A stretch of DNA of 46,824 nt. Origin: Oscillatoriales cyanobacterium (GTDB lineage: Bacteria; Cyanobacteriota; Cyanobacteriia; Cyanobacteriales; Microcoleaceae). The notes under the pieces are model-generated. The model did no database searches and was not told the origin of the DNA. It saw nothing but the letters and a program-made list of their open reading frames with translations. Position numbers and translations under genes: made by a program. The stretch is from assembly GCA_004292745.1 (NCBI GenBank), contig RDXH01000013.1, positions 1 to 46,824 of the forward strand, in the 5' to 3' direction. Below, piece after piece: positions 1-46,824 of this stretch (its first letter is position 1; each line of letters opens with the position of its first letter).

Positions 1-106
1 AGGAACACTTGAGATTGCAACGACTCACAATTTTAACTACAACTGTTGTTATGGGTCGGACTTCGTAAAACTCAGTTCTCTGGGGTAGAAGCAACTCAAG
101 TGACAT
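1..106 (-). CDS. Radical SAM protein, N-terminal fragment (peptide-maturase-like), runs off left edge
   Basis: Only the first 35 codons are in the window. Translation from the ATG at 106-104 gives a short lead, then VVVKIVSRCNLKCS. This has the spacing of the first two cysteines of a radical SAM CxxxCxxC cluster; the third cysteine would lie beyond base 1. The phrase K-x-x-S-R-C-N-L-x-C close to the N-terminus is typical of SPASM-type RiPP maturases such as the FxsB and GrrM groups (family knowledge). A good ribosome site (GAAGGAAA on the minus strand, about 6 nt upstream) supports the start. The gene follows a 58-aa ORF on the same strand after 88 nt, the usual order precursor then maturase. 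It could be another radical SAM family; the missing C-terminus would decide. Confidence 0.72.
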   Translation of the reverse strand, partial: MSLELLLPQRTEFYEVRPITTVVVKIVSRCNLKCS

Positions 107-146
107 AAATTTTCCTTCAAGCTATACTGTAGAACCAAAATCATTG

Positions 147-170
147 TTGGGGAAAAGCCTTCCCAGCCAA
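147..170 (-). terminator. Small hairpin between the 58-aa ORF and the radical SAM gene (possible attenuator)
   Basis: On the minus strand a GGGAA / TTCCC stem with a 5-nt loop, extended by TTGG / CAA across a bulge, lies between the stop of the small ORF and the ribosome site of the radical SAM gene. It has no clear U tract. A leaky attenuator that makes more precursor than enzyme is common in peptide-maturation operons, but here the role is a guess from position. Confidence 0.25.
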
Positions 171-194
171 GCATCTTTTCTGTAATAATCTGAC

Positions 195-371
195 TTAATC
201 AGTAGTATGACTACTGAAATCAGACCAAGCAATAGGCTCTTTACCCATACGTTCTGCTTGAATCGCTTGAATCGCAGCTACAACTTTTGGATTAATTTTC
301 CGTAGCTGTTCCTCTTTCAAACCATTAACTGCAATTTCAGCAACAGGTTTAGAACCAAGATAAACTGTCAT
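195..371 (-). CDS. 58-aa protein, candidate precursor peptide of the radical SAM enzyme
   Basis: The ORF runs from ATG at 371-369 to TAA at 197-195, with a GAGG ribosome site at 379-382 and a 7-nt spacer. The protein starts MTVYLGSKPVAEI, continues with a charged, helix-prone middle (KEEQLRKINPKVVAAIQAIQ) and ends PIAWSDFSSHTTD. It has no transmembrane segment or cysteine. The C-terminal W-S-D and F-S-S triplets fit the aromatic-x-x pattern that triceptide (cyclophane) maturases cross-link, and F-x-S is the FxsA signature, although here it is six residues from the C-terminus rather than at the very end. A leader-plus-core reading is therefore reasonable. Placement upstream of, and co-directional with, the radical SAM gene supports this. 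It could instead be an unrelated small regulator; no homologue is recognised outright. Confidence 0.6.
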   Translation of the reverse strand: MTVYLGSKPVAEIAVNGLKEEQLRKINPKVVAAIQAIQAERMGKEPIAWSDFSSHTTD

Positions 372-411
372 TTATTTGCCTCACACATTTGATTGATTTA
401 GCATAAAAAAA

Positions 412-1818
412 ATGACATCCCCTGCCCCAATGAACCTAAAAGAAGCTTTAAACCTCGCCAATAAGATAGTCTTCGATAAAACTGGCCAACACCTAGACGA
501 CTTACAGGAAGCGGTACTCAAAGGCACTCTAGAACGTGAGACATACAAACACATAGCCAAAGACTTTGACTGTTCAGAAAGTAGTGTGAGGAAAGTGGGC
601 GCAGAATTATGGGAAATACTTTCAGAAGAGTTGGGGGAAGATGTTAGTAAATCAAATTTGCGATCGGCAATAGAGAGATTGCAAGTCTCGCTGTTCTCAT
701 CAAATGTTGCACAAGACTCTGTGCAGATTAGGAATATTAATTATTGTGGAGAAGGTAGACACCCACCAGATATACCCAACTCACACCCACCAAATCAAGA
801 AACATCTAACTCAAAACAAACCAAAACTATACATCAAGATTTAAGCGAAATGCCGGAGTTGGGTAATTTCTTCGATCGCACTTCCGAACTCCAAACCCTC
901 ACAACCTCGATTCTACAACAAAACTGCCGCCTCATCGCCATCACCGGCATCAGCGGAATCGGCAAAACATCCCTAGCAGTACAACTCGTAAAACAAATCA
1001 AACACGACTTTGAATACGCAGTTTGGTGCACCCTAGACGAATTCCCCACCATAGATAAATTTCAATCTAACCTAAGACAGTTGTTTTCCAATTCCGAAAA
1101 ACAAGATTCATCCCCAACAAACCAGAAACGCTTACCGCTAATTAAATATTTACAAAACCATCGCTGTTTAGTAGTCTTAGATGACGTTCATAACCTTTTC
1201 TGTAGCGGTGAATTAGCCGGAAAGTATAAACCAAACTACGAAGAATATCGCTCTTTATTCAAACAAATAGAAAAATTATCCCATCAAAGTTGCTTTCTGC
1301 TAGTCGGTTGGGAACCACCCAAAGAAGTTCCTCAACTCACAAGCGAAAATACTCCCATTCGTACCTTACAACTCACTGGTTTAGACACCGCAGCCGCACA
1401 GGAAATACTCAGAGATAAAGGATTAGCAGAAATCGACAACTGCGAAGCACTTATTCACCGCTACCAAGGCAATCCGTTATGGTTAAAAAGCGTGGCGACT
1501 TTGATTCAAGAGTTGGGAATCGGCGCGACTGAGTTATTAATAGATGATACCATATTGTTGCCGGAAGATTTGAAAGATGTTTTACATGAGCAGTTCGATC
1601 GCACTTCCGAACTAGAAAAACAAGTCCTCTCATTGTTGGCGACAGAAAACCAGCCAGTCAACTTCGCCAAATTGCTACAAAATGGACAAATATCATCATC
1701 AGATTTGCTAAACGCATTGCAATCTCTATCGCGGCGCTGCTCGATCGAAAAACAGGAAAGTCTTTACACTCTGTCACCTGTTCTGAAGCAGTATATCAAA
1801 ACTCGACGATCGCACTAA
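412..1818 (+). CDS. STAND NTPase: N-terminal vMAP-type helical domain plus NB-ARC ATPase
   Basis: The protein is 468 aa. Residues ~7-95 match the helical/HTH domain found at the N-terminus of cyanobacterial vWA-MoxR-associated and NB-ARC proteins (EALNLANKIVFDKTGQHL, then an IAKDFDCSESSVRKVGAELW segment). A P-loop GISGIGKTSLA lies at ~178-188 and a Walker B CLVVLDDV at ~252-259, followed by helical and winged-helix NB-ARC parts. STAND proteins are signal-sensing switches whose ATPase usually sits between an effector or adaptor and sensor repeats. This one stops after the winged helix, with no WD40 or TPR repeats and no recognisable toxic effector, so it may work with a partner. It is divergent from the small-ORF/radical-SAM pair with only 40 bp between starts; Fxs-type RiPP clusters of actinobacteria also encode an NB-ARC protein. 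ATG at 412 is used; ATG at 430 is an alternative. Confidence 0.85.
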   Translation: MTSPAPMNLKEALNLANKIVFDKTGQHLDDLQEAVLKGTLERETYKHIAKDFDCSESSVRKVGAELWEILSEELGEDVSKSNLRSAIERLQVSLFSSNVAQDSVQIRNINYCGEGRHPPDIPNSHPPNQETSNSKQTKTIHQDLSEMPELGNFFDRTSELQTLTTSILQQNCRLIAITGISGIGKTSLAVQLVKQIKHDFEYAVWCTLDEFPTIDKFQSNLRQLFSNSEKQDSSPTNQKRLPLIKYLQNHRCLVVLDDVHNLFCSGELAGKYKPNYEEYRSLFKQIEKLSHQSCFLLVGWEPPKEVPQLTSENTPIRTLQLTGLDTAAAQEILRDKGLAEIDNCEALIHRYQGNPLWLKSVATLIQELGIGATELLIDDTILLPEDLKDVLHEQFDRTSELEKQVLSLLATENQPVNFAKLLQNGQISSSDLLNALQSLSRRCSIEKQESLYTLSPVLKQYIKTRRSH

Positions 1819-2035
1819 ATAAATGGGTTGCGATTTACCCTTGGGTTAGAGTTAGAGGGCGGGTTTTCGAGATTGTTTGTTTCTGGCGATGATTATTCGT
1901 AAAACCCGCCCCTACACATTTTTAACACAGAGCACTAAAGAAATGGGTGGCGATTTACCGTTGGGTTAGAGTTAGAGGGCGGGTTTTCGAGATTGTTTGT
2001 TTCTGGCGATGATTATTCGTAAAACCCGCCCCTAC
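1812..2035. repeat. Tandem duplication of a ~100-bp palindromic-ended repeat (120-bp period)
   Basis: Bases 1812-1914 recur at 1932-2034 with only a few differences, an exact 120-bp offset. Each copy has an inner unit beginning GGGCGGGTTTT and ending AAAACCCGCCCCTACA, so it can fold back. The central phrase GATTGTTTGT recurs near 41790. The first copy overlaps the last codons of the STAND gene. The rest of the gap to 2202 shows nothing else clear. Confidence 0.8.
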
Positions 2036-2202
2036 AATTTTTTGACAGAGGGTAAGATTTCAATTATACCCAATCCGCCTTAAATACCTCCTTTATTTCT
2101 TAGTCTGCGGAGGCAGACTTTGTTTATGTAGAAGCGGTTTCAACCGCCCAATCATAAATGACTGTGCTATCATAGAATAAAAAATATATTGAGTCGAGTT
2201 AT

Positions 2203-2679
2203 ATGACCACAATAACTACAGTCACAACAGCCTCTAAACTTGCTGATTACTACATCTGGTTCGCCAATGATGTCGGCTCCTACCTCAGCAACCACAAGCT
2301 ACAAAAACTATTGTACTACGCCCAAGCATGGTATTTAGCATTTGAGGATACACCGCTGTTTGATGAAGATTTTGAAGCGTGGGTACACGGACCGACTATC
2401 CCGGCTTTATTTTACGAATACAAAGAACTATTTGACTGGAAGCCCATTCTCAAAGAAGTCGAAAAACCAGAGTTTCCCGAAGAAGTACAAGAGTTTTTAG
2501 ACGAGTTATCCGATGATTACTTCTTTCGGGATGCCTATGAGTTAGAATTGATGGTGCGACGTGAAGACCCTTGGATTAATGCTAGAGGTAATTTGCCAAA
2601 AGATGAACATTCTCATGCTATTATTACGAAGGAATCAATGAAAATTTTTTACAAAACTCGTGTCATCGAAGAAGCATAA
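2203..2679 (+). CDS. Panacea-domain (SocA-like, DUF4065) antitoxin
   Basis: The protein is 158 aa. Residues ~10-120 carry the Panacea/SocA signature: KLQKLLYYAQAWYLA, then FDEDFEAWVHGPTIPALFYEYK and a later acidic helical stretch. Panacea proteins are hyper-promiscuous antitoxins that each neutralise one of many unrelated toxins (PanAT systems); others are phage-associated or proteolytic adaptor proteins. Here the gene overlaps by 20 nt a second small gene on the same strand, the classic two-gene toxin-antitoxin arrangement. Length is normal for the family. The start is the ATG at 2203 after GAGTCGAGTTAT. Confidence 0.85.
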   Translation: MTTITTVTTASKLADYYIWFANDVGSYLSNHKLQKLLYYAQAWYLAFEDTPLFDEDFEAWVHGPTIPALFYEYKELFDWKPILKEVEKPEFPEEVQEFLDELSDDYFFRDAYELELMVRREDPWINARGNLPKDEHSHAIITKESMKIFYKTRVIEEA

Positions 2680-3103
2680 AAAAAGACAAGATACTGAGAT
2701 TCGTAGTCAACCATCTTCACCAAGGAGAGAGGTTGTCAATATCCAAATTCCCGAAGGAATTAGCTTTTCTTTAAGGTATTACCAGGATGATAAAGATAAG
2801 TTCTCCATTGGTGGTAGAGATGCTAGATACTTAGCATCTCTATTGAGACGACTGCGCGATTTGTCACAATTGAATGCTCAAGAGGTTATCAATAATCAAA
2901 GTAAAAGTCTGCGTTGTCATGGCATAGCTTGGAAAGAGACTACCGAACCTAATGGCTTTGGGATTCCCAATGAATCTGCGCTAGTAAATATGCCCTACCA
3001 GTTTCAAATTTCTGCGAATGAATACGGTCGGGTGCATGGCTTTTTTAGTGAAAATGTTTTTTATATTGTCTGGCTAGACCCAGACCACAATCTTTATAGT
3101 TGA
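2660..3103 (+). CDS. Probable toxin partner of the Panacea antitoxin, uncharacterised
   Basis: The protein is 147 aa and starts at GTG 2660, inside the end of the antitoxin gene (translational coupling). The N-terminus is lysine/arginine-rich and probably disordered (SKKHKKRQDTEIRSQ). A compact domain follows, with IPEGISFSLRYYQ, a central helical part, and a C-terminal HGFFSENVFYIVWLDPDHNLY. The closing aromatic strand followed by W-x-D-P-D-H resembles the end of small nuclease-like or RelE-like proteins, but I cannot place the fold with confidence. Toxin status is inferred from the overlap with the Panacea gene. It could instead be an accessory protein. Confidence 0.65.
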   Translation: MSSKKHKKRQDTEIRSQPSSPRREVVNIQIPEGISFSLRYYQDDKDKFSIGGRDARYLASLLRRLRDLSQLNAQEVINNQSKSLRCHGIAWKETTEPNGFGIPNESALVNMPYQFQISANEYGRVHGFFSENVFYIVWLDPDHNLYS

Positions 3104-3172
3104 AATGATTAGAAATATTGATTATTTGGGAGAATTAATGTTATCCACAGTCAGGAGACTCCAAGAGCGCAT

Positions 3173-3382
3173 TGGTGTCAACTTAAGGTTCATTGCATAG
3201 TCCGGCAAGTCCGGCAAGGGTTGAAACCCCTGCCTCAAAGCTAAAGTCCTCTAAAAGAGGACTCATGATTTCTTCAGTCCTCATAGCGAGGACTTTTGCT
3301 ATTAGACAGGGAATTAATTCACGCTTAGGACTCGTGGGATGACTAACGGACTTGGCGGGCTAACAGCTTAAGTTGACACCAA
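3173..3382. mobile_element. 210-bp non-autonomous element with perfect 16-bp terminal inverted repeats
   Basis: The left end TTGGTGTCAACTTAAG (3173-3188) is exactly inverted at the right end (3367-3382). The interior carries two further short hairpins around AGTCCTC / GAGGACT and a phrase GGTTGAAACCCC shared with the repeat at 16940-17052. There is no ORF. This is the structure of a MITE. The remaining gap to 3515 has a partial palindrome around 3415-3490 and no gene. Confidence 0.75.
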
Positions 3383-3515
3383 CGATCGTTGCCGTGTCCT
3401 CGGTTACTAAAGAAAACGGGTTTCGACTTCGCTCAACCAGCAGGTTTTTACTAAATCTGTGGCTGCGACGAAATATTCTCGCAAAAAACCTGGTTTCTGC
3501 GCTATCTAGTCTTGT

Positions 3516-3650
3516 TTAAGAAAATTTTCCATAAAGAGCTAAAATAAAATTAACGCTTAAAAAACCTACTCCTAATACAAGAATCACAAAGATTGTGATA
3601 CTCAAAATAGACTGGAGCCGATCGCCAATTCCGGGTTTTTCTGAGTTCAT
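3516..3650 (-). CDS. 44-aa single-span membrane protein
   Basis: ATG at 3650-3648 to TAA at 3518-3516. The N-terminus is polar (MNSEKPGIGDRLQSI). One long hydrophobic helix follows (roughly residues 16-39, including ITIFVILVLGVGFL) and the tail ends LYGKFS. The regular codon structure and the clear amphiphilic design argue for a real small protein. No strong ribosome site is visible and no family is recognised, so it remains tentative. Confidence 0.45.
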   Translation of the reverse strand: MNSEKPGIGDRLQSILSITIFVILVLGVGFLSVNFILALYGKFS

Positions 3651-3876
3651 CGGTCAATTATTACCATAAATTTGGGACGGGCAATGGATGTTGACTAGGA
3701 CTTACGCGCAAAATCCTGTAGAATAGGGGCGCGAAGGAGGCCGATCGCCACAAACCGCTAAATACACTAGACATATCATAATATGCCAGCCATCTTTAAC
3801 TGACTCGCTCAGGTAAAAATATTAAGAGTGGCAGGAAATAATCTAAGAAATATAGTTTTAAAAAGGATAAAAATCA

Positions 3877-4740
3877 ATGCTCCACCCAATCTCGCAACCT
3901 TACCAACAACGAGAAGATACTATGACCCAAAGAGTCCTGCGGCAGCCAAACCCCTCAGCCTCTAAGCAGTTGAGACAAACAGCCCCTCAAAGACACTGGC
4001 TGGAGTTGGCAGAATACGCCTCCCTCGCAGCCTCTGGTGTCGGTTCCCTAGCCGTGGCCCTGTCGGGTCAAGCTTTTTACGGTGTGGCCCCCCTAACTTT
4101 AGCTTTGTCGCTGAATGTTGCCAACCGTTATCGATTTGAGCAGCAAGTGCGGCTTTATCAAAACTCGGAAATTGCCACAGTGCAAAAGTCTGTCAACAAA
4201 GTGGAGAAAACTGCGGCGACGGTAATTCTCAAAGTCCGTAAGCAGTTGTCCGCAGATATAGAATCACTCCGCCAGCAAATGTCTGCACTACCACGGCCCG
4301 AAAGTTTTGAAGATTCCATCAATATTGAGCAGCAGTTGCTGAGCTTGGGGCAGTCGGTAGCTTCTTTGCAGGAAATTGTCGCCTGCGCTGTCCTAGATGT
4401 CCGCCACCAGGTGAGAGAACAACTTCAAGATTTATCCGTGGGAGCACCGACAAATCTCGAAGCAGTTGAACAGGCGATTGAGGAACTGCAAAGCGTGACT
4501 CAACTATTGGGAGAAACTTCCATCACCCAAGATGACTGGGAAGGAGTCAATACTCGATTTTTAGAAGTCCAGAAAGTAATTGCTAATCTCCAAAGCCAAG
4601 TGCAGGCTCAAGCACAACAATCGGGAGATTTATCCCTCGTCAAGGCGCAAATCGATAATTTGGAACAGGAACATCAAGAAGTTGTTAAACCCCACCTCAA
4701 GCGGTTAATTTCTGTGGTGAAGCAGTTGCAGAATACTTAG
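3877..4740 (+). CDS. Hypothetical membrane-anchored coiled-coil protein
   Basis: The protein is 287 aa. After a polar N-terminus, residues ~45-85 form one or two hydrophobic segments (YASLAASGVGSLAVALSG and VAPLTLALSLNVA). The rest is a long, glutamine- and glutamate-rich helical region with heptad character (QQLLSLGQSVASLQE; VQAQAQQSGDLSLVKAQIDN). This suggests a membrane-attached coiled-coil protein, for example an envelope or scaffold component; no function can be given. An AAAGGA ribosome site 8 nt before ATG 3877 supports this start; ATG 3922 (MTQRVLRQ) is an alternative. It stands alone between repeat-rich gaps. Confidence 0.75.
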   Translation: MLHPISQPYQQREDTMTQRVLRQPNPSASKQLRQTAPQRHWLELAEYASLAASGVGSLAVALSGQAFYGVAPLTLALSLNVANRYRFEQQVRLYQNSEIATVQKSVNKVEKTAATVILKVRKQLSADIESLRQQMSALPRPESFEDSINIEQQLLSLGQSVASLQEIVACAVLDVRHQVREQLQDLSVGAPTNLEAVEQAIEELQSVTQLLGETSITQDDWEGVNTRFLEVQKVIANLQSQVQAQAQQSGDLSLVKAQIDNLEQEHQEVVKPHLKRLISVVKQLQNT

Positions 4741-4913
4741 TAAAAGTTAGTAGTGGCGTTTCCGGTTGGATCGGAATTATTTAACCGCAGAGGACGCAGA
4801 GAGCGCAGAGGGAGATTCCAGTGAGATGAAGACAGGATTATGCTATTTGTGTTAAACAATTAAAAGCTAATCTATCTGGCTGATTTTTTTTCAACCTGTT
4901 ACCAGAAAATTAA

Positions 4914-7016
4914 ATGACTGCAACCGTCACGATTACGGAAAATCCGTTACTAATTGGCAAAGGATTGCCTCCTTTTGAAGCGATCGCGCCCGAACACATT
5001 ATCCCTGCGATCGCCCACCTGCTGCCGCAACTAGAAGCAGAACTCACTGCTTTAGAAGTCTCTGTCAAGCCCACTTGGAGTGGCCTAGTAGAACCTCTAC
5101 AGGAACTCGGAGAGCGTTTAAATTGGACTTGGGGCATTGTCGGACATTTGATGGGGGTGAAAAATAGCCCGGAATTGCGATCGGCTCACGAAACTGTACA
5201 GCCACAAGTAGTAAAATTTTGGAGCAAGCTCAGTCAAAGTAAGCCTCTTTACGAAGCTTTTAAAGCACTGCGCGACAGCGAAAGTTGGGATAGCCTGGAG
5301 TCAGCTCAACAGCGAATTGTAGAAGCTGCTCTGCGAGATGCTGAACTCTCTGGCGTTGGTTTAGAAGGTGAAAAAAAAGAGCGTTTTAATGCCATTCAAT
5401 TAGAATTAGCAGAAGCTACTACTCTATTTTCCAATCACGTTCTAGACGCTACCAAAGCCTTTAGTCTCACTCTCACCAACAAAGATGAAATTGATGGTTT
5501 ACCTCCGAGTTTGTTGAGTTTAGCAGCCCAAGTTGCTCGCAGCGCCGGCGCAGAAAATGCTGATGCTGAAAATGGCCCTTGGCGCATTACCTTAGACTTT
5601 CCTAGTTACGGCCCTTTCATGCAGCACAGCACCCGCGCTGATTTGCGGGAAAAATTGTACAAAGCTTTTATTAGCCGCGCTTCTAGTGGGGAATTGAATA
5701 ACTGGCCCTTGACCGATCGCATTTTAGCACTACGCCAGGAACAAGCTGCTTTGCTGGGTTTCAGTAGTTATGCAGAATTGAGTTTGGCGAGCAAAATGGC
5801 TCCCAACGTTGCAGCAGTGGAAGCTTTATTAGAAGAATTGCGCCTCTCTAGTTACAATGCTGCGGTTAAAGATTTAGAAGAATTGCAGGCTTTTGCGGAG
5901 GCAAAAGGCGGACTGGAATCTGGGAATTTGAAGCACTGGGATGTCACTTTTTGGTCGGAACGGCGACGGGAAGAAATGTTTGCTTTTAGTGCTGAAGAAT
6001 TACGTCCTTATTTTGCTTTACCACAGGTATTGGAGGGGTTATTTGGATTAGTCAAACGACTGTTCGGCGTGACAGTAATTGCTGCGGACGGTCAAGCTCC
6101 TGTGTGGAACAAAGATGTGCGTTATTTCCAAATAAATGATGAATCAGGAAATGCGATCGCCTATTTCTATTTAGATGCGTACAATCGCCCGGAAGAAAAG
6201 CGTGGTGGTGCTTGGATGAACGAGTGCGTGGTCCGGGCTAAATTTGTGGAAGCGGGTGTTACCAAGACGCGCTTACCGGTGGCATATTTGGTTTGCAACC
6301 AAAGTCCGCCCGTGGATGGTAAACCGAGTTTAATGACTTTCTTGGAAGTAGAAACTTTGTTCCATGAATTCGGTCATGGTTTGCAGCATATGTTGACCAA
6401 GGTCGATTATGCGGGAGCATCTGGCATTAATAATGTTGAGTGGGATGCTGTGGAGTTGCCCAGTCAATTTATGGAAAATTGGTGTTACGATCGCGCTACG
6501 TTGTTCGGGATGGCAAAGCATTATGCAACAGGGGAAACTTTGCCAGAACATTATTACCAAAAGCTGTTAGCAGCGCGGCATTACATGAGTGGTAGTGCCA
6601 TGCTCAGACAAGTACATTTTAGCAGTGTTGATATCGAATTGCACCACCGCTATCAGCCGGGAGGTAGCGAAACTGTGATTGATGTCCGCAACCGGATTGC
6701 TAAAAATACTACTGTTTTACCTCCTCTGGAAGAGGACGCATTTTTGTGCGCTTTCGGACACATTTTTGCGGGTGGCTATGCAGCGGGTTATTACAGTTAT
6801 AAATGGGCGGAAGTGCTTAGTGCTGATGCTTTTGCGGCCTTTGAGGAAGCCGGTTTGGAGGATGAAAGGGCGATCGCCTCTACAGGCAAGCGCTTCCGCG
6901 ATACAGTATTAGGATTGGGTGGCAGTTTGCACCCGATGGAAGTGTTTAAAAGTTTCCGGGGACGGGAACCGAGCACTCAAGCTTTGTTAAGACATAGCGG
7001 TTTAGTGGCGGCTTAA
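4914..7016 (+). CDS. prlC: M3-family metallopeptidase, oligopeptidase A type
   Basis: The protein is 700 aa, the usual size for oligopeptidase A. It shows the gluzincin motif HEFGH at ~484-488 within LFHEFGHGLQHML, and a downstream glutamate in WDAVELPSQFMENW (~514) that provides the third zinc ligand. The N-terminal PPFEAIAPEHIIPAI is typical of the OpdA/PrlC subgroup. The enzyme is cytoplasmic and degrades short peptides, including cleaved signal peptides. It appears monocistronic, with its own terminator-like hairpin at 7153. Confidence 0.95.
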   Translation: MTATVTITENPLLIGKGLPPFEAIAPEHIIPAIAHLLPQLEAELTALEVSVKPTWSGLVEPLQELGERLNWTWGIVGHLMGVKNSPELRSAHETVQPQVVKFWSKLSQSKPLYEAFKALRDSESWDSLESAQQRIVEAALRDAELSGVGLEGEKKERFNAIQLELAEATTLFSNHVLDATKAFSLTLTNKDEIDGLPPSLLSLAAQVARSAGAENADAENGPWRITLDFPSYGPFMQHSTRADLREKLYKAFISRASSGELNNWPLTDRILALRQEQAALLGFSSYAELSLASKMAPNVAAVEALLEELRLSSYNAAVKDLEELQAFAEAKGGLESGNLKHWDVTFWSERRREEMFAFSAEELRPYFALPQVLEGLFGLVKRLFGVTVIAADGQAPVWNKDVRYFQINDESGNAIAYFYLDAYNRPEEKRGGAWMNECVVRAKFVEAGVTKTRLPVAYLVCNQSPPVDGKPSLMTFLEVETLFHEFGHGLQHMLTKVDYAGASGINNVEWDAVELPSQFMENWCYDRATLFGMAKHYATGETLPEHYYQKLLAARHYMSGSAMLRQVHFSSVDIELHHRYQPGGSETVIDVRNRIAKNTTVLPPLEEDAFLCAFGHIFAGGYAAGYYSYKWAEVLSADAFAAFEEAGLEDERAIASTGKRFRDTVLGLGGSLHPMEVFKSFRGREPSTQALLRHSGLVAA

Positions 7017-7023
7017 TCCACTC

Positions 7024-7127
7024 ATACCAATTTCATAAAGTAGCGCTACATATCTACCCCCCCAACCCCCCCTTATTAAGGGGGGGCTAAGAACTACATT
7101 TGTAATAGGACTTTATGAAAATGGTAT
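7024..7127. repeat. Palindromic interspersed repeat with C7/G7 core
   Basis: ATACCAATTTCATAAAG at 7024-7040 is inverted, with one extra base, at 7111-7127 (CTTTATGAAAATGGTAT). An inner stem of C-rich (7057-7072) and G-rich (7081-7086) runs surrounds TTATTAAG. It has the form of a MITE-like fold-back element in the 3' region of prlC. Confidence 0.65.
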
Positions 7128-7152
7128 CAGGACATACCCACAGGGGACAAAT

Positions 7153-7184
7153 AACCCGGTTTCTGTGAGAAACCGGGTTTTGTC
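7153..7184 (+). terminator. Hairpin followed by short T run, terminator-like
   Basis: An 11-bp perfect stem AACCCGGTTTC / GAAACCGGGTT with a 5-nt loop is followed by TT. It lies 137 nt after prlC. Related AACCCGGTTTC sequences recur as half-sites elsewhere (for example 17552), so it may also be a repeat family. Confidence 0.5.
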
Positions 7185-7582
7185 GTATCAGTATTATTAC
7201 GGCTATTATCCATTGAGTATTTGTGGAATTAAGTATGTAATTTTACTTAAAAATAGTGGTTGATAGTTTTTCATGTAGAGTGGATTTTGTTTGGATACAG
7301 ATAATGCTTTTATTGGCAACTATAAATCGAAAACTTTACAAAATTTTTCAGATATCGGGCAAAATAGCTGCTATTTCTTAAAGTTTTCATAAACAAGGGG
7401 GACTATGACTGATGGGGATTTGGGCTGTTTCCTGTCAATCATTTTGCGATCGAATCAATCCGGGAGTCTAAAACTAAAAAAGTATTTGACCTGAGTTTGA
7501 AAGTGGTAAAAAAACAATATTTGTATATATGATGAGAAATTAGGAATAACAGTCGATCGTTCACCTATACATTCAGCTTTTC
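7185..7582. other. 398-bp gap upstream of remA
   Basis: AT-rich sequence with no ORF or RNA gene that I can support. It probably holds the remA-gmk promoter and leader, but no -35/-10 pair with good spacing stood out. Confidence 0.4.
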
Positions 7583-7849
7583 ATGGATATTCAATTAATT
7601 AATATCGGTTTTGGTAATATTGTGTCTGCTAATCGAGTGATTGCCATTGTCAGCCCAGAGTCAGCGCCAATTAAACGGATTATTACCGATGCGCGGGAGC
7701 GAGGACAACTGGTGGATGCTACCTACGGACGCCGCACGAGAGCGGTTATTATTACGGATTCAAGCCATGTGATTCTCTCGGCGATTCAGCCGGAAACCGT
7801 GGCTAATCGCTTTGTGGTGAGCAAAGAGGGCCAAAGTCGGGATGATTGA
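7583..7849 (+). CDS. remA: RemA-like regulator (DUF370)
   Basis: The protein is 88 aa and matches the DUF370/RemA family along its length: [20 protein letters not shown], then [40 protein letters not shown]. In Bacillus, RemA is a DNA-binding oligomer that activates matrix and osmoprotection genes. Arg-rich RERGQ and GRRTRA segments fit the DNA-binding loop of that family. It is followed 79 nt later by gmk in the same direction, the same neighbourhood as in Firmicutes. Its cyanobacterial regulon is not known to me, so the regulatory role is by homology. Confidence 0.88.
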
Positions 7850-7928
7850 GCTTGTGACGGTTGCAATTTGAGCGCCTACAGTCTAGACTGAGCGACAACT
7901 TAAATTGTTAAAAGTTTCTATTGTCAAC

Positions 7929-8486
7929 ATGAAATCAGGGAAATTAATTGTTCTGACAGGGCCTAGCGGTGTGGGGAAAGGCACCTTAGTTCGATCGCTC
8001 CTCATGCGCCATCCCGAATTGCATCTCTCTGTATCGGTGACAACTCGTGGGCCTCGTCAAGGAGAAATTGACGGACAACACTACTATTTTGTCAGTCGCA
8101 GTCGCTTTGAAGAAATGGTTGAGGCTGGAGAATTGGTTGAATGGGCTGAGTTTGCGGGTAATTTTTACGGTACTCCCTATTTTGCTCTCCAGCGGGGTAT
8201 CGAAGCGGGTAAGTTGGTATTGCTAGAAATTGAGCTTGAAGGTGCTAGACAAATTAGAGATAAGTTTCCAGAGGCGCTGCGAATTTTTATTTTACCTCCT
8301 TCTTGGGAAGAATTGGAACGCCGTCTGCGGAGTCGGGGTTTAGATTCTGAAAGTGCGATTACCCGTCGGTTGTTACGGGCTAAAGCAGAAATTGAAGCTG
8401 CGGGAGAATTTGATTTTCAAGTTATTAATGATGATTTGGAAGTTGCTTTAAAAGGGCTGGAATCTGTTTTGACTGTTGAATGTTGA
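7929..8486 (+). CDS. gmk: Guanylate kinase
   Basis: The protein is 185 aa from ATG 7929 ([18 protein letters not shown]); an in-frame TTG at 7905 would add eight unlikely residues. The P-loop GPSGVGKGT is near residues 10-18. The GMP-binding region follows ([21 protein letters not shown]), then the lid region with RLRSRG and [13 protein letters not shown]. It converts GMP and ATP to GDP and ADP in the cytoplasm. It probably shares a transcript with remA. Confidence 0.95.
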
Positions 8487-8671
8487 CTGTTTCTTCCCTC
8501 GGACCTCCGACTGATATCAAATCCGTTGACATCGGAATTATTATTTCTCTGATCTCTTTCTCTGTGTCCTCTGTGTTCTCTGTGGTTTAATCATTCCGAT
8601 ACAACCGGAATTGATACGACTCGGTTCAGTCAGCGAAGCGGTGCGCGATCGCCTAGTCGAAGGGTCGAATG

Positions 8672-8721
8672 GCCCTCTTCCTTCTTCCTTCTTCCCTCTT
8701 CCTTCTTCCTTCTTCCTTCTT
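8672..8721. repeat. Polypyrimidine CTTCTTC / CCTCTTC microsatellite
   Basis: About 50 bp of almost pure pyrimidine on the plus strand made of CTTCTTC units, ending where the minus-strand gene at 8722 stops. The preceding gap (8487-8671) has short direct repeats of a TCTGTG type and no gene. Confidence 0.7.
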
Positions 8722-9456
8722 CTATAACCATTTTTCAGTGCGGGCTAAAACTTCGGTACTTTGTTTGATGGCTACACAAATTTTTAAATTCAATTCTAGT
8801 ATATTTGATGCCGGGAATAATCTCCTGATTGGTTCAATTTCGCGGGCGGAACAACCCAACATTTCCATATAAGCTAGAGTCCATCCAATGGCTGCAATGT
8901 CAGTGATATTTCCAGTCCCTTCACAAAAGTGACAGCTAATTCCGGCTTGGGGGCCACACTCAGGACAAACCCAATTGCAGCTCGATAAATGTGGCGAATT
9001 TGTGCGAGTATTTGATGCGATTTTTAAGGCTTTAATGTGATTTTGAACTACTTGGTCAAAACTGCGAGCTTGCTTGAGGCGGTAGATGGATTTGCTGTGC
9101 GGTACCGAATATTCTGCTGGCTGTTGGGCCGCAATCATTGGTGCTGTTTGCTGTGCTATTCTATGTCGAGATTCCCCTAGATTTGCAGTTAGTTGAATGC
9201 CGTAATCCTTTAACTCTTGGCGATGCTCCTTCTGCTGAGATTCTGTCGAGGGAAAGGAGGAATTGGGATCGCCAGTGGTGAAAGATGGTTGAATGCGATC
9301 GGCTTCTGCTTGTATGGAGAGGTGATGTTCGATCGCCAGAGACCAAGTTCTTCTGTGTCGAATGTTGCCATATTTTCTGGCTTGTTCCTCAGTAATACCG
9401 ATCGCCTCCGCCTCTTGGCGCAACATATTCATGGAAGTCATAGAAAGTGATATCAT
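8722..9456 (-). CDS. Hypothetical protein with DnaJ-like CxxC zinc ribbon
   Basis: About 244 aa from ATG 9456; further in-frame ATGs at 9441 and 9432, and a TTG at 9477, are alternatives. An N-terminal helical part (LRQEAEAIGITEEQARKYGN) is followed by a polar, glutamine-rich linker. The C-terminal third has CPECGPQAGISCHFCEGTG, two CxxC pairs ending in a C-x-G-x-G similar to one DnaJ zinc-finger repeat. A helical end follows (LAYMEMLGCSAREIEPIRRL). It probably binds zinc; the function is unknown. It lies on the strand opposite to gmk and xseA and is alone in its unit. Confidence 0.75.
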   Translation of the reverse strand: MISLSMTSMNMLRQEAEAIGITEEQARKYGNIRHRRTWSLAIEHHLSIQAEADRIQPSFTTGDPNSSFPSTESQQKEHRQELKDYGIQLTANLGESRHRIAQQTAPMIAAQQPAEYSVPHSKSIYRLKQARSFDQVVQNHIKALKIASNTRTNSPHLSSCNWVCPECGPQAGISCHFCEGTGNITDIAAIGWTLAYMEMLGCSAREIEPIRRLFPASNILELNLKICVAIKQSTEVLARTEKWL

Positions 9457-9534
9457 TAATAGATTATTTCCAAACAAGTTGAATAAATCACCTTAGATAT
9501 ATTAGCCTAGATTTGCCTTTCGTTACGACGGTCG

Positions 9535-10704
9535 ATGACTTCAACTATTTCCGACAAAGCTTTATCTGTTGCTCGACTAACATCTTACCTCCAAGACTTG
9601 TTAGAGGGCGATCGCCGCTTGCAATCCCTGTGGGTAACAGGGGAGGTCGCCAGCGTTTCCGAACACCCCAGCGGCACCTATTTCACCCTCTGTGATGCCG
9701 ACAAAAGCGCTGCTATTCGCTGCGTAGTCTGGAAATCTCAGCGAATAAAATTAATAGAGAAGCCGACAAAAGGAGCGAAATTGCTAGTAATGGGAAGCCT
9801 CCGGGTTTACAAAGTCCGTGGCGAGTACCAGTTGACTGTTTCCGAATGTGTCATCGCTGGGGAAGGCTTACAAGCTTTGCGATTGCAACAATTGCGATCG
9901 CGCTTGGATGCTGAGGGTTTGTTCTCTCCCGCCAACAAACGCCCACTCCCGGCACACCCAAAAATTGTGGCAGTGGTAACATCCGATACCAGTGCAGCTT
10001 GGGGGGACATTCAGCGCACCCTAACTCAAAGATATCCGCGTTTGCAGGTGTTGTTATCGCCCACAGCGGTGCAGGGAGAATCGGCTCCTGCTGAGATTGT
10101 TAGGGCGATCGCCCGCGTAGAATTGGATGGTAGGGCTGATTTGATCATTTTAGGGCGGGGTGGGGGTGCTGCGGAAGATTTGGCCTGTTTTAATGATGAG
10201 CGAGTGGTAAGGGCGATCGGTAATTGTGCGATTCCGATTATAACTGGTATCGGGCACGAAAGAGATGAATCCCTAGCCGATTTAGTTGCCGACAAGCGAG
10301 CTCACACTCCCACGGCTGCTGCTGAACAAGCCGTACCTAATTTAGCAGATATTTACTTCCAACATCGACAGCGAGTCGTCAATTTAGCACAGGTTGTCAG
10401 ATCCAGATTGCAAAAAGAAGAAAAGCATTTACAACTACTGCAAAATCGATTAAAGCGTTTACCTGTAACCTCCCGAACTTTGCAGCAAGCCAGTGGTAAA
10501 TTGGAAGTGCTGCAACAAAAGTTATCAGCATTAAATCCCGCAGCGGTTTTGGAAAGGGGTTACGCTGCGGCGATCCAAAGTGATGGTACGATCGTCCGTA
10601 GCACCGAGGGTTTAGTGTTGGGAGAGGAATTGACGCTGAAATTGAGTCGGGGCGTGGTGAAAGTTAAGATTGTAGAAATATTGGAGGCGACAGAAAAGTT
10701 ATGA
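9535..10704 (+). CDS. xseA: Exodeoxyribonuclease VII large subunit
   Basis: The protein is 389 aa. An OB-fold N-terminus ([30 protein letters not shown]) is followed by the catalytic domain with [42 protein letters not shown] and [19 protein letters not shown] coiled-coil region then leads to a C-terminal ALLERGYA-like segment ([13 protein letters not shown]). With XseB it degrades single-stranded DNA to oligonucleotides. ATG 9535 gives the family start. It overlaps xseB by 4 nt (ATGA), indicating translational coupling. Confidence 0.96.
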
Positions 10705-10928
10705 TTAATTCGCCCTTGCGCCAGTCAGACTGGAATTATGAAGAAACAGTCGATCGCATAGAAGCAATAATTGAGCGAGTGGAATCGGGAGAATTGCCTC
10801 TGGAACAGGTTTTCGAGGAATTTTCGAGAGCTGTCGAGTATTTGCAGCAGTGCGAATTTTTTTTGGCGCGGGGAAAGGAGAAAATGGATTTGTCGATCGA
10901 GCTTTTGGATGATCAACCAGATTTTTAA
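10701..10928 (+). CDS. xseB: Exodeoxyribonuclease VII small subunit
   Basis: The protein is 75 aa, normal for XseB, with the family pattern [30 protein letters not shown] followed by a helix containing [12 protein letters not shown]. Its start codon lies within the end of xseA (ATGA overlap). It forms the helical small subunits that coat the XseA coiled coil. Confidence 0.95.
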
Positions 10929-11000
10929 ACATGATAAAGGAAATCAGACTGCCGAAAGCACAGGCTCTAGCATTGAGATATGCAAATGTCTACGGCACAC

Positions 11001-11128
11001 TAAGCTGTGGAGCATTTAAACCACTAACTATCCAGGTAGGGTGCGCCAGAAGTGAACATTGACTATACATGGGAAACGCCTTAAGACTGACGCACCCTAC
11101 AATCGTCTTTTAAATGCTCCACAGCTTA
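11001..11128. mobile_element. MITE-like element, copy 1, perfect 20-bp terminal inverted repeats
   Basis: The left end TAAGCTGTGGAGCATTTAAA is exactly inverted at the right end (11109-11128). The interior includes CCAGGTAGGGTGCG and CACCCTACAATCG, a second fold-back pair. There is no coding capacity for a transposase. The outer TA could be a target-site duplication. Removing the element and one TA joins ATG 10931 to codons ending at TGA 11148, an open frame of 32 codons (MIKEIRLPKAQ ... RECLESEQ), which suggests insertion into a small gene. Copy 2 lies at 16340-16469 in the same orientation. Confidence 0.8.
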
Positions 11129-11194
11129 CGCGAATGCTTGGAGAGTGAACAGTGACCAACAATAACTTAACCTCCTTTTTATCGAGTCTAAGTA

Positions 11195-14100
11195 ATGACA
11201 AACAGTAATAGTGCATTTACCAATTGGGGCTATAAGTACATAAACGCAGCGAGCGATCGCTTTATCTGTCAGATAGAAGGGTCAGATGCACTTAACGCCT
11301 ATCCTGAGTTTAGAGATCGGCATATTCGTGCTGATGAGTTAATCTCTGAGCTTTTAGGGTCAGAGCCTTGTCTGTTCTATATTCGCAGACAGGGAGAAGG
11401 GAGGCAGCGTGAATACGAAAAATGGGAACTAACCATAGCAACAGACCGCGATGATTTTCCAATGCCCACCAAACTACAAGAACGGCAACAAACATTGCAA
11501 TTGTGGGCAAGTGTACGTAAAGACGGTACAGGATTTTTGGGGTTAACAAAAATTAATTTGGTAGACACCGAACAAGGACAGATAAATGCCTTTTCTTCTG
11601 CTTGGCTTATTTATCTCTTGCCTAATGTAGTGCAAAACATCGGTATTCCGCAAGAAGCATTTGCACAAATAATAAAAATGCCAATGTGCGGTACTCATGT
11701 ACCTACTACAGAGCAAATAAGAGTATGGGGACAGTATTTGGGGATTGAGCGCCGGACAGCCGAGAAACGTCAATTTTGCGTACCTTTTGTCAGTCACAAG
11801 TATCAGGCATCCAGACAACTTATCATCTTTACCCTTAATGTTGATTTAGCAACGAGTAATGGTTCAGTTTCCCTGGCTCTAGAGGATTTTTGGCAACGAG
11901 CAGGATGGGCTAGAAACGGTTTTGTTAACTTGTTTGGAAACTCTGCCGAATTAGGAAATCGTCGTGGACAAAGATTGGGAGAGATCGAAACAGTCGAACG
12001 CAGTAAAAATCAGCTAAAAGTACAGATTAATCTCGCTCTAGCTGATTCCCTAAACAACGGAGAACTCACGCTGCCCGACACTGGATTTTTATTTTTTGAA
12101 GATATTGGTGGTCTTACTCAAATTCGCTGGCAGGAAGAAGCCTTGGCTAACTTGCGGGAAGGTCATACCCATAATCTTTATTTAGGAGATTTTTTCTTTG
12201 ATGCTACTAAAGCAAGACCGTTGTCTGTAACCTCCTCACTTTCAAAAGCAGATTTGTTACTGTCAGAGGCTAATGAAACTCAAATAGCAGCAGTGGAAGC
12301 AGTGCTAGCTGCTGAGGATTTGATTTTAGTTCAAGGCCCACCGGGAACAGGAAAAACTACAGTAATTGCGGAAATTTGTTATCAAGTGGCACGTAGGGGA
12401 GGCCGCACGCTAATTGTATCTCAAGCTAACCTCGCAGTAGACAATGCCCTCAGTCGATTAGCTCATCACTCGGTACTACGTCCCCTGCGAGAGGGAGATG
12501 CCAGCAACAAAGTTGGTAAAGAAGGAGAACCTTTTTTAGCCCACAGGGTAATAGATAGGTGGTTAGAAAATACTGCTGCTGACTGTGAAAAGCGTTTATT
12601 AGAGCCACGTCAAATTGTACAAAGTATAGGAGAATTGCTAACATCGCGAGAGCGATTTGTCGCCTATATTCAAATAGAAGAAAACTTCCCATTAGAACAG
12701 CAGCAACTACTAAACAGTCAAGCTGATTTAGAGTTAGTCTGCCAAGAACAAAGAAGTGCTTATCAGCAAGCTGCTCATAATCTTCTCCCCTGGGAAACTC
12801 TTGCCAATGATTTAAGCAATCTGATTGAATCAGCCTCTTCAGCAAATTGGGAAGACCCCAATATTAAAGAGTTAGTGGAAAGGTTAACTCCTTACATTAC
12901 TACAAATGATGAAATTCATCACTTGTATCTAAATGTTGAGCGCTGTCAACAAATGTCTGCCGAACTCGATCTTACTGTTCCGCCCTATCCGCCCTTGGGG
13001 TTGGCATTCTGGTTCCGCGATGTTATGTCTGAAAAAATTCAGACATCGCTCACTTGTGTTAATGATTCAGTCGCCGCGATGAGCGCAATTGAAAGGCAAC
13101 GCGAATGGCAATTATTATCTGATATTGTTATGGATCTAGATAAGTTACTCAGTGAAAATTATCGAGGTTTGAAGGGTTATATAAACAAAACAATTGATTA
13201 TTTTTTTAATCTATTAAAGGGAGAAAAAAGGTCACACACACAGGCAAAAAAACAAAGGTCAATTAGAGAAAAATATGCAATTCTCCAAGAGCAGCATACT
13301 AACTTTGCCCTTGATACAGCTTACCAAAGATTACATCAACTGACTGAATTATTAGATATCCCCAAAACCTGGCAAGTTATAGCTCAACAATATCTTACTC
13401 AGCCCCATAATCCTCTTAATCAAGCTATAATCTTAGAAAAAGAAGTGCGTTCTTATTCAAGCAAAATTGAGAATTTTTTGAACTTTTGTTTATTATTAGA
13501 ACCTCTAGCAATTCTTGACAATGTTAATGACAGATTTTATAGCCAATTTAAGCCTCTTAAAGAAGAGGTAGAAAGTTTATTAAGTGAACTTAAAAAAAAT
13601 GAAAATAAACTCAACGAAGCAACAGTACAGTTACAAATAAAATCCGAACATTTGGCAGCAGAACAGAGCTGGTGGCAATCAGTATGGTCAACAATTCCCG
13701 AACGCCTAAAACGAGATATTTCTTTTACAGATATATTCGCTCCAAAATTCTTAAAAAATGTTTCACTTTATTTGGATTCATGGCAAAAAGAGCTTGCTGA
13801 GGCAGAGGCTTACCTTAACCGATACGAGGCTACCATGCAAAAGTGGATTGACAGGTTACTCGATCCATCAGACACAGACCTCGAAGCAATCAGCAAAAAA
13901 TATTTAGAGAATGTTAATGTTGTTGGTATTACCTGTATGAAAGCAGCCAAATGGAGTTTTTCTCAAAAATTTAGCAGATTTGATGTTGTGATTATTGATG
14001 AAGTGAGTAAAAGCACTCCTCCAGAATTGCTGATTCCGGCACTGAAAGGCAAAAAAGTTGTGATGATTGGTGACTATCGCCAGTTACCACCTATTCTTGA

Positions 14101-14884
14101 TGAGGAAAATTTAGATGAACTAGCTGAAGAACTTTCAGTTCCTAGAGAGAACGTCCAATTTTTAGAAAATTCTTGGTTTAAGCAGCAATTTGAAGCAGCG
14201 ACGAGTGTGCAAAAAGGCATAACCCAAAAGTTGAATATCCAGTACCGTATGCACCCTCAAATTATGGAGGCTATCAACCAGTTTTATAACGAGGGTGATG
14301 GGGGTTTAAGCTGCGGACTTGCAGATCCAGACAACCAACGAGCGCATAATTTAGGAGGTAAACTTATTCGGGAAGATCAGCATATAATCTGGGTCAAAAT
14401 ACCTTCGGATATAAGATATCAAGAGAACCGAATAGGAACTTCTTATCAAAATAATAAGGAAGTTGCTATCATAGAAAAATTGTGTGAACAGATGAACAAA
14501 GCCTGGGCTGCGAAAGTGGCCAACGGTGAACCCAAAAAAGAGATAGGCATCATCACTTTCTATGGTGCTCAGTTGCGACTCATTGATGAGCGCATCTCTC
14601 GTACTAATCGTTTTCCTAACCTTGACATTCGCACTGGCACAGTCGATCGATTTCAAGGAATGGAAAAATCTGTTGTCATCGTTAGTATGGTTCGCAATAA
14701 CCGCCGAAGAATAGTTGGATTTGCTAAAACACCAGAGCGAGTTAATGTAGCTTTTTCTAGGGCAAAAGAATTACTGGTAATTGTGGGATGTCACGACCTT
14801 TTTACAAGCATCCCCATCTACAAAGAAGTTTCAAAAGTTGTCGAGCGTTATAGAGGTTTTATAGATGTCTCCAGCATTCCCTGA
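11195..14884 (+). CDS. Large SF1 helicase (Dna2/UPF1-like AAA_11/AAA_12), putative defence helicase
   Basis: The protein is 1229 aa. Residues 1-~350 are an N-terminal region without a recognised family. Motif I QGPPGTGKTT is near 380-389 and is followed by LIVSQANLAVDNALSRL (motif Ia). A ~480-residue helical/coiled-coil insertion separates it from motif II VVIIDEVSKSTPPELL (~930) and motif III GDYRQLPPIL. Motif IV/V elements QYRMHPQIME and TVDRFQGMEKSVVIVS (~1150), and motif VI RVNVAFSRAKELL, complete the UPF1-like set. It should be an ATP-driven 5'-3' nucleic-acid translocase. The stop overlaps the next gene by 20 nt. Only one GCGATCGC (11252) occurs in the pair of genes and the sequence is AT-rich, unlike neighbouring chromosome genes, which suggests transfer. 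Confidence 0.88.
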   Translation: MTNSNSAFTNWGYKYINAASDRFICQIEGSDALNAYPEFRDRHIRADELISELLGSEPCLFYIRRQGEGRQREYEKWELTIATDRDDFPMPTKLQERQQTLQLWASVRKDGTGFLGLTKINLVDTEQGQINAFSSAWLIYLLPNVVQNIGIPQEAFAQIIKMPMCGTHVPTTEQIRVWGQYLGIERRTAEKRQFCVPFVSHKYQASRQLIIFTLNVDLATSNGSVSLALEDFWQRAGWARNGFVNLFGNSAELGNRRGQRLGEIETVERSKNQLKVQINLALADSLNNGELTLPDTGFLFFEDIGGLTQIRWQEEALANLREGHTHNLYLGDFFFDATKARPLSVTSSLSKADLLLSEANETQIAAVEAVLAAEDLILVQGPPGTGKTTVIAEICYQVARRGGRTLIVSQANLAVDNALSRLAHHSVLRPLREGDASNKVGKEGEPFLAHRVIDRWLENTAADCEKRLLEPRQIVQSIGELLTSRERFVAYIQIEENFPLEQQQLLNSQADLELVCQEQRSAYQQAAHNLLPWETLANDLSNLIESASSANWEDPNIKELVERLTPYITTNDEIHHLYLNVERCQQMSAELDLTVPPYPPLGLAFWFRDVMSEKIQTSLTCVNDSVAAMSAIERQREWQLLSDIVMDLDKLLSENYRGLKGYINKTIDYFFNLLKGEKRSHTQAKKQRSIREKYAILQEQHTNFALDTAYQRLHQLTELLDIPKTWQVIAQQYLTQPHNPLNQAIILEKEVRSYSSKIENFLNFCLLLEPLAILDNVNDRFYSQFKPLKEEVESLLSELKKNENKLNEATVQLQIKSEHLAAEQSWWQSVWSTIPERLKRDISFTDIFAPKFLKNVSLYLDSWQKELAEAEAYLNRYEATMQKWIDRLLDPSDTDLEAISKKYLENVNVVGITCMKAAKWSFSQKFSRFDVVIIDEVSKSTPPELLIPALKGKKVVMIGDYRQLPPILDEENLDELAEELSVPRENVQFLENSWFKQQFEAATSVQKGITQKLNIQYRMHPQIMEAINQFYNEGDGGLSCGLADPDNQRAHNLGGKLIREDQHIIWVKIPSDIRYQENRIGTSYQNNKEVAIIEKLCEQMNKAWAAKVANGEPKKEIGIITFYGAQLRLIDERISRTNRFPNLDIRTGTVDRFQGMEKSVVIVSMVRNNRRRIVGFAKTPERVNVAFSRAKELLVIVGCHDLFTSIPIYKEVSKVVERYRGFIDVSSIP

Positions 14885-16334
14885 CCAACAAATGGATTCT
14901 CAATTAACAGAATTACGAGAAAAATTGGAATCTCCCAATTTATCATTCATAGCAGGAGGCTATCTTCGCTACAGCGTGCGTCAAACAACTGTACAGGTAG
15001 CAGTAAGCGAGCCCCGCAGAGTAGATATATTTGAGGAATTTGTCTTGCACTCTGCTCTTACTCTTAATCCTCCTCCGATAGAAGCTGAAATAGCTGAGAT
15101 GCTGGGGATAGATCCGATGTTTGTGCGAGATACTACGAAGACACTTCAGACTTATAACAATTTGGTGATTGGTTCTGAATCTGGGATTATAGTTAAGCCT
15201 TTGACGCAAGAATTATTTATCGAAAAAAAGTGTATTCTCAAGCCTAAATCAACGCAAAATATCTATGCAATAGAAGATTTCTTAACTGGAGATTTTGATT
15301 TTACAACTACACCTGTTAAAAATGCTCCGGTTTCTCTAAACATAATAGATGATTTAATTAACGACCAAAATCAACTTACTAACGAGTCGCGCTTGAGCCT
15401 TGAAGCCATAAAAGGTTTTATTTGCAAAAATAATGATGTTTTTGTCACCGGATATAATGAGATTGAATCAAAAAAAGTTTATAAAATTATAGGAGTGCTG
15501 GCTTTTCAAAATATCAAAGGTGATTATTTAATAAAAGCTTTTCTTGGAAATAGTGAACTTCAAGAGATTTCTAATAAGCTCACAAAACTAACAGAACAAC
15601 AGCAATTAACTCTGGAAAATTTGGGTGATTTATTAAGTCCTACTATTCCTAGTGAGGTTATAACCTCTGTAAGGGATTCGAGTATTTCAAGACTTTTGAT
15701 CGGACGAAACACAAGAAGGTTTATCGAACCTGAACGGGTTTACATAGGTTTGCCACTACGTCTTGCTCATGTTGTACTGTGGGTTGACCGTAAATATAGA
15801 ACAAACCCTCTTTCACACATACCTGGTGGAAGTGATGTGGTTGTCGAATATCATGATGGATCAGCTTTGGGCTATGACTGGATAAAAGACCCTTGGGCTT
15901 ATATTAGAACCTTTTTTGCCGGACTTGTAGAGTATGGCTCGGATGAATCTCATTCAGGTTCTCCAGGAACAGGTAGAACCTCTGATCCTAAAAAAGGCGA
16001 CTTCAACAAATTAGATGAAAAAATTCAACTTGAAATTACCAAAAACAAAATTGCGAGATTTTATGCCAGGAAATATAACAATGGGGAGGAATATTCCACA
16101 GCTGCCTTTGTAGAGGTATGGAACTCAGAAACATCCAAGGAAATGCCGTGGAATGCTTTAAAAAGATTTGCCACTAAACCCCAAAAGCAATATTACTTTG
16201 ACTTTGATCAAGTTTCAGAGTTTAACCCTACAAGTATATTGGATTACTATGGATATGAGCCAGAATATGAAGATCCTATAGATAAAGCTGAACGACTATT
16301 TGGTATTCCCGATCCCAGGCTGGTAGAAGATTAG
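14865..16334 (+). CDS. Unknown partner protein of the SF1 helicase, with predicted winged helix
   Basis: The protein is 489 aa, with ATG 14865 supported by an AGAGG site about 8 nt upstream; ATG 14892 is a second choice. Residues ~45-105 look like a small winged-helix unit (FEEFVLHSALTLNPPPIEA, then AEMLGIDPMFVRDTTKTL). A mixed alpha/beta middle follows, then a region with RFIEPERVYIGLPLRLAHVV, VVVEYHDGSALGYDWIKDPW and IRTFFAGL. The C-terminus is charged. I see no nuclease motif (no PD-ExK, HKD or HNH) and no TM. The 20-nt overlap makes it the obligate partner of the helicase; its N-terminal fold may bind DNA or protein. No family is recognised. Confidence 0.8.
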   Translation: MSPAFPDQQMDSQLTELREKLESPNLSFIAGGYLRYSVRQTTVQVAVSEPRRVDIFEEFVLHSALTLNPPPIEAEIAEMLGIDPMFVRDTTKTLQTYNNLVIGSESGIIVKPLTQELFIEKKCILKPKSTQNIYAIEDFLTGDFDFTTTPVKNAPVSLNIIDDLINDQNQLTNESRLSLEAIKGFICKNNDVFVTGYNEIESKKVYKIIGVLAFQNIKGDYLIKAFLGNSELQEISNKLTKLTEQQQLTLENLGDLLSPTIPSEVITSVRDSSISRLLIGRNTRRFIEPERVYIGLPLRLAHVVLWVDRKYRTNPLSHIPGGSDVVVEYHDGSALGYDWIKDPWAYIRTFFAGLVEYGSDESHSGSPGTGRTSDPKKGDFNKLDEKIQLEITKNKIARFYARKYNNGEEYSTAAFVEVWNSETSKEMPWNALKRFATKPQKQYYFDFDQVSEFNPTSILDYYGYEPEYEDPIDKAERLFGIPDPRLVED

Positions 16335-16339
16335 CGTAA

Positions 16340-16469
16340 TAAGCTGTTACGCATTTAAACCACTAACGATCCAGGTAGGATGCGTCAGCTAGAACACGCT
16401 TAGCTTACATGGGAAACGCTTATTTAGGCTAAGCACCCTACAATCGCCTTTTAAATGCCGAACAGCTTA
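16340..16469. mobile_element. MITE-like element, copy 2, imperfect terminal inverted repeats
   Basis: It starts TAAGCTGTTACGCATTTAAA and ends TTTAAATGCCGAACAGCTTA, a 20-bp inverted pair with two mismatches. The interior matches copy 1 at many positions (ACTAACGATCCAGGTAGG; TACATGGGAAACGC; CCCTACAATCG). It begins six bases after the stop of the helicase partner gene and ends exactly where the broken tex homology begins. Confidence 0.78.
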
Positions 16470-16925
16470 TCTGATCTGTAAAATCAGCAACCAATGAAAA
16501 ATTTTCCATAGTCAGTGGTAAATTTAAGTCTTTGGCGATCGCCTGAACTACAGCATAACTCTCTGGATGAACTGCTGTATTATCCAACAAGTTTTCGCCG
16601 TTGCGAATGCGGAGAAATCCGGCTGCTTGTTCAAAAGCTTTGGGGCCGAGTTTTGGCACTTTCAGGAGTTGGCGACGATTTTTAAACGCGCCGTTTTCGT
16701 TGCGGTAATTGACAATATTTTTGGCAACCGTTGGGGTCATTCCTGACACAAATGTCAGCAGTTCTTTGGATGCTGTATTTAAATCTACTCCGACATAGTT
16801 GACGCAACTTTCGACTGTTTCATCTAGTTTCTTTTTGAGCAGTTTTTGGTCAACATCGTGCTGATATTGTCCGACTCCGATGGATTTGGGGTCGATTTTC
16901 ACAAGTTCGGCTAAAGGGTCTTGTC
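16470..16925 (-). pseudogene. tex (RNA-binding transcription accessory protein) fragment
   Basis: The minus-strand frame encodes ~150 residues of the Tex helix-hairpin-helix region: [22 protein letters not shown], then [42 protein letters not shown] and [16 protein letters not shown] complete Tex is about 720-780 aa and carries an N-terminal YqgF-like core and a C-terminal S1 domain. Both are missing here. The 3' side ends at the MITE copy 2 border and the 5' side joins an interspersed repeat, so this is a remnant. A complete tex copy may exist elsewhere in the genome. Confidence 0.85.
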
Positions 16926-16939
16926 GCTTGTTCCCCGGT

Positions 16940-17052
16940 TCCGCCGGGGGTTGAAACCCCCGTCTCATAGCACAAGTCATCTAAAGATGACTGAATAAAT
17001 GAATTATTCCCAGTCGGTTTCAACCGACTTTCGCTATGAGACGGGGATTTAA
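16940..17052. repeat. Palindromic interspersed repeat between two gene fragments
   Basis: CCCCGTCTCATAGC (16958-16971) is inverted as GCTATGAGACGGGG (17033-17046). Inner hairpins surround AGTCATC / GATGACT and AGTCGGTTT / AAACCGACT-type pairs. It shares the GGTTGAAACCCC edge and overall design with the interior of the element at 3173-3382. It sits exactly at the junction between the tex and DUF4347 fragments. Confidence 0.7.
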
Positions 17053-17296
17053 ATCCAAATCTGGTTTTTCCCAATTGCAAACTACCGGGAGCACCGTGAG
17101 AAATTATATGAATGCTGTCAATATTTTTGCGATCGCCCAAAATTTCCGTAATTTGCTCGATCGCATCCCTGTTCGCATCTAATATTACGACTTCCGTACC
17201 CGGTTTTACCCCGGCAATCAAACTTTGATAATCTTCTACTTTACTGTCGATAAAGGCGATCGCACTTACGGAAACTTTCGTATTTAAATTTGGCAT
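17050..17296 (-). pseudogene. Truncated DUF4347-domain protein (N-terminal fragment)
   Basis: From ATG 17296 the frame gives ~80 residues of a DUF4347 N-terminus: AIAFIDSKVEDYQSLIAG, VEVVILDANRDAIEQIT-like strand-helix, IDSIHIISHGAPGSLQLG. In cyanobacteria this domain opens very large secreted proteins with cadherin, haemolysin-type or other repeats. Here it runs into the repeat at ~17050 and no C-terminal part follows. It is a broken 5' end rather than a small functional gene. The gap 17297-17592 contains nothing else clear. Confidence 0.75.
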
Positions 17297-17592
17297 AATA
17301 CACCTGATTGGGGGTAAAAAAAGACAAGAATTACCCGGTTTCGCGACTTGCATCCGAAACTATTTTTGAAACTTGTAGCAACTCTAACAGTATTTTCCGA
17401 GAATATATGTAAAGTTTTGATTAAAAATTATTTTTTAAATAAAATCTTGATGAAGAACGGAAAGTTTATTAAGTGATATTACGGACAAAAACTGTTACAT
17501 TTAATTTAAATAGACAAAAAATAATCCCGGACTTACCCACGAGGGGTCAAAAACCCGGTTTCTTTGGTACTTCTATGCAAATCCCCACCAAA

Positions 17593-18471
17593 TTATTTCA
17601 AACTTCCATCTATCCCTGCTAAAATCGCCTCAGCCTCCCCACACAAAGCAGCGTGACAGCAACCGTTACTAGCCAACAATCCCCCCCACTGACTCACATC
17701 TCCCCGGTTATATTGCAAAGCAGAACCGTCAAAACGAGTAAATCGGCCCCCCGCTTCCGTCAAAATCAATTCCGGCGCCGCCAAATCCCAATCTTTAGGC
17801 GCAGACTTTCCCGACAGCGCAATATAAACATCAGCCCTTTGTTCCACAATTGTCGCAACTTTACAGCCAATACTGCCCACAGCTAGTTGATTTTGACAAG
17901 GCAGTTTATGCAATAATTTATTAAAGCGATCGTCCCGGTGACTGCGACTGGTTACTATCGATAAATCTGCCACTAGATTGCGCCCAGAAACCTGCAACTT
18001 TACCGTAGAACCATCTCGACTTTCCACAAAAGCACCAGCATCTTTGATGGCGTAAAAAATCTTTTCTTGTTCCGGCAAAGCCACCACTGCTAATACTGGT
18101 CTTCCCTGATATGCTAAAGCAATATGAACTGCAAATTCCCCTGTCCTATCAATAAAATCTCGCGTTCCATCCAAAGGGTCAATAATCCAAACCCAACTTT
18201 GAGGTAAGGGAATTTGGCCGTGAATTTCTAAATAAGCTTTGTAAGTTTCTTCGCTAAGATACCCAAATTCTGCATTCCCTAAAGCTGATTGTAATTCAGC
18301 GAGAATGTAAGCATTGACAGCGACATCGGCGGCGGTGACTGGCCCATCTTTTTGTTCTTGGATGTCGAGGTTTGGAGTCTGGGAATCCTGGCGATAATAG
18401 GATTGTAGGATATCTGATGCACCCCTGGCGATCGATCGCACAATTTCGCTGATTTCTTCTAATTTTTTCAT
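17593..18471 (-). CDS. cysQ: 3'(2'),5'-bisphosphate nucleotidase / inositol monophosphatase family
   Basis: The protein is 292 aa with the family metal-binding set: DGPVTAADVAVNAYI (motif A region), SEETY, WIIDPLDGTRDFIDRTGEFAV (the DPxDGT signature) and KDWDLAAPELILTEAGG. These Mg-dependent, lithium-sensitive enzymes remove a phosphate from PAP or from inositol phosphates. The GTRDF continuation, rather than GTxNF, points to the CysQ side, which recycles PAP in sulfate assimilation. ATG 18471 starts the family N-terminus. Confidence 0.88.
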   Translation of the reverse strand: MKKLEEISEIVRSIARGASDILQSYYRQDSQTPNLDIQEQKDGPVTAADVAVNAYILAELQSALGNAEFGYLSEETYKAYLEIHGQIPLPQSWVWIIDPLDGTRDFIDRTGEFAVHIALAYQGRPVLAVVALPEQEKIFYAIKDAGAFVESRDGSTVKLQVSGRNLVADLSIVTSRSHRDDRFNKLLHKLPCQNQLAVGSIGCKVATIVEQRADVYIALSGKSAPKDWDLAAPELILTEAGGRFTRFDGSALQYNRGDVSQWGGLLASNGCCHAALCGEAEAILAGIDGSLK

Positions 18472-18559
18472 GCTTTATTTATAAATTCCGGTAGGCGCCA
18501 GTTACTATTTAATTCATAATAATCGAAAAAACTGCAACTGACGCACCCTACCAATTCTA

Positions 18560-18677
18560 CTCGTTCCCAGGCAGAGCCTGGGAATGCCTACCCGGAGGCA
18601 GAGCCTCCTTCTTCCTGTTAGTATAATCCGAGGCAGAGCCTCTAGATATGCGTTACCAGGCTCTTCCTAGTAACGAG
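18560..18677. repeat. Interspersed repeat of nested GGCAGAGCC palindromes, copy 1
   Basis: Several short fold-backs share the GGCAGAGCCT core (TTCCCAGGCAGAGCCTGGGAA; GGAGGCAGAGCCTCC), then ATATGCGTTACCAGGCTCT and TAACGAG. A diverged copy lies at 24565-24680 with the same order of parts. An unrelated imperfect palindrome (GGTAGGCGCCAGTTAC ... ACTGACGCACCCTACC, 18490-18552) sits just upstream. Together they fill the gap 18472-18733. Confidence 0.75.
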
Positions 18678-18733
18678 AGAAACGAGAGAAAACGCCTCAT
18701 GTAGGGGCGGTGCTCCGTGCCCGCCCCAGAAAA

Positions 18734-19858
18734 TTACCAATTAATATGAGGATATTTCCACTCATAATAATTGGGAAATACAAAATTAGTAAACGAAACC
18801 GAAATACTCACATCCAAGGATTTTACATGATGCCACCAACCCACAGGAATAAAGATAGCTTCTCCCGGTTCCAAAATCACTTCAATGATTTTCGCTTCTC
18901 TGTAAAGAGGATACTTTTCATAGTCGGGATTTTCGCCATCAACCTTACTAAAAACACCCACATGATTGTAAAGCAGAGGTGTTTGTTGGGGACAAATTAA
19001 TTTAATTAATTTCCGACCCGAAACTTGCGCTAAAATTAAATTAACTGGGTCATGGTGTAGGGGCGTAATCGTACCTTTTGGACCGAACCAAAAGAAAACT
19101 CTACCGCTTGTTTCCGCAGGATTTAAGTATTCTGGGAAAATTTCGATGTCATTAAATAGAGGTTTGAATTCCGCTCTTTCCAGAGTTTGGTTGTTAGCCA
19201 CCATGTAGCAGTCATTGGTGGGGCCACCATTGACCACCATATCCACGTATTCGCGGAATAATACAGTTTTTTTGTGATTTTCGATTTTAATTTCGTAATC
19301 GGGGTCAGAGTTCCGGTTGACTTGAATTTGCACCTCTGCATCGCCGTATTTTTGCTGCAAATACTCCGGTGTCCACAATTGCAACGCTTTCCAATTGTGC
19401 ATGATGTTGGTAATAATTACTGGCGTATTTTTGGCGTAGTAATTTTCTAGGAAATATTCTCGCGAAAGGCTGCTTTTACGTTCGATTGTCCCGTATTTTG
19501 CAGACAGGGATGCTAATTGATTGTTAATGCTAAGTTGGGATTCTAATTTCTGCAATAACTGCACGTATTGATTACCTGCTTGGAAGTAGGGGTGAGAGGA
19601 TATTTCCCGGACTTCTGCTGTGGCTGTTTCTGCATCTATACCGGTACTTACTAGGGCTTGAATGATTTCGGCATCGGGTTTATTTAATAATTTGTTGGCT
19701 GCTACCCACTGTCTCATGTTGTCGGGGACTTCTTTTTTGCTTGGAGTAAGTAGATTTTGCAGGTTTTGCGTCAGCCATTCTAGATTAACCTGCTGTTGGT
19801 CAGTCATGGTAATCCGCAAAGGGGGAAGTGTGATGGTTAGGGGTTGGGTATCAGGCAT
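18734..19858 (-). CDS. Cupin-8 / JmjC-like Fe(II) 2-oxoglutarate dioxygenase
   Basis: The protein is 374 aa. After ~100 helical residues, a JmjC-like domain runs from NTPVIITNIMHNWKALQLW. The metal-binding HxD lies at His268-Asp270 within TPLHHDPVNLILAQ, a basic cosubstrate-binding stretch GRKLIKLICP follows, and the distal histidine is in IFIPVGWWHHVKSL (~342). The family hydroxylates proteins or small molecules; the substrate here is unknown. ATG 19858 is the natural start. It is a single gene between repeat-rich gaps; the gap upstream (19859-20060) holds a short GCGAAGG-type repeat only. Confidence 0.85.
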   Translation of the reverse strand: MPDTQPLTITLPPLRITMTDQQQVNLEWLTQNLQNLLTPSKKEVPDNMRQWVAANKLLNKPDAEIIQALVSTGIDAETATAEVREISSHPYFQAGNQYVQLLQKLESQLSINNQLASLSAKYGTIERKSSLSREYFLENYYAKNTPVIITNIMHNWKALQLWTPEYLQQKYGDAEVQIQVNRNSDPDYEIKIENHKKTVLFREYVDMVVNGGPTNDCYMVANNQTLERAEFKPLFNDIEIFPEYLNPAETSGRVFFWFGPKGTITPLHHDPVNLILAQVSGRKLIKLICPQQTPLLYNHVGVFSKVDGENPDYEKYPLYREAKIIEVILEPGEAIFIPVGWWHHVKSLDVSISVSFTNFVFPNYYEWKYPHINW

Positions 19859-20060
19859 GATTTTGGTATGTTGTTTTGGGACTAAGTATAGCTATTTTAG
19901 CGAACCGCGAAGGCGCAAAGGGCGCGAAGGAAGATTGGGATGAGGTTTACAATTTTTGTCGGGGGTGTTTTTATGATTTTAACTTAGGGAGTGTTGTCTG
20001 TTCAAGTTTTCTGGCTGGGAGTGGTTTTTCCCGGATATTTTGGTAAGTTTTACTTGAATA

Positions 20061-20918
20061 TTAACTATTTTTCATCCAGCTACGGGTTCCGAATTCTTTG
20101 CAGGAATCAGCAGCGATTTTGGCTGCTGCGCTGAGACTGTCTGTAAAGTTTTTTTGCAGAATATAGTGACAAAAAGATCCGTGAAAAATATCGCCAGCAC
20201 CTAAAGTGTCTGTGGCTTCAATTTGAGGTATTTCTATACTGCCATAGTTGCCATTGCTGAGGTATGAAATCGGTTTTTCGCCACGAGTGATGGCAATATT
20301 TGGAATTCCGGCTGCTGATAAATAAGCAAACACTTCTTCTGGGTTGTAGCAGTTGGGTGGATGAAAATTATCGGAGCATATAGCCCATTCGATAAATGGT
20401 AATATTTCGTCTAATCCTGGTTTCCAACTGCCTCCGTCGAGTACCATTGGGGTGTTCTGGGACTTGGCAATTTTAGCAATTTGTGTGCTGGCTAATATTT
20501 GGTGTCCGTCTATCAGGACAATATTAACGGATGTTAAAATATCTGGGTTAATTGTTTGAGTGTCAACCTGGGATTTTGTAGCATTAATCGAGATTACCGA
20601 TCGCTCTCCGGTTCCTTGAGTTACAATAATTGAAGAAACTGGCGGTGAGTCCGATCGCCTCAGTCCTAAATCGATTATCCTCACATTATACTCAGCCAGG
20701 TCATTTTTAATTAATTGGGCGATCGCATGAGTCCCCAAAACCCCAGCCCATATCGCCCTATTCCCCAAATAACTAAAAGTCACCGCAGCATTCGCCGCCG
20801 GCCCGCCCGCTGCAATGGTACAATCGGAAGCAACAACTTTTTGATTTTCACCAGGAGGCTTCTGGGCCAAATAAATTAAATCCAAAGTCCCCAATCCCAA
20901 AAACAATCCCGTTTTCAT
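20061..20918 (-). CDS. PfkB-family sugar kinase
   Basis: The protein is 285 aa. It has the N-terminal glycine-rich AAGGPAANAAVTFSYLG and the C-terminal PfkB signature DTLGAGDIFHGSFCHYIL with the catalytic aspartate in GAGD. It phosphorylates a carbohydrate or nucleoside with ATP; the substrate cannot be told from sequence. The start ATG 20918 is divergent from rsmI, 49 bp away, so the two genes share a promoter region. Confidence 0.9.
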   Translation of the reverse strand: MKTGLFLGLGTLDLIYLAQKPPGENQKVVASDCTIAAGGPAANAAVTFSYLGNRAIWAGVLGTHAIAQLIKNDLAEYNVRIIDLGLRRSDSPPVSSIIVTQGTGERSVISINATKSQVDTQTINPDILTSVNIVLIDGHQILASTQIAKIAKSQNTPMVLDGGSWKPGLDEILPFIEWAICSDNFHPPNCYNPEEVFAYLSAAGIPNIAITRGEKPISYLSNGNYGSIEIPQIEATDTLGAGDIFHGSFCHYILQKNFTDSLSAAAKIAADSCKEFGTRSWMKNS

Positions 20919-20967
20919 ATCTGCGTTAATCCGCGTTTATCTGCGGTTAAAAAATCTACATCTTAAA

Positions 20968-21831
20968 ATGCAAGTAAATCCCCATACAGGAACACTTTAC
21001 ATCGTCGGAACCCCGATCGGCAACCTCGAAGACATGACATTTCGCGCCATCAAAATTTTGCAAGCAGCAGACTTCATCGCCGCCGAAGATACCCGCCACA
21101 CAGGTAAACTTTTGCAACATTTCCAAATCAAAACGCCTCAAATCAGCTATCACGAACACAACCGACATCAACGACTTCCCGAACTCATCGACAAACTGCT
21201 TTTAGGCAAAGATATCGCCCTAGTTACAGATGCTGGAATGCCCGGAATTTCCGACCCAGGTTCCGAGTTAGTCAAAGCTTGCGCCGATGCTAATATTAAC
21301 ATCATCCCCATTCCCGGAGCCTGTGCTTGCATAGTAGGAATCAGTGCATCAGGATTACCCACCGACAGATTTGTGTTTGAAGGTTTCTTGCCAGCGAAAG
21401 GTCAAGAACGCCAACAAAGTTTAGAAGCTTTGCAAATAGAATCTCGCACCATTATCTTATACGAATCTCCCCACCGATTGCGACAAACTTTACAAGATTT
21501 AGCAAATGTCCTGGGAAGTGACAGACAGATTGTACTGGCGAGGGAATTGACAAAGATGCACGAAGAGTTTTGGCGTGGTAGTGTAGAAAGTGCGATCGAA
21601 CTTTACACAAATAATGAACCCAAAGGAGAATTTACCCTCATCATCGGCGGCACCCAAACAGCAACCCCAGTATTCTCCGAAGACGCCATCAAAGCCGAAT
21701 TACAAACATTAATCAGTGAAGGAATAAGCCGTTCCCAAGCCAGCCGCCAACTAGCCCAACAAACATCCCTCCCCCGCCGCCAAATCTACCAACTCGCCCT
21801 CACACTAGACGACAACCAATCACCAGAATAA
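20968..21831 (+). CDS. rsmI: 16S rRNA (cytidine1402-2'-O)-methyltransferase
   Basis: The protein is 287 aa with the tetrapyrrole-methylase fold: YIVGTPIGNLEDMTFRAIKIL, IAAEDTRHTGKLL, YHEHNRHQRLPELI, LVTDAGMPGISDPGSELV and FVFEGFLPAKGQER. The C-terminal helical region follows the usual pattern (SEGISRSQASRQLAQ). It uses SAM to 2'-O-methylate C1402 in the decoding centre of 16S rRNA. Divergent from the PfkB gene. Confidence 0.96.
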   Translation: MQVNPHTGTLYIVGTPIGNLEDMTFRAIKILQAADFIAAEDTRHTGKLLQHFQIKTPQISYHEHNRHQRLPELIDKLLLGKDIALVTDAGMPGISDPGSELVKACADANINIIPIPGACACIVGISASGLPTDRFVFEGFLPAKGQERQQSLEALQIESRTIILYESPHRLRQTLQDLANVLGSDRQIVLARELTKMHEEFWRGSVESAIELYTNNEPKGEFTLIIGGTQTATPVFSEDAIKAELQTLISEGISRSQASRQLAQQTSLPRRQIYQLALTLDDNQSPE

Positions 21832-21910
21832 ACCTCCCTTCCTCCCCTCTGCGCCCTCTGCGCCCTCTGTGGTTAAATAAAAAAAGCCAGACAATCATAC
21901 TAAAAACTAT

Positions 21911-23134
21911 ATGGTACGCGGAAACTACGATCGACAAAAACCATATTTAAGCAACCCCCACATCAACAAACCAATCGCCGAGATTTATGCAGACTTAGAC
22001 GCCTTTAGCTGGGAAATATTCGAGGATCAACCTCACCGCTTCGATACAGTAAGTTTCTACGTCTTACTTCCCCCATTGTTTTACGAAGGAAAATTCATCA
22101 AAGGCATTTACTTCAGCGAAGGAGTCGAACTCATCAAAAAACTCTTTCCCCAACTTGAATCAGTATTTTTTGCCTTTACCTATTCTCCCGGAATCTCCTA
22201 TTCTTGGGCCCCCGTAGCCGAGGCCTATTCCAGCTTGTACAAAAACCCACAGCGGGAAAAATGGTTTCGCGAAACTTATCCCGATCGCGCCCACAAACCA
22301 ATTATACCACTACAAGACACCGACTTCATCAACGAATACCTAATTTCCCCTAGAAATGTCCCTGAAAAAGACATCGACTTACTAGCCGTCGCCCGCATCT
22401 CCGCAGAAAAAAACTTACCCACAATCGCCAAAGCCTTAAAAATTTACCGCCAAAAATACCCGCAAAAACCAATAAAATTAACAGTTGTCAGCGGACACGA
22501 TTTTGATGCAAACAACCTCAAAACCCTCGACGAGTACGCCTTAAAAGAATGGCAGCAAGTCGAGACAATTTTAGGTGATCCCTCAGACTACATCAACCTA
22601 CTGCCGAGAGTTGACTACTACAACGAAATGCCTCTGTATTATTCGCGAGCCAAAGCATTTGTTCTCGGTTCCCTCCTCGAAGGAAAAAACCGAGGAATCA
22701 CCGAAGCTATGAGTTGCAACGTTCCCGTAATTTGTTTCCAAGAATTCAATCAATACGCCAGAGGAAACGCACCTGTTTTCCCCGAAGGTGCAGGGCTGTA
22801 TGCTAAATTCGAGCCAGAATCTTTAGCTGATACTATATATACAGTATTGGAAAATCGGACAGAATTCAAACCGCGACTTCAGTATTTAAAACATTGCGGG
22901 CGCAAAAACTTTTTCAATACTTGCATTGACAGTTTTCCTTACTACCAGCACAACATTCCTGACTACAAGCCTGGAGATGCGATTAACAATTTGTGGCTGG
23001 ATTTAGCAGTTCAGCAAAACTATCAAGTTAGTTTGAATAGCTTCTTGTACGGAGGTTCACATCTTTCTCACCTGCGGGGAACAAATACAATTCAGCAACA
23101 TCTCGGCGAGTTGACAAAGTTTATAGCTGAGTAA
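21911..23134 (+). CDS. Glycosyltransferase, GT4-like (group 1)
   Basis: The protein is 407 aa. The C-terminal half has a GT-B arrangement: DIDLLAVARISAEKNLPTIAKAL, a central LPRVDYYNEMPLYYSRAKAFV and VLGSLLEGKNRGITEAMSCN, an E-x7-E segment typical of retaining GT4 enzymes. The N-terminal half is less conserved (FYVLLPPLFYEGKFIKGIYF). It is a soluble or peripheral sugar transferase; donor and acceptor are unknown. The start ATG 21911 follows a common GCGCCCTCTGCG-type repeat. Confidence 0.85.
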   Translation: MVRGNYDRQKPYLSNPHINKPIAEIYADLDAFSWEIFEDQPHRFDTVSFYVLLPPLFYEGKFIKGIYFSEGVELIKKLFPQLESVFFAFTYSPGISYSWAPVAEAYSSLYKNPQREKWFRETYPDRAHKPIIPLQDTDFINEYLISPRNVPEKDIDLLAVARISAEKNLPTIAKALKIYRQKYPQKPIKLTVVSGHDFDANNLKTLDEYALKEWQQVETILGDPSDYINLLPRVDYYNEMPLYYSRAKAFVLGSLLEGKNRGITEAMSCNVPVICFQEFNQYARGNAPVFPEGAGLYAKFEPESLADTIYTVLENRTEFKPRLQYLKHCGRKNFFNTCIDSFPYYQHNIPDYKPGDAINNLWLDLAVQQNYQVSLNSFLYGGSHLSHLRGTNTIQQHLGELTKFIAE

Positions 23135-23138
23135 GATA

Positions 23139-23171
23139 CCCACAGGACACGGCAATGCTGTGTCCTGTGGG
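23139..23171 (+). terminator. Strong 12-bp hairpin after the glycosyltransferase
   Basis: CCCACAGGACAC / GTGTCCTGTGGG is a perfect stem with a 9-nt loop, five bases after the stop codon. It lacks a U tract, so it may work as a transcript-stabilising or terminator-like structure. Confidence 0.5.
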
Positions 23172-23377
23172 GGATATGCGGCACCAAAGCCGATCGCAAT
23201 TGTCTAAAACCTCATAATGCGGATTTGAGATAAGTTAGTAATTTACGATACAGTAAAAACCATATTTATGGTATTATGAAATATAGTGAGTATAAAGGTT
23301 CGGGCAGACAGCAAAAAAAGTTATTTAACTGTTATAAATTATTGAAATTAGAGATCATTCAGTAGGAGAAACAAAGA

Positions 23378-24538
23378 ATGCAGGACTTGAAAGTTGTCAT
23401 TATCGGTGCGGGAATTGGCGGCTTAACTGCGGGAATTGCCCTACAACAAGCTGGCTATGAAGTTGAAATTTACGATCGCGTAAAAGAACTGCGCCCCGCC
23501 GGAGCAGGCATCTCCCTATGGTCTAATGGAGTCAAAGTTCTCAACCGCCTCGGCTTAGGCGAAGAAATGGCAAAAATCGGCGGGCAAATGGAGCGCATGG
23601 AATACCGGACCAAAACAGGCGAACTCCTGAACGACATCGATTTAATGCCACTAATTGAACAAGTTGGTCAGCGCCCCTATCCCGTTGCGCGTCGCGATTT
23701 GCAAAATATGTTGCGCTCGGCATTTCAGGGAGAAGTCAAGCTCGATCGCAAATGTATTGCTATAGAAGAAGATGAAAACAAAGTAACAGCAATTTTTGAA
23801 AATGGAGACCAAGCCCAGGGCGATTTATTAGTCGCGGCTGACGGCGTGCGCTCGATTTTGCGTACCTATGTACTGGGCTACGAAGTAGAACCCAAATACG
23901 GCGGTTATATCAACTGGAATGGGTTAGTTCCAGCCGATGCAGAACTCGCGCCGAAAAACACTTGGGCGATATATGTCGGCGATCACAAACGGGCATCAAT
24001 GATGCCAGTTGCGGGCGATCGATTTTACTTTTTCTTAGATGTTCCCTTACCCAAAGGGACTCCCGCTAATCCCGATAATTACAAAACGGAACTCAAAGAA
24101 CACTTTAAAGGTTGGGCCGAACCCGTGCAGTTGCTGATAGATAGGTTAGATCCCGCAGCGGTGGCGCGGCCGGAAATTCATGACGTAGGACCGATAGATT
24201 CTTTCGTTCGCGGTAAAGTAGCTTTGCTGGGAGATTCCGCCCACGCCACCTGCCCGGATCTCGGCCAAGGAGGCTGTCAAGCCATGGAAGATGGGCTGGT
24301 ACTGAGTAACTACCTTTTGAGTACGAATTTGGGGGTAGAAGACGCGCTCAAACGTTACGAAACCGAGCGCAAACAGCGGGCCAATGCCGTTGTCGAAAAA
24401 GCCCGACAGCGCGCGGAACAAATACACGGCAAAGATCCGATAGTCACAGCAAAATGGTACGCACAATTAGCCTATGAACGACCAACTGATGTCACAGATG
24501 CGATCGCCAAAGTCATCTCGGCCGGCCCGTTACACTAA
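23378..24538 (+). CDS. hpxO: FAD-dependent urate hydroxylase, HpxO type
   Basis: The protein is 386 aa. The Rossmann FAD motif VVIIGAGIGGLTAGIALQQAG begins at residue 6, DG motif LLVAADGVRSILR lies near 160 and GDSAHATCPDLGQGGCQAMEDG near 290, the class A flavin monooxygenase set. Strong similarity over the full length to HpxO-type enzymes (for example RRDLQNML; RASMMPVAGDRFYFF) and the hydroxyisourate hydrolase gene 181 bp downstream support urate as substrate. It oxidises urate to 5-hydroxyisourate with NADH and O2. AGTAGGAG lies ~9 nt before ATG 23378. Another aromatic hydroxylase is possible but less likely. Confidence 0.88.
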   Translation: MQDLKVVIIGAGIGGLTAGIALQQAGYEVEIYDRVKELRPAGAGISLWSNGVKVLNRLGLGEEMAKIGGQMERMEYRTKTGELLNDIDLMPLIEQVGQRPYPVARRDLQNMLRSAFQGEVKLDRKCIAIEEDENKVTAIFENGDQAQGDLLVAADGVRSILRTYVLGYEVEPKYGGYINWNGLVPADAELAPKNTWAIYVGDHKRASMMPVAGDRFYFFLDVPLPKGTPANPDNYKTELKEHFKGWAEPVQLLIDRLDPAAVARPEIHDVGPIDSFVRGKVALLGDSAHATCPDLGQGGCQAMEDGLVLSNYLLSTNLGVEDALKRYETERKQRANAVVEKARQRAEQIHGKDPIVTAKWYAQLAYERPTDVTDAIAKVISAGPLH

Positions 24539-24564
24539 TAGAAAGAAACTAGCGCCGTTAGTCT

Positions 24565-24680
24565 GGTTCCCAGGAAGAGCCAGGGAACCGATATCACTCT
24601 TGCTCTGCCTCGCTTTTAAAACAGCAAAAATGGAGGCAGAGCCTCTGGATATGCGTTACCAGGCTCTGCCTGGTAACGAG
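24565..24680. repeat. Interspersed GGCAGAGCC repeat, copy 2
   Basis: A diverged copy of the repeat at 18560-18677: GGTTCCCAGGAAGAGCCAGGGAACC, GAGGCAGAGCCTC, ATATGCGTTACCAGGCTCTG and TAACGAG in the same order. It separates the two urate genes. Confidence 0.75.
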
Positions 24681-24719
24681 TTGACGAGTAGAAATTAGCA
24701 GTTAATCAATCATTCAATA

Positions 24720-25082
24720 ATGTCAGGAAAACTTACTACTCACGTTCTCGATACAGCCCGCGGGTGTCCGGCAACAAATATGTCGATCGCCCTGCAATGT
24801 ATTGACCAAAAATCCGGCGCAAAAACCCTGTTGAAAACTGTAACAACGAATGCCGACGGCCGCACCGCAGCCCCGTTACTATCAGAAAGCGAACTCAAAC
24901 CAGGAGTTTACGAATTAGTCTTTTCCGTTGGTGAATACTTCGCGCAATCTGCCGAAAATTTACCAGAACCGCCTTTTTTAAATAGCATTCCGATTCAATT
25001 CGGCATCGCCGATATCACCGCACACTATCACGTACCTTTGCTAGTTTCCCCTTGGTCTTATAGCACCTATCGCGGTAGTTGA
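24720..25082 (+). CDS. uraH: 5-hydroxyisourate hydrolase
   Basis: The protein is 120 aa, transthyretin-like. It has the N-terminal [17 protein letters not shown] with the catalytic His and Arg region, and the diagnostic C-terminal YRGS tetrapeptide. It hydrolyses 5-hydroxyisourate to OHCU. An OHCU decarboxylase is not in this window. Likely expressed with the upstream urate hydroxylase, although a repeat lies between the genes. Confidence 0.95.
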
Positions 25083-25112
25083 AGAGAAGGAAAAAGAACC
25101 CCCCTACCCCCC

Positions 25113-25257
25113 AGGGCTGTTTCATTCTCTTGTAGGGGCTGCCCCCCGTGGCTGCCCCAATGCCTGAAATGACGGAAAAATCCTAGGCCATGAGGGCGGG
25201 CACGCACCATCCACCGCCCCTACAAAATCATCGTTTTTTGGAGAATGAAACAGCCCT
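25113..25257. mobile_element. 145-bp element with perfect 17-bp terminal inverted repeats
   Basis: AGGGCTGTTTCATTCTC (25113-25129) is exactly inverted at 25241-25257. The flanks extend the symmetry imperfectly (GAACCCCCC to the left, GGGGGGTTC to the right). The interior contains the common GTAGGGGC ... GCCCCTAC repeat. There is no ORF. The element lies between convergent genes uraH and the hybrid kinase. Confidence 0.7.
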
Positions 25258-25302
25258 GCCCTTGGGGGGGTTCTTCTTCCTTCAATAACTACTTTCCAGT
25301 GG

Positions 25303-28300
25303 CTATGATGCTAATAAATCCTGAATTATGCTAACTAATTGCTTTAATTTTACAGGCTTAGTGAGATAGTGATTCGCGCCAGCTTCTAGACATCGTTCCC
25401 CATCGCCCGCCATCGCCAATGCAGTCAAGGCAATAATCGGAATATTTGCCAATTGGCGATCGCTGTGAATCTGCTTAATCGCCTCTAAACCCTGGATTAC
25501 TGGCATTTGGATATCCATCATAATTAAGTCAGGAATCGATGATTTAGTGAGGGCGATCGCCTCGGCACCATTTTTCGCCACCACCATCTGATATCCCTTA
25601 GCTTTTAAGTAGCCACAAATTGTATTAACATTCGCTGGATTATCATCCACCAACAATAGCAAAGGCGAAGTTGTTACTGCAACCTTTTCCCTCAAACTAT
25701 CTTCCAAATTAGGCCTTTTTGAATCCACCGGCTCAGAAACCTGCATCGTCAAATTGCCTGCGGGTAAATCGAAACTAAAACAACTACCCACACCAACCTC
25801 ACTCGTCACCGAAACTGTTCCCCCGTGCATAGATACCATCCGCTTCACCAGAGACAAACCCAAACCAGTACCCATATACTGACGATTCAAAGCACTATCA
25901 ATTTGCACAAAAGGCTGAAACAACTTCTGAATATTTTCCGCTGTGATACCAATCCCAGTATCACTCACCGCCAACCGAATTGAACTTGATCTAGTTGGAT
26001 AATTTGCCTGTGTTGGTAATATTTCGCTTGGTTGGATTGTCACCTCCAAAATCACACTGCCACCTTCAGGAGTAAACTTAATCGCATTATTGAGCAGGTT
26101 AATCAAAACTTGTCGAATTCGACGTTCATCCACCACTATTTCTGGGAGCTTCGCGGGAATTTTTACCTGAAGTTGAATCCGTTTTTGTAAAGCTTGCTGT
26201 TTCACCAAAGTCAAACTCGACTGACACAAACTATCCACGGCTGTGGGACTACAATTTAATTCTACCTGTCCCGATTCTATTTTGGCAAGATCGAGAATAT
26301 CATTGATTAATGATAACAGATGATTCCCACTATGCTCAACTGTTTGCAAAGCTCGTATTTGTCGCTCGTTAATAGGGCCAAAAATCTCATCCTGTAAAGC
26401 CTCTGTCATCCCCAAAATAGCGTTCAGGGGAGTTCGCAATTCATGGCTCATGTTCGCCAGAAATTCATCCTTGAGACGAGTAGCGCGGGCAAGTTCTTGG
26501 TTGGAAATAGCCAACTGTTGATTAATTTCAGTAAGTTTTGTTTCTGCTTGTTGCCGTTCCTGCAACTCCCTTTGCAACCGTTCAAAAAGATTTGCCTGCT
26601 GAATGCCGATCGCCAATTGGTTGGCAATTTGCTTAACTAAATTAATCTCCGACTCTCTCCAATAGCGGGGTCTAGAACATTGATGGATGCACAACAATCC
26701 CCACAAATTCGCTCCATCTAATAATGGCACTGCTAGATTTGCCCGCACCTGAAATTGTGCCAAAATATTGATGTGACATTCTGTCAGTCCAGAATCATAG
26801 ATGTCACTGACTTTCTGAATTCTACCCTCGTGATAATAAACAGCGTACTGTTCGCCGAAGCAATGATCGTGAATTTTATTCGCCATCACAGAATTAAATC
26901 CTGCTACCACAGATTCAGCCACAAACTCACCATCATTAAAGTTAGAATTAGAAGCAAACTGAAAAATGCCCACTCGCTCCGCATCAATTAAATGACGAAT
27001 ATCCTCCGTAGCCCTGGCAAAAATAGTTTGCAAATCCAGGGATTCACGGATACGTTGGGTTATTTCTCTCAGCAAAGATTCCGTTTTTACTTGTCTGTGA
27101 ATCAACAAATCTTTGGCTTGTCTTTCTTTTAGTTCTAATTGCAATTGTTGATACAAATTAGATTGTTGAATAGCGATGGATAATTGGTTAGAAAGTTGTT
27201 TCATCAAATCAATTTCCCAGTTTTGCCAGTCACGAGACTCCTCGCACTGATGAGCGATTAATAATCCCCAAAGTTCCTGTTTATCCACAATGGGTAATAC
27301 CAGTTTTGCCCTGACTTTGATTTGCCTTAAAAAATCTACCAAACAAGGCAAAATAAACCCATTTTCTCGATCGCTCAAAGCAAAAATTCTGCCATTTAAG
27401 TATCGCTGATAGTTCTCCTTGGGGAAAATTTCTTCGGGGAAGTTTATATTTAAAAGTTTCAGACAATGCGGTGCAACGGATTCCGCAATCGCAGCCCCTG
27501 TACCACTGGGATAGACACGATAGATCAACACTCTGTCTACCTTCAGAATCTGGCGCACTTCTGCCACTGCTGTATTCAGAATCTCTTTGAGATTCAGAGA
27601 AGCCCGTATCCGCTGAGTGATGAAGGTGAGGATGCGTTCCTGTTCTGCTTGTTGTTGCAAGCGAATTTCAGCTAGTTTGCGATGGGTAATATCTTGAAAA
27701 GTACCAAGTAATCCGACTATTTCGCCTTTGATGTTTCGCAGAGTAATCTTATTAATTTCCAGCCAAATTGTAGAACCGTCAGCCTGAAGCATTGTCTTGA
27801 TAATTCCCAGTTTAGCTATACCTGATTCCATGACTTCTGCATCATCAGTTCGGTAAAAAACTGCTTCCCTTAGTCCCCAGTCAAAATCCTCATCAGTCTT
27901 GCCTAAAATTTCCTCTGGAGACGCTAAACCACCCACCTGGGCAAAATATAGATTGCAACCTAAAAAAACAAATTCTCGATTCTTCCAAAATACTCCCAGG
28001 GGAAAAGTATTGAGAACTGTTTGCAAAAATTGCTTGGATTCGCGCAAAGCTTCTTCTGCTAAGAAGCGTTCGGTAATATCCTGTCCCAGACCAATGCTAG
28101 AACCGTTAGATAAACGAATTTGAGACCAGCTAGTAATCAACTTTCGCCCGTCACGCACCTGAGTTTCAAAATCTTGCCAACTAGAATCAGCCCGAATCAT
28201 GTGAGCGACTACTTTGCGATAATCATCAACATTGGGATAGCAGGATGCTAGAACATCAATTTGGTTGTATTCTTCCTGGTGCCAACCAATTACCCGCTCC

Positions 28301-30783
28301 ATTTCTGGGTTAATCATCACTGTTTCCCCAGTGGCTGAAAACAAACCAATCATTAAGGGAATGTGATCGAAAATAGTCTGAAGTGTTTCCTTCTGTTGGC
28401 GCAACTGTTCCTCAGCTAATTTGCGATCGCTAATATCCATCACAATGCCAAACAATCGGACAACCAGATCCTCAGCATTATAAGCAGTTTGTCCCTTAGC
28501 AAAAATCCAACCTAGGGAGCCATCAGCTCGGATAATTTGCTGGTCTATTTCGTAGTGTTTACCACCTAGTTGCATAACTCCTTTGATGGTTTTACGATGA
28601 TAGGCCCAGTCCGAGGGATGGAAATGCTGTCTGAGTTGCTCAAAACTCAGGTGCTGATGATGAATCTCCAATCCCAAAATCTCGAAAATCTCAGGAGAAC
28701 CAGTAATCTTAGACTCGGCTAAATCAATTTCCCAATGGCCAAGACGAGCAATGTGTTGAGCTTCCTGTAGGCGAGATTCACTGCGATGTACTTCTAGCGT
28801 CCGTTGTTCTACCCTTTGTTCTAATTCTTGATTGAGTTGGGACAGTGCTTCTTCCGCCCGTTTGCGATCGCTAATATCAGTAATTGTGCCGATATAACCC
28901 ACAATCTGCCCGTTTTCGTCCCTTTCTGCCGATGCTTGCCCAAACACCCAACTGACAGTATCATCCGATCGCCCAAAGCGGTACTCTAACTTAAAAGGGC
29001 GATGTTCTAGGGCGGATTGATACCACTCGGCGCTAATCCTGTCCCGATCCTCTGGATACAAGCCTTGAATCCAACCCGTACCCAATGCTTCATCGGGTGT
29101 AAGTCCAGCAATTTCACACCAGCGATCGTTGACAAACAAGCAATTACCGCTAGTATCCGTGCGGAAAATCCCCACGGGAGCAGATTGAGCCAAAGTCGCA
29201 AAACGTTTTTCGCTTTCTCGCAAATCGGCCTCCACCCGTCGTCTTTCTGCCAACTCTCTTTGTACCTGTTGGTAAGCCGTTCCCTGTTGAATGGCAATTT
29301 CTAGTTGTGTAGCCAACTGTTGCAGGAGAGTAATTTCTGTTGTCTGCCAGTGGCGGGGGGTCCGGCTTTCGGCGACGCAAAGCAAGCCCCAGAGGGTTTC
29401 TGCTTGGAAAATGGGTACTAAAATTTTGGCTCTAATTTCCAAATCTTCCAATAGTTGACGGTGGCAATCGCTGATTGGGGCAGTGTAGATATCGTCTACT
29501 GCTCGAATCATTCCGCTGCGCCATTTTCCCCGCCAATCCAAACAATTGTCCTGAACATATTTGCTTTGATTTGCTGTTTGTTTATCTGCGACGGATTCTA
29601 CTAGGACAATCACGCTGGCATCTGCTTGAAACTGCCAGATGTCAGCCCGATCGCAATTTAAGAGCGATCGCACTTCTGTGACTGTGGTATTGAGGATTTC
29701 TGGTAAATCTAGGGAAGCTCGAATCTGGGAAGCGATGGTAGCAATCAGTTGTTTTTGCTCTGATTCTGCCTTCAGGGTAGCGGTGCGATTCTCCACTTGC
29801 TGCTCTAGTTCAATATTCCGATTTTCCAGCAGTGCTACTTTTTCTGCTTCTAGTCGTAACACCTTTTTTTCTAAAATTTCTGCTAATTTATATACTTCTA
29901 TGGGGTTTAGCGCCTGCAAAATACTCGTCTGAGTTATAATTCCCAACAATTCACCTTCTTTGCCAGTCACCGCCAATCTACGGACTAACCGTTGTTCCAT
30001 CATCTGCTGCACAGTCCACAGAGAATCCTCTGGACTCACCGCAAAAATCGGGGTGCTCATCACAGATTTTGCCAGACAGGTTTCTAAGTTTAGATTTAAA
30101 GCCTGAAATTGTACGATGTCGCGCTCAGTCACAATCCCGATGGGAATTTGCAGTTTTTGGCGATCGCTTCCTACCTTTTCTTCGACAATCATCACCGAAC
30201 TGACTCGATTTTGGGCCATCAATTCGGCGATGTTCATCATTGAAACATCAGGATTGGCGCAAATCACTTCAGAGGTCATCACTTCTGTTACTAGGCGCAA
30301 TCGTAACAAATCTACCGGGCGCGATGTTTGTCGCAAACTCTCGTGGGTCAAAATTCCCACCACCCGATTTTGGTCATCGAGCACTGGTAAGTGGCGGATC
30401 TGATATTGCTGAAGCAGATTCAGCGCAAAAAACAAATCGGTGAAGGCAGATGCGCCGATAGTGACCACCCCAGATGTCATTGCTTCACGGATCGGAACGC
30501 TATCTAAGGAACGTTTTTGGGTACTGAGGCGCACAATATCTCGTTCTGTGAGAATTCCCAGCAACTGATTACCTTCGACAATTAAGACGCAGCTCGATCG
30601 CGCCTCTACATGGAGCTCGTCAAGTTGGCTATCCGCGGTTTTGGAGGTGGAGCAAATGGTACGGACGCCGCTCATCTGGGCGATCGCTTCCATCACTGTA
30701 GTATCGGGTGCAACCATCAGTGGATTGCGGACGATCGCGGATGTTAGTTCGGCTGGCGTCAGGGCTGTGGCAGGTGTCAGCAT
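25303..30783 (-). CDS. Giant hybrid histidine kinase: CBS, GAF, 4 PAS, 2 GAF, HisKA, HATPase, receiver
   Basis: The protein is 1826 aa without a clear TM, so probably cytoplasmic. Four CBS units lie at ~10-290 (for example AMTSGVVTI; VMTSEVICANPDVSM; VMSTPIFAVSPEDS), then a coiled coil. GAF1 is ~355-500. Four PAS domains occupy ~525-1045 and two more GAF domains ~1055-1390. HisKA has LANMSHELRTPLNAIL with His ~1447. HATPase has SDTGIG and GTGLGLSLV. The receiver has LLLLVDDNPANV and the phospho-acceptor aspartate in LIMMDIQMP (~1756). GAF1 and GAF3 each hold a Cys-His pair (Cys440, Cys1336) where phytochrome-type GAFs attach bilin. It could integrate nucleotide (CBS), light or redox signals. 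No separate response-regulator gene is adjacent. Start ATG 30783. Confidence 0.93.
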   Translation of the reverse strand: MLTPATALTPAELTSAIVRNPLMVAPDTTVMEAIAQMSGVRTICSTSKTADSQLDELHVEARSSCVLIVEGNQLLGILTERDIVRLSTQKRSLDSVPIREAMTSGVVTIGASAFTDLFFALNLLQQYQIRHLPVLDDQNRVVGILTHESLRQTSRPVDLLRLRLVTEVMTSEVICANPDVSMMNIAELMAQNRVSSVMIVEEKVGSDRQKLQIPIGIVTERDIVQFQALNLNLETCLAKSVMSTPIFAVSPEDSLWTVQQMMEQRLVRRLAVTGKEGELLGIITQTSILQALNPIEVYKLAEILEKKVLRLEAEKVALLENRNIELEQQVENRTATLKAESEQKQLIATIASQIRASLDLPEILNTTVTEVRSLLNCDRADIWQFQADASVIVLVESVADKQTANQSKYVQDNCLDWRGKWRSGMIRAVDDIYTAPISDCHRQLLEDLEIRAKILVPIFQAETLWGLLCVAESRTPRHWQTTEITLLQQLATQLEIAIQQGTAYQQVQRELAERRRVEADLRESEKRFATLAQSAPVGIFRTDTSGNCLFVNDRWCEIAGLTPDEALGTGWIQGLYPEDRDRISAEWYQSALEHRPFKLEYRFGRSDDTVSWVFGQASAERDENGQIVGYIGTITDISDRKRAEEALSQLNQELEQRVEQRTLEVHRSESRLQEAQHIARLGHWEIDLAESKITGSPEIFEILGLEIHHQHLSFEQLRQHFHPSDWAYHRKTIKGVMQLGGKHYEIDQQIIRADGSLGWIFAKGQTAYNAEDLVVRLFGIVMDISDRKLAEEQLRQQKETLQTIFDHIPLMIGLFSATGETVMINPEMERVIGWHQEEYNQIDVLASCYPNVDDYRKVVAHMIRADSSWQDFETQVRDGRKLITSWSQIRLSNGSSIGLGQDITERFLAEEALRESKQFLQTVLNTFPLGVFWKNREFVFLGCNLYFAQVGGLASPEEILGKTDEDFDWGLREAVFYRTDDAEVMESGIAKLGIIKTMLQADGSTIWLEINKITLRNIKGEIVGLLGTFQDITHRKLAEIRLQQQAEQERILTFITQRIRASLNLKEILNTAVAEVRQILKVDRVLIYRVYPSGTGAAIAESVAPHCLKLLNINFPEEIFPKENYQRYLNGRIFALSDRENGFILPCLVDFLRQIKVRAKLVLPIVDKQELWGLLIAHQCEESRDWQNWEIDLMKQLSNQLSIAIQQSNLYQQLQLELKERQAKDLLIHRQVKTESLLREITQRIRESLDLQTIFARATEDIRHLIDAERVGIFQFASNSNFNDGEFVAESVVAGFNSVMANKIHDHCFGEQYAVYYHEGRIQKVSDIYDSGLTECHINILAQFQVRANLAVPLLDGANLWGLLCIHQCSRPRYWRESEINLVKQIANQLAIGIQQANLFERLQRELQERQQAETKLTEINQQLAISNQELARATRLKDEFLANMSHELRTPLNAILGMTEALQDEIFGPINERQIRALQTVEHSGNHLLSLINDILDLAKIESGQVELNCSPTAVDSLCQSSLTLVKQQALQKRIQLQVKIPAKLPEIVVDERRIRQVLINLLNNAIKFTPEGGSVILEVTIQPSEILPTQANYPTRSSSIRLAVSDTGIGITAENIQKLFQPFVQIDSALNRQYMGTGLGLSLVKRMVSMHGGTVSVTSEVGVGSCFSFDLPAGNLTMQVSEPVDSKRPNLEDSLREKVAVTTSPLLLLVDDNPANVNTICGYLKAKGYQMVVAKNGAEAIALTKSSIPDLIMMDIQMPVIQGLEAIKQIHSDRQLANIPIIALTALAMAGDGERCLEAGANHYLTKPVKLKQLVSIIQDLLAS

Positions 30784-30892
30784 TTTTCAAGGAAACTGTG
30801 CTTTAACCAATTATTACAGAATTGACAGTCCCTGGTCTAAAGATACGGAGATTCTTCTGACTTTTTGGCCTTAATATCTCTAGGTTTAAGCT

Positions 30893-32572
30893 TTATTTTT
30901 CCGCTAGGCGATCTAGTTTTTCTTTCAGCAACAAATCCACAAAAGAACGTATCAAAAACAAACTGCCGAATCCTGACACCACAAAAGCGGCGATCGCCTC
31001 CCTGGGATATCCACCCTTGAGCAACACTGTCCCCGCTACCAGCACAAAACCTGTCACACACGCATAGATCAGAGTTTTTAATGCTAAATAAATGCGTTTC
31101 AGCGCGCGATCGTTCTCTATATTTCGCACTCTTATTTGCAATTCCCCGTCCAGAATCCGCTGCTCTAAACGTTTGAACAAAACTTCTGATTTACTCGGCT
31201 GCTGCAATTTATATCTGATCAAATCTCGCGCTTGTCTTGCCAGTTCTCCCACCACATTTCCTCTACCTTTACTAATCGCAATACTCTTGACAAAAGGCTG
31301 AGCAGATGCTAGGAAATTATAATTTGGGTCGAGGGTTCTGGCAATGCCATCGAGGGTAGTCACTGACTTGAGAATAAACATCATTTGTGCAGGCATACGA
31401 AACGGTTGCTGCTCGAACATAATGTACAATTCGTTTTTAATCTCATTAAAGGCTTGAAAGTCGATCGGCTTATCAATAAACTTATCCAACAAAAAAGTAA
31501 TCAGTCGGCGCACCGGCATCAGATCCGGCATCGGCTCCACTAAGCCGATGGTCATTAAAGTATCGAGTACCTCGTCAGTATCCTTTCTCATCACAGCAAA
31601 AAAAGTCTTCACCATCTGGTCTTTGTCCAAAGACTTAACCTCTGCCATCATCCCAAAATCATAAAAAATTAAACTACCATCTTCCGTAACTGCTAAATTT
31701 CCGGGATGGGGGTCTGCTTGAAAAAAACCGTCGAGCAACAACTGTTTCAAGTAACAGCAAATTCCCAGTTGATTGAGCTTGACAATATCTACTCCTATGG
31801 CCTCTAAACTAAGGCGGTCATCGACTTTAATACCAGGGGCGTATTGTACAGTCAGCACTTTTTTGGTAGTGTATTGCCAATAGACTTTTGGCACAATAAT
31901 CCGAGGATAGCCTTGAAAATTCTTGCCAAAGCGATCGGCATTTTTGCCTTCTTGTATATAGTCAATTTCTTGATATAAAATCTTAAAAAACTCATGATAA
32001 ATAGATTCCAGGTCGTATTTGCGAATCCCAGGAAAATACTTATTGCATAAATTCATCACTTGACGAACGGCTTTGACATCCAAGTCAAATAATTTTTCCA
32101 ATCCGGGGCGCTGCACTTTGACAACTACATCTTCTCCCGTGTGGAGTCTAGCCCTGTGCACCTGTCCGAGACTGGCGGCGGCAATGGGACAAGGGTCAAA
32201 ATCGCGATACAAAGCATAAATATCTTTGCCCAACTCTGATTCTATCAGGGCGATCGCCTCTTCGGAACTAAACTCCGGCACCCGGTCTTGTAATTGTTCG
32301 AGTTCCTTGACGTACTCCAGGGGGAGCAAATCACCCCTAGTGGAGAGAGACTGTCCGATTTTGATAAAAGTCGGGCCCAAATGCAACAAAGTATTGACTA
32401 ACCAATGGGCGCGAATTCTTCTAGTATGGGCAGATTTGTTTTGCAGCAGTCCATCCCACCACAGACAAAATATAAACTTGGCGGCGGCTGCAAAAACATC
32501 TATTTGTCGTGCTAACGGTGAGTATTGAGAACGTTGCCAACGTAGGGTTTTAGGTGCAGCTTTGATGAGCAT
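30893..32572 (-). CDS. ABC1/AarF/UbiB-family atypical kinase
   Basis: The protein is 559 aa with the UbiB-family features: FIKIGQSLSTRGDLLP (KxGQ motif), AAASLGQVHRARL (alanine-rich loop), DPHPGNL and YDFGMM (catalytic and metal-binding region). The C-terminus has two hydrophobic helices (~500-545; LIYACVTGFVLVAGTVLL and AIAAFVVSGFGSLFLI), indicating membrane attachment. Cyanobacterial and plastid members (ABC1K) are linked to prenylquinone metabolism and stress; the substrate is unknown here. Start ATG 32572; no strong ribosome site is visible. It is on the same strand as both flanking kinases. Confidence 0.92.
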   Translation of the reverse strand: MLIKAAPKTLRWQRSQYSPLARQIDVFAAAAKFIFCLWWDGLLQNKSAHTRRIRAHWLVNTLLHLGPTFIKIGQSLSTRGDLLPLEYVKELEQLQDRVPEFSSEEAIALIESELGKDIYALYRDFDPCPIAAASLGQVHRARLHTGEDVVVKVQRPGLEKLFDLDVKAVRQVMNLCNKYFPGIRKYDLESIYHEFFKILYQEIDYIQEGKNADRFGKNFQGYPRIIVPKVYWQYTTKKVLTVQYAPGIKVDDRLSLEAIGVDIVKLNQLGICCYLKQLLLDGFFQADPHPGNLAVTEDGSLIFYDFGMMAEVKSLDKDQMVKTFFAVMRKDTDEVLDTLMTIGLVEPMPDLMPVRRLITFLLDKFIDKPIDFQAFNEIKNELYIMFEQQPFRMPAQMMFILKSVTTLDGIARTLDPNYNFLASAQPFVKSIAISKGRGNVVGELARQARDLIRYKLQQPSKSEVLFKRLEQRILDGELQIRVRNIENDRALKRIYLALKTLIYACVTGFVLVAGTVLLKGGYPREAIAAFVVSGFGSLFLIRSFVDLLLKEKLDRLAEK

Positions 32573-32595
32573 AATAAGGGAGATTCCATCGCGGG

Positions 32596-34818
32596 TCAGG
32601 AGTATCTACCCCCTGGAAATTGGGGTAAATTAAGAGTAAAAGATGTACGCCACAACGGATCGTTTTCCAAAATCTCTGACGGACTACTAGAGACCTCAAT
32701 AGTACCATTCAAGTGCTGTACTAAACACTTTACCAGAGCTAGACCCAAACCCGTACCAGGGATAGCTTGCTGAGTAATACCTGTTCCACGCCGGAATTTT
32801 TCAAAGATGTGGGGTAAATCAGCAGCAGAAATCCCACCTCCAAAATTTGATAGTTTCATGACAATGCTGCCACTTGCTTGAGATATCTCCAACGTCACCT
32901 CAGTTCCAGCAGCGGAGTATTTGCCGGCATTGGTCAAAAGTTCCAACAAGATGCGATGGAGACTATCCTTGTCTGTTTCCAAGCGAGGTAATGGTTTCGA
33001 GAAATCCTGAGCCAAAGTTAATCCTTTAGATGTCCACTTTTGCTCAAAATCCTCAGCCAAATCTTGAATTAGACTCTTAAGCGAGACCGGAACTATAAAC
33101 ATGGGATCTTGTTGAGCATCAAGCTGTTTGAGTGCTAGCAAATCGCTAACCAAGTCTGTTTCTTTAGAACACTGCTGCTCTAGAATATCCAGATATTTAA
33201 TCCGACTCTGCAAGGGCTGGTCTGCTTGTTTTAGCATCATAATTGCTAGCTTCATGATCGTCAAAGGAGTGCGTAACTCGTGACTGACCACGCTCAGAAA
33301 CTCGTCTTGGATCAGCCTTAACTTGCGTATTTGCTCTAATTGATTGGTCGATTCTTCGTGCAGTTTTTCCTGCACATCTAGACTGTTTGCCAATTGAGTG
33401 TTTCTACATTCTAGCTGAGTTTGCAGTTCTTGGAATGTCTCAAACTCAAGTATAGCCCTGGTGACTTGAGTGGCGATTGATTCCAAAACCTCTAATTCTG
33501 CTATTTGCCAAGTGCGAGGTTCTGAGTGTTGCAATAGCAAGAAACCCAAGACAGTTTCCTGTTTCCGGGCGCCGATCAGGGGAACCAGCACCAAGGAGCG
33601 AGTGTCCTGAAGTTTCAATATTTCTACTGATTTTTGCTGTTCCTGGTTGATTATTTCCCCTGCATCAGCTAAGGCGAAGGATTGGGGGGCGCTATGGAAT
33701 GCTGACTGGCACAAACTCGATTCCGATATACTAAAATTTCCAATATTTTTGGATATTGAGTTTGTGATTTTGGTTTTATTATTCGTAGTTTTATATTTAT
33801 TTTTTGTGGGTTCTGTCGAGTTTTTTGGGGATGATTCTGTTTGGCTAGTTGGTGGTTTTTCTACTTTTTGTTCCTCGTATTCACAAACTAAGGCAATTGT
33901 TGTTGGGCTAGGTAGATGGAGAGAGCTTATTTCTAAAACTGGTTTTGTATATTTTAATGACAGGATTTGAACTCTATCTACTTCCAGGCTTTGGCTGGTA
34001 CTTGCTATCACCTGCTGCAAAATTAGATCTATTTCTGCATTTTTTTCGATTTCTTTGATAACGCTATCCAGTAGCTTTTTGTATTTAGCTTGTTCCTCTA
34101 ATTTTTGGTTTAAATGGGCAATTTCTTGAGTTTTTTGAATGTGGGAGATGGCGTTGGCGATCGCATCTGATGCTAATTCTAGACACTGCCGCGAAGTCGC
34201 AGACCACTCCTGGGGTTGGGCAGTAGCCAGGATAACGATCCCATTAACACCCCCGCGGAATCGCGTTGGCGATGCTAAAATCGCCCGGAAAGGAAGGGAT
34301 GGGACTAAGGAATCAGGCGCGTTGGTCGATCGATCGTCTTGAATGTCGGAAATCCCTAGTATTTCACCATGTGTCAGTATATTTACTAGCAGATGCTCTG
34401 GGAGTGAAATTAATAGGGAGTTTAAGATTTCTGTTTCAGGAATTTCGGATCTGTGGGTTAAAACTGCTGCATCGGAAATGACTGTGGAATTGATCCGATC
34501 GCCGAAAATACCCCAGCCAGCGTTCGGAATGGCGATGCGATTGTCACTCACAGCAGCAACTAAACAGTAGTCTGCTTGACAAGCTGCTCCTAAAGTATTA
34601 GCTATCTGCAGCAGTAGCGTTTCTTCATGAATGCTTGTCGCGATAATTTGGCAAATTTGTCGCCCGATTTGAGCAGGATCGACCTGGTACTGCATTATTC
34701 GATCCAGAAATTTTTGGACTGATACTGGTTCTGTGATTTGCTGTAATTGCAACATACAAGACTCTGAGGGCGATCGGTCGATCGGATCACAGTCTTGACT
34801 TCCCTGATAATTTGTCAT
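32596..34818 (-). CDS. Sensor histidine kinase with two GAF domains
   Basis: The protein is 740 aa from ATG 34818; an in-frame TTG at 34827 would add three residues. GAF-like domains occupy about 65-220 and 255-470. The second is broken by a polar, low-complexity insertion rich in T, S, N and K (~325-365). A coiled linker follows, then HisKA LSVVSHELRTPLTIMKL with the phospho-acceptor His at 513, and HATPase with LLTNAGKYSAA and GTGLGLALVK. It has no TM and no receiver, so it is a soluble kinase that needs a separate response regulator, none of which is adjacent. It ends 23 nt before the UbiB-like kinase and is co-directional with it. Confidence 0.92.
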   Translation of the reverse strand: MTNYQGSQDCDPIDRSPSESCMLQLQQITEPVSVQKFLDRIMQYQVDPAQIGRQICQIIATSIHEETLLLQIANTLGAACQADYCLVAAVSDNRIAIPNAGWGIFGDRINSTVISDAAVLTHRSEIPETEILNSLLISLPEHLLVNILTHGEILGISDIQDDRSTNAPDSLVPSLPFRAILASPTRFRGGVNGIVILATAQPQEWSATSRQCLELASDAIANAISHIQKTQEIAHLNQKLEEQAKYKKLLDSVIKEIEKNAEIDLILQQVIASTSQSLEVDRVQILSLKYTKPVLEISSLHLPSPTTIALVCEYEEQKVEKPPTSQTESSPKNSTEPTKNKYKTTNNKTKITNSISKNIGNFSISESSLCQSAFHSAPQSFALADAGEIINQEQQKSVEILKLQDTRSLVLVPLIGARKQETVLGFLLLQHSEPRTWQIAELEVLESIATQVTRAILEFETFQELQTQLECRNTQLANSLDVQEKLHEESTNQLEQIRKLRLIQDEFLSVVSHELRTPLTIMKLAIMMLKQADQPLQSRIKYLDILEQQCSKETDLVSDLLALKQLDAQQDPMFIVPVSLKSLIQDLAEDFEQKWTSKGLTLAQDFSKPLPRLETDKDSLHRILLELLTNAGKYSAAGTEVTLEISQASGSIVMKLSNFGGGISAADLPHIFEKFRRGTGITQQAIPGTGLGLALVKCLVQHLNGTIEVSSSPSEILENDPLWRTSFTLNLPQFPGGRYS

Positions 34819-35153
34819 GGCAGCCAAGCCTTTATTTTAAGATGTTTGAGCCTGCGATCGCTGCAAATATAGAAGCTATCCGGTATTATTATTATCCAGC
34901 TTTTGTCGTGACTGCTTGGTGACACCCCTCTCCAAAACCTGTGATGTTGCCTATTTTAGTCTGTGATTCTAGCAAATTTATTTTGTGATCCAAGTCTATC
35001 GACTGAGTGATTGCGATCGCACAAATTAATTATATCTCATAAATAATTATGGCACTATCTAAAAAAAACAAACTTTTAGTCGAAAAATCTTGTTAAGCCC
35101 TACTGGACTGGATCTTAACTGGGTTCAAGCCGGATTTTGTGAGGCTGTACACC
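34819..35153. other. 335-bp gap, no gene seen
   Basis: AT-rich sequence with one HIP1-like site and no ORF, tRNA or strong hairpin. It probably carries the promoter of the histidine kinase and the 3' end of the next minus-strand gene. Confidence 0.4.
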
Positions 35154-36023
35154 TTACCTATTTTGTGCTTCCTGTTGGGCTTTTTCGCTATTTTGGCGAT
35201 AAAGTGCCACCCGGTTGCTAGCCGTTGTGAAACGGGGATGTTTCGATGGTACCGAGGCCATTAAATCCGAAGCTTGCTGCCACTTAGCGGCCACAACTAA
35301 CCAATCCGGTCGTGATTGGGCACTTTTGCCTTCGGCGGCTGCTTGTTCTGCCAACCGCACGGCTTGTGCAAAAGAGTCGGAGTTTCCAGTCTCGCGAGCA
35401 ATTTTCTGTGGAGGAGTCGGCCCGGAGGGAATCGGAGTAACAGTAGCTTGGGTAGTAGCGGCTGTAGTATTGAGCGATGGAGAATTGAAACCTTTGTAGA
35501 TAGCTGCAACGGCGACGAGTAACAACACGCTCAGGGCGATACCACCAATGATGCCGCGCTGAAATTGTCGCGGTTCCTGCATCGACCGTCCATGCTGTTT
35601 CGCCATTTTGGGCAAAGCCGGTTGCTGACCTTGGCGCTCGGTTTGGGCGATGGCGAAACGCTGCCAAAAATGGACTTTTCTGAGTTTAATCTCTTGACAC
35701 CACAGCAGTTGATTTTCCGGGTCTCGGCGAATTTCTTCGAGCCACAGCAGTTGGTGTTCTCGGACAATCCGGCTGTTGATATTGACTCGGCGAATATTTC
35801 GGGGGGAAAGTTGCTCCAAAATTTCCCGGATGCGGGAGACCAAGCTAGACTGTTCTAGCAAATCGGCTGTGGCAGATTCGCACAGCAGTTGGAGTACCCC
35901 ATCGGCAAACACGGCTCTAGTTCTAACGCCTATCTGTGCAAGTCGATCGTTGAGGATTTGAATAATCGCTGCCACAGACCCCTCACGGGCTTGTCGGGCA
36001 ATATCATCTACTGTATTCACCAT
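35154..36023 (-). CDS. Hypothetical single-TM cyanobacterial protein
   Basis: The protein is 289 aa. The N-terminal ~135 residues (ARQAREGSVAAIIQILNDRL; RAVFADGVLQLLCESA) are a compact cytoplasmic domain of a type found in cyanobacteria. A TM helix follows at ~158-178 (GIIGGIALSVLLLVAVAAIY) and then a Thr/Pro-rich linker. A C-terminal ~80-residue helical region (FAQAVRLAEQAAAEGKSAQ; KWQQASDLMASV) resembles a TPR-like pair. Function is unknown. Start ATG 36023. Confidence 0.75.
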   Translation of the reverse strand: MVNTVDDIARQAREGSVAAIIQILNDRLAQIGVRTRAVFADGVLQLLCESATADLLEQSSLVSRIREILEQLSPRNIRRVNINSRIVREHQLLWLEEIRRDPENQLLWCQEIKLRKVHFWQRFAIAQTERQGQQPALPKMAKQHGRSMQEPRQFQRGIIGGIALSVLLLVAVAAIYKGFNSPSLNTTAATTQATVTPIPSGPTPPQKIARETGNSDSFAQAVRLAEQAAAEGKSAQSRPDWLVVAAKWQQASDLMASVPSKHPRFTTASNRVALYRQNSEKAQQEAQNR

Positions 36024-36178
36024 AAAGAGTTGACGCTTAGCAATCTGTTAATTTTTAACCAAACTTTCGGAGCTAAATTTTTATTCATACAGATTACCAT
36101 TGACACTCCCAGGTTAAAATAGACATCTGACTTGACCAGCATGACTAAAGCATCTTTGAGGCTAACTGAAAATAAACT

Positions 36179-36724
36179 ATGGGTAAAGTAATTAGCGGTC
36201 AAATTTTTGTGGTAGATGACAACATCGATACAGATCAAATTATCCCAGCCGAATACCTGACTTTGGTTCCCTCGAAGCCGGATGAGTACGATAAACTTGG
36301 CAGTTACGCCATGATTGGGTTGCCCGATCGCTATGGTAAGTTTATGGAACCGGGTGAAATGAAAACCCGCTATCAGATTATCATTGCTGGGGAAAATTTT
36401 GGCTGCGGTTCTTCGCGAGAACACGCTCCCATCGCTCTTGGGGCTGCTGGGGTGAAAGCTGTGGTAGCTTTGTCCTACGCCCGCATTTTCTTTCGCAATT
36501 GTTCGGCTACTGGTGAATTATATCCGATCGAATCAGCCGATCGACTCTGCGATTTGTTGGCTACTGGCCAAGAAGTGACCATCGACTTTACAGCAGAGAA
36601 AATTATCAACCACACTCTAGATTGCACCTATGACCTCAAACCTTTAGGAGAAGTAGGCCCAGTCATTGATGCCGGCGGACTCTTTGCTTACGCACGTCAG
36701 ACGGGAATGATTGCTAGTCGTTAA
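36179..36724 (+). CDS. leuD: 3-isopropylmalate dehydratase small subunit
   Basis: The protein is 181 aa, the aconitase swivel domain: GQIFVVDDNIDTDQIIPAEYL, FGCGSSREHAPIALGAAGVKAVVA and RIFFRNCSATGELYP. With LeuC (not in the window) it isomerises isopropylmalate in leucine synthesis. Its length is normal for the short LeuD form. Start ATG 36179. Confidence 0.94.
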   Translation: MGKVISGQIFVVDDNIDTDQIIPAEYLTLVPSKPDEYDKLGSYAMIGLPDRYGKFMEPGEMKTRYQIIIAGENFGCGSSREHAPIALGAAGVKAVVALSYARIFFRNCSATGELYPIESADRLCDLLATGQEVTIDFTAEKIINHTLDCTYDLKPLGEVGPVIDAGGLFAYARQTGMIASR

Positions 36725-36780
36725 CTGCTAACTGTTAACTGTTGAGGGTTGACCTTCAGCCCACAGCTAACAGTCAACAA

Positions 36781-37365
36781 TTAAGGTTTTAAGGCGATCG
36801 CCGTGACAATTGTCCACCCATCAACTAAGAGTAACAGCAGGGTACATAAGAGCAAAATCAAATACATCCAAGGCTGAGACAAAGGGCGGACATCTGTAGT
36901 ATCAATGCCTGTTTTTGCTTCAACTAAACGGACTAATTTGGCAAATCCCGCCACTCGCATGGGTAACAAATAACCCTCTCCCGAATGACTCAAAAAATAA
37001 TAAACTAAACCACCTTGACCAGTCGATCGAGGTTTAAGAGCTTTGACCTCTGTCCAAGCTAAAGACCAACCTCTGCGAAATACTTTGGGAAACCAGTTGG
37101 GATAAGTTACTTGAATTTCCTGGTCATTCACAATTACCCTTTCGCTAAGTACGCCATACAAACCCACAGCGCCGATTACAATTCCCGCCCAAATAATATT
37201 AGCAGGCACCGGTGCTGCCGTTGCTGCGGACAAAAAAGGTAAGGGAATTGTTAAGGCTGCATACAAACTCAAAAGGGTGATTCTAATTAAAGGAGAAAGC
37301 CGGAATACCGCAGGTTCAAATAGGGGAGTAGAGGATAATGGCGATTCCATCGGTGGTACTGACAT
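36781..37365 (-). CDS. Hypothetical membrane protein with four TM helices
   Basis: About 194 aa from ATG 37365 (MSVPPMES); an upstream in-frame TTG at 37443 is unlikely. Hydrophobic spans occur near residues 22-47, 54-72 and 167-188, separated by a polar middle domain (VNDQEIQVTYPNWFPKVFRRGW; GYLLPMRVAGFAKLVRLVE) that resembles a bacterial PH-type fold. I count three to four spans. No family is named with confidence; it looks cyanobacterial. Its 3' end faces leuD across a short GTTAACTG-type repeat. Confidence 0.7.
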   Translation of the reverse strand: MSVPPMESPLSSTPLFEPAVFRLSPLIRITLLSLYAALTIPLPFLSAATAAPVPANIIWAGIVIGAVGLYGVLSERVIVNDQEIQVTYPNWFPKVFRRGWSLAWTEVKALKPRSTGQGGLVYYFLSHSGEGYLLPMRVAGFAKLVRLVEAKTGIDTTDVRPLSQPWMYLILLLCTLLLLLVDGWTIVTAIALKP

Positions 37366-37544
37366 GGTTGAACTAAGAACGGGTTTTATAGAAAGATTAT
37401 CGGCGATCGAGCAAAAGTCTGTACAAAAAACTGCTCTTACCAATTTCAGATCGAGTAAGAGCAGATTTTGTACAAGGTTTATTTGTTAAATGGAAAATTT
37501 ATTAACTTCCTGATCCCTGAGAAGTCCCCAATCCTAGAACTACC

Positions 37545-37934
37545 TTAATCGACGGCTGTTAACGCCGGTACTGTTAAAGGCTCTGAGGTTTCTTTAGATT
37601 TGGAGCGGGCTGTAGTTGAGGCGCGATCGATCTTACTTTCCGGTCTCGATCTGGTAGCATTGATAGGAGAGTAGGGACCTTCATTAATCTGCAAGCGATC
37701 GCAAGGGATCGTATCAGACAAAATTGCACTCGCCATCATCCCAGTGTGAATTTCCAACATTGCTGCTGTCATTGCTTCAAACACTAAGCGCTGACCGGGA
37801 AATACCACTCGTTCAAAATACCAGTTAGGAATGTTGGTGATGCGGGAAATTTGAATTTGACTGGTGGCGTTGACGTAGCAGCAGAGAATTTTGCTGTCGG
37901 CGTCTGAGGGTAGTGGGTCAAGAATTTGAGCCAT
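37545..37934 (-). CDS. DUF1830 domain protein
   Basis: The protein is 129 aa. The first ~85 residues match DUF1830: ILCCYVNATSQIQISRITN, NWYFERVVFPGQRLVFEA and LEIHTGMMASAILSDTIPC. The C-terminus is polar and probably disordered. The family is small, restricted largely to cyanobacteria, and of unknown function. Start ATG 37934. Confidence 0.85.
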   Translation of the reverse strand: MAQILDPLPSDADSKILCCYVNATSQIQISRITNIPNWYFERVVFPGQRLVFEAMTAAMLEIHTGMMASAILSDTIPCDRLQINEGPYSPINATRSRPESKIDRASTTARSKSKETSEPLTVPALTAVD

Positions 37935-38299
37935 AACTGGTAGAGAGCCTTGGATAAAAGTTTTCGTTATCTTTCAAAATTAACACTTTGCGATCCCGCA
38001 TTGTTGTAATGCGGACTACCAATTCCCTAGCACCTTAAGAGACTATAGTGCCGATTGAGGCAGAAAAAACACGATATTAAGTGCGATCGTCAATTTTTTA
38101 TCAACCTTAGCTGTAATTAATTTAAAAATCCCCTATTTTATCGTCCTCCAGCTCAGCCACGCCAACAGGCTCTGCTTTACTCCGCTTAGGAAAATTTTAA
38201 AATATTTAATCTTAAATTACCAAAATTAGAGAGATTGTAAAGTTATATTAAAAGAATATTAACACAGTCAAAAAACTAGCAATTTAGGATGTGGCAATC
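37935..38299. other. 365-bp gap upstream of the B12/radical SAM gene
   Basis: AT-rich region (TTTTAAAATATTTAATC) with no gene, tRNA or known riboswitch that I can support. It probably carries divergent promoters for DUF1830 and the radical SAM gene. Confidence 0.4.
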
Positions 38300-39889
38300 A
38301 TGGAAAACCCAGAAAACCGAGAAAACCGAGTCCTGTATGTTCGCCTCCCTTGTAATCCCATTTTCCCGATCGGAGTTGTGTACCTTTCCGATCACATCCA
38401 TAAGCTGTTTCCCGATGTCCAACAACGGATTTTCGATGTAGGTGCAGTACCGCCCTTAGATTACGCCAAGGCTCTCGACGTCGCCGTCGATGAATTTCAA
38501 CCAACCCTCCTAGTTTTCTCCTGGCGAGACATTCAAATTTACGCACCTGTAGGTGGTAGAGGCGGCAATCCCCTGCAAAATGCCTTTGAGTTTTACTACG
38601 CCAACAATCCCCTGGTTAAAATGCGGGGAGCATTGGGAGGATTACGTTTAGCCGTGTCTTACTATACGGAACTCTGGCGCAATTTGGGGTTGGTGAAGCG
38701 GGGATTGCATCGGGCCCGGAAATACCGTCCCGAAGCTCGTGCAGTCGTCGGTGGCGGTGCTGTGAGCGTGTTTTATGAGCAGTTGGGACGCAGTTTACCC
38801 AAGGGGACTGTGGTTTCGGTGGGGGAAGGCGAGGCGCTGCTGGAGAAGTTGATTAAAGGCGAGGATTTAGCCCAGGAAAGGTGTTATGTAGTAGGTGAGA
38901 CAGTGCCGCGCGATCGACTAATTCACGAAAAGCCCGCCAATATCGAGAAAACTGCCTGTAATTATCAGTACATCGAGACCATTTGGCCCGAATTTTCCTA
39001 TTATCTACAGGATAGGGACTTCTACATCGGCGTCCAAACCAAGCGCGGCTGTCCTCACAACTGCTGTTACTGCATTTACACGGTGATTGAAGGTAAGCAA
39101 GTGCGGATCAATCCAGCGGATGAGGTGGTGGCGGAGATGAGACAATTGTACGATCGAGGTATCCGCAACTTCTGGTTTACCGACGCTCAATTTATCCCCG
39201 CCCGCAAATTCATTGATGACGCCGTTGAACTCTTGCAAAAAATCATCGCCGCGGGCATGACTGACATCCACTGGGCTGCTTACATCCGTGCGGACAATCT
39301 CACACCAGAATTGTGCGATTTGATGGTAAAAACGGGAATGAATTACTTTGAAATTGGCATCACCAGCGGTTCCCAAGAATTAGTGCGCAAAATGCGTATG
39401 GGTTATAACTTACGAGTTGTTTTGGAAAATTGCCGCGATTTAAAAGCCGCCGGTTTCAACGATGTTGTTTCCGTAAACTACTCCTTTAATGTGATGGATG
39501 AAACCTTTGAAACCATCCGCCAAACCATTGCTTATCACCGGGAATTGGAGCGGATTTTTGGAGCGGACAAAGTAGAGCCAGCGATTTTCTTTATCGGGTT
39601 ACAGCCCCACACAATTTTGGAAGAATACGCCTTTAAACAGGAGATTTTGCAACCTGGTTATGACCCGATGAGTTTGATGCCTTGGACAGCACGGAAATTG
39701 CTGTGGAATCCTGAGCCTTTGGGTTCGTTTTTCGGTCAAATTTGTTTGGAAGCTTGGCAGCGAAATTCCAATGATTTCGGCAGAGAAGTGATGGCTATTT
39801 TGGAGGAAAAATTGGGTTGTGCTGACTTGGAAGAGGCTTTGAGTGCCCCGGTAGAAGTTAAACAAAAACAGCTAACATCGGTTAGTTAA
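38300..39889 (+). CDS. B12-binding-domain radical SAM protein
   Basis: About 529 aa from ATG 38300, placed 10 nt after AGGA; a GTG at 38291 is too close to that site. An N-terminal cobalamin-binding-like region (PIFPIGVVYLSDHIHKLFP; TLLVFSWRDIQIYAPVGGRG) is followed by the radical SAM core with GCPHNCCYCIYT (Cys-x3-Cys-x2-Cys), and then YFEIGITSGSQELVRKMR. The order and size fit the B12-radical SAM superfamily of methyltransferases and ring-forming enzymes. The DxHxxG cobalamin motif is not seen, so it may not bind B12. Substrate unknown; it stands alone, followed by a terminator-like hairpin. Confidence 0.88.
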   Translation: MENPENRENRVLYVRLPCNPIFPIGVVYLSDHIHKLFPDVQQRIFDVGAVPPLDYAKALDVAVDEFQPTLLVFSWRDIQIYAPVGGRGGNPLQNAFEFYYANNPLVKMRGALGGLRLAVSYYTELWRNLGLVKRGLHRARKYRPEARAVVGGGAVSVFYEQLGRSLPKGTVVSVGEGEALLEKLIKGEDLAQERCYVVGETVPRDRLIHEKPANIEKTACNYQYIETIWPEFSYYLQDRDFYIGVQTKRGCPHNCCYCIYTVIEGKQVRINPADEVVAEMRQLYDRGIRNFWFTDAQFIPARKFIDDAVELLQKIIAAGMTDIHWAAYIRADNLTPELCDLMVKTGMNYFEIGITSGSQELVRKMRMGYNLRVVLENCRDLKAAGFNDVVSVNYSFNVMDETFETIRQTIAYHRELERIFGADKVEPAIFFIGLQPHTILEEYAFKQEILQPGYDPMSLMPWTARKLLWNPEPLGSFFGQICLEAWQRNSNDFGREVMAILEEKLGCADLEEALSAPVEVKQKQLTSVS

Positions 39890-39924
39890 TCACAGGTTAG
39901 CAGTCAGGAGTTTAGTCCTGAAAA

Positions 39925-39968
39925 TGGGGAAAAGGAAATCATATATATTTTCTATTTCCCCGATTTTT
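39925..39968 (+). terminator. Terminator-like hairpin after the radical SAM gene
   Basis: GGGGAAAAGGAAA pairs with TTTTCTATTTCCCC around an AT loop and is followed by CGATTTTTAG. A smaller CAGGA / TCCTG hairpin (39904-39920) precedes it. Confidence 0.55.
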
Positions 39969-40089
39969 AGATACAGATCAACCGCCAAGGCTGAGACACA
40001 GGAATTATCAGAAATTTATCATAAACCCACGCCAGGACTGATTACCAACCTTGCGGACTTGTTGTTACACAAATTAGGAGCTAAAAACC

Positions 40090-40992
40090 ATGAGTTTTAT
40101 TGACCCTAGAACAGATTTTGCCTTTAAAAAAATATTTGCTTCCGCCGAAAGCAAACCCATTCTGATTAGTTTTCTCAATGGCTTGATTTATCAAGGCAAT
40201 CCCACTATTCAAGATTTGCAAATTATCGATCCCTATCAAGCCGGAAAATTAATGGGCTTGAAAGACACCTACTTAGATGTCAAAGCAACTCTCGATAACG
40301 GCACGATTGTTGTCATCGAAATGCAAGTTTTGAATGTGAAAGCTTTTGAAAAAAGAATTGCCTACAATGCAGCAAAAGCCTATGCCAATCAACTGATGAC
40401 TGGTAAAGGATACCTACAATTAGACCCGGTAATTGCGTTGACAATTACCGATTTTACTTTGTTTAATAACACCAATAAAGTAATTTCTCGCTTTTCTTTT
40501 AGGGAGGAGGAAGAACATTTTGATTATCTGTTTCCGGTGATGACTCTGATTTTTGTGGAATTACCGAAATTCAATAAATCTCTTGCCGAGTTAGAATCTC
40601 TGGCTGACAAGTGGATTTATTTTATCAAGGAAGCGCCAAGTTTGGAAATGGTTCCAGAATCCTTGGAAACTAATTCAGCAATTCAGCAAGCTTTCAGTAT
40701 TGCTAACAGTACAAATCTCAGCAGGCAGGAATTAGATGAATTGGAGGCCCAGGTGTTTTATTTTCAAGATCAACAGAGGTTTAGAGAAGAAGCTTTAGAA
40801 GCAGGGTTGCAGCAGGGGTTGCAGCAGGGGAAAAGCAATCTGGTGCTGCGTTTGCTAACACAAAAACTCGGAACTTTGGAGGAGTCAATCCAAGCTAGAG
40901 TTTTACAGTTGTCAAGCGAGAAGTTAGATAGTTTAACGGAATGTTTGTTCGATTTTAATACGGTAGATAATCTGGTGAATTGGTTGCAATGA
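40090..40992 (+). CDS. Rpn-family PD-(D/E)XK nuclease (transposase-like)
   Basis: The protein is 300 aa. The N-terminus FIDPRTDFAFKKIFAS and the following TYLDVKATLDNGTIVVIEMQV (Asp ... Glu-x-Gln) form the Rpn/YhgA PD-(D/E)XK core. The C-terminus has a short duplicated EAGLQQGLQQGKSN stretch and a helical end typical of the family. Rpn proteins promote recA-independent recombination and some act in phage defence. An AGGAG site sits 11 nt before ATG 40090. No mobile-element ends were found around it. Confidence 0.9.
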   Translation: MSFIDPRTDFAFKKIFASAESKPILISFLNGLIYQGNPTIQDLQIIDPYQAGKLMGLKDTYLDVKATLDNGTIVVIEMQVLNVKAFEKRIAYNAAKAYANQLMTGKGYLQLDPVIALTITDFTLFNNTNKVISRFSFREEEEHFDYLFPVMTLIFVELPKFNKSLAELESLADKWIYFIKEAPSLEMVPESLETNSAIQQAFSIANSTNLSRQELDELEAQVFYFQDQQRFREEALEAGLQQGLQQGKSNLVLRLLTQKLGTLEESIQARVLQLSSEKLDSLTECLFDFNTVDNLVNWLQ

Positions 40993-41018
40993 AAAAATAG
41001 CATCCCAAGCTTTCGGAA

Positions 41019-41435
41019 TTAATGTATAGGTTGCGTAAGTCCTGTCTGATTTAAATACCGTTCAATCAGGACGATCGCCACTATATCATCTACGGGTCGC
41101 GGTGGCGTCCGCATTCCCAGCGGAATCAAGCGATTAAGTCCCGTCGCAGGGTACATTTGCCAGTAACGTTCCTTTGCTTCTAAACTGCTGTATCTCTCGT
41201 CAATCTGAATAATTGCGATGGAGGGTGACAAACTCTGGGTAAGTTTTTGTTTCCATTTCTTAGAAGTTGTTTGATCTCCCATTACCAATAAGTCAATGGG
41301 AAACTGTTCGCACAGAGATTGAATAGTTGAAATTGCACTTTCGGAGGGTACAACTTGATGGTAGGAGATATTATTATCTGTACCCATGACGGCGACACCG
41401 CATTTGTCTTTACCTGGATCGAAACCTAAAATCAT
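41019..41435 (-). CDS. YqgF/RuvX-like RNase H-fold protein
   Basis: The protein is 138 aa. It has MILGFDPGKDKCGVAVMG (first catalytic Asp), VMGDQT, IDERYSSLEAKERY and DDIVAIVLIERY, matching the acidic residues of the YqgF fold (pre-16S rRNA nuclease, Holliday-junction-resolvase-like). Sequence is diverged from standard RuvX, so it may be the cyanobacterial paralogue rather than the essential rRNA enzyme. It is convergent with the Rpn gene. Confidence 0.85.
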   Translation of the reverse strand: MILGFDPGKDKCGVAVMGTDNNISYHQVVPSESAISTIQSLCEQFPIDLLVMGDQTTSKKWKQKLTQSLSPSIAIIQIDERYSSLEAKERYWQMYPATGLNRLIPLGMRTPPRPVDDIVAIVLIERYLNQTGLTQPIH

Positions 41436-41636
41436 AGTTATTTAGTTATGGGTTAGCAATGAGAGCTATTCCTGTTGATTTGTCCTTGTTTTGTTTATAA
41501 AAATTTGCAGATTATGACAGCAATTTTACTTGACTTTTTTGTAGGATTGACCTATTATAGCATCATGGGAATCTGTGCGGTCATATAATGTAGTCCCAGA
41601 CCAGTTAGCTTCAGTTCGCTAGCCTTAATTCTGCGG

Positions 41637-41696
41637 TAGGGGCGGGTTTTACCCACCATCTATGTTGGAAACCAACAACATCATAAACCCGCCCCT
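41637..41696. repeat. Interspersed palindromic repeat, AGGGGCGGGTTT ends
   Basis: AGGGGCGGGTTT is inverted at 41685-41696 (AAACCCGCCCCT). A relative at ~41776-41838 (GGGGGCGGGTT, GATTGTTTGTTAGTCTC, CCAGCCCCTACA) shares its centre with the tandem repeat at 1812-2035. These repeats fill the gene-free gap 41436-41895. Confidence 0.7.
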
Positions 41697-41775
41697 CATC
41701 ACTCTCATCACAAAACGTGAATATACATTATTTTGTGGGTGGCGCATCGGGTTAATCTGGGTGATTGGTTGGGTG

Positions 41776-41838
41776 GGGGCGGGTTGATATAGATTGTTTG
41801 TTAGTCTCAAATATTATTTGTAAAACCAGCCCCTACAG
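41776..41838. repeat. Repeat related to the 1812-2035 family
   Basis: It has the G-rich left edge, the GATTGTTTGT centre and the CCCCTACA right edge of the family seen at 1812-2035, with several changes. Confidence 0.6.
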
Positions 41839-41895
41839 CAAAGGAAACCGGATTTTTGATGACGATGGTGTGTCGAATAAATCTAGATAAACTTC

Positions 41896-43581
41896 TTACA
41901 ATTTCTGTTGTCCTGTCCGAAAAACAACTATTCCATTCTCTACAGCAACTAGATCTATTTTCAGCGGACCGGCGATATATGTGACATCAGTGGCGATCGC
42001 CTGAACCTCCAAAGGTTTATCATATTGTTGCAGGCGATCGACAAAACTAGCCACTGTTTCAATCCGATTATCGGCAACTTGGACTCTACCACCCACAACA
42101 CCAATCAAACGAGCGCGAAATTGGCAAGCTTCAATTAATTGCTGCAATTGCTGTCTTACCTGTTCGTCTTTTAAGACTAGGGGATCGATAGAAACTCCTG
42201 CAATCACATCTCCAGCCCGGAATACAACTCGATTGATTTCGGCTTCGGCAAATACTTTGATGCGCTTTTCTTCCCGCAGGTAGTTAGCCCCGGCTACAAT
42301 TCTGACTACATAATCTTGACCGTCTTTTATTTGATTAATGAGTTGTTCAATTTCGGCATTGGTAATTTGAACTATCTGCTCTTTTACCTTTGTATTTCCA
42401 GGCTGCATGAGTCCGACTGTGGTTTTATTTGCTTCTTGCAATAGTCGATCGATGGCGCGACTGGCTAAGGCGGGTTCGGCGATGCTAACAACTCCCGCAG
42501 CTAAAATTTGGCCGCGTCTGATGGCAACAGTCCCCTCGCGAATTGCCTGAAAGTCTCTTTCTAAAACTTGTACTTGCTGTTGCAATAAAGCTTGTTGCTG
42601 TTCCAGTTGTGTTTGTTGTTCTGCTAGGGTTTCTAAGAGAGCTTCTCTTTCGGCAATTACTTTGTCTCGCTCGACTATAGCTCGATCGCGATCGGCTAGA
42701 TTTTGAACCCGCTGGGCAATTTCCTTGTCTCGTTGAGCAATTAGTTCGTTGCGCGATCCAATTTCCTGGTCTCGCTTGGCAATTTCTCCCTCTCGTTTGG
42801 CAATTTCTTTGTCCCGCTGGGCAATTTCTTGGTCCCGTTGGGCAATTTGAGTTTTTACTCGTTCTCGTTGTTCAATTAACTGTTGTCGTTCGGTTTGTAG
42901 TTGGGTGATTTCTGAGCCTAAAGCTGTTTTTTGAGTAGAAACTGTTTTCAATTGATTTTCAGTGCGATCGAGCTGAGCTTGTGTGCTGGCTTTGGCTACT
43001 TCCACAATCGTCAGTTGTTCTTCAGTGCGCAACTTAGCAGCTTCCATTGTCGCAAGCTGTTTTTCGGTTTGAGATTTAGCCGCTTCTACCTGACTCAGTT
43101 GCTGTTGAGTTTTGGACTTAGCAGCTTCGACATTATTGAGTTGGGCTCGCAGGGACTTTAATTTGGTTTGGGTCTCGGCTTGCTCGGCATTAGCCGCTTG
43201 CAACGAACGATTAATCTCTTCTAAATTGGCCTTAGCTTGGGCTTGAGCAGCCCTAGCTTGGCTTAATTCAGTTTCAACTCGTTTTTTTTCTTCAGTGGCC
43301 AGATTGAGTTCTCTGCGGGCGTTATTGAGTCTTTTTTGAATTTCATCTATTCTAAAAACCCCTGTGCGAAGCGGCTTGCTGGTAGCAAACAAGATGCCAA
43401 GAGTTGTGGCTGATAGAATGCTACCAGCCATTACTGTCACGACAACAGCAGTATCGCGGGGGCGAAGTTTGAATAAACTTAATCTGGCCTTGCCGACTTT
43501 TGTCCCAAGGCGATCGCTGACAGTAGCGATCACACCCCCCAAAATTAAAATTACAAATACTAGGATGTATCCAGCAGTCAT
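41896..43581 (-). CDS. DUF3084 coiled-coil protein
   Basis: The protein is 561 aa. Two N-terminal TM helices (YILVFVILILGGVIATVSD and AVVVTVMAGSILSATTLGILF) flank a conserved loop KARLSLFKLRPRDTAVV. A long coiled coil (residues ~80-345) includes near-perfect 7-residue units, IAQRDQE / IAQRDKE / IAKREGE / IAKRDQE. The C-terminal ~200 residues are the globular DUF3084 domain (VRIVAGANYLREEKRIKVFAE; CQFRARLIGVVGGRV). Members are cyanobacterial and of unknown role, possibly in the cell envelope. It is downstream of ntcA on the same strand, a common arrangement. Confidence 0.92.
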   Translation of the reverse strand: MTAGYILVFVILILGGVIATVSDRLGTKVGKARLSLFKLRPRDTAVVVTVMAGSILSATTLGILFATSKPLRTGVFRIDEIQKRLNNARRELNLATEEKKRVETELSQARAAQAQAKANLEEINRSLQAANAEQAETQTKLKSLRAQLNNVEAAKSKTQQQLSQVEAAKSQTEKQLATMEAAKLRTEEQLTIVEVAKASTQAQLDRTENQLKTVSTQKTALGSEITQLQTERQQLIEQRERVKTQIAQRDQEIAQRDKEIAKREGEIAKRDQEIGSRNELIAQRDKEIAQRVQNLADRDRAIVERDKVIAEREALLETLAEQQTQLEQQQALLQQQVQVLERDFQAIREGTVAIRRGQILAAGVVSIAEPALASRAIDRLLQEANKTTVGLMQPGNTKVKEQIVQITNAEIEQLINQIKDGQDYVVRIVAGANYLREEKRIKVFAEAEINRVVFRAGDVIAGVSIDPLVLKDEQVRQQLQQLIEACQFRARLIGVVGGRVQVADNRIETVASFVDRLQQYDKPLEVQAIATDVTYIAGPLKIDLVAVENGIVVFRTGQQKL

Positions 43582-43599
43582 TCCGATTATATATTTGGG

Positions 43600-43642
43600 A
43601 TTTCGGATTTTGGATTGAATCTAAAATCCAAAATCCAAAATC
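43600..43642. repeat. GGATTTTGGATT / AATCCAAAATCC fold-back between ntcA and DUF3084
   Basis: Repeated ATCCAAA units form an imperfect palindrome just upstream of the DUF3084 start and just after the ntcA stop. It may act as a terminator-like or processing structure. Confidence 0.5.
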
Positions 43643-43658
43643 CTATAGTCTCTCGGCG

Positions 43659-44327
43659 TCAAGTGAATTGCTGGCCTAAAGCCACCGGGTTATGGACTGT
43701 GATCTTTTTCTTGTGGATCGAGATCATTTTTTCTTGTCTGAGATCCCCCAGCAAGCGAGTCACCGTTACTCGCGTTGAGCCGATCGCCTCTGCGATCGCC
43801 TGATGAGACAGCTTTAAATCAATCGTAATCCCTTCAGTACCGGGCATACCAAAATCCCGGCACAGAATCAGCAAAAAGCTGACCAATCTCGAACCCATAT
43901 CTCGGTGGGCTAGCGTTTCAATCATCATCTCAGTTTGCAAAATCCGAGAAGACAATCCCCGCAGCATCACCATGGATAAGTCTGGGTCTTCCTTGAGGGC
44001 TTTTTCCACTTGTTCGATCGGCAATGAGATCAATTCCACCGACGTAAAGGCTACCGCGTGGTAAAACCTGTCAGAGCGGTGTCCTGTAATCAGAGACAGC
44101 ACCCCAAATACGCTATTTTCGCGGAGAAGAGCAACAGTAATTTCTTCTCCTGCTTCATATACCCTGGAGAGCTTAACAGCACCTTTAATGAGAACGTAGA
44201 CGCGCTCAGCCGGGTCTCCAGGGAAAAAAATTGTCTTGCCCCGTTCAAAGGTTTCCACAATGGGTGGAAACGCCCCGCCGCTGATTTGGCGGAACACGGC
44301 TGCTAGCGGTCTATCATGGGTCACGAC
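43659..44327 (-). CDS. ntcA: Global nitrogen regulator NtcA
   Basis: 222 aa from GTG 44327, which lies 6 nt after an AAAGGA ribosome site and gives the same N-terminal length as known NtcA proteins; the TTG at 44348 would place the site inside the gene. The cyclic-nucleotide-binding-like domain ([40 protein letters not shown]) senses 2-oxoglutarate, and the HTH is [20 protein letters not shown]. The middle [20 protein letters not shown] is near-identical to the cyanobacterial consensus. It activates nitrogen-assimilation genes under ammonium limitation. A GTA-N8-TAC autoregulatory box was not found with confidence in the upstream gap. Confidence 0.97.
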
Positions 44328-44627
44328 CTGATCCTTTATACTAATCAATGCTCTTTAACTTGCAGATTAACATTATTGAGTAAATATACTTCCCAAACTC
44401 CTGTATCCGGGGATTCAGTTACTTCTATCCAATGTTAAGGTAAACACGCACTGTATGATTAAATCTAGCCCTTCTCTTAAATTTCTCAATTCCGCCCCCA
44501 TGTAGCTCCACAGCAAAATTAATATTAGTTGTGTCTCAATTGTGTCTGAACCAGTTGTGTCTAAATAGGCGGGGTTGTTGAATCTAGTCAACGAGAACGG
44601 TGCAAGTTGCTTCTATATGAACTAAAA

Positions 44628-45404
44628 ATGATAGATTTGACCGGAAAAAATGCTCTGGTTACGGGCATTGCCAACAATCGCTCGATCGCCTGGGGCATTG
44701 CTCAGCAGCTCCACAAAGCAGGGGCCAACCTCGGCATCACTTATTTGAAAGACGAGAAAGGCAAGCACGAGCGCAAAGTCGCTGAACTCGTGGAACCGCT
44801 CAATCCCAGTCTGTATCTGCCCTGCAATGTCCAAGACGAAAGCGAAATCGAGTCTACTTTTAAAACGATCGCCGACAAATGGGGCAAGTTAGATGTCCTA
44901 GTTCACTGTCTGGCTTTTGCCGGCAAGGACGAACTTTCCGGAGATTTCAGCAACACCTCGCGCCAAGGTTTCTCCAATGCTTTGGATATTAGCGCTTACT
45001 CCCTGGTGCGGCTTTGTGCTGCTGCTAAACCGCTGATGGCCGAAGGCGGCAGTATTATCACGCTAACTTATTTGGGCGGTGTGCGGGTAGTTCCTAATTA
45101 TAATGTCATGGGAATTGCTAAGGCTGCTTTGGAAATGAATGTTCGGTATCTGGCGGCGGAACTCGGCCCGTTAAATATTCGGGTAAATGCCATTTCTTCA
45201 GGCCCGATTCGGACTCTGGCTTCGTCAGCAGTTGGCGGCATTCTGGACATGATCCACCACGTTGAGGAAGTGGCACCGCTGCGGCGGACGGTAACTCAGC
45301 AGGAAGTGGGAAATGCTGCGGCTTTTCTGTGCAGCAATCTATCTAGCGGGATTACGGGTCAAGTTTTGTATGTCGATGCTGGTTACGAAATCATGGGAAT
45401 GTAA
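44628..45404 (+). CDS. fabI: Enoyl-[acyl-carrier-protein] reductase
   Basis: 258 aa from ATG 44628 (MIDLTGKNALVTG); the in-frame TTG at 44607 adds seven unlikely residues. The NAD-binding N-terminus GIANNRSIAWGIAQ is the FabI variant of the SDR glycine motif, and the catalytic Tyr-x6-Lys is YNVMGIAK. It performs the last reduction of the FASII elongation cycle with NADH/NADPH. Divergent from ntcA and co-directional with hisB, a frequent cyanobacterial neighbour. Confidence 0.96.
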   Translation: MIDLTGKNALVTGIANNRSIAWGIAQQLHKAGANLGITYLKDEKGKHERKVAELVEPLNPSLYLPCNVQDESEIESTFKTIADKWGKLDVLVHCLAFAGKDELSGDFSNTSRQGFSNALDISAYSLVRLCAAAKPLMAEGGSIITLTYLGGVRVVPNYNVMGIAKAALEMNVRYLAAELGPLNIRVNAISSGPIRTLASSAVGGILDMIHHVEEVAPLRRTVTQQEVGNAAAFLCSNLSSGITGQVLYVDAGYEIMGM

Positions 45405-45415
45405 CAGCTTTTAAA

Positions 45416-45446
45416 CAGTTGACAGTTGACAGTTGACAGTTGACAG
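45416..45446. repeat. Heptanucleotide tandem repeat CAGTTGA
   Basis: Four consecutive CAGTTGA units followed by more scattered copies and an inverse CAACTGTC motif (45488-45510). This short-tandem repeat type is typical of filamentous cyanobacteria; a related GTTAACTG cluster lies at 36721-36780. Confidence 0.8.
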
Positions 45447-45551
45447 CGAAGTTTTTAGACAGTTGACAGCAAGATTTGCAAACAGTCAACTGTCAATAAC
45501 TGTCTTTTGTTCGCTACAAAAGTGTTAATCCCAAATTACTAATTAATTCTA

Positions 45552-46214
45552 ATGAATGACCAATTGCGAATTATGGAAATAATCGATCGCCCGCCTGTAC
45601 CTCCTCCAATTTCTAGTAACACGATCGCCAGGGCCGCCTTGGTGAAGCGCACAACACTCGAAACGGATGTCACTGTCAGCCTCAATCTCGACGGTTCGGG
45701 AACTTGCAAGGCGTCTACAGGAATTCCGTTTTTAGACCATATGTTGCAGCAGATTTCTTCTCACGGATTGATTGATTTGGACGTGCAGGCGATCGGCGAT
45801 TTGGCGATCGACGACCATCACACGAACGAAGATGTGGGCATTACCTTAGGTCAAACCCTAGCAAAAGCTGTCGGAGATCGATCGGGAATTTCTCGCTTCG
45901 GACACTTCATCGCCCCGCTGGATGAAGCATTAATTGAAGTAGTGCTAGATTTTTCGGGAAGGCCTCATTTAAGTTACAACTTGGAAATTCCCACCCAGCG
46001 CATCGGTAGTTACGACACCGAGTTAGTGAGAGAGTTTTTTGCTGCGGTGGTGAACCACACTCAAATGACACTGCACGTCAGACAGTTGCAGGGCGGGAAT
46101 TCTCATCACATTGTCGAAGCCGCGTTTAAGGCATTTGCGCGGGCTCTGCGGATGGCGGTGGCGATCGATCCTCGGCGCGCCAGTCGGATTCCGAGCTCTA
46201 AAGGAGTTTTGTAG
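45552..46214 (+). CDS. hisB: Imidazoleglycerol-phosphate dehydratase
   Basis: 220 aa with both HHxxE-type Mn-binding motifs: [11 protein letters not shown] and [17 protein letters not shown], plus the substrate region [14 protein letters not shown]. It dehydrates IGP to imidazole acetol phosphate in histidine synthesis. ATG 45573 (MEIIDRPP) would give a 213-aa protein closer to the family norm; no ribosome site distinguishes the two. It lies 147 bp after fabI. Confidence 0.95.
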
Positions 46215-46259
46215 TTTAGGGGTAGTAACTGCGTCCCAAAAAACAATCAAACAATTAGT

Positions 46260-46284
46260 GGGGTGGGCTTCGCAGCACCACCCC
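46260..46284 (+). terminator. GGGGTGG / CCACCCC hairpin between hisB and the GH15-like gene
   Basis: A 7-bp GC stem around an 11-nt loop, between convergent genes; there is no U tract. It may serve as a bidirectional terminator or be a repeat. Confidence 0.45.
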
Positions 46285-46318
46285 GAATATGCAATTTAAA
46301 TTCACAACACCCTACTAC

Positions 46319-46824
46319 CTATCCAAACGTCGTCAAGAATCGGAAAGCATCGAGGACGTGACTCGCACAAACGTAGGGCGAAGTATTGTAAAAACCTTGC
46401 CACGCCGCCGCCTTATCTTCATCATACCTGTCCGCTCTTTCCGGGTGTTTTCCTTGCCAATTCAGCCGCACCGCGTGACCGACTAATACATCTAAAACAA
46501 TGTATTCTTCTACTTTCAATTCTGGATTCCGCTGGGCGATCGCAGCCAACTCCATCAGCGCCTCAATATTTACTTGTCGATATTCCGGTGCCACAATCTT
46601 GTTCAGCAAATGCTCGATTTGCAGCGCAAAATTCTTTTCGCCCGGGGTCATTTCCGATAAAATAACATCGCTGTCCAAGCGATTTCGGCGCTCTAATTTG
46701 TCGCCAATAATCAAGCCTTTACAGTGCCGCAGTAATCCCCAAAAAAAAAAAAAAAAATCCTTGGGCACGCGATTGACTGCACCTTCCATTTGCCGCTTCC
46801 GGCGCCATCCTCCCGCAGGCATTT
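46319..46824 (-). CDS. C-terminal part of a GH15 / phosphorylase-kinase-alpha-like protein, runs off right edge
   Basis: The visible ~168 residues show the C-terminal pattern of cyanobacterial GH15-family (glucoamylase / phosphorylase b kinase regulatory-like) proteins: GLIIGDKLERRNRLDSDVI, EMTPGEKNFALQIEHLLNKI and HPERADRYDEDKAAAWQGFY. Full members are ~1000 aa, so most lies beyond base 46824; the methionine near the edge is internal. A 17-base A run on the plus strand (46741-46757) encodes five consecutive Phe in frame. The role is probably carbohydrate-related. Confidence 0.75.
   Translation of the reverse strand, partial: MPAGGWRRKRQMEGAVNRVPKDFFFFFWGLLRHCKGLIIGDKLERRNRLDSDVILSEMTPGEKNFALQIEHLLNKIVAPEYRQVNIEALMELAAIAQRNPELKVEEYIVLDVLVGHAVRLNWQGKHPERADRYDEDKAAAWQGFYNTSPYVCASHVLDAFRFLTTFG
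46741..46757. repeat. 17-bp poly-A/T tract inside a coding region
   Basis: Homopolymer within the GH15-like frame, encoding a Phe run where the family has varied residues. It is prone to slippage or to sequencing error. Confidence 0.9.

What the first reader, a model, noticed from the sequence alone, without database searches (positions are those of the whole stretch)
1..1818. Candidate RiPP cluster: radical SAM maturase, 58-aa precursor, STAND NTPase
Read directly: the left-edge frame on the minus strand has radical SAM cysteine spacing right after KIVSR, with a ribosome site. The ORF just upstream on the same strand is 58 aa and ends PIAWSDFSSHTTD. W-S-D and F-S-S fit the aromatic-x-x rule of triceptide (cyclophane) maturases. 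A STAND/NB-ARC gene is divergent. Family knowledge: actinobacterial Fxs clusters pair an FxS-type peptide and FxsB radical SAM with NB-ARC proteins. Inference: this could be a cyanobacterial relative, in which a cross-linked peptide acts with a STAND switch. The combination with a vMAP-type NTPase is not one I recognise.
Basis: partly seen in the sequence, partly recalled or inferred. Interest (0 to 1): 0.8.

Follow-up and report, generated by a model that had tools for sequence, protein, structure and literature searches.

The report
Cross-linked peptide cluster with NLR-like switch
The window's edge holds the start of a cyanobacterial gene cluster for a small cross-linked peptide, next to a gene for a switch protein related to plant immune receptors; that switch belongs to a large family which probably controls interchangeable neighbouring genes by lining up on short DNA repeats one helix turn apart.

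Summary
Ten cyanobacterial loci (window included) carry the 58-aa ORF before a radical SAM/SPASM gene; its C-terminal W-x-D-F-S-S-H is invariant in 14 of 14 copies while x varies. The maturase lies between the YhhB and FxsB families, under both cut-offs, and an aKG-HExxH hydroxylase gene follows. It is a triceptide-type RiPP cluster.

The STAND link is real but means something else. Twelve of 14 testable cyanobacterial FxsB/YhhB-like loci have a divergent HTH–NB-ARC gene, from at least three STAND lineages. The family has many paralogues per genome; 79 of 89 tested have a divergent 'cargo' gene. Their promoters carry direct repeats with exactly 10-bp period; an independent set confirmed this (45 regions against 120 controls, p 3.6e-11). 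Arrays abut a -10 box, often 29 nt before the STAND start, and repeat sequence follows HTH sequence even with unrelated cargo.

Best reading: a promoter-docked, NLR-like transcription switch with swappable cargo, the peptide cluster being one cargo. DNA binding and cross-linking are inferred. The window's own copy lacks about 145 bp holding the array.

The parts
2..106 (-). First 35 codons of the SPASM radical SAM maturase, cut by the contig end; holds CNLKCS of the CxxxCxxC motif
   Evidence: full-length relatives
113..118 (-). GAAGGA ribosome site before the maturase
   Evidence: read
195..371 (-). 58-aa precursor peptide gene
207..227 (-). Invariant core W-x-D-F-S-S-H (residues 49-55)
   Evidence: 14 of 14 copies, position 50 variable
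372..429 (.). Remnant of the divergent promoter region; about 145 bp with the 10-bp repeat array and the STAND -10 box are missing between 403 and 404 relative to L022
412..1818 (+). STAND gene (HTH, NB-ARC, winged helix); start shared with relatives is at 430
454..684 (+). N-terminal helical HTH region, weakly like sigma-70 region 4
895..1416 (+). NB-ARC/NACHT-type NTPase domain (residues 162-335)

Best explanation
The left end of the window is the start of a triceptide-type RiPP operon placed beside, and probably under, a local NB-ARC switch. Shown: one or two 58-aa precursors are followed by a SPASM radical SAM maturase and an aKG-HExxH hydroxylase; in the 8 loci with enough sequence a 136-aa protein is always near, a 280-aa protein in 6 and an intact GT9-like glycosyltransferase in 4. 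A divergent HTH–NB-ARC–winged-helix gene lies upstream. Inferred: the maturase joins Trp to Asp (W-x-D) and Phe to Ser (F-x-S) as three-residue cyclophanes, and the HExxH enzyme then beta-hydroxylates the core. Shown: the STAND belongs to a family whose promoters often carry tandem direct repeats of exactly 10-bp period; the array commonly covers the -35 place beside a -10 box at a fixed distance from the STAND start; repeat sequence follows HTH sequence even between different cargo genes. Inferred: when the NB-ARC domain is switched on by nucleotide and an unknown signal, protomers line up head to tail, one HTH per helical turn, stand in for sigma region 4 at the -35 position, and set transcription of the STAND and of the divergent cargo. 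The peptide cluster is one interchangeable cargo, paired with such a STAND at least three times. In the window's own assembly the array and promoter are missing, so this copy is probably silent or misassembled.
For: RiPP: precursor before the maturase in 10 of 10 loci, window included. Core invariant in 14 of 14 copies. Maturase 392-396 bits to YhhB and 357-362 to FxsB, 299 bits to ChlB in the PDB. HExxH protein 45.8 and 56.2 bits against a cut-off of 40, matches ChlH at E 1.1e-4. Passages of PMC11002830 report Trp-to-Asn/Asp rings by OscB and Phe-to-Ser by MscB. STAND link: divergent in 12 of 14 testable cyanobacterial loci; flanks beyond the STAND differ; at least three STAND lineages. Switch: divergent neighbour in 33 of 38 and 46 of 51 paralogues against 33 of 98 control genes. 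10-bp period: mean z 2.00 in 41 discovery regions and 2.01 in 45 independent ones against 0.00 in 120 controls; holds in 37 non-redundant regions, p 4.8e-10, and for G/C letters alone, p 2.5e-5. HTH identity against repeat similarity over 1298 pairs with unrelated cargo: rho 0.27, 0 of 2000 permutations. A -10-like box ends 29 nt before the ATG 36 times in 100 promoters, at most 7 at any distance in 50 shuffled sets. Extra repeat copies towards the cargo, mean z 1.0, sem 0.22, n=48.
Confidence: 0.6

Rival explanations
1. Conflict-system reading: the STAND is an immune-type sensor or effector and the modified peptide is its toxin or amplifying signal, as proposed for actinobacterial VMAP systems; the promoter repeats serve only ordinary autoregulation.
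For: Kaur et al. 2020 propose this for FxSxx peptides with AP-ATPases (PMC7159879 section 24). The C-terminal part of the STAND model aligns with plant NLRs.
Against: The same STAND family faces many unrelated genes. No VMAP, vWA or MoxR domain was found in the proteins scanned. PADLOC hits are weak, 22.7 bits at best for the STANDs.
Confidence: 0.2
2. The 10-bp repeats are phased A-tracts that bend promoter DNA, unrelated to binding by the STAND.
For: 41 of 52 strong arrays hold two or more A/T runs of four or more.
Against: The period persists when only G and C matches count (non-redundant p 2.5e-5). 11 of 52 strong arrays lack such runs. Repeat sequence tracks the HTH. 120 non-STAND intergenic regions show none.
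Confidence: 0.12
3. The STAND beside the peptide cluster is chance, as these genes are numerous.
For: 21-48 matches per genome in six genomes. G374 and G446 lack it.
Against: Divergent and adjacent in 12 of 14 testable loci, from at least three STAND lineages and in differing outer flanks.
Confidence: 0.04
4. The 58-aa protein is not a RiPP precursor but a small accessory or regulatory protein of the radical SAM enzyme.
For: Its leader-like part is also well conserved, and no modified peptide has been seen.
Against: Invariant W-x-D-F-S-S-H with a variable middle residue at the C-terminus, tandem copies in 4 of 10 loci, and a maturase of the cyclophane group.
Confidence: 0.04

Closest known systems
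Triceptides made by three-residue cyclophane enzymes (OscB, MscB, YhhB, ChlB with ChlH)
   Same: SPASM radical SAM enzyme, small precursor, aromatic-x-x motifs, aKG-HExxH hydroxylase; ChlB is the best PDB match and ChlH of Chlorogloeopsis matches the HExxH protein
   Different: The window's precursor matches no Pfam or NCBIfam model up to E 10; W-x-D and F-x-S adjacent in one invariant core; HExxH is a separate protein; GT9-like and unassigned proteins follow in part of the loci
Actinobacterial FxSxx-COOH systems with NB-ARC/TPR protein and FxsB
   Same: FxsB-related maturase, HExxH protein, NB-ARC NTPase nearby
   Different: No FxSxx-COOH end; the STAND is short, has an HTH and no TPR hit (FxSxx_TPR model 24 bits, cut-off 300), is divergent and belongs to a multi-cargo family
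AfsR and other SARP regulators
   Same: DNA-binding domain fused to a STAND/NOD; direct repeats one helical turn apart beside a -10 box, over the -35 (PMC10936776 passages)
   Different: Repeats every 10 bp, not 11; three or more units instead of two; sigma-region-4-like HTH instead of SARP; no TPR hit; tens of paralogues with their own repeats; own promoter as the main site
MalT-type STAND activators
   Same: NTP-switched multimer that acts as a transcription factor (start of the abstract of PMC4381067 in the listing)
   Different: N-terminal HTH; no sensor repeats found; local divergent neighbour
VMAP ternary conflict systems
   Same: AP-ATPase and FxSxx peptide processing in one system
   Different: No vWA, MoxR or VMAP domain found in the proteins scanned

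Membership tests
FxsB family (TIGR04269) | Score at or above 370 bits | tested here: not met
   group A enzymes 356.8-365.8 bits; group B, G446 and G374 do pass (411.4-480.6)
YhhB (NF041707) | Score at or above 445 bits | tested here: not met
   392.1 and 396.4 bits for two group A enzymes; group B not scanned
FxSxx-COOH precursor | F-x-S-x-x at the C-terminus | tested here: not met
   F lies 7 residues from the end in 13 of 14 copies, 8 in one
Triceptide (three-residue cyclophane RiPP) | SPASM radical SAM enzyme with CxxxCxxC and auxiliary cysteines | tested here: met
   C30, C34, C37 and C337, C340, C346, C368 invariant in three orthologues
Triceptide (three-residue cyclophane RiPP) | Conserved aromatic-x-x motif in a precursor beside the enzyme | tested here: met
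   W-x-D and F-S-S in 14 of 14
Triceptide (three-residue cyclophane RiPP) | Aromatic C to Cbeta bond between residues i and i+2 | not testable with these tools
   needs mass spectrometry and NMR
aKG-HExxH peptide beta-hydroxylase (TIGR04267) | Score at or above 40 bits and HExxH | tested here: met
   45.8 and 56.2 bits for two group A proteins; HEFFH invariant in 7 of 7
STAND NTPase, NB-ARC clade | NB-ARC domain above the gathering score | tested here: met
   window protein 55.5 bits against 23.5; 16 of 16 members hit NB-ARC at E 0.01 or better
VMAP | VMAP-C domain, vWA and MoxR partners | tested here: inconclusive
   no such Pfam hit among those listed, but only some neighbours were scanned
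SARP/AfsR | OmpR-type DNA-binding plus BTA domain and TPR | tested here: not met
   none among the 12 Pfam families of the window protein at E 0.01; AfsR model 11.9 bits, cut-off 1430
Sequence-specific DNA-binding regulator | Binding to the operator | not testable with these tools
   only sequence correlations

The most novel reading that the evidence does not exclude
Filamentous cyanobacteria run a large family of NLR-like proteins (HTH–NB-ARC–winged helix, no sensor repeats found) as promoter-docked switches. On activation they polymerise head to tail along a private array of repeats spaced one helical turn, replacing sigma region 4 at the -35 position, and so commit the cell to express one swappable neighbouring cargo. 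Cargo ranges from single secreted proteins to whole cross-linked-peptide operons. The matured peptide, or what it meets, could be the signal that closes the loop.
Probability: 0.45. Interest if true: 0.85.

Novelty: new variant of a known kind. Interest (0 to 1): 0.72.

Why it matters
NB-ARC proteins are best known as immune receptors that assemble into wheels; in filamentous cyanobacteria they are abundant and largely unexplained. If the arrays are their docking sites, each STAND comes with a readable DNA address and a likely target, so what these switches sense and do can be tested one promoter at a time. It would be a further route, besides AfsR and MalT, by which a STAND controls transcription. 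It also gives a mining rule: the gene facing an HTH–NB-ARC gene across a 10-bp array is its cargo. For natural products it gives a rare, well-conserved precursor with two adjacent ring motifs and a candidate switch for its expression.

Tried and rejected
Housekeeping radical SAM: rejected, the best matches are peptide maturases. Spurious small ORF: rejected. STAND as a dedicated orthologous partner of the peptide: rejected, in-cluster STANDs fall in at least three places of the tree and the G057 one is 36% identical to the window's. Shared 7-10-mers across paralogue promoters gave no single operator; repeats are paralogue-specific and only the period is shared. Fused maturase-hydroxylase ORF in L022: rejected, it reads across an NN assembly gap. 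Structure of the 280-aa protein: no use, pLDDT 35.8; its look of a 2OG oxygenase is by eye only. Absence of sensor domains rests on Pfam and on a low-confidence model whose fold search covered mainly residues 315-468.

Rarity: precursor profile in 1 of 386 genomes of the phylum draw, the window's own; maturase profile at E 1e-80 in 2 of 386; TIGR04269 at E 1e-50 in 2 of 386 and 8 of 61 of the family.

Limits of the counts. The discovery set is not independent, since the period was first seen by eye in groups A and B; one search is the independent test. Four near-identical rows were dropped before the mean (45 to 41). In one search, 40 regions gave 38 results (one without a STAND start, one without an upstream gene). 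In one search, 52 regions gave 51 results, and 45 of the 46 divergent ones were long enough for the period test. Gene calls are mechanical ORFs of at least 80 aa or 70 aa; STAND genes were not removed from the 98 control genes. The tests treat regions as independent; only the 37-row set is thinned by similarity. Arrays were sought with 3-8 units or 3-7, so the unit numbers are bounded by the search. In one search near-identical promoters were not dropped.

Full report
OBSERVATION. The window is one whole contig, G000:C202. On the minus strand the first 35 codons of a radical SAM gene run off its left end. The 58-aa ORF at 371-195 lies just upstream on the same strand, and the STAND gene at 412-1818 is divergent. 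The rest of the radical SAM gene was not found in the assembly.

THE PEPTIDE CLUSTER. The 58-aa protein was found in 4 of 59 genomes of close kin, own genome included. A scan with the maturase profile gave ten loci, nine cyanobacterial and one Micromonospora. The nine cyanobacterial loci carry one or two copies of the precursor directly before the maturase (L017 and L018 are the same contigs as L014 and L015, and L025 as L016). With the window that is 10 of 10 loci and 14 precursor copies. W49, D51, F52, S53, S54 and H55 are identical in all 14; position 50 is S, A, L, Q, R or K. This is the pattern that a three-residue ring between W and D predicts. Known enzymes join Trp to Asn/Asp (OscB) and Phe to Ser (MscB), as told in the passages of PMC11002830 that I read.

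Two group A maturases score 392 and 396 bits to YhhB (cut-off 445) and 362 and 357 to FxsB (cut-off 370). The best solved relative is ChlB (9gm3, 299 bits). The next gene is an aKG-HExxH peptide beta-hydroxylase (45.8 and 56.2 bits, cut-off 40), related to ChlH of Chlorogloeopsis (8s5f, E 1.1e-4). [quoted passage not shown] Eight loci have enough sequence further on (L014, L018, L019, L020, L021, L022, L024, L025). A 136-aa protein is near in 8 of 8 (on the other strand in L025), a 280-aa protein in 6, and an intact GT9-like glycosyltransferase in 4 (PF01075, E 4.7e-11 in L018), with a remnant in L021. The 280-aa and 136-aa proteins have no Pfam or NCBIfam assignment.

THE STAND IS PART OF THE UNIT. 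In group A (WxDFSSH precursor) the divergent STAND is present in the window and in 7 of the 9 other loci. The other two (L014, L020) begin less than 200 bp upstream of the precursor and cannot be tested. A second cluster type, group B, has an FxsB enzyme above the cut-off (427.7-431.5 bits), a different 71-74-aa candidate precursor and a separate downstream protein with HExxH (read by eye in G008). It was found in four genomes (G008, G017, G018, G028), and all four have a divergent STAND. Against the link: G446 (411.4 bits) has about 1 kb upstream of its candidate precursor and no STAND there, and G374, with a fused maturase-hydroxylase (480.6 bits), has none. So 12 of 14 testable cyanobacterial loci have it, of 16 examined. 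In the Micromonospora locus no STAND of this type was found. Genes beyond the STAND differ between loci, so the STAND seems to travel with the cluster. In a 36-row tree the in-cluster STANDs fall in at least three separate places, among paralogues from elsewhere in the genomes.

THE ITERONS. Aligning group A promoters and printing those of A and B showed tandem direct repeats. I then measured, for every spacing from 8 to 23, the best three-copy direct repeat against shuffles. In 41 STAND promoters the mean z is 2.00 at 10 bp and 0.72 at 20 bp, and between -0.24 and 0.22 elsewhere; 24 control divergent regions give 0.11 at 10 bp. A new set of 45 regions gave 2.01 at 10 bp, 0.85 at 20, 0.74 at 9 and 0.39 at 11; 120 non-STAND intergenic regions gave 0.00 at 10 bp (p 3.6e-11; z of 2 or more in 23 of 45 against 3 of 120). 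It holds in 37 regions whose HTHs are under 60% identical (p 4.8e-10) and when only G and C letters count (p 2.5e-5). Examples are CCAACATTTT, TTTTCGTACA and TTCCTATTTT, each in three or more copies. By a stricter score 52 of 90 regions have a strong array; the G057 cluster's is weak.

Repeat and protein match. Over 1298 pairs of strong arrays with unrelated cargo, HTH identity and repeat similarity correlate (rho 0.27, 0 of 2000 permutations). Mean similarity rises from 0.41 (HTH identity under 35%) to 0.77 (above 75%). Group-A-like repeats occur with related STANDs before other neighbours (L118, L138, L142), and group-B-like ones too (L099, L136, L163). So STAND plus array looks like the constant module and the cargo is exchanged. 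Linkage of array and gene could explain part of this.

Position. A TATAAT-like box ends exactly 29 nt before the STAND ATG 36 times in 100 promoters (highest count at any distance in 50 shuffled sets: 7), and within 28-30 nt in 54. In the 41 promoters with a box at 29, ten-base self-identity is 0.58-0.61 from -70 to -51 and 0.45 from -50 to -41, against 0.23-0.38 in the other bins. The array thus abuts the -10 box and covers the -35 place, though some arrays lie farther off. SARP regulators such as AfsR do the like with 11-bp repeats, as passages of PMC10936776 say. Extra repeat copies towards the cargo are enriched (mean z 1.0, sem 0.22, n=48 of 52); seven match 9 or 10 of 10 letters, five of these at the same offset of 24-25 bases. 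This supports, weakly, control of the cargo too.

THE WINDOW'S OWN COPY. Against L022 the window is 97.4-97.8% identical but lacks about 145 bp of this promoter; L014 and L022 have it. No array is left between the two genes, and the L022 repeat was not found in the window with up to 3 mismatches. Whether this is decay or misassembly cannot be told.

MECHANISM. Shown: gene order, conservation, repeats, their period, position and match to the HTH. Inferred: ring formation, hydroxylation, DNA binding, NTP-gated head-to-tail assembly, activation rather than repression, cargo control. The signal is unknown.

PRIOR WORK. Kaur et al. 2020 (PMC7159879, passages and all of section 24) already pair FxSxx peptides, radical SAM/SPASM, zincin and AP-ATPase in actinobacteria. 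I saw no description of the cyanobacterial cluster, of divergent HTH–NB-ARC genes or of their repeats in the search listings, nor in what I read of PMC8195603 (passages and section 9) and PMC11119718 (passages; it notes NB-ARC as an accessory domain of cyanobacterial sigma factors). Most papers of subscription journals are not in that library, and the listings were cut to the best rows. Nguyen 2020, Sugiyama 2022 and Morishita 2024 were seen only as cited in the papers read.

Noticed in passing
window 2203-3103, +: Overlapping pair: SocA/Panacea antitoxin-like gene (PF13274, 54.6 bits) and a MAG6450-family-like protein (30.8 bits, cut-off 40); the same pair lies next to the STAND in L022. Looks like a toxin-antitoxin pair.
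   Followed up: no
window 1857-1916: A roughly 60-bp dispersed repeat with dozens of listed copies in the own genome at 72-89% identity; two copies lie just behind the STAND gene.
   Followed up: no
L069:11452-11667, L073:8039-8263, L076:1030-1275: Second family of candidate precursors (71-81 aa) beside FxsB enzymes above the cut-off, with F/H/Y-S-S motifs in some; a likely triceptide group of its own.
   Followed up: partly
L070:10105-10311: 68-aa ORF ending YDRMHHRHNRS before a fused maturase-hydroxylase in G374; by eye like a Yhh-type precursor (recalled).
   Followed up: no
L021:12736-13071: The GT9-like gene is reduced to a 111-aa remnant, while L018, L020, L024 and L025 have 321-326 aa.
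   Followed up: no
L022:10964-10965 and 9018-9019: NN assembly gaps make a false 757-aa maturase-hydroxylase fusion and shorten the STAND.
   Followed up: yes
L095, L133, L154, L160: One cargo type (starting like M..YEIVKD, with PRWTL or PKWTL) recurs beside STANDs in four genomes.
   Followed up: no
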